Below, piece after piece: positions 1 through 47,691 of a stretch of DNA of 47,691 nt; position 1 is the stretch's first letter; every line of letters starts with the position of its first letter. This DNA comes from Gemmatimonadota bacterium (lineage in GTDB: Bacteria; Gemmatimonadota; Gemmatimonadetes; Gemmatimonadales; Gemmatimonadaceae): assembly GCA_028287345.1 (NCBI GenBank), contig JAQBPV010000152.1, forward strand, positions 1-47,691. The letters run 5' to 3'. The notes beneath the pieces are model-generated. The model made no database searches, had not been told where the DNA came from, and saw nothing but the letters and a program-made list of their open reading frames with translations. The position numbers were made by a program, and so were the translations under genes.

Positions 1-1
1 G

Positions 2-544
2 CTGAGTGCGGCGGTCGACTCGAGTGGCGTGCGCAATCTTGGTCTAGACGACGCGTGGTCGACGGACGATGCGCTTCCCGTGAGCCGCGCCCTGAAGCAG
101 ATCCGCGGACACGACGGACAGCTGTACATGTACTGGAACGGACCCGAGGTCGTCGTCGCGAATCAGCCCGGCGTGTTGACGATCGGTGTCTCCGATCAAA
201 AGGGCGAGCCCGCGAGCATCGAGCCTTACCTCGGCATGAATGGTCACGCCGTCGTCGTGCGCGAGGACGGCAAGGTGTTCATCCACCTGCATCCGAACGG
301 AACGTCGTCGATGGCGTCGGAGCAGGCGTTCGTGCTCCGCGATCGCGGCGACACTACCAGCGACGGCAGGCTGCGTCTCGACACGACGAGCATGTCACAC
401 GCGGCATCGCCCGTCCTGCTTCGGGAGATACGCTTCCCGTACGCGTTCCCCTCGGCGGGACGCTATCGCGTGTACGTGCAGGTCCGCGCGCTGGGGCGCG
501 TGCACACCACCGGATTCGACGTACGGGTGGCGCCCGAACGCTGA
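2..544 (+). CDS. Exported protein C-terminal part (His-rich GHA/HLHP motif), 5' truncated
   Basis: The frame is open to the left edge, so only the last 180 codons are present; the first internal start is a GTG at 29. The visible part contains GHAVVVREDGKVFIHLHP near the middle and ends in a beta-rich stretch (FPYAFPSAGRYRVYVQVR). This pattern occurs in exported domains of metal-associated membrane or periplasmic proteins that share 'GHLVVVR...HLHP' and a YtkA-like beta sandwich. That family link is from memory, and the metal-binding role is inference from the two HxH-like histidines. It converges on the kinase gene with a 4-nt gap. The N-terminus, and hence any signal peptide or membrane segments, lies outside the window. 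Confidence 0.6.
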   Translation: MSAAVDSSGVRNLGLDDAWSTDDALPVSRALKQIRGHDGQLYMYWNGPEVVVANQPGVLTIGVSDQKGEPASIEPYLGMNGHAVVVREDGKVFIHLHPNGTSSMASEQAFVLRDRGDTTSDGRLRLDTTSMSHAASPVLLREIRFPYAFPSAGRYRVYVQVRALGRVHTTGFDVRVAPER

Positions 545-548
545 CGAC

Positions 549-1988
549 TCAGCAACGAGGAAGGGTCAGCGTGAACGTCGAGCCGGCGCCGATCACGCTC
601 GCCGCAACGAGCTCGCCACCCATCCCGCGCGCAAGCCTGCGACTGATCGCGAGCCCGAGTCCAACGCCGTCCTTCTGGCCGGCTGCCGCACCGGCCATCT
701 GCACGAACGGCTCGAAGACGGAATCGAGCTTGTCGGCTGCCATACCGATCCCGGAGTCGCGCACTTCGATGGCGACGACACAGTCTGGCAGTTCATAAGT
801 GCGCATCGTCACGTGGCCGCCGGCCGGCGTGAACTTCACTGCATTGCCAAGAAGGTTGAGCAGCACCTGCTGCACCTTCTCGCGATCCGCACGCGCTATC
901 AGCGTCTCCTCCGCGGCGAGGTCGATGGCGCAGGTGAGGGAGCTCGCGGCGAACATCGGCTCGACCAATCCGATGACCTCGGCGATGAGCGGTGCAAACG
1001 AGACTGGCTCCGCGGCGTACTTCACCTGCGACGCATCGAGTCGTGCGAGGTTGAGCACGTCGTTGATCAAGCCGAGCAGCTGGCGCTGGCTTCGCTGAAC
1101 GCGCCCCAGGGAGTCACGCTGGCGATCGTTGATGGGGCCGAGCAACTCCATTTCCACGAGCTGAACGTGTCCGCCGATTGCGTTCAGCGGCGTGCGAAGC
1201 TCGTGACTCATGACCGAGAGAAACTGGTTCTTGGCGCGATTCGCGGCTTCGGCCTTGGCCAGCGCCACACGCAGCGATTGCTCCAGCGTATCGCGTCGCT
1301 GCACCTCGGACTCGAGCGCCTGCGCGCGCTGCTGCAGCATCGCGACTTCGCGCATCCGGTTGCTCGGCTGGACCTCGAGAAAGCGCTCGGTAGGAATGAC
1401 GTGCGCGTGCTGTGCGCAGATCGAGGAGACGCTGTCGGTGTGCGCGTCGCTCGCGAAGGTCCGCATCGAGTAGCCGCACAGCAGAGAAAAGCTGTACGTG
1501 CGCGCCATGTCGTTCCACAGTTCTTCCAGCTCTAACGCACCGCCGAGGTTGCCCGATCGGCACAGGACATCGACCATCTCGCCGAACACACGGATCGTGA
1601 CACGCGGCACGCGCGACTGATAGGCGCGAAGCAGGCCGCCCACCGCCGCCCGGCACAATTCCGCGTCCGGGTGTCCGTTCACCATGAAGGACGCAAGCAG
1701 CGCGTCGGCGTCTACCAGCACGAGCTGACCGCGCTGCACCGCGCGCTTTACGTCGAAGCCCCGATCGCGAAGGTGGTCCGTGATGCCAAGCCGGTGCGCT
1801 TCAGTCGTGACAGCGACGACGGGCTGCCCAACGGCGAGACCGGTCGCGAGGTAGTCTCCGACCGACGTGACGAGAAACTCGTCGTTCTCGTAGAACTGAA
1901 CGGCGTGCGTCGATGCGGAGCCGATACCTAACGATTCATAGGTGTCGGCCGTGCGACCGCCGGTGGCCTTGTACGGCAATGACTGCAT
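549..1988 (-). CDS. MEDS-domain sensor histidine kinase
   Basis: This is a 479-residue soluble hybrid of an N-terminal MEDS (DcmR-type sensory) domain at about residues 27-185, starting HAVQFYENDEFLV, a coiled-coil linker at about 205-250, a HisKA domain with phospho-acceptor His262 in SHELRTPLN, and a HATPase_c domain. N382 lies in the N box (LLNLLGNAVKF), G1 is DSGIGM and G2 is GVGLGLAISRR. No transmembrane segment, PAS or receiver domain is present and no response regulator lies beside it, so the partner is elsewhere. MEDS domains are thought to sense small hydrocarbon-derived ligands; the ligand here is unknown. The gene is divergent from SURF1. Confidence 0.9.
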   Translation of the reverse strand: MQSLPYKATGGRTADTYESLGIGSASTHAVQFYENDEFLVTSVGDYLATGLAVGQPVVAVTTEAHRLGITDHLRDRGFDVKRAVQRGQLVLVDADALLASFMVNGHPDAELCRAAVGGLLRAYQSRVPRVTIRVFGEMVDVLCRSGNLGGALELEELWNDMARTYSFSLLCGYSMRTFASDAHTDSVSSICAQHAHVIPTERFLEVQPSNRMREVAMLQQRAQALESEVQRRDTLEQSLRVALAKAEAANRAKNQFLSVMSHELRTPLNAIGGHVQLVEMELLGPINDRQRDSLGRVQRSQRQLLGLINDVLNLARLDASQVKYAAEPVSFAPLIAEVIGLVEPMFAASSLTCAIDLAAEETLIARADREKVQQVLLNLLGNAVKFTPAGGHVTMRTYELPDCVVAIEVRDSGIGMAADKLDSVFEPFVQMAGAAAGQKDGVGLGLAISRRLARGMGGELVAASVIGAGSTFTLTLPRC

Positions 1989-2097
1989 TTCAGCCCCGAA
2001 TTGTCAGTGCGCTCAATAAAGCGTCTGCTCGCGCGAAAGCAACGAACGCAACCGTTGGGCCCGCTGCTTCGAGGCCTGACGGGGTTTACTATCTGGC

Positions 2098-2829
2098 ATG
2101 TCCCGACGAATTCTCGTCTTCTGCGTTTTCGCGGTCGCGGCCGCCATCCTCTTCGCGCGCCTCGGCTTATGGCAGGTCGCGCGCCTCCATGAGCGACAGG
2201 CGTGGAACGCGTCGATCACGCAGGCTCGGCTCAACAATCCCCTCCCGCTGTTGCGGCTGGGCAACGATACGAGCGCGGCACATTACCGCTTCGCCACGGT
2301 CGATGGACGTTACGACTACGAGCACGAGCTCATTCTCTCCAATCGGACGCGTCGCGGCTCGCCCGGCGTGGAGATCTTGACTCCCGTTCGAATGCCGGGC
2401 ACGGACACCGTAGTTCTGGTCAATCGGGGCTGGGTGTACTCGCCCGACGGCACCTCCGTTGATCAGGTCAAGTGGCGGGAACGGGATACGGCGCACGTCG
2501 CCGGCTACGTCGAGCTGTTCAGCACCGATACGGCCATCACCGCTGCCGCGAATCCGCGAGTCATTCGCCGCGTTGGCCGCGCGAACGTCACGGCGAAGCT
2601 GCCCTACCCCGTGGCACCGTTCTATCTCGTCGCCGTCGGTGACTCGGCGGACCTCAGTCATCCGGCCCGTCGCGACCTTCCCGTGCTCGATGATGGCCCA
2701 CATCGCGGCTACGCGGCGCAGTGGTTTTCCTTCGCGCTCATCGCGCTCGTTGGTGCAGCCATCGTCGCCCGGCGCGATCCTTCCAGGCGCTCCGGCTCGA
2801 CCGATGCATCCGATGAGTTCGCGCTGTAG
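2098..2829 (+). CDS. SURF1 family cytochrome oxidase biogenesis protein
   Basis: The 243-residue protein has the SURF1 plan: an N-terminal membrane helix (about residues 5-22), the GLWQVARLHER signature right after it, a central exported domain with LVNRGWVYSP, and a second membrane helix near the C-terminus (WFSFALIALVGAAIVARR). SURF1 proteins help insert heme a into subunit I of aa3-type oxidases, so an aerobic respiratory chain is implied. The oxidase genes are not in the window, which is common for surf1. A TACTAT hexamer ends 5 nt before the start codon. The acyl-CoA dehydrogenase follows after 30 nt and may be co-transcribed. Confidence 0.9.
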   Translation: MSRRILVFCVFAVAAAILFARLGLWQVARLHERQAWNASITQARLNNPLPLLRLGNDTSAAHYRFATVDGRYDYEHELILSNRTRRGSPGVEILTPVRMPGTDTVVLVNRGWVYSPDGTSVDQVKWRERDTAHVAGYVELFSTDTAITAAANPRVIRRVGRANVTAKLPYPVAPFYLVAVGDSADLSHPARRDLPVLDDGPHRGYAAQWFSFALIALVGAAIVARRDPSRRSGSTDASDEFAL

Positions 2830-2859
2830 CTTCTGATTCAAGTCCAACACGAGTGTCAT

Positions 2860-4827
2860 ATGGCCGAGCACCCCGCAGGTCTCGCCTCCGAACAGGAGGC
2901 CCGCGACGTCGCCGAAGCCGCCCGCGAGAGCGATTGGTCGGGCCCGAGCTTCGTTCGTGAGCTCTTCCTTGGGCGATTCCGCCTGAACCTGATTCATCCG
3001 CACCCGGTGCAGGCGGACGATCCAGAGGAAGTCGCTCGCGCCCGGTCGTTTTTCATCAAGTTGCGCGTGTTCCTCGAGCGGATCGATTCGGACATGATCG
3101 ACCGCACTGGTGAGATTCCCGAGGAGTACGTGCAGGACCTGCGTGAGATGGGCGCGTTCGGCATCAAGATTCCCGTCGAGTACGGCGGGCTCGGGTTGTC
3201 GTACACGAGCTATACCCGTGCGATGCAGCTGGTCACCAGTAAAGACGGCTCACTCACCGCCTTGCTGTCGGCGCACCAGTCCATTGGATTACCGCAGCCT
3301 CTCAAGCTCTTCGGGACCGCCGAGCAGAAGCGGCGCTTCTTCCCGCGGCTCGCCAAGGGCGCCATCTCGGCCTTTGCGCTCACCGAGACGGACGCTGGTT
3401 CCGATCCGGCGAACATGCGCACGACGGCGACGCCCAGTCCCGATGGCACGTACTGGACGCTCAACGGCGAAAAGTTGTGGTGCACCAACGGCACGCGCGC
3501 TGAGCTGCTCGTCGTCATGGCGCGAACCCCCGACATGATCGTCGACGGCAAGGCGCGGAAGAAGCAGATCACTGCCTTCATCGTCGAGGCCAACGCGCCG
3601 GGCGTCGAGGTCGTACATCGCTGCCGCTTCATGGGACTCAAGGCCATCGAGAATGGCGTGATCAGCTTCACGAACGTGCGCGTGCCGAGCGAGAACATTC
3701 TCTGGGGCGAAGGCAAGGGACTCAAGCTCGCACTCGTCACGCTCAATACGGGGCGTCTTACGCTGCCCGCGAGCTGCGCCGGCGGCGGCAAGGCCATGCT
3801 GCAGATCGCGCGCACCTGGGCGAACGAGCGTGTGCAGTGGGGGCAGCCCATCGGGAAGCACGAGGCAGTCGCGCAGAAGATCGCGCTCATGGCGGCGAAC
3901 ACCTTCGCGATGGAGTCCGTGGCCGAGCTGGCGGTCGGGTTGGCTGAGCGCAGTAACTATGACATCAGATTAGAGGCCGCCATCGCGAAACTGTGGAACA
4001 CCGAGACGGGATGGCGCATCGTCGACGACACGCTGCAGATCCGCGGCGGCCGGGGCTACGAGACGGCCGATTCACTGCGTGCGCGTGGCGAGCAACCGAT
4101 TCCGGTGGAGCGCGTCATGCGCGACTTCCGTATCAACCTGATCTTCGAAGGTTCGTCGGAGATCATGCGGCTGTTCATCGCGCGTGAGGCGGTCGATCAC
4201 CATTTCAAGACGGCGTTCGCGCTGGTCGACAAGAAGGCGTCGTTCGGCCAGAAGGTCGGTGCGCTCGGACGCGTGGCGAAGTTCTACCCGTTCTGGTACA
4301 CAGCGCGCTGGTTCGGGCGCGGCATGGTTCCGGTCGTCACGTATCACGAGTTCGGCGCACTGGCGAAGCATCTCCGCTGGGCGGAGCGAGCCACGCGTCA
4401 TCTCGGCCGCACGCTCTTCCATGCGATGGCCCGCTTCGGTACGAAGCTCGAGCGCCGACAGATGGTGCTCTTCCGCGCTGTGGACATCGGCGCCGACCTC
4501 TTCGCCATGACCGCCACCTGCGTCCGCGCACGCATGCTCGCGAAGCAGGGCAACAGGGAAGCAATCGAATTGGCCGACCTGTTCTGTCGCGAGGCGCGGC
4601 TACGCATCGCGGCCAACTTCAAGCGCTTCTACGGCAAGAACGACAAGCGCATCTACAAGGTTGCGGGCCGCGTGCTCGCCGGCGACCACGCGTGGCTGGA
4701 GCAGGGCATCATCGGCATGCCGAAGGAGTCGAATCCGCTCGCGCAGGTCGCTGGTTCCCCGTGGAAGCCAACTGCGCGCGCGATCGATTCCGTCGATTCT
4801 GGAGAGGTTCTTTCGAGCCGGACGTGA
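2860..4827 (+). CDS. Acyl-CoA dehydrogenase with long C-terminal extension
   Basis: FAD-dependent first step of fatty acid beta-oxidation. The 655 residues exceed the usual 380-residue single-domain enzyme and match the long VLCAD/ACAD9-like class with an extra C-terminal helical domain (about residues 460-620). Visible signatures are FALTETDAGSDPANMRT, LNGEKLWCTNG, QIRGGRGYETADSLRA and the catalytic glutamate E430 in IFEGSSEIMR. An N-terminal extension of about 45 residues precedes the first core domain. Very-long or long acyl chains are the likely substrates by family. No other beta-oxidation gene adjoins. The gene converges on the small HMA protein with an 11-nt gap. Confidence 0.92.
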   Translation: MAEHPAGLASEQEARDVAEAARESDWSGPSFVRELFLGRFRLNLIHPHPVQADDPEEVARARSFFIKLRVFLERIDSDMIDRTGEIPEEYVQDLREMGAFGIKIPVEYGGLGLSYTSYTRAMQLVTSKDGSLTALLSAHQSIGLPQPLKLFGTAEQKRRFFPRLAKGAISAFALTETDAGSDPANMRTTATPSPDGTYWTLNGEKLWCTNGTRAELLVVMARTPDMIVDGKARKKQITAFIVEANAPGVEVVHRCRFMGLKAIENGVISFTNVRVPSENILWGEGKGLKLALVTLNTGRLTLPASCAGGGKAMLQIARTWANERVQWGQPIGKHEAVAQKIALMAANTFAMESVAELAVGLAERSNYDIRLEAAIAKLWNTETGWRIVDDTLQIRGGRGYETADSLRARGEQPIPVERVMRDFRINLIFEGSSEIMRLFIAREAVDHHFKTAFALVDKKASFGQKVGALGRVAKFYPFWYTARWFGRGMVPVVTYHEFGALAKHLRWAERATRHLGRTLFHAMARFGTKLERRQMVLFRAVDIGADLFAMTATCVRARMLAKQGNREAIELADLFCREARLRIAANFKRFYGKNDKRIYKVAGRVLAGDHAWLEQGIIGMPKESNPLAQVAGSPWKPTARAIDSVDSGEVLSSRT

Positions 4828-4838
4828 GCGTCCGAGCC

Positions 4839-5045
4839 CTATGACGTGAACGCCGTGTATCCCTCGTCGGCAATGATCTCGGCGAGCTCCTCGGCGTTCG
4901 TGGCCTTCGGGTCGTAGCGCACATCGGCAGAGCCGATCGCGACGCGCTCCACTTCCACGCCGGGCGTCTTCTGGAGGCGATCGTGCACCGCGCGCACGCA
5001 GTGCTCGCAGGTCATGCCTTCGATCGTGAGATGCAGCGATTCCAT
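4839..5045 (-). CDS. Stand-alone heavy-metal-associated (HMA) domain protein
   Basis: A 68-residue CopZ/Atx1-like metallochaperone consisting of one HMA domain, with metal-binding GMTCEHC at about residues 10-16. A longer in-frame extension exists upstream, but the ATG at 5045 is preceded by a GGGAGAG Shine-Dalgarno and begins exactly at the first HMA strand, so I chose it. HMA proteins of this size carry Cu(I) or similar soft metals. No P-type ATPase is next to it. A second HMA protein lies at 7713-7943. Confidence 0.88.
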   Translation of the reverse strand: MESLHLTIEGMTCEHCVRAVHDRLQKTPGVEVERVAIGSADVRYDPKATNAEELAEIIADEGYTAFTS

Positions 5046-5342
5046 TCCTCTACTCTCCCTTGTTGTCGTCCCGCCGGCGCGAACCGCAGCGAATTTCTTG
5101 AATTTGCTCCGCGCACGCACGAGAGCGGCGCATCGCCGGCCGCCCACCGCGACGAGAAAATCCCTTCGGTCTCGGCGCCAACAGGTTCGCGGTGCGGAGA
5201 GATGTGATTCCAACAAATTCAAATAATTCAAGTCAGGCGGTTGATCTTTGTTGCTCCGGAATCCAGAGCAGACTGTCGCCAGCCGTCGCTACCTATGCAT
5301 GATCCACGGTGGATCCCGACAGTGCGAGATGGGAATTGCACT
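5046..5342. other. Intergenic region between EamA transporter end and HMA gene start
   Basis: These 297 bases hold no convincing gene. They contain the presumed minus-strand promoter of the HMA gene, the dispersed repeat copy at 5206-5243, and a short perfect palindrome at 5301-5315 (GATCCAC, one base, GTGGATC) of unknown role. Confidence 0.5.
5206..5243 (-). repeat. 38-nt dispersed repeat, copy 1
   Basis: This copy matches 10175-10212 in 32 of 38 ungapped positions. It lies about 100 nt beyond the 3' end of a minus-strand gene. Function unknown. Confidence 0.6.
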
Positions 5343-6242
5343 TCAGTCTGCCGACAGCGTCACGGCGTTCCGATGCCCCACCTGAATGACGATGACGGCG
5401 GCGGCGATGAGCATGCCGCCGGTGAGCGTGCGCGGACCGAGTTGCTGTCCCAGCACGACGCTGCCGAGCAGCGCAGTCCAGAACGGCTCCACGGTGCTGA
5501 CGATCGCTGTGCGCACTGGGCCGATCGCCGCGAGACCGCGGAGAAAGGCAATGAACGCAATCACCGTACAGACCACCGCAAGCACACCGATGGACAGCCA
5601 CGCGAGCGACGACAACTCGAACCTCGGGCCACCCTGGAACAGCGAGGCCGCGATGAGGGTGATCGCCGCGCCGGCGGCTGCATACGAAGACGTCACCGAC
5701 GGCGGAAGATCCTTGCCGAGGTGGCCGATCATCGGGATGTAGATCGCGTAGAGCAATGCTGCCGAGAGTGCGAGCGCCACGCCGATGGGATGCAATCCAC
5801 CGGCGCCTGGCATGCCGACCATCAGCGCGAGTCCTGCGAGCGACAATCCCAGCGCCAGCGTGCGTGGACCCGTCAGCTGCTCCGTGCCGCGAACGGCGCC
5901 AATGACCGCGAGCCACGCAGGATACGTGTAGAAGAGAAAGGTCAGCGACGCAGCCGGGATGTACTTGAGTGCCGAGAGACTCACGAACGCGATCGCGGCC
6001 TGACCGCCGCCGGCGAGAACGAGTAGTGGAAGCGCTCGACGACCGGCAGCGCGTGTCGCCCCGATGCCGCTGAGGATTACGAGTAGAACTGCCGCGATCG
6101 CATAGCGCCACACGAGCGCGTCTATCAGCCGCGCGCCGCTGCCGATCGCCAGCGTAATCAGGATCGAAATGGAGCCGAAGCAACACGCGCTGAAGACGAC
6201 GAGGAGTGTCGCTCTCGAAGCCGATTGCCGTGCTTCGCTCAC
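5343..6242 (-). CDS. EamA/DMT-family transporter
   Basis: Inner-membrane permease of 299 residues, the standard length for the drug/metabolite transporter superfamily: two EamA repeats and about ten membrane helices, with glycine-rich helices such as FSACCFGSISILITLAIG and TFLFYTYPAWLAVIG. The frame extends further upstream, but the GTG at 6242 is preferred because it overlaps the mgtE stop as GTGA, a classic translational-coupling arrangement, and begins just before the first helix. The substrate cannot be read from sequence. Coupling to mgtE suggests one transcript but not a shared substrate. Confidence 0.88.
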   Translation of the reverse strand: MSEARQSASRATLLVVFSACCFGSISILITLAIGSGARLIDALVWRYAIAAVLLVILSGIGATRAAGRRALPLLVLAGGGQAAIAFVSLSALKYIPAASLTFLFYTYPAWLAVIGAVRGTEQLTGPRTLALGLSLAGLALMVGMPGAGGLHPIGVALALSAALLYAIYIPMIGHLGKDLPPSVTSSYAAAGAAITLIAASLFQGGPRFELSSLAWLSIGVLAVVCTVIAFIAFLRGLAAIGPVRTAIVSTVEPFWTALLGSVVLGQQLGPRTLTGGMLIAAAVIVIQVGHRNAVTLSAD

Positions 6243-7657
6243 AGCAGCGTGCCGCCGAGCACCAGCAGTGCGACCGTGAAGTAGATGACCAAACCGCCGA
6301 CATCCACCAGCGTCGCCACGAGCGGCGCGGATGCACTCGCTGGATCGAACCCGACGCGGCGCAGGATGAACGGCAGCATCGAGCCCGCAATCGAACCGAA
6401 GGTGACGATGCCAACGAGTGAAAGACCGATCGTTGCCGCGATGAGGTCCCAGCGCGGGTCGTAACTCACGATGCCGAGGCGCTGCCAAATGGCGATGCGC
6501 AACATTCCGATAATACCGAGCAGCACGCCGAGTGCGAGTCCGGTAGGCAATTCGCGGAGCGCAACGCGCCACCAGTCGCGCAGCGAGATCTCCCGCAGGG
6601 CCATCGCGCGCGTGATGAGCGACGTGGCCTGCGACCCTGAATTGCCGCCAGCGCTCATCACGAGCGGGACGAAGATAATGAGCGCGGCCACCTTCCTGAG
6701 CTCTCCTTCATAGTGCTGCATCGCGAACGTGGTGAACATCTCGCTGACGAGCAGGACGCTCAGCCATCCGCCGCGCTTCCGGAGCATGCGCAGGAAGCTG
6801 ATCTGCATGTAGGGCTCATCCAACGCCTCCATGCCGCCGAACTTCTGTACGTCCTCCGTCTGCTCTTCTTGAATCGCGTCGATGACGTCGTCGACCGTGA
6901 TGACCCCCATCACATGGCCCGACTCGCTCACCACGGGTACCACGACGAGATCGTAGTTCGAGATCACGCGCGCGACCTCTTCGCGATCCGCGCTGGGCGA
7001 CACGCTCTGCACTTCCGTCCATGCGACGTCGGTCAGTCGCGCGCCCTCCGGTGCCGCGAGCAGCTCGCGCAGCGAGAGCACGCCGGCGAGACGACCATCC
7101 TGGTCCGTCGTGTAGATCGAATAGATCGCCTCGCGCTTGCCGCTTCGCGCGATCACGCGCACGCGACGCAGCGTCTCCTCCACCGTCGTACCCGACGACT
7201 CCGAGACGAACTCCGTCGTCATCAAGCCACCGGCGGTGTCCGGATCGAACTGACGAAGCGCCTGCGTCTCGCGGCGCTCCTGTTCCGGCATCTCGTCGAC
7301 GATCTCTTCGGCGTGCTCCTCGTCGAGCTCCTCGAGGACGTCGGCGCGTTCGTCCGGCGTCATCGCGCTCACGAGCGCGGCCGCCGTCTCGGGGCTCATC
7401 GCCTCGAGCACCTCGGCGCGGAGCTCCTCGTCGAGATATTCGAGCACGGCCGCGGCGCGATCCTGCGGCAGTGCCGCCAGAAACACCGGGATCTGCTCGA
7501 AGGGCATCGTCTCGGCGACGTCCGCGAGATCCGCCGGATGCAGCTCTTCGGTCTCCGCCGCAATCTGCGACGGAGACTCCTCGAGCAGCGCGATGATATC
7601 GGGGGCGAGCAGCGCGCCTACAGGACGCTCCTCGGGATTGCGACGGGATGGCGTCAT
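6239..7657 (-). CDS. mgtE: MgtE-type magnesium transporter
   Basis: The 472-residue channel has the full MgtE architecture: an N-terminal helical Mg-sensing domain rich in acidic repeats (DEELRAEVLEAMSPE, LEELDEEHAEEIVDEMPE), two CBS domains (from about residue 135), then five membrane helices with a conserved PLVMSAGGNSGSQATSL segment. It imports Mg2+ and is gated by intracellular Mg2+. An earlier in-frame ATG at 7699 exists, but the ATG at 7657 has GAGGA six nt upstream and is preferred. No M-box riboswitch is visible upstream. The downstream EamA gene overlaps its stop by four nt. Confidence 0.95.
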   Translation of the reverse strand: MTPSRRNPEERPVGALLAPDIIALLEESPSQIAAETEELHPADLADVAETMPFEQIPVFLAALPQDRAAAVLEYLDEELRAEVLEAMSPETAAALVSAMTPDERADVLEELDEEHAEEIVDEMPEQERRETQALRQFDPDTAGGLMTTEFVSESSGTTVEETLRRVRVIARSGKREAIYSIYTTDQDGRLAGVLSLRELLAAPEGARLTDVAWTEVQSVSPSADREEVARVISNYDLVVVPVVSESGHVMGVITVDDVIDAIQEEQTEDVQKFGGMEALDEPYMQISFLRMLRKRGGWLSVLLVSEMFTTFAMQHYEGELRKVAALIIFVPLVMSAGGNSGSQATSLITRAMALREISLRDWWRVALRELPTGLALGVLLGIIGMLRIAIWQRLGIVSYDPRWDLIAATIGLSLVGIVTFGSIAGSMLPFILRRVGFDPASASAPLVATLVDVGGLVIYFTVALLVLGGTLL

Positions 7658-7712
7658 GGCACGTCCTCGACTGCGGCGATACGGGCGTGAGCCCGTCAAA
7701 GTAGACCTGTGG

Positions 7713-7943
7713 TTACACGATCGGCAACCGCCGCCGTTCCTCGTTTGCGGACGTCACCTCGTAGCCGCTCTCCGCCACTGCCGCGCGCAGTGCGTCCAGC
7801 GTCGCGCGTCCGTCGTGCTCGATCACTGCGGCACCGATGGAAACGTCGGCTGACGTGATGCCTTCGACTGGGGTGAGTGCCGTGAAGACCGCGTTCACAC
7901 AATGCTGGCAGCTCATGCCATCGATTCGGAGATGCGTTATCAT
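7713..7943 (-). CDS. Stand-alone heavy-metal-associated (HMA) domain protein
   Basis: A 76-residue copper-chaperone-like protein: DGMSCQHC near the N-terminus is the CxxC metal site, followed by the alternating beta-alpha-beta pattern of the HMA fold (VEGITSADVSIGAAVI, LDALRAAVAESGYEV). A short basic tail (NEERRRLPIV) is extra. An AAGGTGA lies 11 nt before the ATG. The gene is divergent from the dehydrogenase at 7980 and upstream of mgtE on the same strand (55-nt gap). It is a paralogue of 4839-5045, and neither has an ATPase neighbour. Confidence 0.88.
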   Translation of the reverse strand: MITHLRIDGMSCQHCVNAVFTALTPVEGITSADVSIGAAVIEHDGRATLDALRAAVAESGYEVTSANEERRRLPIV

Positions 7944-7979
7944 AGTCGCAATATCACCTTGCCCCTCTCACCTGTCAGC

Positions 7980-8873
7980 ATGCCCTCCGTCGCATTTCTC
8001 GGCCTCGGCGCCATCGGGCGTCCCATGGCCGCATGTCTCGCCAAGTCGTCTGGCATCACGCTCGCTGTGTGGAATCGTACGGCCGCAAAGGCGGCAACGT
8101 TTGCCGCAGAGCATGGTGCCCGTCACGCACTCACGCCGGCCGACGCCGCTCGTGGCGCCGACGTCGTCATCACCTGCCTGCCAATTTCCGCGGACGTCGA
8201 ATCACTCCTCGACGGTGACGATGGGCTGCTCGCCGCCCTGGCGGCGCACGCCGTGCTCGTCGACTGTACATCCGGCGACCCCGCGACGTCGCGACGCATT
8301 GCCGAGCGGCTCGCCGAAAAGGGTGTCGGATACCTCGACGCGCCGGTGAGTGGCGGCGTGAAGGGTGCTGAGTCGGGCACGCTCACCGTGATGGTCGGCG
8401 GCGACGCGGCGGTGCTCGAGCGCGTGCGCCCGACGCTCGAAGGGTTCGCCAAGAAGATCGTCCACTGTGGCGACGTCGGCGCCGGCGATGCCGTGAAGGC
8501 CGTCAACCAGGCGATGCTCGCCATCCACATCTGGAGCCTCGGCGAAGGACTCGTCGCGCTCTCGAAACTCGGTGTGAAGCCAGAGGTCGCGCTCGAGGTC
8601 ATCAATGCGTCCAGTGGTCGATCGAATGCCTCGATGAACCTCTTTCCGGAGCGCGTGCTCGGCCGAGCGTTCCCGCGGACGTTCAAGGTCGCGCTGCTCG
8701 ACAAGGACATCGACATCGCCGCCGTGATGGCGCGTGAGCTCAAGGTTCCCTCGCCCCTCACCCAGCTCACCGCCGATCTAATGCGCGTCGCGCACAACGC
8801 GCTCGGCGAAGAGGCCGATCATGTCGAGGCGGTGAAGGTGCTCGAGCAGTGGGCCGGCCAGGAGATCGCATGA
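7980..8873 (+). CDS. NAD(P)-dependent beta-hydroxyacid dehydrogenase (3-hydroxyisobutyrate dehydrogenase family)
   Basis: The 297-residue enzyme starts with the Rossmann motif FLGLGAIGRPMA. It carries the family substrate motif DAPVSGGVKGAESGTL and the catalytic lysine K173 in GDAVKAVNQ, followed by an all-helical C-terminal domain. The family includes 3-hydroxyisobutyrate, tartronate-semialdehyde and succinic-semialdehyde reductases; the substrate cannot be fixed from sequence alone. The ATG at 7980 sits at the first beta strand; an upstream in-frame start would overlap the divergent HMA gene. Its last four bases overlap the next start (ATGA). Confidence 0.88.
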   Translation: MPSVAFLGLGAIGRPMAACLAKSSGITLAVWNRTAAKAATFAAEHGARHALTPADAARGADVVITCLPISADVESLLDGDDGLLAALAAHAVLVDCTSGDPATSRRIAERLAEKGVGYLDAPVSGGVKGAESGTLTVMVGGDAAVLERVRPTLEGFAKKIVHCGDVGAGDAVKAVNQAMLAIHIWSLGEGLVALSKLGVKPEVALEVINASSGRSNASMNLFPERVLGRAFPRTFKVALLDKDIDIAAVMARELKVPSPLTQLTADLMRVAHNALGEEADHVEAVKVLEQWAGQEIA

Positions 8874-10090
8874 CGCGGTCACTCGAATCGATCCGCGGAG
8901 ACTTCCCCGCGCTTGAGCGTCGCGAGAACGGACACGAGGTCGCGTACTTCGACGGACCGGGCGGCACGCAGGTGCCCCGCTTCGTCGCGGACGCGATGAC
9001 CGACTACCTGTTCCACCACAATGCGAACACGCACTGGGCGTATCCAACCAGTGCCGAGACCGACGCGATGCTCGAGGCGTCGCGAGCCGCGTTCGCCGAC
9101 CTGTTCAATGCCACGCCGGCCGATGTGTCGTTCGGCAACAACATGACGACGCTCGCCTTCCATCTCTCGCGCGGACTCGCACGGAACTGGAAGGAGGGGG
9201 ACGAGATCGTGGTCACCGAGCTGGATCACCACGCGAACGTGGCGCCGTGGCATGCCATCGCACGTGACCGCGGGCTCGTGGTGCGTACCGTCCCGCTCGA
9301 CGTGCGGACCTTTCGCCACGAGGCGGATGCATTCGCGTCCGCCATCGGCAAGCGCACGCGGTTGGTCGCCATCGGTGCGGCATCGAATGCGCTCGGCACC
9401 ATCACCGACGTTCGCTCCGTCTGCGCGATGGCGGCGGATGCGGGCGCGCTGTCGTTCGTTGACGGTGTGCATTACACGCCGCATGCGCTTCTCGATGTTC
9501 AGTCCATCGGCTGCGATTTCCTCGCCTGCTCGTCGTACAAGTTTTACGGCCCGCATGCGGGAGTGCTTTACGGCCGGCGCGAGATCGTCGACAGGCTCGA
9601 CATTCCGAAGCTCGAGCCCGCGCCCGAGGCGGCGCCCGAGCGTCTCGAGACCGGCACGCAGAATCACGAGGGCATCGTTGGCGCCGGCGCTGCAGTGGAC
9701 TACCTCGCGAGCATCGGCGGCGAGGGTGGTTCACGCCGTGAGAAGCTCGCCCGTGCGTTCGCTTCACTGCACGAGCGGGGCGACGAATTGCTCACGCGTC
9801 TGTGGGAAGGTCTCATCGCCATCGACGGCGTGACGATCTACGGCCCACCGCCCGGTACGCCGCGCACGCCGACGGTGTCGTTCACGCTGCGTGGTCACAG
9901 CACAGAGTCTGTGGCGCGGCATCTCGTCGGTCTGGGCGTGTACGCCTCCAACGGTGACTTCTACGCGAAGACTGTGGCGGATCGCCTCGGCCGCGGCGAA
10001 GACGGGTTCGTTCGCGCCGGCGCGGCATGCTACACGAGCGCCGATGAGATCGATCGGCTTATCGCCGGAGTGCGCGACCTCGCCGACTGA
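8870..10090 (+). CDS. Cysteine desulfurase-like PLP aminotransferase class V (VC1184/TIGR01976-type)
   Basis: A 406-residue fold-type I PLP enzyme. The PLP lysine is K224 in SSYKFYGPHAGVLYG, preceded by the cofactor-contact stretch FVDGVHYTPHA. The start overlaps the upstream stop as ATGA with GGAGA just before it, so the two are translationally coupled. It resembles SufS/CsdA, but the C-terminal active-site segment reads VRAGAACYTSADEID rather than the canonical RxGHHCAQP. The cysteine is therefore in a different context and true desulfurase activity is uncertain. No SufE or SufBCD partner is nearby. Coupling to a hydroxyacid dehydrogenase suggests amino-acid metabolism. Confidence 0.85.
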   Translation: MTRSLESIRGDFPALERRENGHEVAYFDGPGGTQVPRFVADAMTDYLFHHNANTHWAYPTSAETDAMLEASRAAFADLFNATPADVSFGNNMTTLAFHLSRGLARNWKEGDEIVVTELDHHANVAPWHAIARDRGLVVRTVPLDVRTFRHEADAFASAIGKRTRLVAIGAASNALGTITDVRSVCAMAADAGALSFVDGVHYTPHALLDVQSIGCDFLACSSYKFYGPHAGVLYGRREIVDRLDIPKLEPAPEAAPERLETGTQNHEGIVGAGAAVDYLASIGGEGGSRREKLARAFASLHERGDELLTRLWEGLIAIDGVTIYGPPPGTPRTPTVSFTLRGHSTESVARHLVGLGVYASNGDFYAKTVADRLGRGEDGFVRAGAACYTSADEIDRLIAGVRDLAD

Positions 10091-10126
10091 GCGACCGGTG
10101 CACTCGCAAACCGATTCATGCAACCT

Positions 10127-10169
10127 GAAAGAAAGTGCGCGCGGACGAGAGCTTCGTCATCCGCGCGCA
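10127..10169 (-). terminator. Intrinsic terminator for DUF4015 lipoprotein gene
   Basis: A 10-bp GC stem (10136-10145 with 10160-10169) is followed on the minus strand by CTTTCTTTC. It lies about 60 nt beyond the stop at 10230. Confidence 0.6.
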
Positions 10170-10174
10170 AATGC

Positions 10175-10212
10175 GATTCCCAAAAATTCACATGATCCAA
10201 GTCAGTCGGTTG
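10175..10212 (-). repeat. 38-nt dispersed repeat, copy 2
   Basis: This copy matches 5206-5243 at 32 of 38 positions without gaps. It lies between the stop at 10230 and its terminator hairpin. Confidence 0.6.
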
Positions 10213-10229
10213 CTGTTCCGAACGAACCC

Positions 10230-11468
10230 TTACTTCTTCCGCGACACCAGCGTCTTCTCGAATGCCGGAAGGAACTCCTCGTACTTCGAGCCGGGACTCC
10301 ACAGCACCCACCCATCGTAGCCGCAGTCGTACGTCGCTTTCTTCTGCGCGTTGAGTTCCGTCGGCCCGTAGTGCGGTGAGCCGAGCGTGAACGCCTGCAG
10401 GTATGGCCGCACGTGCTCGGGCGTCTTCACGCCGATCTTCTCGTCGCGCTCGTGTGCCTTGCACAGTGCGATCTTCAGGATGTCGTATGGCTGCGCGTTC
10501 GGTGACTTGATGTTGAACGACCCATGGGGATAGTGCGAGGGATACACCATCGGAAGCAGCACATCCGTCACCGGCGCGAGCTTCTCCCACCACTGTCCTA
10601 CCTCGAGCGGCCCGCCCACTGTGGTGACCAGGCCGAAGATGTCCGCCGTCGTGCGTGCGCCCATCTTGTCGAGACGCCCGTTCGCTTCCTTGAGGAACGA
10701 CGCCAGGGCCGCCGGCTTCGCCTCCCCCTTGTTGTCCGGGAACACCTGCGGCGGCAGTGACGGGTATGGCTCGGGGAAGCGTATGTAATCGAACTGGATT
10801 TCGCCGAACCCCATCTTCGCGAGTTCTTCCGCGACACCGATGTTGTAGTTCCAGATCGCACGGTCGTACGGATTGACCCAGGCGAGACCCTTCTTGTCGC
10901 GCCAGACACTGCCATCCTGCTTGCGGATCGTGTGTGTGGGATTGAGGCGCGCCGCCACAGAATCCTTGAACACGACCATGCGCGCGATGGGCAGAATCTT
11001 GTGCGCTCTCAACGTGTCGAGGAGCCCCGGCAGATTCCTGATCGTGCCCGACGTGCCCGCGTTCTTCGCCCACTCCGGATTGCTCGGCGTGTAGTTCAAG
11101 CCGAATTCGTCCTTGAGGTCGATGACGAACGCGTTGATCTCCGTCTCATCGGCGATCTGGATGAGCTGCTTCATCCGCTTCGTACTTTGGGCGGCGAAGC
11201 GATTCACGTAGAGCGCGCGCACCACTGGAAACTCCTTCTCCACGTCGATCGCGCCGACCGACCGATTCGTCACCGCCGAGGGCTTCGTCGTGTCAAGCGG
11301 CGCTGGGGTCGCGGCCTGCGCGACTGGTACCACCGGTGTCGCCGACGCCGAGCTGCCAGCTGGCCCGCCCGACGATCCGCCTTGCAAGCTCGGGGAATTC
11401 TTGGCGCGCTCGGTCGCGCTGCAGGCGACGAACGCGAGGACGAGAAACAGCGAATAGCGTGCGGACAC
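10230..11468 (-). CDS. DUF4015 putative glycoside hydrolase lipoprotein
   Basis: The 412-residue protein has an N-terminal lipoprotein signal (LVLAFVAC, Cys16), a Ser/Gly/Pro-rich linker to about residue 60, then a TIM-barrel-like DUF4015 domain with VRALYVNRFAA, FVIDLKDEFGLNY, GFGEIQFDYIRFPEPY and LPMVYPSHY. Acidic residues at strand ends (DLKDE, QFDYIRFPE) fit a glycosidase active site, although biochemical function in this family is largely unproven. It is probably anchored in the membrane facing the periplasm and acting on cell-wall or extracellular glycan. It shares a 53-nt divergent promoter region with the next lipoprotein gene. Confidence 0.85.
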   Translation of the reverse strand: MSARYSLFLVLAFVACSATERAKNSPSLQGGSSGGPAGSSASATPVVPVAQAATPAPLDTTKPSAVTNRSVGAIDVEKEFPVVRALYVNRFAAQSTKRMKQLIQIADETEINAFVIDLKDEFGLNYTPSNPEWAKNAGTSGTIRNLPGLLDTLRAHKILPIARMVVFKDSVAARLNPTHTIRKQDGSVWRDKKGLAWVNPYDRAIWNYNIGVAEELAKMGFGEIQFDYIRFPEPYPSLPPQVFPDNKGEAKPAALASFLKEANGRLDKMGARTTADIFGLVTTVGGPLEVGQWWEKLAPVTDVLLPMVYPSHYPHGSFNIKSPNAQPYDILKIALCKAHERDEKIGVKTPEHVRPYLQAFTLGSPHYGPTELNAQKKATYDCGYDGWVLWSPGSKYEEFLPAFEKTLVSRKK

Positions 11469-11507
11469 GGTGAATCGGGGTGTGAGGTTCCGAGAAATCT
11501 ACTGCGC

Positions 11508-11513
11508 TATATT
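11508..11513 (+). promoter_or_regulatory. Candidate -10 element TATATT, 8 nt before ATG
   Basis: TATATT is followed by exactly eight bases and the ATG at 11522, so the predicted transcript would be leaderless or nearly so. No good -35 is visible. The same TATATT-N8-ATG arrangement precedes rnz. Confidence 0.4.
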
Positions 11514-11521
11514 GCGAATAC

Positions 11522-12646
11522 ATGCACCAGTCGTTCCTCTCGCGCGCACTCCTCCTCGCGCTTCCGCTTCTCGTCGGATGCCGGGACGCGGCCCGCTCTT
11601 CCAGTGCCACTCCCGCGCCACCCGCCGCCGAATTCGTTCTCGCTGCGGGTGACTCGGCCTTCTGGCTGACCAGCGATTCGGCCGGGATTCGTTTTCGGGG
11701 CGCTCCGCTGGAGCTCGCGCGCTACGGCGGCCGCTTCTTCGAGCTGTACGTCGTCGACGACGACCATTCCTTCCTTGGCGCAGACCTCGTGGGGCAGAGC
11801 GTCTACCGACGCGATCTCCGTACCGGCGACTCGGTCATCGTTTTCACCGACAGCCTGCTGCCGCAGTTGGCTCGCGAATACGCGAGCAAGCATCCCGACG
11901 ATCACCCGCTCGAGCCCGACGAGGAGCCGGACGACGATCCCGAGCTTCGCGCGACCGCGACCATCGACCTCGGTGCCGCGCACGGACCGTTCGTCTCGTA
12001 CTCCCTGCACACCGACGTCGAGCGCGATCGTGAGCCGCTCTGGCACACCAGCCGGCGCGGCGTGTTGGATCTGCGCACTGGACGCGCCGCCACGCTGGCC
12101 GACGTCGCCGGACCGCAAGCCAAAGTCGTCGAGCGCGACGTACGGGCGCTCGGTGTGCCGCCACATCACGCGTTCGACGCACGCAGCTTCGCCATCACGA
12201 CGCTCGATGGCGCGCCGGCAATCGCCTATGCATTTCCCGGTGCCGGCGAAGGCGACGACGGGCACCTGTTTCCGCTCACGCCCATTCGCATCGCGGATCC
12301 CATCTGGTGGCGCGACGTCGCGGTGACGCTCCCGACGACCTTTGCCGAAGGGTCGCGCGAAGTCTGGCGTCACAACGGCTACGCGGTGGTCGTCCGCTAC
12401 GACTCCACGGGCGACGCTACGCTCGCGATCCGCGACAGCACGTCACGCGAATGGAAGGTCGGGCACGTCTCGGGGCCCGCCACCCGCATCTACTGGCTCG
12501 ACGGTCCCGCAGTCGATGGCGACACCCGCCACGCCCTCGCTCGTGCCTTCACGGAGGCCGCCGGATATGGCGCCGACAGCCGTGTGGCCGTTAACGTCGG
12601 CAAGCGGCGGCTGTTCCTCGCCTCCCGTCCCTCCCCATCGCATTAG
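11522..12646 (+). CDS. Hypothetical lipoprotein
   Basis: I do not recognise the family. The 374-residue protein has a lipoprotein signal ending LLPLLVGC (Cys19), a short Ser/Ala/Pro linker, an acidic patch (HPLEPDEEPDDDPEL) around residue 130 and otherwise beta-rich sequence, with an N-terminal DSAFWLTSDSAGIRFRGAPLEL that looks like the lineage's surface beta domains. It is first in a tight operon: DUF2203 follows after 9 nt, then a 95-residue protein overlapping by four bases. Confidence 0.75.
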   Translation: MHQSFLSRALLLALPLLVGCRDAARSSSATPAPPAAEFVLAAGDSAFWLTSDSAGIRFRGAPLELARYGGRFFELYVVDDDHSFLGADLVGQSVYRRDLRTGDSVIVFTDSLLPQLAREYASKHPDDHPLEPDEEPDDDPELRATATIDLGAAHGPFVSYSLHTDVERDREPLWHTSRRGVLDLRTGRAATLADVAGPQAKVVERDVRALGVPPHHAFDARSFAITTLDGAPAIAYAFPGAGEGDDGHLFPLTPIRIADPIWWRDVAVTLPTTFAEGSREVWRHNGYAVVVRYDSTGDATLAIRDSTSREWKVGHVSGPATRIYWLDGPAVDGDTRHALARAFTEAAGYGADSRVAVNVGKRRLFLASRPSPSH

Positions 12647-12655
12647 ATTTCCCGC

Positions 12656-13057
12656 ATGCAGCTCTTCACAGTGGACCACGCCAACCGCACGCTGCCCTAT
12701 GTGCGGAAAATTGTCGAGGACATCGTTCGCGAGCACCGTCGCTGGCAGGAGGCGGTGGTCGAGCTCGACTTGCTCGTCTCCGTCGCGCATCCGGAGCTGC
12801 CCGATCCACGCGCCGTTGCGCTGGAGAAGAAGATCCAGCGCATCGCCCGGGAGATCGATGCCTTCCAGGTCGAGCTGGAGTCCATCGGCATCCAGTTGAA
12901 GGACCGCCGGATCGGACTGATCGACTTCCCCAGCGAGCTCGATGGACGCCCCATGCTGCTCTGTTGGCAGCTCGGTGAACCGTCCGTCCAGTTCTGGCAC
13001 GAGATCGACTCCGGCTTCGCCGGTCGCCAGCCACTTTCGCCGACCTTGGTCGCATGA
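12656..13057 (+). CDS. DUF2203 family protein
   Basis: A 133-residue protein whose N-terminus FTVDHANRTLPYVRKIVEDI, amphipathic helical middle and C-terminal RPMLLCWQLGEPSVQFWHEIDSGFAGRQPL are diagnostic of DUF2203. It is probably cytoplasmic and of unknown function. It sits between a lipoprotein gene and a small protein gene; the next start lies inside its stop (ATGA). Confidence 0.88.
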   Translation: MQLFTVDHANRTLPYVRKIVEDIVREHRRWQEAVVELDLLVSVAHPELPDPRAVALEKKIQRIAREIDAFQVELESIGIQLKDRRIGLIDFPSELDGRPMLLCWQLGEPSVQFWHEIDSGFAGRQPLSPTLVA

Positions 13058-13341
13058 AAAACAGCAAGTCCATCACGGCTCCCGACGGCACCGTCTGGAA
13101 GGTCGACGTTCAGTCGCCTGGCTCCAGCAACGCGATGATCATCTTCCGTCATCCCGATGGCCGTACATCGCGGCTCGACAGGTACAACTGGATCATCACG
13201 CAGGGCCCTGAGTCGCGCAGCGTCACGTCGCGTCTCGAGACCGACAAGGTGCTCGACTCCCTCGATCAGCCGACCATTGCTCGGCTGTTCGCGCGTTCGA
13301 TGTCCGTGAGCCGTCCCGACCCGCTCGCGTCGCGCAGCTAG
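13054..13341 (+). CDS. Hypothetical small protein
   Basis: A 95-residue soluble protein of unrecognised family. The N-terminal half is beta-rich (ITAPDGTVWKVDVQSPG, AMIIFRHPDGRTSRLDRYNWI) and the C-terminal half helical. It starts by a four-base ATGA overlap with DUF2203, which supports the start and reality of the gene. It ends by overlapping the convergent rnz stop by four bases. Confidence 0.7.
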   Translation: MKNSKSITAPDGTVWKVDVQSPGSSNAMIIFRHPDGRTSRLDRYNWIITQGPESRSVTSRLETDKVLDSLDQPTIARLFARSMSVSRPDPLASRS

Positions 13342-14270
13342 GCGATCACCGCATCACGGTAGGCGACTTCCAACTCCAGGCCGTCCTTCCCCACGATCGT
13401 CCGTTCGAAGCACTGCCGCGCCTCTTTCCCGAGGTCGCTGGCATCACGCGAATAGCGAGCGGAAAAGTGCGTCAGCAGCAGCGTGCCGACGCCAGCGTCA
13501 CGGGCCACCATCGCCGCCTCGCGCGCCGTTGAGTGGCCCGTTTCGATCGCGCGCGCAGCTTCCTCGTCGCCGAACGTCGCTTCGTGCACGAGGACATCCG
13601 CTCCGCGCGCTGCTTCGATCGTGGCCGCGCAGGGACGTGTGTCGCCAGTGACGACGACCTTTCGCCCCGACCGCGGCGCACCCACCAACTCCGATGGCGC
13701 GATGACGCGGCCATCGTCGAGCGTCACCGCACGCCCGCGATGGATCTCGCCCCAGAGCGGACCCTCGGGAATGCCAAGCTCCCGCGCGTGATCAGGGTTG
13801 AAGCGCCCCTTTCGCTCGTCCTCGACGATCGCATACCCCAACGCACGTGCGCCGCGGTGGTCGACAGCGTACGGCACGATCGCGTAGTCCTTCCGCTCGA
13901 TGCGCTGCTCGGGCTCCAGCTCTGCGATCTCGATCGGGAACGATAGCCGGTCCATCCCGAACTCCTCGGCACGCTTGAGCAGGCGAATGGCGCCGCGCGG
14001 GCCCCAGAATCGGAGCGCTTCGCTGCGTCCCTGCAGAGACATCGTGCGCATCAGCCCGATCACACCGATCACGTGGTCGGCGTGAAAGTGCGTGAAGAAG
14101 ATGTCCTCGAGGCTGAACGAAACGCCGTAGCGCATCATTTGCCGCTGGGTGCCCTCGCCGCAGTCGAAGAGCAGGGTTTCGCCCTCGCGCACGATGGCCA
14201 CGGAGGCAACGTTGCGCTCGACGGTGGGACGCGATGCGGATGTGCCGAGAAGACGGATTGAGAGCGACAT
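13338..14270 (-). CDS. rnz: Ribonuclease Z
   Basis: tRNA 3' processing endonuclease of the metallo-beta-lactamase fold, 310 residues, the usual short RNase Z length. The zinc motif is HFHADH at residues 61-66. Also visible are TGDTRP, VHEATF and the distal GHSTAREAA and LTHFSARY motifs, with an exosite-arm-like insertion in the middle. The start codon follows a TATATT by eight bases. It is divergent from the KGG stress gene. Confidence 0.95.
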   Translation of the reverse strand: MSLSIRLLGTSASRPTVERNVASVAIVREGETLLFDCGEGTQRQMMRYGVSFSLEDIFFTHFHADHVIGVIGLMRTMSLQGRSEALRFWGPRGAIRLLKRAEEFGMDRLSFPIEIAELEPEQRIERKDYAIVPYAVDHRGARALGYAIVEDERKGRFNPDHARELGIPEGPLWGEIHRGRAVTLDDGRVIAPSELVGAPRSGRKVVVTGDTRPCAATIEAARGADVLVHEATFGDEEAARAIETGHSTAREAAMVARDAGVGTLLLTHFSARYSRDASDLGKEARQCFERTIVGKDGLELEVAYRDAVIA

Positions 14271-14278
14271 GGCCGCGA

Positions 14279-14284
14279 AATATA
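14279..14284 (-). promoter_or_regulatory. Candidate -10 element of rnz inside an inverted repeat
   Basis: TATATT on the minus strand lies eight bases before the rnz ATG. It is enclosed by 7-bp arms at 14272-14278 and 14287-14293 (GCCGCGA / TCGCGGC), which could be an operator or a 5'-end hairpin. Confidence 0.4.
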
Positions 14285-14441
14285 CGTCGCGGCGGCCCGA
14301 GCCTTGCCCTTAGTCCTGAACCGGACTCATAGCGCGCAAATAGTGGACTCGTCCACACTTCCACGCTCGGGTCCGCAAGTTGCACAAGAGGACGGTATCG
14401 CGACCTCGCAAGGGGTCCAATTCTTCAAGGAGGAGCTGTAA

Positions 14442-15026
14442 ATGGCGATCAATCCGAACGACGAAGAGCGCAGCTTCGGCGCAGATCGGGAGCGTCAGCG
14501 CGAAGTCTCCAATGAGAGCGCACGCTCAGCGCGCCCATCGAACGGTGAAGAAGGCGCGTCGGAGTCGGGGTCGGCGCCCCGCGGGCGCAGCAATCGCGGC
14601 TTTGCATCGATGGATCGCAGCAAGCAGCGCGAGATCGCCAGCAAGGGCGGCCGCGCAGCGCATCAGAAGGGCACGGCACACGAGTTCGACTCTGGCGAAG
14701 CACGCGCCGCCGGCCGTAAGGGCGGTGTGACGGTCAGCCGGAATCGCGAGCACATGGCGGCCATCGGCCGTCGTGGTGGCGAAGCCCGCGGCGCCAATCG
14801 CGCTGCGAGACTGCAAGGGCAGGCGTCGAGTGAGTCGAATGGAACCTCCTCGAGCGCCAGCCAGAACGGTAGCAATCGCTTTCAGGGCGATCGCGAAGTC
14901 GGTCTGGGCAGCAACTCGTCACAGCAGCAGCGTGCGAGCGCCCAGCCGCAGCGCCCAAGCGGGAACTCGCTGGGGGGCGAGCCGCGGGGCGTGTCGAGCG
15001 ACGAGCGCAACGTCGAGCGACCGTAG
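14442..15026 (+). CDS. KGG-motif stress-induced protein
   Basis: A 194-residue, highly hydrophilic protein. The middle carries KGG-type repeats: GFASMDRSKQREIASKGGRAAHQKGTA (about residues 47-73), then EARAAGRKGG and MAAIGRRGG. The flanks are Ser/Gln/Asn-rich and probably disordered. The KGG family includes the E. coli YciG and Bacillus GsiB-type general stress proteins. Translation signals are strong (AAGGAGGAG at 14427-14435) and a dedicated terminator follows, so it is a well-expressed single-gene unit. Expression under desiccation or stationary stress is inference from the family. Confidence 0.9.
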   Translation: MAINPNDEERSFGADRERQREVSNESARSARPSNGEEGASESGSAPRGRSNRGFASMDRSKQREIASKGGRAAHQKGTAHEFDSGEARAAGRKGGVTVSRNREHMAAIGRRGGEARGANRAARLQGQASSESNGTSSSASQNGSNRFQGDREVGLGSNSSQQQRASAQPQRPSGNSLGGEPRGVSSDERNVERP

Positions 15027-15070
15027 CAACGGTCAGTCGGTTCATCGATTGATCGGCTGACAAGCGAAAG

Positions 15071-15107
15071 CGGCACATCGGACTCCCGTCCGGTGTGCCG
15101 TTTCTCT
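15071..15107 (+). terminator. Intrinsic terminator of KGG gene
   Basis: A 12-bp stem (15071-15082 with 15089-15100, one G-U pair) with a 6-nt loop is followed by TTTCTCTTT. Confidence 0.85.
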
Positions 15108-15210
15108 TTGCTCCCGCACTCGCCACACGATGAGTGCGGTCGCATTTTCTCTCGATGATCTCGTCACTCATCGTCGTTGCCGCGCAACTCGCCGCGACGA
15201 TTCCGCGTGA

Positions 15211-15537
15211 TTCCGCTGCGCCCGTCGGCGCTCGCAACCCAGCCTACGCCACGCGATCGAGCTGCCGCGGTTCCTCATCGGGCAGCAGCGTGGAGATGTG
15301 CGCAGCGAGTACTTGGTCCAGATCGAGGACGGCTTTGCGCCCTCGACACTGCGCGCATTGAACGCGATGGGTCACGCGTTCCAGCGTATCTCGCTGCCGG
15401 GCGAGCTGCGCATGGGCTACGCGGCGGTCATCACGATTGGCGACAAGGAAGTGATGGCCGGCGCCGATCCGCGGCGTGCTGGAGAGGCTGGGGCGGTCGG
15501 CTGCAAGAACGACAAAGGGAATGGCTGCCGCAAATAG
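15211..15537 (+). pseudogene. Gamma-glutamyltransferase C-terminal remnant
   Basis: The open stretch encodes AIELPRFLIGQQRG, then VQIEDGFAPSTLRALNAMGHAF and ISLPGELRMGYAAV, ending VMAGADPRRAGEAGAVG. This is the last roughly 95 residues of the small subunit of gamma-glutamyltransferase, including the ADPRR end motif. The catalytic Thr, the large subunit and any proper start are absent; an in-frame stop lies at 15208. Just upstream, in another frame from 15155, is a signal-peptide-like MISSLIVVAAQLAATIP, so the gene may be an internally deleted, frameshifted relic that kept both ends. It cannot be functional as a transferase. Confidence 0.65.
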
Positions 15538-15842
15538 GCGGTTCGCCGGCGCGGCAATTGAAAAAAGAAACTGCCACAGCTCACACGGATGGGCACGGAA
15601 AGGAGCAACAGCCGCGGATTTTCACTGATACTGCAACGCGCCCTGTATCGGCGCACCATGGTCAGCCCTTCGATCAAAAAAAAGAAGTTTTGCTTTCCTG
15701 GTTCGCGTGGATAGTGTCGAGAGCTATGGTTGGCCCGAGGCAGTATCCGCGTAACTCCGCGGCAGTTGCAGTTCTCCGTGTAAATCCGCGTCAGGCAGTG
15801 GCTGTTCCACGGAACTGCTACCGAGATGCCTCCGCAGAGATG
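15538..15842. repeat. Intergenic region with palindromic repeat units (locus A)
   Basis: This gene-free region between a relic and a convergent gene holds at least two partial units of the dispersed extragenic palindrome: 15570-15643 (ACTGCCACAGCTCACACGG, CCGCGGATT) and 15737-15822. The second closely matches 23535-23620. Confidence 0.75.
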
Positions 15843-16796
15843 CTACCGCGTCACGATAGCCGACCAGCGCGCTTCGTCGATGTTGCCGCCTGACACGATG
15901 ACGACGATCGGCCCCTCGAGCGCACCAGGCTGACCAGCGAGCATTGCCGCGATGCCGCACGCGCCCGATCCCTCGATGCGCGCGCCGTGCTCCTTCGCCA
16001 TCCAGGCAATTGCGCCGGCGATCTCCTCTTCGGTGACGACGCGCATTTCGTCGATGGCTTCCTGTCCGATCGCGAAACCTTCATCGTCGATCTGGCCAGC
16101 GAGTCCGTCGGCCAGCGTCGGTGGAGTCTCGATGTCGACGCGGCGCCCCGCCTCGAGCGACGCGGCCATCGCGTTCGTGTTCTCGCTCTGCGCGCCGATG
16201 ATGCGCACTTCGGGCGCCACGGCGCGCAGAAGTGCTGCCACTCCGCCGACGAGACCACCACCGCCGACCGGCACGACGATCGTCCGCGCTGACGGAAGCT
16301 CTTCGAGAATCTCGAGACCCACCGTGCCCTGACCCGCCAGCAATGCATTGCCAGCACACGGATTCACGAAGGTCATGCCATGCGCCCCTGTGAATTCCAT
16401 CGCCGCGTGATGCGCCGCATCATAGTGCGGTTGCGACTCATCCACCTCGGCGCCAAGTGCGAGAATGCCATCGCGTTTCACACGCGGCGCGTTGGACGGC
16501 ACGAAGATGCGAGCTCGCATGCCCAGCAGTCGCGCCGCATGCGCGATTCCGAGTCCGTGATTGCCCGCTGATGACGCGACGATGCCGCGTTCGCGCGCGT
16601 CCGGCGTCAGTGTGGCGAGCGCGTTGTACGCGCCGCGCAACTTGAATGAGCCGGTGATCTGCTCGTTCTCGCACTTGAGAAAGACGTCAGTGCCGGCGAT
16701 CTCGCTCAACGCGTGCGAGCGAACGAGTGGCGTGCGCGCAACTACGCCGCGGAGACGATGCGCGGCAGCGATGACTTCAGTGGGGGCGGGGAGCAT
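15843..16796 (-). CDS. Serine/threonine dehydratase (threonine ammonia-lyase-like)
   Basis: A fold-type II PLP enzyme of 317 residues. PLP lysine K52 is in TGSFKLRGAY, the substrate loop is SSAGNHGLG, the phosphate-binding loop is VGGGGLVGG, and IVSGGNID lies near the end. It lacks the C-terminal ACT regulatory domains of biosynthetic IlvA, so it belongs with catabolic threonine dehydratases or serine racemases/dehydratases. It follows photolyase with a 9-nt gap and is probably in the same transcript. The photolyase and dehydratase have no obvious metabolic link. Confidence 0.9.
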   Translation of the reverse strand: MLPAPTEVIAAAHRLRGVVARTPLVRSHALSEIAGTDVFLKCENEQITGSFKLRGAYNALATLTPDARERGIVASSAGNHGLGIAHAARLLGMRARIFVPSNAPRVKRDGILALGAEVDESQPHYDAAHHAAMEFTGAHGMTFVNPCAGNALLAGQGTVGLEILEELPSARTIVVPVGGGGLVGGVAALLRAVAPEVRIIGAQSENTNAMAASLEAGRRVDIETPPTLADGLAGQIDDEGFAIGQEAIDEMRVVTEEEIAGAIAWMAKEHGARIEGSGACGIAAMLAGQPGALEGPIVVIVSGGNIDEARWSAIVTR

Positions 16797-16805
16797 CCGC
16801 CAAAG

Positions 16806-18239
16806 TTACAACGCGAGCTGTGCCTCGCGTCCCCAGCGCTCCAGGTAGCGGGTCATGTCGTACTTGGCGTGCGCCCGCTTCAGCGACATCGGCCGAATCG
16901 TGCCCCACACCGCTCGCTCGGCAAAGGGCCGGTCGAATTTCCCGAAGCACCACTGAATCCCCGCGTAGCTGTTCGGGTCGCGGCCGTCGAGCGCGTACTT
17001 GTTGTTCAGGTGCACCAGCCACGCGAGTGCGTCCTCGTACGTCGGCGCCCAGGTCAGCACCGACTTGCCCCAGAGCATGCGAACCACGTTGTGCATGTGG
17101 CCAGTCTCCACGAGCTCGCGCTGCCCCGCGTTCCAGATCTCGTCGTGCGTGGCCGAGCGCTCGAGCTCTTCGAGCGTGTACGTCATTTCGCGCGCATCAG
17201 CAGCGTGCGTACGCATCGAGCGATGCACCCAGTCGGGCAACGCGGCGAGCGAGCCGTAATGTGGATTGCGCAGGCAGAAGTTGAACGACAGCTCGCGCCA
17301 GGTGAGCAGCTCGTTGAGAAAGGAGTCGCTCTGCGCGGTATCGCCAGCCGCGCGGGCGGTCGTGACGACTTCGAGCGGCGAAATCATTCCGTTGTGGAGA
17401 TACGCCGACAACCGGCTCGATCCAAAGTCGTCCGACGGATTGCGACGTCGGTCGGCATAGTCGCGCAGACCGTCGGCGACGAATGCGTGTAGCCGAGCGC
17501 GCGCCGCACGTAACCCGCCGTGTGTGCTCACGGGGCCGACCGTCTCGTCGACTTCGCAGCGACCCACTTCGCGCTCGATGTCACAGCGGCCGATGTCGAG
17601 CCACTCCACCTCGAGCGACGCGAGCAGCGACGGCGGCGTTGCGCGCTTGGGTGCGCGATCCTCTACACGCTCGAGCGAGTGTTCGAGCAGCCGCGCGATC
17701 TTCGGGCGGATGGTGCGCGCCGCGTACTCTTCCCGGTGGAATGATGCTGAAGGCACCACTGCCGCAGAATCGACCGCCAGCACGCGGCAGTTCACGCGCG
17801 CGGCGACACGCGCTGAGCGCTCGGCTACGCCGGCGGTGGGAAAGAGGTCCGTGACGACGACGCATGCCCTGCTGGCAAGTCGGTCGATGACTCGCGCGTC
17901 ATCGTGCACGCGGCGCCGCAGCGCGAAGCGATACGTGAGCCCGAGTGCTTGGGCACGGCTGGCGAGCTCCCGGGCGCCTTGCATGATGAACGTGTGAAAG
18001 CGCGCCGACGCGTGCGTGTAGTGCGGATCGAGTCCGTGATGGATGATCAGTGGTTTGCCGATCCGGTCCGCCTCGACTGACGCGAGCCGCAGTGCCCAGT
18101 TGTCCTCGAATCGCTGGGTAGTTTGCATCCAGTAGAGGATGTATTCGCCCTCTGGCTGGAGTCGTTTTTCGTTGAGTGGAATGGTGCGCAGCGACAGCTG
18201 ATCGCGGACGTATGGCGATCCGAGTGGGTGCTTCGTCAT
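16806..18239 (-). CDS. Class II CPD photolyase
   Basis: Light-driven repair of cyclobutane pyrimidine dimers. Signatures are ILYWMQTTQRFEDNWAL near the N-terminus (class II; class I lacks the YWMQ..QR motif) and the FAD-domain end ALDGRDPNSYAGIQWCFGKF, with WGTIRPMSLKRAHAKYD. From the ATG at 18239 it has 477 residues; a GTG at 18290 would add 17 residues that do not look conserved, and neither start has a clear Shine-Dalgarno. An N-terminal antenna-binding alpha/beta domain precedes the helical FAD domain. Confidence 0.93.
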   Translation of the reverse strand: MTKHPLGSPYVRDQLSLRTIPLNEKRLQPEGEYILYWMQTTQRFEDNWALRLASVEADRIGKPLIIHHGLDPHYTHASARFHTFIMQGARELASRAQALGLTYRFALRRRVHDDARVIDRLASRACVVVTDLFPTAGVAERSARVAARVNCRVLAVDSAAVVPSASFHREEYAARTIRPKIARLLEHSLERVEDRAPKRATPPSLLASLEVEWLDIGRCDIEREVGRCEVDETVGPVSTHGGLRAARARLHAFVADGLRDYADRRRNPSDDFGSSRLSAYLHNGMISPLEVVTTARAAGDTAQSDSFLNELLTWRELSFNFCLRNPHYGSLAALPDWVHRSMRTHAADAREMTYTLEELERSATHDEIWNAGQRELVETGHMHNVVRMLWGKSVLTWAPTYEDALAWLVHLNNKYALDGRDPNSYAGIQWCFGKFDRPFAERAVWGTIRPMSLKRAHAKYDMTRYLERWGREAQLAL

Positions 18240-18321
18240 GCAGGGCGAACGTGCGGCTACGATGCTTTGTTCCTGCCGCGCTGCCGACACGTGTTACTAC
18301 AGCGCATACGGAGTCGTCCAG

Positions 18322-18349
18322 TTGACAGTGGGGGACGTCTGGTTACATT
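18322..18349 (+). promoter_or_regulatory. Sigma-70-type promoter for tRNA-Ala
   Basis: A perfect TTGACA (18322-18327) is followed by a 16-nt spacer and TACATT (18344-18349). An inverted repeat CTGGTT/AACCAG at 18339-18357 straddles the -10 and could bind a regulator. Confidence 0.65.
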
Positions 18350-18361
18350 TGAACCAGTAAC

Positions 18362-18389
18362 AGCGGCCCCGCACGGTTGCGGGGCCGCT
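18362..18389 (+). other. Strong leader hairpin between promoter and tRNA-Ala
   Basis: A 12-bp perfect GC-rich stem with loop CGGT lies just after the predicted start site and about 50 nt before the tRNA. The U tract after it is weak (CCTGTATTT). It may be a processing, anti-read-through or attenuation element. Confidence 0.55.
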
Positions 18390-18441
18390 CCTGTATTTCC
18401 CATGTTCGTGGCAGCTAGCTGCCTCGAGCCCGCCACACTGC

Positions 18442-18514
18442 GGGGCTGTAGCTCAGCTGGGAGAGCGCGCCGTTCGCAACGGCGAGGTCAGGGGTTCGAT
18501 CCCCCTCAGCTCCA
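18442..18514 (+). tRNA. tRNA-Ala (anticodon CGC)
   Basis: A complete 73-nt cloverleaf without encoded CCA. The acceptor GGGGCTG pairs with CAGCTCC and includes the G3-U70 wobble, the alanine identity element. The anticodon loop TTCGCAA gives CGC and the T arm is AGGGG TTCGATC CCCCT. It reads GCG codons, in keeping with the GC-rich coding sequence. Confidence 0.96.
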
Positions 18515-18527
18515 TTGATCACTGTTC

Positions 18528-18559
18528 GGTTGGCACGAGAATCGCCAACCTGTAGTTTT
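18528..18559 (+). terminator. Candidate terminator after tRNA-Ala
   Basis: A 7-bp stem GGTTGGC/GCCAACC with a 9-nt loop is followed by TGTAGTTTT. Confidence 0.55.
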
Positions 18560-18647
18560 GCCCGCCGCCGTTCGGTAGGACGGAGAGTTCCAATGATGGC
18601 GCGCGTGGCAAGTTCCTGACGCTCGGCCCAGAGCCTGAGCAGATAGA

Positions 18648-18676
18648 CGCCGCGATCCCAAGGGATCGCGGCGTTT
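18648..18676. terminator. Bidirectional-looking terminator hairpin
   Basis: A nearly perfect 11- to 12-bp stem (18648-18659 with 18662-18673) is followed on plus by TTTGAATTT. On minus it lies just beyond the stop of the 18688-19959 gene. Confidence 0.65.
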
Positions 18677-18687
18677 GAATTTCTGGT

Positions 18688-19959
18688 CTATGGGGCGAGC
18701 ACCGTGCGCGCGTCGTCGCGGAGCGCGAGGAACAGCTCGCGCAGCCACAGGCTCTCCTCCTTCTCGACCCGCGCGCCGAAGTCGTCGAGCGCCGTGTTGC
18801 TGAGCGAGTTGATGAACTTCAGGATGGCGCTTTCCTGCACCGCGAGGCGGCTCTGCCGCACCAGCACCGTCTGTTGATCTGCCTCACCGGCGCGAATCCC
18901 CATCCTGAACAGGGCGCCTTCGCCGGCGAATGGATAGCGCAAGGGAGCGCGAATCAGGCGCGCGGTGATGAATGGCAGGTTCCAGCTTGGCTCCTTGCGC
19001 GCCGTCAACGTCCAGTCCCGCTCGCGATCCGCGTGTGAGCCGTTTACGAACTCCATCGACAGATCGTGGAAGCCGACGCTGAACATCTTCACCTTCACCG
19101 TGAAGTCGGCCAGCACTACGAGCGTGTCGGGAATCGGCTTCGGCGGGCCGACGAGCGGAACGAGGTGCCCGCCCTGCGATCGCAGGCGAATGGTGAGGAA
19201 CCGGTCCCGAAACTGCCCGTCGACATATCCAACGCCGGCGCGATCCGACAAGAAGAAGTGGAATTTCGCCGGATCGACGTATCGGTGCACGTAGTCGCCG
19301 AAGGCGGGGAAGCGCTGCTTGAGTTGCTCCGAATGCACCGAGATGCCGAGTGTCACCGCAGTGGTGCCGTCGGGCAACTGCACGGGATGCAGCGAGTCCA
19401 GCGAGAAGGCGCTGCCCAGTGCTATCGATGTGTGCGGCGCGGACGCGAGGATGTCGGCGCGCGCATCGCGTTCGTTCAGTCCTTCACCCGCCGTGAGCAG
19501 GCGCGTGATGACGAGCGCGATGTCATTCGGGCGCGCGTTGCCGAGTGCGAAATCCACCGTTGTATCCCATCGGTACTGGCCATCGGCGAGCTTGCTGAGC
19601 GTCGTGATATGACGGCCCTCGGCGGGTTTCATCGGCGCCGGAACGCCACGACGCGACGCCATGACGTACTTGTCGTCGACCAGCGAGCCGAATGTCTCGA
19701 GGATGCGAACAGGGCCGGACACGCCCGTCCACGCTGCGGTGTCGTCGAAGACGCGAGACGGTGACAGGGCACCCTTCGAGATCTGCACGCGCGAGTACTC
19801 GTATTTCGCGTTGCGCGCGACGTCGAAGTGCCGGTCGGCGAGTGCGCCGAAGAATTGCTCGGCGCTCGCGCGTGCGCGCATGCCGGCTCCGAAGCCGGAC
19901 AAACTCTCTCGGCAGCCGATGACGAACAGCGGAAGGAGCAGGAGCGTCCAACCGAGCAC
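18688..19959 (-). CDS. Hypothetical lipoprotein
   Basis: A 423-residue protein of unrecognised family. The signal ends LLLLPLFVIGC (Cys16). The mature part has a helical start (ASAEQFFGALADRHFDVARNAKYEY), a long beta-rich middle and a C-terminal helix with FGARVEKEESLWLRELFLALRDD. It is probably anchored to the inner or outer membrane on the periplasmic side. It stands alone, divergent from tRNA-Gln and ending at a hairpin. Function unknown. Confidence 0.75.
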   Translation of the reverse strand: MLGWTLLLLPLFVIGCRESLSGFGAGMRARASAEQFFGALADRHFDVARNAKYEYSRVQISKGALSPSRVFDDTAAWTGVSGPVRILETFGSLVDDKYVMASRRGVPAPMKPAEGRHITTLSKLADGQYRWDTTVDFALGNARPNDIALVITRLLTAGEGLNERDARADILASAPHTSIALGSAFSLDSLHPVQLPDGTTAVTLGISVHSEQLKQRFPAFGDYVHRYVDPAKFHFFLSDRAGVGYVDGQFRDRFLTIRLRSQGGHLVPLVGPPKPIPDTLVVLADFTVKVKMFSVGFHDLSMEFVNGSHADRERDWTLTARKEPSWNLPFITARLIRAPLRYPFAGEGALFRMGIRAGEADQQTVLVRQSRLAVQESAILKFINSLSNTALDDFGARVEKEESLWLRELFLALRDDARTVLAP

Positions 19960-20033
19960 GCGGGTCGTCGTGCGCCAGCGTGCGAGGGGCGTGGTAGTGG
20001 TCAGGAGAGCTCCAGCAATGTGTGTGAAAGGGG

Positions 20034-20062
20034 TTGAAGCAGCATCCTACCTCGGCTATTTT
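20034..20062 (+). promoter_or_regulatory. Sigma-70-type promoter for tRNA-Gln
   Basis: TTGAAG (20034-20039), a 17-nt spacer and TATTTT (20057-20062) lie 44 nt before the tRNA. Confidence 0.6.
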
Positions 20063-20071
20063 ACAAGGGTT

Positions 20072-20103
20072 CCGCCTGTGGTGCATTTCAATAGGCGGTT
20101 TTT
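20072..20103 (+). other. Terminator-like leader hairpin before tRNA-Gln
   Basis: CCGCCT (20072-20077) pairs with AGGCGG (20093-20098) and is followed by TTTTT, ending two bases before the tRNA. No plus-strand gene lies upstream that it could terminate. Confidence 0.5.
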
Positions 20104-20105
20104 GC

Positions 20106-20178
20106 TGCCCCTTGGTGTAACTGGCAACACGTCCGCCTCTGGAGCGGAAGAGTCCAGGTTCGACCCCTGGAGGGGCAA
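20106..20178 (+). tRNA. tRNA-Gln (anticodon CTG)
   Basis: A 73-nt cloverleaf. The acceptor TGCCCCT pairs with AGGGGCA; the D stem is GTGT/ACAC; the anticodon stem TCCGC/GCGGA holds loop CTCTGGA, giving CTG; the T arm is CCAGG TTCGACC CCTGG; the discriminator is A. CCA is not encoded. It reads CAG codons. Confidence 0.95.
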
Positions 20179-20183
20179 TAGGA

Positions 20184-20219
20184 AGCCCGGCCCCGCTCGA
20201 GCGGCGGCCGGGCTTTCGT
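20184..20219 (+). terminator. Intrinsic terminator of tRNA-Gln
   Basis: A 9-bp stem AGCCCGGCC/GGCCGGGCT (20184-20192 with 20206-20214), with an inner CCGCTCGAGCGG self-complement, is followed by TTCGTC. Confidence 0.75.
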
Positions 20220-20294
20220 CATTACACCACTTCGGCAAGAGTGACGCCCTGCGGTGGGCACGAGTTGGGCGAGGAGACACCCGAGGCGCACCGC

Positions 20295-20774
20295 ATGCCG
20301 AACATTCCGCTCTCACGCCACATTCCCCGCGTCGGCCTCCTCGCGATCATCGCAGCGGTCGCTGCGTGCTCGTCGTCCGGAGTCAGCCCCGTGCCATCCG
20401 ACGGAAAGGTGCCCCTCGGCACATGGGGCGGCGACAACGCGGGGATGATCGTGGGCGACTCCGCCATGCATCTGCACGTCGGCTGCACCTACGGAGACGT
20501 CTCGGGACGCATCGCGGTGGACGCAAATGGAAACTTCGACGTGGCGGGGAACTACCTTCTCCGGGCGTATCCCATTGCCGTGGGCCCGGCGCTTCCAGCG
20601 CGGTTCGTCGGCCACATCGACGGTGGCACTGCGACAGTGACGGTGACGGTGAACGACACCGTCGAGCACACGACGGTCGTGAAGGGTCCGGTCGTGGTGC
20701 AGCAGGGCGAGCAGCCGAGGTTGGGGCCGTGTCCGATCTGTCGCCGGCCTGACCTCACGAAGCGCGGCGCGTAG
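20295..20774 (+). CDS. Hypothetical lipoprotein
   Basis: A 159-residue protein with a lipoprotein signal ending IIAAVAACSSS and a small beta-rich domain (GTWGGDNAGMIVGDSAMHLHVGCTYGDVSG, in part resembling small extracytoplasmic beta-barrel proteins). It ends with two cysteines in GPCPICRRPD, a possible metal knuckle or disulfide. The ATG at 20295 is chosen because it begins the signal peptide; an earlier in-frame ATG at 20241 would place polar residues first. No recognised family. Confidence 0.7.
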   Translation: MPNIPLSRHIPRVGLLAIIAAVAACSSSGVSPVPSDGKVPLGTWGGDNAGMIVGDSAMHLHVGCTYGDVSGRIAVDANGNFDVAGNYLLRAYPIAVGPALPARFVGHIDGGTATVTVTVNDTVEHTTVVKGPVVVQQGEQPRLGPCPICRRPDLTKRGA

Positions 20775-20821
20775 CGCAACAGCGACCGCCCGGGCACCGT
20801 CTACCGCACTAGCTTTGCCCG

Positions 20822-21412
20822 ATGATCATCGGACACGTCGGCGTCGCGTTTGCGGCGAAGTCGCGGTGGCCGCGCATTCCGCTCAATGCGTTGCTCGTCG
20901 CGACCTTCGCACCGGACATCCTCCGTGAGCTGCTTGGCGCGCTCTCTCTCTCGCCCTGGGAGGCGACACTCTACTCGCACGCGCTCCCGTGGAGCGCCCT
21001 TCTCGCCGCCTTTGCGGGGGCTCTCGCCTGGGTCGCGCTGCGTGATCGCACCGCGTTCATCGTGGTGTTCGGCATCGTGCTGTCACATGTGTTGCTGGAC
21101 CTGATCTCGGGCAACAAGCCACTCTGGTACGGCGGCCCACGCGGGATCCACTTGGGAATGGTCGAACCGGTGGAGCTCATCATCGAGACGCTGATCATGT
21201 TGGCGGGCTGGTATCGACTGCGACGAAACGCGGCGCCCAGTTGGTTGAAGCATTGGGCCGTGCCGGCGCTTCTCGTCGTCGTTCAAATGGCCAGCGTCGT
21301 GGGTTCGATAAGTCAACGACCATATGCAACGCGATGCCTGGTGTCGCCAATGGGGACGTGCTCGGGTAGTTCGCTGCTCACCAAGAGCTGGGAGACGAAG
21401 CCCTTCTGGTGA
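20822..21412 (+). CDS. Membrane-bound metal-dependent hydrolase-like protein (YdjM/DUF457-like)
   Basis: A 196-residue inner-membrane protein with about four helices. The N-terminal MIIGHVGVAFAAK and FGIVLSHVLLDLISGNKPLWYGG are the His/Asp-bearing motifs expected of the YdjM-like family (H near the start; SHxLLD in the third helix). The conserved residues could bind metal, but no activity is firmly established. The C-terminal 40 residues look unrelated to the family. No operon partner is evident; MarR follows after 41 nt under its own promoter. Confidence 0.65.
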   Translation: MIIGHVGVAFAAKSRWPRIPLNALLVATFAPDILRELLGALSLSPWEATLYSHALPWSALLAAFAGALAWVALRDRTAFIVVFGIVLSHVLLDLISGNKPLWYGGPRGIHLGMVEPVELIIETLIMLAGWYRLRRNAAPSWLKHWAVPALLVVVQMASVVGSISQRPYATRCLVSPMGTCSGSSLLTKSWETKPFW

Positions 21413-21416
21413 GGCC

Positions 21417-21444
21417 TTGCATCTCAGCGTAGAGCGATTATCTT
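21417..21444 (+). promoter_or_regulatory. Promoter of marR-like gene
   Basis: TTGCAT (21417-21422), a 16-nt spacer and TATCTT (21439-21444) lie nine bases before the ATG. The operator overlaps the -10. Confidence 0.55.
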
Positions 21445-21455
21445 AGTTCTAAGAT
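21440..21455. promoter_or_regulatory. MarR-type operator, copy 1
   Basis: ATCTTAG-TT-CTAAGAT forms perfect 7-nt inverted arms overlapping the -10 and the start codon of the marR-like gene. TATCTTAGTTCTAAG is repeated exactly before yceI. Confidence 0.75.
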
Positions 21456-21948
21456 GAATTCGCAAACGTCCACCAAGCGAGCGGTACGAAAGGCTGCCAC
21501 GAGCAGCGATACCGTCGACACCGCACTGAGGCTGTGGGTCGTCCTGGCCCGAGCGTACAGGGCAGTGAGCGAACAGGCCGAGTTGGATATCGCTCGGCAT
21601 GGCCTCACCGGAATGGAGTTCGGCATCCTCGAGGTGCTGCACCACAAGGGTCCGCTGCTCCTCGGTGAGATCCAACGGAAGGTCCTCGTGACCAGCGGCG
21701 GAATCACCTACCTCGTCGACAAACTCGAGAGGAAGGGACTCGTCGAGCGGCAGGAATGTCCAGAGGATCGCCGAGCACGCTACGCGGCACTCACGCCGGC
21801 CGGCGCGACGCTCATCCGGAAGATCTTTCCGGCGCATGCGAAGGTGATGGCGCAGGTGGTTTCAGGGCTCGACCCCCAGGAACAGATCAGCGCCACAAAG
21901 CTACTCCGCAAGCTCGGCCTGGCCGCCGCCGACGACAGGGACGAGTAG
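21454..21948 (+). CDS. MarR family transcriptional regulator
   Basis: A 164-residue winged-helix repressor. A helical dimerisation N-terminus (TVDTALRLWVVLARAYRAVSE) is followed by the DNA-binding domain, including LVTSGGITYLVDKLERKGLVERQECPEDRRARYAALTPAG (recognition helix and wing). The family is usually autoregulatory and released by phenolics, quinones or oxidants. An inverted repeat overlaps its own promoter and start codon, and the same sequence stands before the next operon (yceI and dioxygenase), so those genes are its probable targets. The genomic setting resembles the Bacillus MhqR quinone-stress regulon. Confidence 0.92.
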   Translation: MNSQTSTKRAVRKAATSSDTVDTALRLWVVLARAYRAVSEQAELDIARHGLTGMEFGILEVLHHKGPLLLGEIQRKVLVTSGGITYLVDKLERKGLVERQECPEDRRARYAALTPAGATLIRKIFPAHAKVMAQVVSGLDPQEQISATKLLRKLGLAAADDRDE

Positions 21949-21983
21949 TTGCAGTATCGGAACCAGCACGAGCCGGCACGTAT

Positions 21984-21999
21984 ATCTTAGTTCTAAGTT
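21984..21999. promoter_or_regulatory. MarR-type operator, copy 2
   Basis: ATCTTAGTTCTAAGTT shares 15 identical bases (TATCTTAGTTCTAAG) with copy 1. It lies about 40 nt before the yceI start. Confidence 0.75.
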
Positions 22000-22038
22000 A
22001 TTTAGCAGTAAGCCAACTTCTCTCACAGGGTGTCTCAC

Positions 22039-22584
22039 ATGTCCGCATCAGCCGCACCTCTCGCCACGACCTGGAAGCTTGATCCGTCTCATTCGACAGT
22101 CGAGTTTTCCGCCAAACACATGATGTTCACCACGGTCAAGGGACGCTTCACCGAAGTCGAAGGGACGATCACCGCACCCAACGCCACGCTCGATGGCGCA
22201 TCCGTCGTCGCCACGATGAAGACCGCGAGCATCGACACGCGCACCGAGCAGCGCGACCAGCACCTCCGTTCCGCCGACTTCCTCGATGCAGAGAATTTCC
22301 CCGACGTCACCTTCAAGAGCACGAAGCTCGCGGGTACCAAGGAGAAGTTCAGCATGACGGGCGACCTGACCATTCGCGGTACCACGCGCGCAGTCACGCT
22401 CGACGTCACGTACGAAGGAACCGGCATCGACCCATGGGGCAATGAGCGCATGGGCTTCTCCGCTTCCGGCAAGATCGATCGTCGCGAATTCGGGCTCGTC
22501 TGGAATCAGGCGCTCGAGGCAGGCGGGGTCCTCGTCAGCAACGACGTCAAGATCCAGATCGACGCACAGGTCATCCGCGGGTAA
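22039..22584 (+). CDS. YceI family protein
   Basis: A 181-residue lipocalin-like YceI protein: [26 protein letters not shown] at the N-terminus, [33 protein letters not shown] in the middle, and DDFGL-type [20 protein letters not shown] near the end are hallmarks. Members bind isoprenoid quinones or other lipids. No signal peptide is present, so it is probably cytoplasmic, unlike E. coli YceI. The ATG at 22039 (AGGG eight nt upstream) is preferred over the GTG at 22030. The dioxygenase follows after 4 nt. It is preceded by the second MarR operator. Confidence 0.93.
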
Positions 22585-22588
22585 TTCA

Positions 22589-23536
22589 ATGGACCTCATC
22601 GGCATTCACCACCTCACGGCGGTCTCGGGGAAAATCCGCGACAACCATCTCTTCTACACGGGGCCACTCGGCATGCGTCTCGTGAAGCGGAGCGTCAATC
22701 AGGACGACGTGAGCGCGTACCACCTCTTCTATGCCGACGCGAAGGGGACGCCCGGTACCGACCTCACCTTCTTCGACTGGCCGGTTCCCGCAGAGCGACG
22801 CGGCACGAATTCCATCGCGCGAACGAGTCTTCGCGTGGCCGGAGCTGATTCGCTCGACTGGTGGAAGACGCACCTGCGTGAGCAGGGAGTAAAGGCCGGT
22901 GAGGTCATCGAGCGCGACGGGCGCCTGACCATCGACTTCGAAGATCCCGAAGGACAACGGCTGTCGCTCGTGGACGACAAAGGTGCCGGAGAGGCACATC
23001 CGTGGGACCGCAGTCCGGTTCCCACGGCGCACCAGGTGCGCGGCCTTGGGCCGATCACGCTGAGCGTGCCCGATCTCGCTGGCACGGACGCGATTCTGCA
23101 GAAGGCCATGAACATGCGCCCCGTGCGCGAGTACGCGCATCCGGACAACCCTGCGCACACAGTGCACGTCTACGAGATGGGCAAGGGAGGAGCGGGTTCG
23201 GAGTTACACGTTGCAGTACAACCCGGACTCGCAGCGGCGCGGCAAGGGGCGGGCGGTGTGCATCACGTTGCGTTTCGCACTCCCGATGCCGATTACGACG
23301 CTTGGGCCGAGCGGTTGCGCACGCTCGGAATCCCGAACAGCGGTAAGGTGGATCGCTTCTGGTTCCGCAGCCTGTACTTCCGCGAGCCGAATGGAATTCT
23401 TTTCGAGATCGCGTCGGAGGGACCGGGCTTCGGGGTGGATGAGAGCGAAGCGACGCTCGGCGAGAAGGTCGTACTGCCGCCGTTCCTCGAGGCCCAGCGC
23501 GAGGAGATCGTCTCCAAGTTGAAGCCGATCGACTGA
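22589..23536 (+). CDS. Ring-cleaving dioxygenase of the MhqA/MhqO (glyoxalase/VOC) family
   Basis: A 315-residue protein with two vicinal-oxygen-chelate modules. [35 protein letters not shown] opens the first, and [16 protein letters not shown] plus [14 protein letters not shown]-like [14 protein letters not shown] closes the second, giving the His, His, Glu metal set. MhqA/MhqO enzymes are linked to detoxification of quinones and catechols and are controlled by MarR-type MhqR in Bacillus. Together with yceI under a MarR operator it fits a quinone/phenol stress role; the activity itself is inferred. Its stop codon is the first base pairs of repeat locus B. Confidence 0.9.
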
Positions 23537-23640
23537 GGCAGTATCCGCGTAAATCCGCGGCAGTTGTATTCTCCGTGTCCATCCGCGTCAGGCAGTAGCC
23601 GTTCCACGGAACTGCCACGACTCACACGGATGGGCACGGA
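23535..23640. repeat. Extragenic palindromic repeat, locus B (most complete unit)
   Basis: Positions 23535-23620 closely match 15737-15822. The 23572-23640 part is a large imperfect palindrome: arms TCCGTGTCCATCCGCGT and CACACGGATGGGCACGGA, with GGCAGT/ACTGCC closer in. It begins inside the dioxygenase stop codon and ends 38 nt before the FUSC gene. Confidence 0.8.
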
Positions 23641-23678
23641 TGACGTCTCGGCATCACCCACGGATAAGTTAGGAAGGG

Positions 23679-25832
23679 ATGGCATCCTTCCGTCGAGCAC
23701 TCCACACCTTTCGCACCGCAACGTCGGTGTCCGCGGCGCGTCCCGCTTACGCCGCGGGACTTCGCGCGTCGCTCGCGACCGTGGTACCGCTTGCCGTCGG
23801 CCAATATCTCGGACACGCCGGCGCCGCCACATGGATGAGCCTCGGTGGGTTCAACGGCGCCCTGTCCGACAAGGGCGGTTCGTACAGGGCGCGCGCGCAG
23901 ACGATGACGGCATTGCTCGTCGCCGGCGCCATCGCCGCCACGCTCGGCACTATCGCGCATGGACGACTGCTCCCGCAGCTCGTCATCACGTTCGTCTTCG
24001 CGTTCGTCTGCTGCCTGCTGCGCGTGTGGGGCAATCCGGGCATCAGCGTCGGCGGGGCGTCGCTCACCGTCTACGTCGTCGCACTCGCGATTCCTGCAGA
24101 GCAGGCATCAGACCTCTGGGCGCGCGCGGCGTACGTCGTGATCGGTGGCTTGTGGGCGATGGCCATTGCACTCGTCGTGTGGCCGCTGCGGCCATACAGG
24201 CCGGCCCGCATCGCGATCTCCAACTGCTATAACGCGCTGGCGAATTATGTCGATCACGTCGCCGCGTCGGTGAAAGTGCAGCGAACCGCGGAGTGGCCGG
24301 TTGTGCTGTCCTCGACGCCGATCGCCACGGTGCGCACGGCGCTCGAGGAGGCTGGCGCCATTCTCGTCCAACTGCGCCGCGGACGTCCCGGCAAGGTGGA
24401 TCGCGGGGAGCGATTGCTCATTATCACCGAGTCGGCGGATCAGGTCTTCGCGCACATGGTTGCGCTGGGCGAGACGCTGCGCGGCGCGGTTCGCCATGAC
24501 GTGCTGCACGAGAGAGGCCTGGAGCTGATCCGCGCGGTCGCTGCGACAGCGCGTGAGATGGCAGCCAGCGTTCTGATCGAGAGCGACGCGCCGCGCATCG
24601 AGGTGACCTGGAGTGGCGAGCCGCTGCGTACACTCATTCGCGCGCTGCCACCTGAAAGCGTGGATCCACACTATGAGCAGGCTGCGGTGATTCTCGATCG
24701 CGCGGCGCAGTTCGCGAGCGCGGCGGCGGTGACACTCGAGGTCGTGAACGGCGGCCAGGTCGACGCGAATGTGTCATCGCTGGTGCCGGCGCGTGCACCG
24801 GCGGCCGAGGAGATAGTCGAGGAGAACGCGCTCTGGGATCAGATCCAGGCCCTCCTTTCACCGGGCTCATTGATCGTTCGCTTCGCGCTTCGCGTAGCCG
24901 TGGTGACGACGATCGCCGTCGCTCTGTCGGAGCTCCTCGAGCTGAAGCACGGCTACTGGCTCACGATCACCGCGATCGTCATCCTGCAGCCGTACACTGG
25001 CGTGACGCTGACCCGCGCGGTGCAGCGCGTACTGGGGACGGTGCTTGGCGCGTTGATCGCCGCCGGATTCGGCGCGTATTTTCACGATTCTCGCGCCATT
25101 CTCGTGTTGGCCACGGTGTTCGTCGCGTGCTGCGTGGCGCTGTTGCCGGTGAACTACGCGGCGTTCTCCGTGTTCCTCACGCCGACGTTCGTCCTGCTGG
25201 CCGAGGCCAGCGCCGGCGATTGGAATCTCGCCGAGACACGCGTGCTCATGACGCTGCTGGGTGGCGCACTGGCGCTCGCGGGCGCGCGATTCCTGTGGCC
25301 GAGTCCGGAGCGTACGCGCTTTCCGGCATATGGAGCGGCGGCGATGCGCGCCAACGCCGCGTATCTCGGCGTCGTCATTGACCGCTTCGATGATCGAAGC
25401 CAGGTCGCCAGCGAGGCGATGCGGGCGGCACGCCGAGCGGTCGGCTTGGCGACGGTGAATGCCGAAGAATCTCTTCAGCGCGCGCTCACTGAGTCACACG
25501 GCGACGAACGCCCGCTCGCGCCGGCGCTGACATGCCTCGCGTACACGCGGCGATTCACCGCCTCGGTGGCTGCGCTGGCGATCGCCCGGCATGCAGCCGA
25601 TGGCAGCACGAGTGCGGCACTGCAGCCAGTTCGTTTGGTTTTGGCGCCGGTGCTCGAGGACCTCGCCGAAGCACTGGAAAGTGGCAGGATGCCTGTCGAA
25701 CTCCCGCGTATGGACGCGCCGCTTTCGCGGGAACCGACATCGCTGATCGTGAAGGCACGGGTAGAGCGGCTCGCTCGCCAGGTAGCAACGCTCCACGACG
25801 CAGTTGCGCGCATGGGACCGCAGGCCGCGTGA
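23679..25832 (+). CDS. FUSC family inner-membrane transporter
   Basis: A 717-residue protein with the duplicated YccS/AaeB-type layout: an N-terminal membrane block (about residues 25-170), a long soluble middle (about 175-395), a second membrane block (about 400-545, KHGYWLTITAIVILQPYTGVTL is the FUSC signature) and a soluble C-terminal tail of about 165 residues. The family exports aromatic acids or has uncharacterised roles in envelope physiology. AGGAAGGG lies directly upstream of the ATG. It follows the MarR-controlled dioxygenase operon but is separated from it by the repeat, so shared regulation is uncertain. Confidence 0.85.
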   Translation: MASFRRALHTFRTATSVSAARPAYAAGLRASLATVVPLAVGQYLGHAGAATWMSLGGFNGALSDKGGSYRARAQTMTALLVAGAIAATLGTIAHGRLLPQLVITFVFAFVCCLLRVWGNPGISVGGASLTVYVVALAIPAEQASDLWARAAYVVIGGLWAMAIALVVWPLRPYRPARIAISNCYNALANYVDHVAASVKVQRTAEWPVVLSSTPIATVRTALEEAGAILVQLRRGRPGKVDRGERLLIITESADQVFAHMVALGETLRGAVRHDVLHERGLELIRAVAATAREMAASVLIESDAPRIEVTWSGEPLRTLIRALPPESVDPHYEQAAVILDRAAQFASAAAVTLEVVNGGQVDANVSSLVPARAPAAEEIVEENALWDQIQALLSPGSLIVRFALRVAVVTTIAVALSELLELKHGYWLTITAIVILQPYTGVTLTRAVQRVLGTVLGALIAAGFGAYFHDSRAILVLATVFVACCVALLPVNYAAFSVFLTPTFVLLAEASAGDWNLAETRVLMTLLGGALALAGARFLWPSPERTRFPAYGAAAMRANAAYLGVVIDRFDDRSQVASEAMRAARRAVGLATVNAEESLQRALTESHGDERPLAPALTCLAYTRRFTASVAALAIARHAADGSTSAALQPVRLVLAPVLEDLAEALESGRMPVELPRMDAPLSREPTSLIVKARVERLARQVATLHDAVARMGPQAA

Positions 25833-25863
25833 TCGAGCTCGACCAAGGAACGGTCTTTGCGCC

Positions 25864-26448
25864 ATGTTTTCGTGTTCGCCGCCGAAGCCTCTGGTTTCTG
25901 CGGCCCTTTCCTCCTTCCGCCAAGGCGACGTGGCCGCACGGACGTTCGAAGACTCGTCTGGAACAGTGTGGGAAGTCTTCGAAGTGCATCGCGCTTCGGA
26001 AGCGCCGCGAGGCGTGTCCGCGGGACTGGAAGGAGGCTGGCTGGCCTTCGTCAGCGCGAGTGGCAAGCGTCGGCTTGCGCCCTATCCGCCCACGTGGGAA
26101 AGCGTGTCTGAGCCAGAGCTCGAGCAACTCTGTGAATCCGCGCGGCGCGCCAATCCAACTCAGCTACCGATAGGCGGCCCGAGAGCGCGCGTGCCGCGCG
26201 TCGTGGAGTCGGAGACTCCACCGCCCGATGAGAGCACGAGTCTCGTGCGGGACGCTGTGCGCGTATTCGCTCACGAAGCGCGCGCGTCTCGCCTTCCGGC
26301 GATCGAGGCGATGGTGCGGCTGAAGAACATGCTCGCCGAACGGTTCCTCAAGGAGGACGCTCCACCGGAGACTCGCGCCGATGCGTCGGATCTGCGCCGC
26401 GTGCGTCGCTGGTTCGTGGAGGCGTACTACTTCGAACGGCCGGCGTGA
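25864..26448 (+). CDS. Hypothetical protein
   Basis: A 194-residue soluble protein with no recognised family. The first half is compact and beta-like (VWEVFEVHR, GWLAFVSASGKRRLAPYPPTWESVSEPELEQLC); the second is helical, with ESTSLVRDAVRVFAHEARASRLPAIEAMVRLKNML. I start at the ATG 25864; an in-frame start at 25804 would overlap the FUSC stop. It converges on the HNH gene with no gap. Conservation in related genomes is plausible but unproven. Confidence 0.65.
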   Translation: MFSCSPPKPLVSAALSSFRQGDVAARTFEDSSGTVWEVFEVHRASEAPRGVSAGLEGGWLAFVSASGKRRLAPYPPTWESVSEPELEQLCESARRANPTQLPIGGPRARVPRVVESETPPPDESTSLVRDAVRVFAHEARASRLPAIEAMVRLKNMLAERFLKEDAPPETRADASDLRRVRRWFVEAYYFERPA

Positions 26449-26928
26449 CTAGTCGCGGTACGGCGATTCGTGATACGGTGACTCGTCGTCGGTCAGGAGA
26501 TCGTCGAATGTCTCCTTCACTCGCGGTAGCGGTGTGTCGCCATCGGGGGCTAGAGCCCGGATGAGGTCCACCAGCATGGGGCTGAGATGGGCACCGTAGC
26601 GGCGAAGCATCGATGCGCGCTCGCGCTTGCGGAGCAGGAAGGCAAGGATCGGCATGTCTGCCTTCGCGCCGTTGCAGTCCGTGCAGGCAAGGACGAGGTT
26701 GTCGCGCCGATCGTAGGCACTCTGGCCGCGTCGAGGTGCGACGTGGTCGAGCGTGATCGTCGTCGCGGAGACGCGACGGCCGCAGTAGGCGCAGACGGCG
26801 CCATGCTGCTGAATGAGCCAACGCTTGGTTTCGGCGTAGGCGGTGCGGCTTGTGGATGTGGACGTCAGTTGGGTGGCGGCGGTGCCGCGCCCCCTGCGTC
26901 GGGTCGAACGTTTTCGTGGAGTCGTCAC
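26449..26928 (-). CDS. HNH endonuclease family protein
   Basis: A small nuclease with a zinc-ribbon HNH domain: first knuckle CAYCG, catalytic core LDHVAPRRGQSAYDRRDNLVLACTDCNGAK (D-H, N, second C-x-x-C and a late H/N), then a helical tail. A very basic N-terminus (TTPRKRSTRRRGRG) could bind DNA. Start choice is uncertain: GTG at 26928 (159 residues) or GTG at 27018 (189 residues), neither with a clear Shine-Dalgarno. HNH proteins without neighbours may be housekeeping DNA-processing or defence nucleases; no restriction partner is present. Confidence 0.82.
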   Translation of the reverse strand: MTTPRKRSTRRRGRGTAATQLTSTSTSRTAYAETKRWLIQQHGAVCAYCGRRVSATTITLDHVAPRRGQSAYDRRDNLVLACTDCNGAKADMPILAFLLRKRERASMLRRYGAHLSPMLVDLIRALAPDGDTPLPRVKETFDDLLTDDESPYHESPYRD

Positions 26929-27172
26929 AACGGCGGGAAAATCGCGGCCGGTAGATTGGGCCGCTCGAGAAACATGGTAGCGTCGATCAAAGGACGACCG
27001 ATGCAATGCCAGCGCCACGCGGAAGTCGGCGGGGGTCGCACATAAGCTACACTGCCAGGCCGCCGATCGTTCCTGAGGCGCCGCTATCGGTCCCGTTCGC
27101 CAGCGGTGGCGAAACCGGCGCGCGCCGGGTTAGAGTGAAGGAGGAGTTCACGGGCTCAACCAGGTCCCAAGG

Positions 27173-28159
27173 GTGCGACGACGCATGCTCCTGCCAACTC
27201 GATGGGCTCTATTCTGTGCTGTAGTGGGTGCCGCAGGCTGTCGCAGCGGACAGCCCGGCGCGTCGTTCGCGGGCGCCTCGCTGCTCATGCCATCGTCCGA
27301 AGCGGAAGCCGCCCACGACGAGCTGCTGCGCGCCGATATCGCCCGCGCTGATTCCGTCGCGCGGCGCGGATTCGCCGAGGGGCTGGCGAGCAACTTCGCC
27401 AGCGACGTGCTCTACCTGCGCGGCGGACTTCCAATTCTGCGCGGAGCCCTCGCTGCTCGCGCGGTGATGTCGGCAGAGTCGCTGGGTACCAACGCGACCG
27501 CGCGGTGGCAACCCGTGCGCGCCGAGACGAGCGGCGACCACAAGAGTGGCTATACGTACGGCTACGCCATCTATGGAGTAGCGCAGACCGGCGCCCCGGC
27601 ACTTCGCGTCGACCGGTACATCGCGTTCTGGCGAAAGGAGGCGGTGGGGTGGCGCATTGCAGGTTACGCGGAGACGTACGGTTCGCCTCCGCCGACAATG
27701 TCGCTGCCCGATGTCGCGGCGGATTCGGTTGTCGCTGACGTCCCGCTGTCGCGCCAGCGCGGGGCGCTCGAAGCCATCCGCGGGGCCGATACCGACTTCT
27801 CGCGCGACGCAACGAAGTTCGGAACCGGCGAGGCCTTCGGCCGATACGCCGCACAGGACGCGCAGATGTTCTCGGGACCGGGAGAGTTCATCACCGGACC
27901 GCGCGCCATCTCCGAATCGTTCGGCCCGCCCGGGGAGAAGAGTTCACTCGTCTGGCACCCCGTCGAAGGCGAGATAGCGAAGAGTGGCGATCTCGGATTC
28001 ACCGTCGGCAACGCGGTGTTCAACGGCGAGCGAGAGGATGGCGCACCGATCGTGCGGTACTCCAAGTACCTGACGGTCTGGAAGCGGCAGCGCGACGGCA
28101 GCTGGCGCTATGTGGTGGATGGAGGAAGCGCGCGCCCCGCACCGACGAACCACAACTGA
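27173..28159 (+). CDS. Lipoprotein with two NTF2-like (SnoaL/DUF4440) domains
   Basis: A 328-residue exported protein. The signal ends VVGAAGC (Cys23 from the GTG at 27173; an ATG at 27185 is an alternative start). Two copies of the DUF4440-type cone fold follow: about residues 45-160 (LLRADIARADSVARRGFAEGL, LPILRGALAARAVM, WRIAGYAETYG) and about 195-315 (EAIRGADTDFSRDATKFG, FITGPRAISESF, SWRYVVDGG). Tandem NTF2-like lipoproteins probably bind a small ligand; no enzyme activity is evident. It is followed by ompA after 20 nt. Confidence 0.8.
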   Translation: MRRRMLLPTRWALFCAVVGAAGCRSGQPGASFAGASLLMPSSEAEAAHDELLRADIARADSVARRGFAEGLASNFASDVLYLRGGLPILRGALAARAVMSAESLGTNATARWQPVRAETSGDHKSGYTYGYAIYGVAQTGAPALRVDRYIAFWRKEAVGWRIAGYAETYGSPPPTMSLPDVAADSVVADVPLSRQRGALEAIRGADTDFSRDATKFGTGEAFGRYAAQDAQMFSGPGEFITGPRAISESFGPPGEKSSLVWHPVEGEIAKSGDLGFTVGNAVFNGEREDGAPIVRYSKYLTVWKRQRDGSWRYVVDGGSARPAPTNHN

Positions 28160-28179
28160 ACTCGCCGTGGAGAAGTGAA

Positions 28180-29301
28180 GTGAACGTCCGCCGTTTCGTC
28201 GCGCCCGCATTGCTCGGGATCGCGTTGATTCATCCCTCGCGAGCAGTGGCGCAACGTGCTGGTGCCGTCGAGCTGGGCGGTTTTCTTCAGCTCGACCGAT
28301 TGCACGCATCGCTCCTGACGAAGCGCATCGGCGGCGGCGCCGGTGGCCGCGCCGGTGTGTTCATCTGGGATCGCTGGCAACTCGAGGGCGAGGCTTCGTA
28401 CTCGCAGTCCGACCCCGAGCCATCACGCGTCTCCAAGGCGCAGATCAACTACTTCGTCGGCCGGCTGAACTACAATGTGCCATGGGGCGCCATGGCGGGT
28501 AACGCCGTGATCCTGAGCGCCGGCGCCGGACAGAGCCACATCGACCGGCAATCGGACCTCGTTCTCTCGCCAGCGATCGGCCTGCGCGCGATGCTGGCGA
28601 ATGCGCTTGCCATTCGCTTCGACGTTGCGAGCATGATCGTGCCGAATGCGAAGCGTCAATTCGTCAGTCCGGGCGGCGGAGTGGGGACGACCTCGAAATC
28701 GTACGCGAACTATCAGGCCCGCGCGGGACTGAGCCTTCTGCTCGGCGCCGCGCGCAAGGTCGAGCCAGTCGTCCCGATTCGCGAGGCGGTCGTCGTGGAC
28801 AACCGCGAGGCGGAGCTGGCGCGGGCGCGTCGGGATTCGATCGACCGAGCGAATCGTTTGCGGCAGGATTCCATCGACGCGGCGAATCGCGCGCGTGCGG
28901 CGCGAGCAGCCGCCGCTCGTGCGATTCCCGACGCGCGCTCCCTGATCAACGCGCCGATCTACTTCGACTACGATCAATCGGAGATTCGCGGCGACGCGCG
29001 AGACGCACTCGACGCCAAGCTTCCGCTGCTCCGCGCGAATCCCGCGATGCGAATACGCATCGAAGGAAACACGGACGCCCGGGGCTCGAATGAATACAAC
29101 ATCGCACTCGGCCTACGCCGGGCGAATGCGGCGCGCCGATATCTCGTGGCGCAGGGGATCGACAACACGCGCTTCGACGTCGTGAGTTACGGAGAGGAAC
29201 GGAGCGTCGATCAGGGCACGACGGAAGCCGCCTACGCAAAGAATCGGCGCGATGACTTCGTCATCACCATCGGTGGAGACGACATCCGCTTGCCGCTGTA
29301 G
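28180..29301 (+). CDS. OmpA family outer-membrane protein
   Basis: A 373-residue protein with a signal peptide (ending about SRAVAQ), an N-terminal beta-barrel (about residues 25-190), a charged helical linker with the repeated motif DSIDxANR (twice, about residues 217-240), and a C-terminal OmpA/Pal peptidoglycan-binding domain: APIYFDYDQSEIRGDA, EGNTDARGSNEYNIALGLRRANAARRYL. The conserved D and R for diaminopimelate binding are visible. It starts at GTG with GGAGAA upstream. It anchors the outer membrane to the wall. It is probably in an operon with the preceding lipoprotein gene. Confidence 0.92.
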   Translation: MNVRRFVAPALLGIALIHPSRAVAQRAGAVELGGFLQLDRLHASLLTKRIGGGAGGRAGVFIWDRWQLEGEASYSQSDPEPSRVSKAQINYFVGRLNYNVPWGAMAGNAVILSAGAGQSHIDRQSDLVLSPAIGLRAMLANALAIRFDVASMIVPNAKRQFVSPGGGVGTTSKSYANYQARAGLSLLLGAARKVEPVVPIREAVVVDNREAELARARRDSIDRANRLRQDSIDAANRARAARAAAARAIPDARSLINAPIYFDYDQSEIRGDARDALDAKLPLLRANPAMRIRIEGNTDARGSNEYNIALGLRRANAARRYLVAQGIDNTRFDVVSYGEERSVDQGTTEAAYAKNRRDDFVITIGGDDIRLPL

Positions 29302-29484
29302 CGCCAACGAAGCGTCGTTTGAACAGTCGCCTCGTGCCCATCGCCGCCGGGATATTGCCCGTTCTGAGGAATGTTTAGTTACAAATGCATGCATCGGTGA
29401 CTTAATGCCTTTGCGAGGGGTGGTGTCTGTACTACCTGCCGTCGCTGGCGTTCGTGCTCGCACTACCCACCTCTCGCACAGGAC
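29302..29484 (+). promoter_or_regulatory. Upstream region of the CHRD operon
   Basis: These 183 bases carry no gene. An AT-rich stretch near 29370-29400 is the likely promoter area (TTTAGTTAC, GTGACTTAAT), but no element can be assigned confidently. Confidence 0.35.
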
Positions 29485-30009
29485 ATGTCCATGCTGCTAC
29501 GCGCAAGAACTCTGATTGTCGCGATCGTTGCCGTCGCCGCCATCGTCGCGTGCGGAAGTGATGATCCCGTTCAGCCCGTGTCGAAGATCGTGACCTTCAA
29601 GGCCACGATGAATTCGGCGGCTGAAGTCCAGCAAAATCCCGTGGTGGGTCCGGGCACCGGGACGTTCACAGCAACGCTCGATACCTCAACGAACGTGTTC
29701 ACGTATGACGTGACGTTCAGCGGACTTACCGCCAACGTGACGCTCGGGCACATCCACGGACCGGCGACGACGGCCGTTAGCTCCGGCACCACGATCAACT
29801 TTCAGACACTTGCCGGCGCCACCTTCACGACTGGCGTCACGTCGGGCACGGCACACGGCACCACGACCCTCAATGCGGCGAACCAGATCACGGCGACGAT
29901 CAACGGCGACTCCCTGAGGAAGCTGCTGTTCGCGGGGCTCACCTACGCCAACATCCACACAACCGCGTTTACCGGCGGCGAGATCCGCGGGCAGATCACC
30001 AAGCAGTAG
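29485..30009 (+). CDS. CHRD domain lipoprotein
   Basis: A 174-residue protein with a lipoprotein signal (VAAIVACGSDD) and one CHRD domain: FKATMNSAAEVQQNPVVGPGTGTF, VTLGHIHGPA and YANIHTTAFTGGEIRGQITKQ are the family signatures. CHRD domains occur in chordin and in many bacterial secreted proteins; their bacterial role is unsettled. The protein lacks cysteines after the lipidated one. It is first in a run with the beta-barrel gene (22-nt gap) and a second CHRD gene (1-nt overlap), which suggests a joint surface function. Confidence 0.9.
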   Translation: MSMLLRARTLIVAIVAVAAIVACGSDDPVQPVSKIVTFKATMNSAAEVQQNPVVGPGTGTFTATLDTSTNVFTYDVTFSGLTANVTLGHIHGPATTAVSSGTTINFQTLAGATFTTGVTSGTAHGTTTLNAANQITATINGDSLRKLLFAGLTYANIHTTAFTGGEIRGQITKQ

Positions 30010-30031
30010 CACCACTTCCCCCGTAGCGGCG

Positions 30032-31384
30032 ATGTCCATCGTTCGTGCGGGGTTTCGTGTCATAACGACTGCCGCTGCCCTCTCTGCTGGAGGGCAGCGG
30101 CTTCTTGCGCAACACGACATGGCGTCGATGCAGCCGTCATCGGCGGCGACGCCTGGCGCGATGACGATGTCAGGAACGTCCTGGATTCCCGATTCGTCGC
30201 AGCCGATGCGCGCACACACGTGGCAGGCGAATGCGTGGACGCTGTCTGCGCACGGCGCCGCGTCGCTGAGCTACGACGAACAGCGCACCAAGCGCGGCGG
30301 CCGCCAGTTCGGCCTCATCGATGGGGAAATGCTCATGGCGTCGCGACCCATGGGCAGCGGTCATCTCGAGTTGCGCGCGATGACGAGCCTCGAGCAATCA
30401 GTGATCGGCGGAAGTGGCTATCCGGAGCTGTTGCAGACCGGCGGCACATACAGACACGCCGTCATTCACGACCGCCAACATCCGCATGCGGGCGTCATGG
30501 AACTCGCCGCGCTCGTTGACCAGCCGATCGTTGCCGGTGCAGCGCTGTTCCTCTATGCAGGCCTCGTCGGCGAGCCGTCAGCAGGACCCGTTGCGTACAT
30601 GCATCGGCCGTCGGCGGAGTTCGATCCAGCGGCGCCGATCGGGCATCATTGGCAGGATGCGAGTCACGGCAGCTTTGGCGTCGTCACGGCTGGCCTGCAC
30701 ACGCGGACCCTGCAGCTCGAAGCGTCGACGTTCAATGCGCGTGAGGCCGACGAGACGCATCCGGTCGTCGACTTTCGCGATGCGAAGCTCGATTCCTATA
30801 GCGGACGTGTGAGTTGGGCTCCCGCCTCTCGCCTCGTCGTGTCGTCGTGGTGGGCGTATCTTTCATCGCATGAGCGCCTCGACACGACCACCAGAATGCA
30901 TCGGTACGGTGCGTCGGTGATGACGTCGCACCCGCTGGGCGGCGGACGTCTTCTGTCGACGACAGTGATCTGGGGAATGAACCTTCACCACCACTCCGGA
31001 GCGAGTCACCTCGTGCTCCATGGCGGTCCGGATGCCTCGCCGCATCATCACTCGTCGAGCATGCTCGCCGAGGCGAATGTCAGCGTCCATGGCAACACGC
31101 AGGTATTCGCACGGGCCGAGCGGGTGCAGAAGAGCGGCGAAGAGCTCGGGTTTCTGGGCGGAGACCTGACGGAGTCGTACGACATCCGCGTCATCAGCGC
31201 TGGTGCGGCGCGGCGCATGACGACGTTCAGCGCAATTGACGTACTGCTCGGTGCGCGCGGTGCAGTGAACTTCGTGCCCGCCTCGCTGTTGGCGACATAC
31301 GGAACGCGCACGCCGGTGGGCTTCTTCCTGTATCTGCAGCTGCGACCTTCCGTAGCGAGTGCGCATGGAATGGCCGCGCACTGA
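30032..31384 (+). CDS. Outer-membrane beta-barrel protein, metal-locus type
   Basis: A 450-residue protein with an N-terminal signal and a short His/Met stretch (AQHDMASMQ), then alternating beta-barrel sequence. Blocks such as HDRQHPHAGVMELAALVDQP, LFLYAGLVGEPSAGPVAYMHRPSA and GHHWQDASHGSFGVVTAGLHTRT match a family that I recall next to copper or other metal efflux genes in Proteobacteria and Acidobacteria. The many His residues (LHHHSG, PHHHSSS) in loops could bind metal. No efflux genes adjoin here. It lies between two CHRD genes, and the downstream one starts inside its stop. Confidence 0.8.
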   Translation: MSIVRAGFRVITTAAALSAGGQRLLAQHDMASMQPSSAATPGAMTMSGTSWIPDSSQPMRAHTWQANAWTLSAHGAASLSYDEQRTKRGGRQFGLIDGEMLMASRPMGSGHLELRAMTSLEQSVIGGSGYPELLQTGGTYRHAVIHDRQHPHAGVMELAALVDQPIVAGAALFLYAGLVGEPSAGPVAYMHRPSAEFDPAAPIGHHWQDASHGSFGVVTAGLHTRTLQLEASTFNAREADETHPVVDFRDAKLDSYSGRVSWAPASRLVVSSWWAYLSSHERLDTTTRMHRYGASVMTSHPLGGGRLLSTTVIWGMNLHHHSGASHLVLHGGPDASPHHHSSSMLAEANVSVHGNTQVFARAERVQKSGEELGFLGGDLTESYDIRVISAGAARRMTTFSAIDVLLGARGAVNFVPASLLATYGTRTPVGFFLYLQLRPSVASAHGMAAH

Positions 31385-31854
31385 TGATGAGGCAACGCTC
31401 GGTCGCCGTGATGTCGATCGCGCTGCTGAGCAGCTGCGGGAGTGACAACGCGATGGCGTCGCAGAACGCGACGTACGTGGCCACGCTCGTCGGCGCGCGC
31501 GAGGTGCCTGCAGTGCAGACCGCGGCGAGCGGAGTAGCGACGCTGACGCGTACCGGCGCCATCGTGGCGTACAGCGTGTCGGCCACGGGATTCACCACGC
31601 CGCTGACGGTAGGACACATTCAGATCGGTCGTGCGGGAGTGATCGGATCGGTGATCGTGACGTTCGTGATCGTGGCACAATCGGGTACCGTGGCGACCGG
31701 AACGATCGACCTCTCGGGGCAGATCACGCAGGGAAACATCACCATTTCCGGCGACTCGCTGGGAACGCTCTTCGACAACGGAAACGCGTACGTGAACCTT
31801 CATACGGCCGCCTTTCCCGGTGGCGAGATTCGGGGGCAGATCGTCAGACAGTAG
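31384..31854 (+). CDS. CHRD domain lipoprotein, divergent copy
   Basis: 156 residues. The short signal ends SIALLSSCGSD; the CHRD core is YVATLVGAREVPAVQTAASGVATL, VGHIQIG and YVNLHTAAFPGGEIRGQIVRQ. Compared with the first copy, the central GHIHGPA has changed to GHIQIGRAG, so the second His of that motif is lost. TGATG overlaps the previous stop by one base, with tandem ATG codons. Translational coupling to the barrel protein indicates that the two are made together. Confidence 0.9.
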   Translation: MMRQRSVAVMSIALLSSCGSDNAMASQNATYVATLVGAREVPAVQTAASGVATLTRTGAIVAYSVSATGFTTPLTVGHIQIGRAGVIGSVIVTFVIVAQSGTVATGTIDLSGQITQGNITISGDSLGTLFDNGNAYVNLHTAAFPGGEIRGQIVRQ

Positions 31855-31947
31855 TGGGGTGGGGAACAGTCCCCGGATGCCGAGGTACTGAGGTAGCGCC
31901 GACGGCGGCACCTCGTGGGCTTTCTCGAGTTGGTGGAGGCAGTTTCG

Positions 31948-32457
31948 ATGCGTGGACTCGTCGCTACGACGTTGGTCGCCCTGAGCCTTGCGACCGCGGT
32001 ACAGGCCCAGGAACCGGCGAAGCGCTCGTCGTCTCCGCCACCTGCCCCAAAGCCCGCAGCCGCGCGACCACGCGTGGGCTATGCTGGAACGCCGACGCCA
32101 CCTCCTGCACCTGTGCAGGTGAGCCAGCCGCAGGTCTACTACTCGCCGAACGGATACGCCGTCTCGGGCGCACAGTATCTGGTTCTCTCCGACGGCTCGG
32201 TGCAGGTGAACTTCGGCAACGGCTACGAGCGCGTGCTACGCCAGTGCGGGCAGGGCAACAACGTCAACGCGGCGGAGGCCCAGCGGAACGCCACGGGCCG
32301 CGACGCTCTCGGCCGCATCCTGCCGCCGCCCGGCATCGCTGCGCTGCAGGCCGGCTCGCGCGGGCAGATGTCCGGCAACGCGCCGGCACGCAATGCACAG
32401 GCGTGCTATCGCCACGACGGTCGTGGGCGTGCCGAAGTCGTGACGAGCGGCTACTGA
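31948..32457 (+). CDS. Secreted Pro-rich hypothetical protein
   Basis: 169 residues starting at the ATG 31948, chosen for GGAGG eight nt upstream and a clean signal peptide (RGLVATTLVALSLATAVQA-QE). The mature part begins with a Pro/Ala/Lys-rich linker (SSPPPAPKPAAARP) and holds GYAVSGAQYLVLSDGSVQVNFGNGYERV, then ends with a small cysteine pair (C near 117 and 155). No family recognised. It follows the CHRD/barrel/CHRD run in the same direction and may belong to it. Confidence 0.7.
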   Translation: MRGLVATTLVALSLATAVQAQEPAKRSSSPPPAPKPAAARPRVGYAGTPTPPPAPVQVSQPQVYYSPNGYAVSGAQYLVLSDGSVQVNFGNGYERVLRQCGQGNNVNAAEAQRNATGRDALGRILPPPGIAALQAGSRGQMSGNAPARNAQACYRHDGRGRAEVVTSGY

Positions 32458-32487
32458 AGCTGCGGTAGTAGCCTCACCGCGCTCGGT

Positions 32488-33327
32488 TCAGGCGAGGAAG
32501 AGCGTCACAATGGCGGTCACCTGCGCCATCGTCAGCGGTTCGTCGAACGCTTCGCTGGCACCCGAGTCGCCGCCGAAGTTCGCATCGAAGCCCGCGAAGT
32601 TGACGGCACCCTGAACGAGGTTCTGTTCGCCGGCGTAGACAGGCTGCATGAACGCGGAGAGATCGTCGCGGCTGTCGAGCGTGATCCACCCCTTCTTGCC
32701 GCGAAGTCGCCGCACCTCGTAGGCATGGCGCGCCTCGACCGAGTGAATGGCCAGCGCCGCCGTCAGCACACCCTTGTCGTTGATGAGACGACCCACCTGA
32801 CCCTTGTAGGCGCGCACACCGGTGTCCTCGAACGCCTGTGCGAGCATCGTGAACGTCGCGTACTGCGTCGCGGCAAATGCAAAGCCCGGCAGGTTTCCCT
32901 TCGCGGTGTAATCGAATGCCGGCTTGGTGCGCGGCGTGGCCGATCTTCCCGTGATCAATGCCTGCAGGGCGGTCACGTGCGCATTCTCGTGCGTCCGAAT
33001 GGTCTCGAATACCGTGCGGTCCGTCGCCAGGATCAAGCCCGTCGCTGCCAGGCCCTGCGTGTAGAAGTCCGACTCGAGGTATTCGAGAAGCAGCGCGAAC
33101 TGCAGCACATCGAGAACATCGGCAGGCGCCTGGCCGTAGACGTCCCTCGCCAGCGCACCGAGCGCAATGGGAATGGAGCCAAGTGCGAGCATCGCGACCA
33201 GCTTGGAGCTCACCGGTTCGCCGCGTATGATCTCAGCGGCGCGTGCTCCGACGGCCGTGAGAATTTCAGGGTCGACCGAGGAAATGATACCGGCTTCCGT
33301 CGACGTCATCGTGATGTCCTCAGCCAT
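32488..33327 (-). CDS. Ferritin-like domain protein without its own Tat signal
   Basis: 279 residues. The ferritin-like four-helix bundle keeps the di-metal ligands: LLEYLESDFY (E), RTHENAH (H/E), AQAFED (E) and HSVEARHAYE (E..H). The N-terminus has no RR motif or lipobox but a hydrophobic stretch (KLVAMLALGSIPIALGALA) at about residues 42-60. It starts by an eight-base overlap (ATGGCTGA) with the upstream ferritin-like gene, so the two are translationally coupled. Its partner carries a Tat-lipoprotein signal, which raises co-export as a complex. Metal-binding is inferred from residues only. Confidence 0.85.
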   Translation of the reverse strand: MAEDITMTSTEAGIISSVDPEILTAVGARAAEIIRGEPVSSKLVAMLALGSIPIALGALARDVYGQAPADVLDVLQFALLLEYLESDFYTQGLAATGLILATDRTVFETIRTHENAHVTALQALITGRSATPRTKPAFDYTAKGNLPGFAFAATQYATFTMLAQAFEDTGVRAYKGQVGRLINDKGVLTAALAIHSVEARHAYEVRRLRGKKGWITLDSRDDLSAFMQPVYAGEQNLVQGAVNFAGFDANFGGDSGASEAFDEPLTMAQVTAIVTLFLA

Positions 33328-34060
33328 TGCTGTTCGGTCTCTCCACGAACACCGACGGTTCGTTCGCGAACTCGAGCCTGTTCTCGATGAACGGCTGCGT
33401 GGCGAAGGCGACCTTGCTCGGTCTGAACGCGTTATCGAAGGACGTCGGCGCGAAGTCGGCGCCGAGCGGCGTGAGCAGATCGCGGATGGCTGCAGCGTGG
33501 CGCGCTTCGACCGAAACGATCTTCGCCGCGAAGAGCAGGTTGGTCACGTCGGTGAAATATTGCGCAGCGCCGTTGTACGCGGCGACGCCCAATTCCTCGA
33601 ACGCCTTCGCTGCGGCGAGCACCGACGCGCGATTCGTGAAGTTCGTCGCGCCATAGATCGGCGCGACGGTGAAGTTGCCGTTCGATCCGAGCACCTGCTT
33701 CAGGAATTCGCGATGCACCACTTCGTGATTGCGGATGTCGGCGAGTACAGGCTGATCGGCCAGCGTGATCTCCGACGTGGGTGTGAAGGCCGCGACGACT
33801 CGCGAATAGAAGTCAGCCTCGAGCTGCTCGAGGATGTAGGCGAACTGCAACACGGCCACGTCGCCGAGGGCGAAGTCGATCGTGAGCGTCGAACCGGAGC
33901 CCGGTCCGCTGATGCCGCCTGTGTTGCTGCTGTCCTCGCACGCCGCGAAGAATCCAGGAAGCAGCACCAGCGCGCCGCCTGCACCCATGAGCTGGAGAAA
34001 TCGACGTCTGCTGGTGAACGCGTTCAGCTCACCGATGCTGGCGATGGTGACTTCCTTCAT
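33320..34060 (-). CDS. Tat-exported ferritin-like domain lipoprotein
   Basis: 246 residues. SRRRFLQLMGAGGALVLLPGFFAAC is a Tat signal with a lipobox Cys at about residue 41, followed by a Gly/Ser linker and a ferritin-like bundle with ligands in LEQLEADFY, NHEVVHRE, AKAFEE and VSVEARHAAA. GGAGGAAGG precedes the ATG. Related tandem proteins are common in Gemmatimonadota and Acidobacteria. The likely site is the periplasmic face; an iron-, manganese- or oxygen-handling role is inference. Confidence 0.9.
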   Translation of the reverse strand: MKEVTIASIGELNAFTSRRRFLQLMGAGGALVLLPGFFAACEDSSNTGGISGPGSGSTLTIDFALGDVAVLQFAYILEQLEADFYSRVVAAFTPTSEITLADQPVLADIRNHEVVHREFLKQVLGSNGNFTVAPIYGATNFTNRASVLAAAKAFEELGVAAYNGAAQYFTDVTNLLFAAKIVSVEARHAAAIRDLLTPLGADFAPTSFDNAFRPSKVAFATQPFIENRLEFANEPSVFVERPNSNG

Positions 34061-34124
34061 CCGATCCTTCCTCCTGCTCGTCAGTCAAGTTGACGTCGTG
34101 TGTGCGACTGCGAAGCTTTGAAGC

Positions 34125-35447
34125 ATGAAGATAGCAGCAGTCGTGCTCGCGGTGTCTGCATGTGCGTCGCCACCGGCGCCATCTCCCGCGCCGGTGCCCG
34201 GACCATCCGCACCGGTGTCCCGGCCGTCATCCTCGCCGCCGTCGAGTGCGCCGTCGACGAATACACCGACGTCAGCGACGCGTGCCGCAGACAGCGTGCG
34301 CATGGCACGGGGGAGGCGCGACAGCGTCGTCGCTCCAACCAGGGCGGCGATCCGTCGCGTGGCGAGCAGGCCTCGCAGCGTGCTACCGAGCGCGAGGAAC
34401 GATACGCTGGCGGCGGCGGACCTGGCCGCGCCGGTGCGCGTCTGCGCCGGAGGAGATGTCACACTCGGCACCAATCTCGACCGCGAATGGTCGCGGATCG
34501 CGGCGAAGAAGATGAAGACCGTCTACCAGCGCAGCGACGCGCCGGACAGTCTCATCGCTCCGCTCCGTCCATTGCTCGAGGGAGCTGACATCGTGCTGTT
34601 GAACGTCGAGTCGGCAATCGGCAGCGGAGTGTCGCCGAGCAAGTGCGGAAAGAAATCGACGAATTGCTATGCCTTTCGCGCGCCGGTGACTGCGGCGTAC
34701 GCGCTCCGCGACGTGGCGCGGCAGCAGAAAATTGTCGGCAACGTCGCGAACAACCACTCGCGCGACGCTGGACCCGAGGGACAGGACACGACGATCGCGC
34801 TGCTGACCCGCGCCGGCGTACTCGTGACCGGCTACGACACGATTGCCACTCCGGTACCGACGCCAGCGGGAGACACTATCGGCGTGCTCGGCTTCTACAC
34901 GTCGGTGGAGTCGCCGGATGCGCGCGACACTGCGGCAGTGTACCGGCATGTGGCACGCGCCGCGGCACGCTATCCGGTCGTCATCGCGACGATGCATCTC
35001 GGAGCCGAGGGGATGGGTGCCCAGCGCACGCGCAATGCGACGGAGATCTTCCTGAAGATCGATCGCGGCAATCCCATCGCGTTCGCGGATGCAGCAGTGC
35101 GCGGCGGCGCCGCGTTGGTGGTGGGGCATGGCCCGCATGTGATGCGCGCGCTGGAGTGGCGTGACCGGGGCGCGCTGATCGCCTACTCGCTGGGCAACCT
35201 GATCACGTACGGGCCGTTCACGCTCAAGGAGCCGCTGAATCGCGGCGGGGTGCTCTGCGCGACGATCGACACGAGCGGTCGCGTCAGCGAGGCATCGTTG
35301 GCGTCGACGGTGCAGTTGGCGCCTGGCGTGATGCAGGCGGATTCGACGCATCGTGCGGCGGCGCTGGTCGACTCGCTGGGGCTGTTGGACTTTCGGGTAA
35401 CCGGAGCGCGCGCCGGGCCGACCGGGGTGTTGAAGGCGCGTCCTTGA
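34125..35447 (+). CDS. CapA family (PGA_cap) lipoprotein
   Basis: 440 residues. The short signal ends LAVSACAS; a long Pro/Ser/Ala linker runs to about residue 105, then a metallophosphatase-like CapA domain: CAGGDVTLGTNL, LLNVESAIG, GNVANNHSRDAGPEGQDTTIALL, ATMHLGAEG, VGHGPHVMRALEW and YSLGNLITYG. CapA proteins were first known from poly-gamma-glutamate capsule synthesis, but most such lone proteins have unknown substrates. No capB or capC genes adjoin, so capsule synthesis is not implied. It is divergent from the ferritin-like pair. Confidence 0.88.
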   Translation: MKIAAVVLAVSACASPPAPSPAPVPGPSAPVSRPSSSPPSSAPSTNTPTSATRAADSVRMARGRRDSVVAPTRAAIRRVASRPRSVLPSARNDTLAAADLAAPVRVCAGGDVTLGTNLDREWSRIAAKKMKTVYQRSDAPDSLIAPLRPLLEGADIVLLNVESAIGSGVSPSKCGKKSTNCYAFRAPVTAAYALRDVARQQKIVGNVANNHSRDAGPEGQDTTIALLTRAGVLVTGYDTIATPVPTPAGDTIGVLGFYTSVESPDARDTAAVYRHVARAAARYPVVIATMHLGAEGMGAQRTRNATEIFLKIDRGNPIAFADAAVRGGAALVVGHGPHVMRALEWRDRGALIAYSLGNLITYGPFTLKEPLNRGGVLCATIDTSGRVSEASLASTVQLAPGVMQADSTHRAAALVDSLGLLDFRVTGARAGPTGVLKARP

Positions 35448-36078
35448 CTCCAGAAGAGCCGATCAAAGGCCCACACGGATCAACACTGAGAACTACCGGC
35501 GACGGCGACCGAGCAATTCATCATGGAGGATTTGCACGGATACGACTAAGTGGAGCTGCCCTTAAAGGTGCCGGCTCTCTAGATCGGCACCGAATCAATC
35601 CTTCAATCCTTTGATCCTAGCCTGGTTTTGTGGCCTCCGCCCGAGCTGTACTCCACGGAACCGCTAACTGCCTAACGCGGATCCACACGGAAAACTGCAA
35701 CTGCCGCGGATTTACACGGATACCACCTCGGGCGAGCTACGACCCTCACCACTGTCCACGCCAGCGACGAAAGTAGGCCTCGGGTGCTCCATAGCCAGGC
35801 TCAGTATCAGTGAAAATCCGCGGCCGTTGCCCCTTTCCGTGGCGATCCGTGTGCGCTGTGGCAGTTTTTTCGGCGATGCCCAATTCTTGGCTCGGCAGGC
35901 CAAAGCAACCGAGTGACTAGGATGAAAGGATCGAAGGATCAGAGGATGACTGCGTCAAACTGAGGTCAAATGAGAACGGTCGCGAGCCAATTTGGCATCG
36001 CGACCGTTCGTTCATTGCGTGGAGTCTTCTTTCGCGCCAATGCTGCTGGCGGTTGCCGTAAGCGAAGCGCCCCAGCTG
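35448..36078. repeat. Gene-free repeat region, locus C, with MITE-like composite element
   Basis: A 631-nt region between convergent genes. It contains several fragments of the extragenic palindrome (CACACGGAT near 35469; 35650-35720; 35808-35870). A composite element spans 35599-35938: 22-nt imperfect inverted ends (20 of 22 matches) flank about 296 nt that hold two of the palindrome fragments. A strong hairpin lies at 35974-36009. Confidence 0.7.
35974..36009 (-). terminator. Candidate terminator for the NlpC/P60 gene
   Basis: A perfect 12-bp stem (35974-35985 with 35998-36009) contains an inner GCCA/TGGC stem. It lies about 70 nt downstream of the minus-strand stop at 36079. The U tract is poor (TCATTTG). 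Confidence 0.5.
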
Positions 36079-36684
36079 TCAGCCGTCCCCATTGCGAGTC
36101 GAGTCAGCGGCACTGCCCGACACAACCCGGCGAACACCGCGCCACGCCTTTATCAGCGGCGATGACGTACGACCGATGTCGCTCTCGATGACGCGGCCGG
36201 CAACGGAGCTCGCGTGCACGTACTTGCCGCCGCCGATGTAGATGCCGATGTGACTGACCTGACCGCGCTTGCCCTTGCCGAACGTGAGTAAATCGCCTGG
36301 GCGGAGACGCGTCGTGTCGCGCACGACGGCCAAGCCCTGTGTTGCCTGCTGACGCGCGGTGCGGGGAAGGTTGACCTTCAACGCCGCCATTACATACCGA
36401 ACGAGGCCACTGCAGTCGAAGCCAGCTTCCGGAGAATTGCCACCGCGAACGTACTTGGTGCCGACCTGTGCGCGTGCGACGGAAACCAGCGAATCCCGAA
36501 CGTTGTGCACCGATGCGCTCCACGCGGCAAACGGCTTCGCAGCGTCGATCGCTTCCGGCTTTGCTTCCAACTGTGCCTGTGCTCCCGCGGATCGTGCGCA
36601 CGTCAAGACGAGCGCGCATCCCGAGAGGGATCGCAACACGCGATGACGCAACGTTGTCGTGGCGGAAAAGGTCATGAAATCCAT
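36079..36684 (-). CDS. NlpC/P60 family peptidoglycan endopeptidase
   Basis: 201 residues from the ATG at 36684 (an in-frame ATG at 36747 is an alternative, and the 36675 ATG is also possible). The protein has a signal region ending near ARSAGAQ and one NlpC/P60 domain with Cys91 in FDCSGLVRY, His145 in VSHIGIY and His157 in KYVHASS, a complete Cys-His-His triad. These enzymes cut the D-gamma-glutamyl-diaminopimelate bond in cell-wall peptides. No SH3 or LysM anchor is present. The N-terminal hydrophobic stretch is short, so periplasmic export is likely but not certain. Confidence 0.88.
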   Translation of the reverse strand: MDFMTFSATTTLRHRVLRSLSGCALVLTCARSAGAQAQLEAKPEAIDAAKPFAAWSASVHNVRDSLVSVARAQVGTKYVRGGNSPEAGFDCSGLVRYVMAALKVNLPRTARQQATQGLAVVRDTTRLRPGDLLTFGKGKRGQVSHIGIYIGGGKYVHASSVAGRVIESDIGRTSSPLIKAWRGVRRVVSGSAADSTRNGDG

Positions 36685-36910
36685 TTTGAACGACTCTGAT
36701 GCAGGTAGGGATGGCATCAGTGGAACTCGCCGTGACAGCGTAGCCACGACCGAGGTTTGAAGATGCTATCGGCCGGTTGCGCCGAGGTCAACCTTGGATG
36801 TGTTTCACCCTCGTGATGGCGCTCACAGCCGTGTCGGTAACGTTATAAGACGCAAGAGCTTGCTAAATGCAACTTCGAGAGCCGAAAAACGCCGTTTCGT
36901 TGACTTCGGT

Positions 36911-37573
36911 CTACCGGATGCCCAGCATCTTGTGGGTCTGGAGGCTGAGCCTCCACTGAGGATGCGCTAGACAATAGGCGAGCGCCGCCGCGGTGTTCGA
37001 CTGCGTGATCTCCGTTGTCGGCCCGTCCATCGGCTGCAGCATGAATGCGCTGAAGTCGAGGCCAGCGAAGCGTTCTGGCTGAGCGTCCGGCTGCACCTGC
37101 GGATACACGAGCTTCAGCTCGTGGCCCTTGGTCAGCACGAGCGGAGCATCAGCCTTGGGGCTGACGCAGATATGGTCGATGCCAGCGGGCGCGGGTTGGG
37201 TACCGTTCGTCTCGACAGCCACCTCGAACCCCCGCTCGTGGAGCGCCGCGATTGCAGGCTCGTCGAGCTGGAGCAAGGGCTCACCACCGGTGCACACGAC
37301 CAGCGGCCTGCCACCAACGGCTTTACCTGCTTCGACCGACGGCCAACGAGAGAGGACGTTGTCAGCCAACGCCGCCGCCGACTCGAACTTGCCGCCATCC
37401 GGACCGATGCCGACGAAATCGGTGTCGCAGAACTGACAGACCGCCTTATGGCGATCCTGCTCTCGGCCCGTCCACAGGTTGCAGCCACTGAAGCGGCAGA
37501 ACACAGCAGGCCGACCGGCGTTCTGCCCTTCGCCCTGCAGCGTATAGAAGATCTCCCTCACGACGTACGGCAT
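36911..37573 (-). CDS. queE: 7-carboxy-7-deazaguanine synthase
   Basis: A radical SAM enzyme that contracts carboxy-tetrahydropterin to CDG in the queuosine/preQ0 pathway. It has 220 residues and starts at ATG 37573, one base past the queC stop. The Fe-S cysteines C31, C46 and C49 form the C-x14-C-x2-C motif, a variant typical of QueE subgroups. EIFYTLQGEG at the start, VVCTGGEPLLQLD, ETNGT and CVSPKAD are also present. Longer starts upstream would read into queC. It works directly on the route to QueC's substrate. Confidence 0.95.
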   Translation of the reverse strand: MPYVVREIFYTLQGEGQNAGRPAVFCRFSGCNLWTGREQDRHKAVCQFCDTDFVGIGPDGGKFESAAALADNVLSRWPSVEAGKAVGGRPLVVCTGGEPLLQLDEPAIAALHERGFEVAVETNGTQPAPAGIDHICVSPKADAPLVLTKGHELKLVYPQVQPDAQPERFAGLDFSAFMLQPMDGPTTEITQSNTAAALAYCLAHPQWRLSLQTHKMLGIR

Positions 37574-37574
37574 G

Positions 37575-38303
37575 TCAGTTCGTTCCGGCGCCGTGCGCTG
37601 CGGGGATCGCCGCGTACGCAGCAGGATCGGCCTGGCCAGCCTCGGAAAAGCCCTTGAGCCGAAGTTGGCACGCGTCGCAATGACCGCAGGCCACACCATT
37701 CGGTGAGGGATCGTAACAGCTCAGCGTCATGGAGTAGTCGACGCCGAGTGACAGGCCAAGCTCGACGATCTCGCGCTTCGAGAGGTGAAGGAGCGGCGTC
37801 TGGATGCGAATCGGCGCACTGCCCTCGACGCCGCCACGCGTCGCGAGGTTGGCCATGTGTTGAAAGGCTGCGATGTACTCCGGTCGGCAGTCGGGATAGC
37901 CGGAGTAGTCGAGCGCGTTGACGCCGATAAAGATGTCCGACGCTCCGAGCACTTCGGCGAACGCGAGGCAGAACGAAAGAAAGATTGTATTGCGCGCCGG
38001 CACGTACGTGATCGGAATGCCGTGCGAGATTGCGTCGCTCGTGCGGTCCTTCGGCACATCGATGTCGGCGGTGAGTGCCGAGCCGCCAAAGGTGCGGAGG
38101 TCGATGTCGACGACGACGTGATCCTTCACGCCGTACTTGGCGGCGACGCGCCGCGCGGCGTCGATCTCCGAGGAGTGCCGCTGGCCATAGCGGAAGGTCA
38201 TGGCGTGCACGTCGAAGCCCTGCTGCTTCGCCAGCGCGAGCATCGTCGTGGAGTCGAGGCCGCCGGAGAGCAGGAGGACGGCCGATTTGTCGTTCGCAGG
38301 CAT
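37575..38303 (-). CDS. queC: 7-cyano-7-deazaguanine (preQ0) synthase
   Basis: An ATP-dependent enzyme that turns CDG plus ammonia into preQ0. 242 residues. The PP-loop is [11 protein letters not shown]; the C-terminal zinc motif is SCYD...[21 protein letters not shown] and [16 protein letters not shown] are QueC-specific. It is translationally adjacent to queE. The later pathway genes queD and queF are absent from this window, so the end product (queuosine tRNA or a 7-deazaguanine DNA modification) is not set by local context; no dpd-type genes are visible. Confidence 0.96.
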
Positions 38304-38345
38304 GCTGAAAGCTAATGAGCGGGGCTCGCGGCCCCGTGCGAGGAG

Positions 38346-39479
38346 TCAGAGGTTCAAGATCGCGTCGAGCGCCTGATGGAGATCGTCGATGAGATCTTCC
38401 GGGTGCTCCAACCCCACCGAGATGCGGAGGAGGTTCACCGGCGACATCGTCGTCGGCCCTTCGACTGACGCGCGATGTTCGATCAACGACTCCGTGCCGC
38501 CGAGGCTCGTGGCGCGAGTGAAGAGATTGAGCCGGCGAGTCAGCTCGAGCGCAGCCGCTTCGCCGCCGACCAGCTGAATGGCCATCATGCCGCCGAAGTC
38601 ATTCATCTGCCGACGCGCGATCGCATGACCGGAGTGCGATTCGAGGCCGGGGTAATGCACTCGCTCGATGGCGGGATGCGTTTCGAGGTAGCGGGCGACA
38701 ACGCCGGCGTTCTCGCAATGCGCGCGCATGCGCCACGGCAACGTGCGGATGCCGCGCATGAGCAGCCAGCAATCGAACGGCGACGGAATCGCACCACCAA
38801 CCTTCTGCATGAGGCTCAGCCGCTCGACGAATTCGTCGTTCTTCTTCGCCACGAGTGCGCCGCCGAGCAGGTCGCTATGGCCGCCGAGAAACTTCGTCGT
38901 GGAATGCATGACGATGTCAGCGCCGATGGCGAGTGGGAGCTGCAGCACTGGCGTCGCCCACGTGTTGTCGACGACGCATCGCGCGCCAACCGAGTGGGCC
39001 AGCTTCGCAAGGCCGTCGATGTCGACCACTCGCACGAGTGGATTCGACGGCGTTTCGACCCACACGATCTTCGTGGTGGGGCGCAGCAGGCGCTTCACCG
39101 CATCGAGATCCGTCATGTCGGCGACGTCGGCCTCGAGTCCCCAGCCGGCGAAGATCTCGCGCAGTTGACGCAGCGTTCCATAGTAGGCGTCATCGGGTGC
39201 GATGACGTGATCACCCGGCGACAGCGCCTGGAACACGGCCATCGTCGCGGCGGAGCCGGACGCGTATGCCAATGCTACCTCGCCATTCTCGAGCGCAGCG
39301 AGCGCCTCCTCGAGCGACGTACGATTGGGATTCGAGGTTCGACCGTACACATGCCCGCCACGATAGCCACCGTCGGGCTCACGCTCGAAGGTCGTGGAGA
39401 GATGGATCGGCGTGGTCACCGCGCCGGTGGACGGGTCGGGAAGATGTCCCGCATGAACGGCAAGCGTCTCGATGCGCAT
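38346..39479 (-). CDS. Cystathionine gamma-synthase/lyase (PLP trans-sulfuration enzyme)
   Basis: 377 residues from the ATG at 39479, just ahead of the conserved RIETLAVHAG start. The PLP lysine is K196 in MHSTTKFLGGHSD; YGRTSNPNRTSLE, YASGSAATMAVF and ETPSNPLVRVVDI are typical. MetB (synthesis of cystathionine) and MetC/CGL (cleavage) are hard to separate by sequence alone. An upstream in-frame start adds 14 residues that are not family-like. It is divergent from the epimerase gene by 92 nt. No SAM riboswitch is visible in that gap. Confidence 0.9.
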   Translation of the reverse strand: MRIETLAVHAGHLPDPSTGAVTTPIHLSTTFEREPDGGYRGGHVYGRTSNPNRTSLEEALAALENGEVALAYASGSAATMAVFQALSPGDHVIAPDDAYYGTLRQLREIFAGWGLEADVADMTDLDAVKRLLRPTTKIVWVETPSNPLVRVVDIDGLAKLAHSVGARCVVDNTWATPVLQLPLAIGADIVMHSTTKFLGGHSDLLGGALVAKKNDEFVERLSLMQKVGGAIPSPFDCWLLMRGIRTLPWRMRAHCENAGVVARYLETHPAIERVHYPGLESHSGHAIARRQMNDFGGMMAIQLVGGEAAALELTRRLNLFTRATSLGGTESLIEHRASVEGPTTMSPVNLLRISVGLEHPEDLIDDLHQALDAILNL

Positions 39480-39571
39480 GCAAGCTATGGAAAGGGCCGA
39501 CTGCACCGGCGAAGGGCACAAGATATCTCAGTCGCATGGTCGCTGGCACCCAAACTGCCTTCACCGCCCAC

Positions 39572-41104
39572 ATGAGGATTCTCGTCACGGGTGGAACAGG
39601 GGTAGTCGGCACGGGAACGGTGACGGAGCTGCTTCGTCGCGGTCACACGGTGATGCTCGTGTCGCGCCACGCGGCGGACGATGCGCGGCAGTGGCCTTCG
39701 GGCGTGATTGCACGCGCCTGCGACATGACCGACGCGGCTCGGCTACGCGGTGCTGCCGAGGGCTGCGATGCCGTGTTGCACATGGCGGGCATCGTCGAAG
39801 AAGCGCCACCGGAGACGACGTTCGACAGGATCAACGTTCAAGGCACGAAGCACATGCTTGCCGAAGCGCACCGCGCTGGTGTGACGCGTTTCGTCTACGT
39901 GTCGTCGCTCGGCGCCGACTCCGGCGAGTCAGATTATCATCGCTCCAAGCGACAGGCCGAGGACGCAGTGCGCCGCTTCGAAGGCGCGTGGACCATCTGC
40001 CGACCCGGCAATGTGTACGGCCCGGGCGACGAACAGATCTCGATGCTGCTGCGCATGGTGCGCGGCGCGAGTCCGATCGTGCCGAAGATCGGCGACGGTG
40101 AACAGCTTTTTCAGCCCCTCTGGTGGGAGGACGCCGCGTTCGCATTGGCCGAGGTGGTCGAGCGCGACGACCTCGCGAGCAAGGAGCTCGACCTCGCCGG
40201 CGCAGAGACGACGAGTCAGAATGATTTGCTCGAACGCTTCAATGCCATTACCGGGCGCGACATCCGCGCCATCGCCCTGCCAGAGGCCGTCGCGTCGATC
40301 GGTGCGAAAGCGATCTCGCTCATAGGATGGGACGTCGGCTTCAGTGAGGACCAGTTCCAGATGCTGCGCGAAGGCAACGTCATCGCGCCCGGCGCGACGA
40401 ACGCGCTCACGGAGACGCTCGGCATCGAGCCCACGTCGCTCGATGCGGGCCTGCGCGCACTCTGCGACCAACAACCGGAGCAGCTGTCGAACGAAGGCGT
40501 GGGTGCGCTCAAGCGAAAGCGCTACTGGGCCGACATCGTCAGCGGTGCAACCCCGGAGTCGCTGTTCACGCAGTTCCTCGAGCACTTCAACGACGTGACG
40601 CCGGTGTTCGTCGACGTGGGCGCCGAACCGACTTCGCGCGACGAGATCCGAGAGGGTGAGACGCTGACGCTGTCGCTACCGATGCGCGGACATGTGCAGG
40701 TTCGCGTCACTGGACTCGAGGATCGTCGTGTCACGCTGATCACGCTCGCCGGACATCCGCTTGCAGGTGCGGTGCGGTTTCTTTGCGAGCAGCGCGGCGA
40801 GGCAGTGCGCTTTCAGGTGGAAGTCTACGACCGCGCCGCCAACATCATCGACCTCATCGCCATGCGAACGCTCGGCGACAGGCTGCAGAGCCACACGTGG
40901 TCGAAGGTGGTGGAGAACATGATCGAGCGGAGCGGGGGCGCCGCGAGCGCTGGCGTCGAGCACGACAGCGAGACGCTCGATGAAGAGGAGGCCGCGCTGA
41001 TCGGGAAGTGGCTCGAGGAGTTGGTACTCGAGCGCAAACTTGCCGAGAACACCGAGACGATCGAAGGGAACGACGTCAGCCGCGCTCGGCCTCTTCCCAC
41101 ATGA
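39572..41104 (+). CDS. NAD-dependent epimerase/dehydratase fused to a DUF1990-like domain
   Basis: A 510-residue two-domain protein. Residues 1-300 are an extended SDR (ILVTGGTGVVGTG, YVSSLGADSGESDYHRSKRQAED with YxxxK-type HRSK, ICRPGNVYGPGD). Residues about 345-475 resemble DUF1990: YWADIVSGATPESLFTQFLEHF, VTLITLAGHPLAGAVRF and FQVEVYDRAANIIDL. The C-terminal tail is acidic. I start at ATG 39572, since the earlier ATG at 39536 is not conserved-looking. A nucleotide-sugar or atypical SDR substrate is possible. The last 29 bases overlap the convergent DCC gene. Confidence 0.82.
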   Translation: MRILVTGGTGVVGTGTVTELLRRGHTVMLVSRHAADDARQWPSGVIARACDMTDAARLRGAAEGCDAVLHMAGIVEEAPPETTFDRINVQGTKHMLAEAHRAGVTRFVYVSSLGADSGESDYHRSKRQAEDAVRRFEGAWTICRPGNVYGPGDEQISMLLRMVRGASPIVPKIGDGEQLFQPLWWEDAAFALAEVVERDDLASKELDLAGAETTSQNDLLERFNAITGRDIRAIALPEAVASIGAKAISLIGWDVGFSEDQFQMLREGNVIAPGATNALTETLGIEPTSLDAGLRALCDQQPEQLSNEGVGALKRKRYWADIVSGATPESLFTQFLEHFNDVTPVFVDVGAEPTSRDEIREGETLTLSLPMRGHVQVRVTGLEDRRVTLITLAGHPLAGAVRFLCEQRGEAVRFQVEVYDRAANIIDLIAMRTLGDRLQSHTWSKVVENMIERSGGAASAGVEHDSETLDEEEAALIGKWLEELVLERKLAENTETIEGNDVSRARPLPT

Positions 41105-41540
41105 CGTCGAGCGGCTTCGATTGGCAGTGCGCACCGCAGCCCATCTTGTATCGGTTGCGCGCGAACCATTTGTAGAAGCGGTCGGCGAGCGTGCGGGCGA
41201 AGGGAATGCGGAAGACCCATGCGATCCAGCGGCCGCGTGGCAGTACGTTGAGCAGCTGCTCGATTGCGGCCGCACCCTGCCACGTGGTGCCGTCCGCAGC
41301 GATGAGCTGCAGCGCTTCGACGTAGGCGCGCGCCGGAATCCAGGGAAAGCGCGCCTGTACGCCAGGCTGCTTAGATGAGACGATCTCGAGCTGGTTCGTT
41401 CGGTCCCATGCGCGCAGCACTTTCGTCAACTTCGTGCAGACCTTGCAGTCGCCATCGAAGACGACGGTATACGCGCGGTCAAGGCCAACGCTGGGCGTAT
41501 CCTGTCCTGCGACAGTGAAGCGAACGACGGCGACCGTCAT
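41076..41540 (-). CDS. DCC family thiol-disulfide oxidoreductase (DUF393)
   Basis: 154 residues. The family name motif is DGDCKVCTKL, with Cys32 and Cys35 forming the redox CxxC. AWDRTNQLEIVSSKQPGVQ and WQGAAAIEQLL match the fold, and the C-terminus has a further cysteine pair (YKMGCGAHCQSKP). It is probably a soluble thioredoxin-like protein. Its start overlaps the OsmC stop (ATGA), so it is coupled to a peroxide-reducing protein. Longer frames upstream are discarded for that reason. Confidence 0.85.
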   Translation of the reverse strand: MTVAVVRFTVAGQDTPSVGLDRAYTVVFDGDCKVCTKLTKVLRAWDRTNQLEIVSSKQPGVQARFPWIPARAYVEALQLIAADGTTWQGAAAIEQLLNVLPRGRWIAWVFRIPFARTLADRFYKWFARNRYKMGCGAHCQSKPLDVMWEEAERG

Positions 41541-41947
41541 GCGGGCGCCGGGTCGTGGTGATGCTCGTGCTCTACTTCGCTCGCCGCGAGAATGTCGATG
41601 CGCGGCGGATGCTGGAACGTTGCGTGAATGGTGCACAGTGCGGCAACGCGCTTTGCCGTCGCGATCCGCTGCGCTGGCAATGACGGCCAGTCGAACACGA
41701 CGCCGAAATCGGAGACGCGATGCGGATCGTCGCCGAAGACCCACTGCACTTCGATGGCGAGGTCGTCGGCCGACAGCTCCTTGTGCGTCGCCCACGAGTG
41801 CATCACGGAGAACGTGCAGCTCGCGAGCGCGCTGGCCATCATGTGAAAAGGCGAATACGACATCTCGGCCGTCGGCGCCTCGATGGTCAACGGGCCCGGC
41901 GTTGGCTCGAGGCGAATCGCGTCGTCGCTGAGGAGCGTGATTTTCAT
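41537..41947 (-). CDS. OsmC family peroxiredoxin-like protein
   Basis: 136 residues starting at ATG 41947. OsmC/Ohr proteins reduce organic hydroperoxides with two cysteines, here C44 (ALASCTFSVMHSWA) and C105 (VAALCTIHATF). The His/Glu-rich tail (EVEHEHHHDPAPA) is unusual and could bind metal. It is coupled to the DCC oxidoreductase, which may recycle it or serve as its electron donor; that is inference. A longer in-frame start at 41977 lacks support. Confidence 0.88.
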   Translation of the reverse strand: MKITLLSDDAIRLEPTPGPLTIEAPTAEMSYSPFHMMASALASCTFSVMHSWATHKELSADDLAIEVQWVFGDDPHRVSDFGVVFDWPSLPAQRIATAKRVAALCTIHATFQHPPRIDILAASEVEHEHHHDPAPA

Positions 41948-41992
41948 GGCGAGCCATGGTGCAAGGAGTGAACCCACTCGCCGCTCACAGCC

Positions 41993-43042
41993 TCAGCGTG
42001 CCGACAACCGTGCCGGTTGCTGCTGGGTCAGGCAATGAAGCGTGCCGAATCCCCACACGAGATCCACCGCGTGGATGCCCACCGTCTTCCGGTTGGGGAA
42101 GAGCGTGGCGATCGCATTCAGCGCGATGCGATCGTTGGGATCGTTGAACGTCGGCACGAGCACGACGCCATTGGCGATGTAGAAGTTCGCGTAGCTCGCC
42201 GGCAGCCGCTCGCCGTTCATCACGACGGCGCGCGGATAGGGAACCTTTACGACCTTCAGCGCGCCATCGCCGGCGCCCGCCAATTCCAGCCGGCGCATGT
42301 TGTCGACGGAGCGCAGATGATTCTCGTCCGCTGGATCGTCCTCGTACGCGAGCACGATCACGCCGGGAGCGACGAAGCGGGCGATGTCGTCCACATGGCC
42401 GTGTGTGTCGTCGCCGACGCAGCCTTCGCCGAGCCAGATGGTCTGGCGAATGCCGAGCTGCTCGCGGAACGTGCGCTCGTAGCTCTCGCGGTCCATGTCG
42501 GGATTACGGACCTGCACCTCGGACAGCAGCCACTCCTCGGTGACGAGCATCGTACCCTCCCCATCAGTCTCGATGCCGCCGCCCTCGAGAATCAGTCGGC
42601 CCCTGCCATCAGGACGCTGTGGCTCGACGCGCGGCAGCTCCGTGATGCGCTCGATGGCCTCGCCCATCTTCGCGTCGCGCGCGTAGTTCGGATACTTCGC
42701 CCACGCGTTGAAGCCCCAGTTCATGAGCACCACGCCGCCTTTTTCGTCGTGCACGAAGGTGGGCGCAGAGTCGCGCAGCCACACGCGATCGTTGGGGATG
42801 GTGTGCAGGCGCACGTTGCCCTCCACGCCATGCGCCGCGAGATGCTCCGCCGCAGAGGCGCGCACCTCCTCGTCATGACACGCGATCTCGACGAGCTCGT
42901 GCTGTGCGATGACGCGCGTGATCTCCGCGTAAACCCACGGTATCGGGGCGATCTTACCAGGCCAATCCGGTTCGTGATGCGGCCAGGCGATCCATGTGGC
43001 TTGGTGTGGATGCCACTCAGCGGGCCAGGTATATCGTGCCAT
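41993..43042 (-). CDS. aguA: Agmatine deiminase
   Basis: Converts agmatine to N-carbamoylputrescine and ammonia. 349 residues of the guanidine-modifying superfamily. Signatures are NDRVWLRDSAPTFV, LEGGGIETDGEGT, VGDDTHGHVDDIARF and the C-terminal nucleophile Cys in GTLHCLTQQQPA. It lies 11 nt after the N-carbamoylputrescine amidase gene on the same strand, completing the two-step route to putrescine. Peptidylarginine deiminase-like annotation also applies to the family, but the neighbour favours agmatine. Confidence 0.92.
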   Translation of the reverse strand: MARYTWPAEWHPHQATWIAWPHHEPDWPGKIAPIPWVYAEITRVIAQHELVEIACHDEEVRASAAEHLAAHGVEGNVRLHTIPNDRVWLRDSAPTFVHDEKGGVVLMNWGFNAWAKYPNYARDAKMGEAIERITELPRVEPQRPDGRGRLILEGGGIETDGEGTMLVTEEWLLSEVQVRNPDMDRESYERTFREQLGIRQTIWLGEGCVGDDTHGHVDDIARFVAPGVIVLAYEDDPADENHLRSVDNMRRLELAGAGDGALKVVKVPYPRAVVMNGERLPASYANFYIANGVVLVPTFNDPNDRIALNAIATLFPNRKTVGIHAVDLVWGFGTLHCLTQQQPARLSAR

Positions 43043-43053
43043 TGCGGAGGTGT

Positions 43054-43992
43054 CTACGCGCCGAGATATCGCGACAGAATTGGCGCGTATGCGTCGATGC
43101 GGCGGTCACGGAGGAATGGCCAGTTGCGTCGTGTATCCTCGATGAGCTGCGGATCGCACCTCGCGATGAGGATCGCTTCCTCGGTACCCGCTTCGGTGAG
43201 GACGCGGCCGAACGGATCCGCGATGAACGAATGCCCGAAGAACTCGAGGCCGAGCGTGCCCGGCTCATCGTCCTCGTGACCGATGCGATTGGGCGATGCG
43301 ACGAACACGCCGTTGGCGATGGCGTGCGACCGCTGGATGGTGCGCCACGCGTCCACTTGCGACTCGCCGAACTCCGCCTTCTCAGCGGGATGCCAGCCGA
43401 TTGCCGTCGGGTAGAACAGGATGTCGGCGCCGAGGAGACTCGTGATGCGTGCTGCCTCCGGATACCACTGATCCCAGCAGATCAACACACCGATCTTCGC
43501 GTACTTCGTGTTCCACACGCGGAAGCCGCTCGCCTGCTTGGCGATCTCACCGATCTTGTCGATGCGATCGTCATGCGCGGTGTCGCCGGGCGCGAAGTAA
43601 TACTTTTCGTTGAACATCGGGTCGTCCGGGATGTGCATCTTGCGATACACGCCGAGCAGCGAGCCGTCGGCATCTATGATCGCGGCAGAGTTGCGATAGA
43701 CGCCGCGCGCCTGCTTCTCGAAGACCGGCACGATGAGCACGACGTCCAGTTCCTTCGCGAGCTTCTGCATCACGTCGGTCGTCGGACCAGGGATCGACTC
43801 GGCGATGTCGAACCGCTCGCACTTCTGCGACTTGCAGAAATACGGCGCGTTGAAGAGCTCCTTCAGGCAGATGATCTGCGCGCCGCGTCCGGCCGCCTCG
43901 CGAATGCGTACGACGGTCGCATCGAGCGTCGCCTGCTGATCGGCAGAGGCGGAATCCTGAATGATCCCGACGGTGAACGGAGAGTGAGACAT
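43054..43992 (-). CDS. aguB: N-carbamoylputrescine amidase
   Basis: A nitrilase-superfamily enzyme of 312 residues that releases putrescine from N-carbamoylputrescine. The catalytic triad is visible: E45 in CLKELFNAPYF, K118 in GVYRKMHIPDDP and C172 in LICWDQWYPEAAR. FFGHSFIADPFG and GLEFFGHS are typical of the AguB subgroup. It is first in an operon with aguA. Together they make putrescine from agmatine; the arginine decarboxylase supplying agmatine is not in the window. Confidence 0.93.
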   Translation of the reverse strand: MSHSPFTVGIIQDSASADQQATLDATVVRIREAAGRGAQIICLKELFNAPYFCKSQKCERFDIAESIPGPTTDVMQKLAKELDVVLIVPVFEKQARGVYRNSAAIIDADGSLLGVYRKMHIPDDPMFNEKYYFAPGDTAHDDRIDKIGEIAKQASGFRVWNTKYAKIGVLICWDQWYPEAARITSLLGADILFYPTAIGWHPAEKAEFGESQVDAWRTIQRSHAIANGVFVASPNRIGHEDDEPGTLGLEFFGHSFIADPFGRVLTEAGTEEAILIARCDPQLIEDTRRNWPFLRDRRIDAYAPILSRYLGA

Positions 43993-44226
43993 TTCGGGAA
44001 TCTAATATTGAGGCGGCGCGCTAATGTGACCCATGAAGAATCAAGTCCGATGCGCCAGAGTTCCTTCAGGAACAGAACTGCAACAGCTCACACGGGTCGA
44101 CACGGATGTAGAACTGCCGATGAACACGGATACGACAAAGCTTCATGATGTATCAGCGTAAATCCGGCTGTTCTCCGTGCCAATCCGCGTGAGCCGTGGC
44201 AGTTGCAGGTGCCGGCAGATTTCACG
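43993..44226. repeat. Intergenic region with palindromic repeat units (locus D)
   Basis: About 234 nt between two minus-strand genes. Units from 44075 to 44215 include ACTGCAACAGCTCACACGGG, AACACGGATACGAC and CTCCGTGCCAATCCGCGTGAG with GGCAGTTGCAG, matching the family at loci A-C. No gene is seen. Confidence 0.7.
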
Positions 44227-45543
44227 CTACTCGATCAGCCCAATCACCACGTCCATGACGTTGGTGCCGGTGAAGCGCCTGGGAATTAGCGCGCCAGCGG
44301 CGCCGAGTACGGCGTGTGATTCGTGGCGTTGAAGCGCGACGTCAGGGTCGCGTCCGCTCTGGCGGATCTGCTCCCAGATCGTCGAGTCGGCGAACGCGCC
44401 GGCGGCGTCGGTGGTGCCGTCGCGCCCGTCCGTGCCGGCCGCGAGGATCGTGATCCGCCGCGCGCCGTCGCCATGCCTGGACAATTGGCGCGACGCTGCG
44501 AGCGCCAACTCCTGACACCGCCCGCCACTTGGCGGCGCTTCGGACGAGAGCGCATGCGCGCCTTTGCCGGCGGGAGCCGCGGCGCTGTGGAGCTGCACAG
44601 TGGTTTCTCCACCCCAGACCATGCAACCGGTGCGGCCCTGCTGCGCGCGCCGCAGCAACGCGTCGGCAATCTGTGCGCCCGACGTCGCGGCATCGCCTTG
44701 CAGTGGCGCCGCAATCGTTTCGACGTCGAGGGAGATCTGCCGAGCGTGTGCGGCGACGGCGTCGAGCGCGAGACGGTTGCTGCCGATGACGCGCGTGGAG
44801 ACATGTGCGAACGCAGGGTGCGCCGGCTTGGGAGTCTCGGGGATGACGCCGCGCGCCACGCCGGTGAGATACTCGCGCATCGCTGGTGCGATACGCGTGA
44901 GCACGTTCGATTCCCTTAAGACGTCAATGACCTGCTTGACCGTCCATGAGTCGGGTGTGCAGGGACCGGAGCCGATGTCGGCAGGATCGTCGCCGAGGAC
45001 ATCGCTCATGACGTAGACGTGCGTGCGCGCTGGGGCAAGCGAAAGCGCCATCCGTCCCGCGCCCCACCGCGTGAAGCGCTTGCGCACGGCGTTCATCCGC
45101 CGGATGTCGAGCCCTGAGCCGAGCAGCAGCTCGAACAGCTGGCCGAGGTCCGACTCCGCCATTCCGCGGAGCGGTGCGGCGATGAGGCTGGTGACGCCAC
45201 CGCTGAGAAGGACGATGGCGACGTCATCGCCGCGCATGCCGGTGGCCATGTCGCCAATGCGCTGCGCCGCCGTGAACGAATGCCGGCCGGGTAGGGGGTG
45301 GTCGCCCTGGAGCACTCCGACGGTCGCGTACGGCGACGCCATCGGCTCCGGAGAGACGATGACGCCGCCAGCGATGGCGATCAGAGAGCGCTGCAGTGTG
45401 GCCGCCGCTGCGGCGGCCATCGGATGTGCGGCCTTCCCGAGCGCGTAGAGCCAGAGCCGCTGCCCGGGACGTGCCTGGAAGTCGCGAAGTGCCGCAGACG
45501 TCACCGGGCCGGGAGCCGCCCCGGCGATGGCTGCGTCGTACAA
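44227..45543 (-). CDS. Glycerate 2-kinase (DUF4147/MOFRL family)
   Basis: 438 residues from a TTG at 45543; the true start may lie a few codons upstream. LLSGGVTSLIAAPLRGM, MSDVLGDDPADIGSGPCTPDSW and GTDGRDGTTDAAGAF are diagnostic, and the MOFRL end has FTGTNVMDVVIG. It phosphorylates glycerate to 2-phosphoglycerate. The region GGETTVQLHS...GKGAHALSS...GGRCQELALA carries about 13 extra residues between the two halves of the usual GKGxGGRNQE motif, and the motif Asn is Cys here. It follows the peroxiredoxin gene by 72 nt. Confidence 0.88.
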   Translation of the reverse strand: MYDAAIAGAAPGPVTSAALRDFQARPGQRLWLYALGKAAHPMAAAAAATLQRSLIAIAGGVIVSPEPMASPYATVGVLQGDHPLPGRHSFTAAQRIGDMATGMRGDDVAIVLLSGGVTSLIAAPLRGMAESDLGQLFELLLGSGLDIRRMNAVRKRFTRWGAGRMALSLAPARTHVYVMSDVLGDDPADIGSGPCTPDSWTVKQVIDVLRESNVLTRIAPAMREYLTGVARGVIPETPKPAHPAFAHVSTRVIGSNRLALDAVAAHARQISLDVETIAAPLQGDAATSGAQIADALLRRAQQGRTGCMVWGGETTVQLHSAAAPAGKGAHALSSEAPPSGGRCQELALAASRQLSRHGDGARRITILAAGTDGRDGTTDAAGAFADSTIWEQIRQSGRDPDVALQRHESHAVLGAAGALIPRRFTGTNVMDVVIGLIE

Positions 45544-45615
45544 CTCAGTGAGACGCGTGCGACCAGTTGTCGTGGACTGTGTCAGACGAAGAGTCGCGTG
45601 AGAGTTCGTGCTGGG

Positions 45616-46197
45616 TCAGCGAGGTACGAGCGTCTGCTTCACTGCTGCTTCGAGGTCATCGTACGACTGCTGCGCCAACACGTTGAACGGCTGCATGCGC
45701 TTCACGATCCTGCCGGCCGGATCGATGACGAACAGCGAACGGTCGTCCAACTTGCCGCTGATCGCACCGTACAGCTTTCCGACCTTCTGATCGACGTCAC
45801 TCGCATAGAGCACGGGCGTCTGCTGGTCGCGCGCCCACGATGCGAGTGTGGTATCGGGATCGACGCTGACGCCGAGCACGATGACGTTCTTGCCGTTGTT
45901 GAAGAGCTTGGCGTACTGATCACGGTACGCCTCCATTTGAATGGTTCAGCCCTTTGTCCGCGCCTTGAAGAAGAAGGCGAGGACGACCGTCTTGCCTTTG
46001 TAGTCCGAGAGCTTGATGGAGTCTCTCAGGACACCGTAGCGCGTCGCGGCAGGGAGCGTGAAATCGGGCGCGAGGGCACCCACATCCGGCGACACGTACG
46101 TCGGCGCGGCTGGCGGCTGCTGGGCCTGTGCCGCTGCTGCCGTCGCGCAGATCGCGAAGAGGGCAGTGGCGATCAGGCGCTTCGAGGGATGGTGCAT
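45616..46197 (-). CDS. Selenocysteine-containing exported peroxiredoxin (in-frame TGA read as Sec)
   Basis: One continuous frame of 193 residues is interrupted by a single TGA (45948-45946) at codon 84. The context is FFFKARTKG-TGA-TIQMEAYRDQY; in cysteine homologues the family has KG-Cys-T at this place (peroxidatic residue). The N-terminal part has a signal peptide (about residues 1-25, ALFAICATAAAAQAQ) and APDFTLPAATRYG; the C-terminal part has the thioredoxin-fold NVIVLGVSVDPDTTLASWARDQQTPVLYASDVDQKVGKLYG. The mature protein has no other Cys, so only Sec can give it a redox centre. A SECIS-like hairpin lies right after. GGAGG lies four nt before ATG 46197. Confidence 0.82.
45910..45931 (-). 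promoter_or_regulatory. Bacterial SECIS-like element
   Basis: In the mRNA, GGCGUAC (45931-45925) pairs perfectly with GUACGCC (45916-45910), and the 8-nt loop is CGUGAUCA. The loop begins 21 nt after the UGA and has G at its second position, inside the published limits for bacterial SECIS (loop 3-14 nt, distance 16-37 nt, G in the first two loop bases). It lies within the coding sequence, as bacterial SECIS elements do. Confidence 0.75.
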
Positions 46198-46224
46198 GCG
46201 ACCTCCGGGTATGGCGAACGCGGC

Positions 46225-46253
46225 ATAATGCGCGGGGGTGCTTCCGCACGCAA
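46225..46253 (-). promoter_or_regulatory. Promoter of the selenoperoxiredoxin gene
   Basis: On the minus strand TTGCGT (46253-46248), a 17-nt spacer and CATTAT (46230-46225) precede GGAGG and the ATG at 46197. The 5' leader would be about 20 nt. Confidence 0.55.
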
Positions 46254-46391
46254 TGCCGGAGCAAGAGTCGGCCCGAAGGACGATGAACTTCTCGACGTCT
46301 GAGCCCGCTGTAGAAAAAAGAGGACGGCATTCTCTCGCGATTCGGACGAAAACCGACGCAAAGTCGCTCTATTGGCTGTTAAGTGGTGGTC

Positions 46392-46407
46392 TGGCACCTG
46401 CTTTGTT
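46392..46407 (+). promoter_or_regulatory. Possible sigma-54-type promoter
   Basis: TGGCAC-N5-TTGTT resembles the -24/-12 consensus TGGCAC-N5-TTGCA, with one mismatch in the -12 GC. It lies about 45 nt before the ATG at 46450. Chance occurrence is possible. Confidence 0.3.
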
Positions 46408-46449
46408 AGGGCACGTCAGACAGTCTCTTTTTCCGCTTTTGGAGGTCGG

Positions 46450-46950
46450 ATGCGCATACTCGTCGTCAATTGGTCGTTGCTGGGTCTGGCGTTCGTCGGT
46501 GCCTGCAGCCGGGGCACCGATGCACGTCCGGACGACGCGCTAAAGAACGATCTCGCGCTCGCGGCCCAGGTTCAGCCCTATCAGGCGCAGCAGTTCGTGT
46601 CGCCGAATGAGCAGCAGATGGGCGCCAACGGCGCGGCGCAACAGTACAATGCTGTTGGCCGCGCACCGCAGCCCGTCTACCGCAAGCCGGCGCCGGTGTA
46701 TCGCGCGCCGGCACGCCGCACTGCATCACGCTCGAGTGGATCGAGTGGATCGCAGGGCACGTACTATCCGCCCGCGCCGCAGGAGCCCGTTCGCCACACC
46801 GGCCGCGACGCCGCCATTGGAGCCGCAGCAGGCGCTGTGATTGGTGCAACGACGAGCCGCGACAAGGTGAAGGGTGGCCTGATCGGGGCAGCCGCAGGCG
46901 GTATCCTTGGCGGCATCATCGGCCACACGGTGGATGTGCAGAAGCCATAG
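46450..46950 (+). CDS. Glycine-zipper lipoprotein
   Basis: 166 residues. The lipoprotein signal ends AFVGAC; a Gln/Pro/Ala/Tyr-rich mature N-terminus (YQAQQFVSPNEQQ, VYRKPAPVYRAPARR) is followed by Ser-rich SRSSGSSGSQ and a C-terminal two-helix glycine zipper: GRDAAIGAAAGAVIGATTSRDKVKGGLIGAAAGGILGGIIGHTVD. Such YMGG/2TM-type domains insert in membranes or oligomerise. GGAGG precedes the ATG by five nt. It is divergent from the selenoperoxiredoxin and ends in its own terminator. Confidence 0.8.
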   Translation: MRILVVNWSLLGLAFVGACSRGTDARPDDALKNDLALAAQVQPYQAQQFVSPNEQQMGANGAAQQYNAVGRAPQPVYRKPAPVYRAPARRTASRSSGSSGSQGTYYPPAPQEPVRHTGRDAAIGAAAGAVIGATTSRDKVKGGLIGAAAGGILGGIIGHTVDVQKP

Positions 46951-46978
46951 AGCAGTGTGAGTTGTTGTTGTTCCCCCT

Positions 46979-47020
46979 ACACGAACGCCTGCGCCTGACT
47001 ATCGGTGCGGGCGTTCGTGT
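46979..47020 (+). terminator. Intrinsic terminator of glycine-zipper gene
   Basis: A stem of about 17 bp (46979-46995 with 47004-47020, including an 11-bp perfect outer part) is followed by a weak U tract. Confidence 0.7.
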
Positions 47021-47081
47021 GTACGCTTCTTCGTGATCGGCGCCGAGTTAGAGGGCACGCTATTCGCTTCCCCAGGATCAC

Positions 47082-47691
47082 ATGAGCGACGATGCAGAAG
47101 AAGTCTCCATGAGCGACGATGCAACTGTCGACTCGAACCCTGAGCGACGGAAGCGGCGTTACGTCGCCAACCTCGCCTTCGGCGCAATCAAGGCGCAGCA
47201 CTCCGCAAATCGCACACGCCTCGAACGGTTCGTCGACTGGCTGAATGGCATCGCCAGCTCGACGCTCTTTCTCGTCGTGCACTTCATCGCCTTTGCATTC
47301 TGGCTGCTCTGGAACACCGGGAAGCTCGGCATGCGTCCCGTCGACCCATTTCCGTTCGGGTTGATGACGACGATCGTGTCGCTCGAAGCGATTTTCCTCA
47401 CGCTCTTCGTGCTCATGGCGCAACAGCGTGAATCGGCGATCGCGGAGTTGCGCGAGGAGCTCGGGCTCCAGGTGAGCCTTCGCGTCGAGCAGGAGGTGAC
47501 GAAGACGCTGCAGCTCGTCGCCGGCTTGTACACCCGACTCGGTCACCGCGTGAGCGATGACCCTGAGCTCATGCACATGCTGCAACCTCTCGACGTGCGC
47601 GGCATCGAGCGCGATCTTCTCGCGCAGATCGAGGCGGCGACGCAGAACAAGCGCCACAACTCGATGCTCGATGGGACCGCGAGCCCGATCA
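47082..47691 (+). CDS. DUF1003 domain membrane protein, 3' truncated
   Basis: The frame runs open to the window end (203 codons seen). An acidic N-terminus is followed by a basic stretch (NPERRKRRYVANLAFG) and two membrane helices, TLFLVVHFIAFAFWLLWNTG and PFPFGLMTTIVSLEAIFLTLFVLMAQQR, the DUF1003 signature, then a coiled-coil-like C-terminal part. ATG 47082 and an ATG 27 nt later (47109) are both plausible, because the first 27 nt are duplicated (CATGAGCGACGATGCA occurs twice). Function unknown. Confidence 0.85.
   Translation, partial: MSDDAEEVSMSDDATVDSNPERRKRRYVANLAFGAIKAQHSANRTRLERFVDWLNGIASSTLFLVVHFIAFAFWLLWNTGKLGMRPVDPFPFGLMTTIVSLEAIFLTLFVLMAQQRESAIAELREELGLQVSLRVEQEVTKTLQLVAGLYTRLGHRVSDDPELMHMLQPLDVRGIERDLLAQIEAATQNKRHNSMLDGTASPI

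Follow-up and report, generated by a model that had tools for sequence, protein, structure and literature searches.

A predicted selenocysteine-containing peroxiredoxin-like gene with a conserved SECIS-like hairpin in Gemmatimonadota

PrxU of Eubacterium acidaminophilum is a selenocysteine (Sec) peroxiredoxin (Sohling, 2001, as cited in passages of PMC13188914), and Sec-containing peroxiredoxins of PF00578 with a TxxU motif are tabulated in the same 2026 review. Passages of a 2016 survey give 91 Sec-containing peroxiredoxins in 78 organisms (PMC5029168). The bSECIS criteria in the Fig. 2 legend of the review are a stem of 4-16 bp, a loop of 3-9 nt, a spacing of 16-37 nt, a G in the first two loop positions and an MFE of -7.5 kcal/mol or lower (PMC13188914). 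In passages of a study of trench sediments, selA, selB and selD are reported from about half of the genomes, and Gemmatimonadota are named among the transcribed genomes and not linked to the sel genes (PMC8938466). A word search of the main texts found no 'Gemmatimonad' in PMC13188914 and no 'Gemmatimon' in PMC5029168, the passages of PMC3281104, PMC8938466 and PMC8318568 contain nothing that we recognised as a report of such a protein, and no report of a Sec peroxiredoxin of this kind in Gemmatimonadota was recognised in the open-licence papers searched.

The window, which is the whole stretch of 47,691 nt analysed here (contig JAQBPV010000152.1, assembly GCA_028287345.1, Gemmatimonadota bacterium), shows a gene on its minus strand (Table 1) that, judged from sequence comparison, is almost certainly a genuine selenoprotein gene. 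The frame starts at an ATG at 46197, has a single internal TGA and ends at a TGA at 45618-45616. A preliminary description had placed this single TGA at the peroxidatic Cys of an otherwise complete AhpC/TSA protein and had warned that the locus is easily mis-called as two genes. Both statements are right: the codon is read directly in the frame, the translation matches PF00578 (94 bits against a gathering score of 26, with C put for U), and translation table 11 gives two ORFs, one of 83 aa (45946-46197) and one of 106 aa (45616-45936), the latter beginning at an ATG four codons past the internal TGA. The Shine-Dalgarno sequence that it had named is likewise visible, and the promoter of its own that it had assigned to the gene was not recovered, as a scan of 45400-46500 with a sigma-70 model, a weak test in a GC-rich genome, found 0 sigma-70-like sites and no terminator. 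A homologue of the downstream DUF4147/MOFRL neighbour, presumably glycerate-kinase-like, is close by in 17 of 33 loci, and 11 of the 33 have a glycine-zipper protein close by; in these loci neither shows an evident functional link to the gene, and the DUF4147/MOFRL protein is probably not part of the Sec mechanism.

Table 1. Position of the predicted Sec peroxiredoxin-like gene, its elements and its downstream neighbour in the window.
Feature	Coordinates	Strand	Remarks
Predicted Sec peroxiredoxin-like gene	46197-45616	minus	193 codons + stop; PF00578 E 8.6e-27, TGA read as residue
In-frame TGA, codon 84, peroxidatic position, predicted Sec	45948-45946	minus	read from sequence; homologous sites TGA 90, TGC/TGT 28 (n=118)
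SECIS-like hairpin, 7-bp stem, 8-nt loop CGUGAUCA	45910-45931	minus	arms 45931-45925 and 45916-45910; loop 45924-45917
Shine-Dalgarno-like GGAGG	46202-46206	minus	4 nt upstream of ATG, from sequence
Signal-peptide-like residues 1-25	46123-46197	minus	KR, hydrophobic stretch, AQA|Q cleavage judged by eye
Downstream neighbour, DUF4147/MOFRL protein	44227-45543	minus	homologue close by in 17/33 loci

The hairpin downstream of the TGA (GGCGTAC / CGTGATCA / GTACGCC) is as first described, with 7 bp, an 8-nt loop, 21 nt between the TGA and the loop and a G at loop position 2, and folds with an MFE of -11.8 kcal/mol over 40 nt (z -2.45). The E. coli fdhF SECIS has a bulged U, which is absent from the window hairpin, and an Rfam scan of 45500-46300 gave one weak and irrelevant match below the gathering score. 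Among random synonymous recodings of the same peptide, 42% form the inner six pairs and 16% all seven, as pairing between its own codons is favoured in AYRDQYA; therefore, the hairpin in one sequence is weak evidence, and it is the conservation that counts. When 395 genomes of the phylum were searched with the protein, 312 gave matches at E 1e-20; among the matches listed, best-scoring first, a single internal TGA is present in 121 genomes and absent from 28 rows. The codon alignment contains 118 homologous sites: all 28 listed stop-less rows and 90 TGA sites, which are the best 30 and others spread over families from the rows of the 121 listed TGA genomes. L049-L051 (the same genes as L021, L025 and L022) and L052 (motif not found) were left out. 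The wider contig scan matched three close relatives and one Weeksellaceae protein, 29% identical.

The column of the internal TGA, whose comparison among homologues had been proposed as a check, contains TGA or Cys in all 118 aligned sites (90 and 28, respectively). The inner six pairs of the hairpin form in 89 of the 90 TGA sites and in one of the 28 Cys sites, all seven pairs form in 77/90 and 0/28, respectively, and the loop CGTGATCA is present in 85 of the 90 TGA sites. The comparison thus gave no support to the pattern that the preliminary description had named as evidence to the contrary, a stop in relatives and no SECIS conservation: the hairpin is kept with TGA and not with Cys. The same division is found in the codons of the hairpin, where Arg is CGT in 88/90 TGA forms versus 4/28 Cys forms, Asp is GAT in 88/90 versus 9/28, and the first Tyr is TAC in 90/90 versus 12/28. 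In the TGA forms the mean top-codon share is 0.992 in the hairpin, whereas 40 other conserved residues of these genes average 0.644 and all stay below 0.97; in the Cys forms the mean share is 0.690 in the hairpin (3 residues) and 0.717 elsewhere (38 residues). The outermost pair of the 90 TGA sites is G-C in 53, U-A in 15 and C-G in 10, and fails in 12, 11 of which fall outside the order of the window; it is formed in 78/90, whereas 20,000 shuffles gave 40 on average and never more than 54, and its covariation is seen in 2 and 3 supported independent pairs, which is not significant. The exact pattern TGA-N15-GCGTACCGTGATCAGTACGC is present in 221/395 genomes, 167/285 good genomes and 78/138 genera, and the reversed-pattern control gave 0 among the rows listed. 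The exact pattern is not universal, being found in 0/15 genomes of family f6 and 0/6 of family f11, and TGA forms that deviate from it exist (for example in G048, G070 and G094). One genome (G264) holds two exact TGA patterns.

A TGA that is a nonsense mutation or a sequencing error in a Cys peroxiredoxin gene, for which it could be said that TGC is one change from TGA and that Cys homologues exist, is scarcely conceivable with these data, since the frame past the TGA is open and conserved, the freezing of synonymous sites is confined to the hairpin, and the same codon in so many independent genomes (90/118 sites and, with the hairpin, 221/395 genomes) excludes a base error in practice. Two separate proteins, with UGA terminating the first, the second starting at the ATG four codons later and the halves cooperating, are very improbable. 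All 90 TGA sites show a possible start codon at this distance (ATG in 88 and GTG in two), and the 106-aa ORF begins at it; however, the Met is also present in 27 of the 28 Cys forms, which need no restart, and is better explained as a residue of the protein, while a two-protein arrangement leaves unexplained the Cys at the position of the UGA, the TGA-specific hairpin and the link to selB.

The assembly with the window, 6.08 Mb in 543 contigs with a completeness of 91.83% and a contamination of 5.57%, contains selA (518 bits), selB (349 bits, summed over pieces) and selD (369 bits), all above curated cut-offs and each on a different contig, and a tRNA-Sec with anticodon tca beside selD. The complete set that the preliminary description had proposed to look for is, therefore, in the same assembly. 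The G+C of the machinery stretches fetched is 0.64-0.67, versus 0.647 for the window, and selB is also found in six of seven other genomes of the same genus. A second, identical 95-nt tRNA-Sec is located on another contig and may be an assembly overlap, both copies (L012:5-99 and L013:29-123) being near contig ends. Reading of the UGA as an amino acid other than Sec would fit with the identity of the residue being predicted from sequence, but is highly unlikely: the fetched loci show only a stop or Cys (the search looked for these two at the column, and its looser fallback did not come into play), the Sec machinery is complete, and the gene's own terminator is also TGA, so that UGA is not generally read through here. 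Decoding of UGA as Sec by the host, as originally suggested, appears well supported by the machinery, the TGA-specific conservation of the hairpin and the Cys homologues.

Across the phylum, selB (E <= 1e-60) is present in 283 of 395 genomes: 206 of the 221 with the exact pattern versus 77 of the 174 without it (Fisher p 5e-28, not corrected for kinship), some of the 174 having a deviating TGA form. The 15 pattern-bearing genomes without selB at this cut-off were looked up for selA with the exclusion of G122 and G194. Fourteen of the listed TGA genomes have no selB at the strict cut-off; 11 of these contain selA, including a fragment below the cut-off in G353, and the remaining three, without selA, are 80-82% complete. 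At a looser cut-off, one of these 14 (G144) shows selB in pieces above the cut-off and the others only sub-cut-off matches, many of which are, in our reading, of EF-Tu length. A TGA form and selA with no selB match over the cut-off are found in G002, G160, G186 and others, G002 being 99% complete; missing contigs or a divergent SelB are candidate readings for the genomes with selA. The listed Cys-form genomes without the pattern contain selB in three of 17 (G006, G081 and G375), and selA is in none of the 14 that have no selB. The association with selB suggests that the protein may rank among the chief users of the phylum's Sec machinery.

The genome of the window also shows a second TGA-bearing gene (L144:430-1878; G000:C223:34192-35637, minus strand), encoding a thioredoxin-fold protein with NHL repeats, presumably NHLRC2-like, in which U-I-N-C replaces C-I-N-C with the TGA at the first Cys. 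One TGA is present in all six listed full-length copies of the same genus (G000, G196, G253, G369, G364 and G071). The eight TGA forms read have in common CCGC-AGTT-GCGG with the loop 25 nt past the TGA, and the three TGC forms read are without it, one of them keeping the stem. Both this hairpin and that of the peroxiredoxin-like gene show GU at loop positions 2-3. By sequence this is a probable second selenoprotein gene, and its same TGA and hairpin logic corroborates the Sec reading of the peroxiredoxin-like gene. The word "NHL" is absent from the searched text of the review PMC13188914, and a literature search on NHL repeats and selenoproteins apparently gave nothing on such a protein.

The protein is named peroxiredoxin-like here because the Pro of the strict signature PxxxTxx(C/U) is replaced, Thr and the redox position being kept; it is filed under AhpC/TSA and is expected to work like a peroxiredoxin. 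In the window the position of this Pro, codon 77 (45967-45969), is Phe. By established peroxiredoxin chemistry we take Thr81, Sec84 and Arg153 to be the expected catalytic set. The best solved sequence relatives are 2ywn/4g2e (E 9e-17), 3hjp and 3drn, and an AlphaFold2 model from a four-row alignment (pLDDT 53) is too poor to use. A selenoprotein with a thiol-disulfide, reductase or signalling role instead of peroxide reduction is unlikely, although appreciably less so than the alternatives above. PF00578 also contains non-peroxidases, and the signature Pro is replaced in 72 of the 90 Sec forms, including Phe in 42 and Tyr in 25. Peroxide reduction is favoured by the residue three positions before Sec, which is Thr in 87 and Ser in three of the 90 Sec forms, by the Arg of an R-x-x-F-V segment farther on, which at least 90% of the sites conserve, by the solved relatives, nearly all of whose entries are named peroxiredoxin or thiol peroxidase, and by the missing second Cys for CxxC chemistry, as in all 118 homologous sites Cys is absent from the 45 residues ahead of the redox position and from all residues after it. 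The only other Cys of the window protein is Cys17, inside the signal-peptide-like N terminus, so that the predicted mature protein has no other Cys, as had been stated in the preliminary description. Features of the signal peptide that it had proposed are likewise visible by eye, and a crude rule of hydrophobicity and AxA holds in 105 of the 118 homologous sites, one of the rest being without upstream sequence. L074 and L079 show a possible lipobox Cys farther upstream, and their products may be lipoproteins.

In the mechanism that we favour for the peroxiredoxin-like gene, SelB with Sec-tRNA-Sec would bind the hairpin at 45931-45910 and UGA 84 would be decoded as Sec. The product would be exported by its signal peptide and would work in the envelope as a peroxidase with a single Sec, belonging to AhpC/TSA and closest to PrxQ/BCP. 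Sec84 would attack peroxides, and Thr81 and Arg153 are its expected partners. There is no resolving Cys, and therefore Sec84 would be re-reduced by an external thiol or redox protein.

In the protein tree of the 118 sequences, the Cys label needs six changes, at least five of which are forced by supported branches, and a single Cys clade is rejected (p-AU 0.0008). Several orders of the class share the homologous hairpin, from which we infer that the Sec form is probably ancestral in these lineages and that Sec was repeatedly replaced by Cys. Tandem Sec and Cys copies are found in eight loci of one genus (L093, L094, L095, L096, L097, L100, L101 and L111). Both forms are also on one contig in G092, of this same genus, and in G183, of another genus. 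All 28 Cys forms have the signature Pro, which stands seven residues ahead of the redox position, versus 18 of the 90 Sec forms; when kinship is taken into account, about three of five supported independent pairs agree with the association of Pro and Cys and none opposes it, which is not significant (median p 0.25). These data can be joined in one tentative reading, to which we give slightly less than an even chance: an exported peroxidase with one Sec would be retained by many Gemmatimonadota, Sec having eased the constraint on an active-site Pro that is otherwise near-universal in peroxiredoxins, the SECIS would be frozen at 20 nt in most Sec-form genera because the SelB of the phylum reads sequence and not shape alone, and Sec would have been replaced repeatedly by Cys, usually accompanied by Pro at the signature position and by loss of the machinery for Sec. 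If this is true, the phylum would be a natural experiment on why Sec is retained.

This gene is of more than routine interest for its near-frozen SECIS, its lost Pro and the repeated replacement of Sec by Cys. Under the standard code it is split into two short ORFs, and an enzyme that probably serves peroxide defence in the envelope and occurs in much of the phylum can thus be missed or mis-annotated. Gemmatimonadota are common in soils, and metagenomes could be searched for selenium use with the near-invariant hairpin as a ready query. Natural variants with Sec and with Cys are numerous and include the tandem pairs, so that the contribution of Sec can be tested directly.

Sec peroxiredoxins are an already known class. 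The protein of the window belongs to AhpC/TSA and, by prediction, to the selenoproteins, and falls outside PrxU, the PrxQ equivalog and the strict signature. It is near the PrxQ/BCP peroxiredoxins and not a member of them: with this group (PRK09437, NF006960; 2ywn/4g2e, 3hjp, 3drn), whose models we take to describe Cys enzymes, it shares the best NCBIfam match by E-value (2e-15) and the solved relatives, and it differs in its score of 57.1 bits against a cut-off of 140, in its probable export and in having no second Cys. Against NF040737 (peroxi_PrxU), which presumably stands for the E. acidaminophilum PrxU, it reaches 55.7 bits with a cut-off of 270, and it also differs from PrxU in its signal-peptide-like N terminus, in the absence of another Cys from the predicted mature form, in the replaced signature Pro and in its Gemmatimonadota host. 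Common to both are the AhpC/TSA family, the redox residue at the peroxidatic position and the TxxU motif, as given for PrxU in passages of PMC13188914. With the Sec peroxiredoxins tabulated in the parts of PMC13188914 and PMC5029168 used here it shares the broad family and the Sec position, and it departs from the motif PxxxTxxU of the former in showing Phe for P. Compared with the bSECIS consensus in the legend and passages of PMC13188914, the window hairpin lies within all the ranges given, with its 7-bp stem, 8-nt loop, 21-nt spacing, MFE of -11.8 kcal/mol, below -7.5, and a G in the first two loop positions (the second) followed by U; it differs in a loop that is not clearly of the N1..N2 paired sub-pattern and in a primary sequence that is near-invariant in Gemmatimonadota, in 78 of the 138 genera searched.
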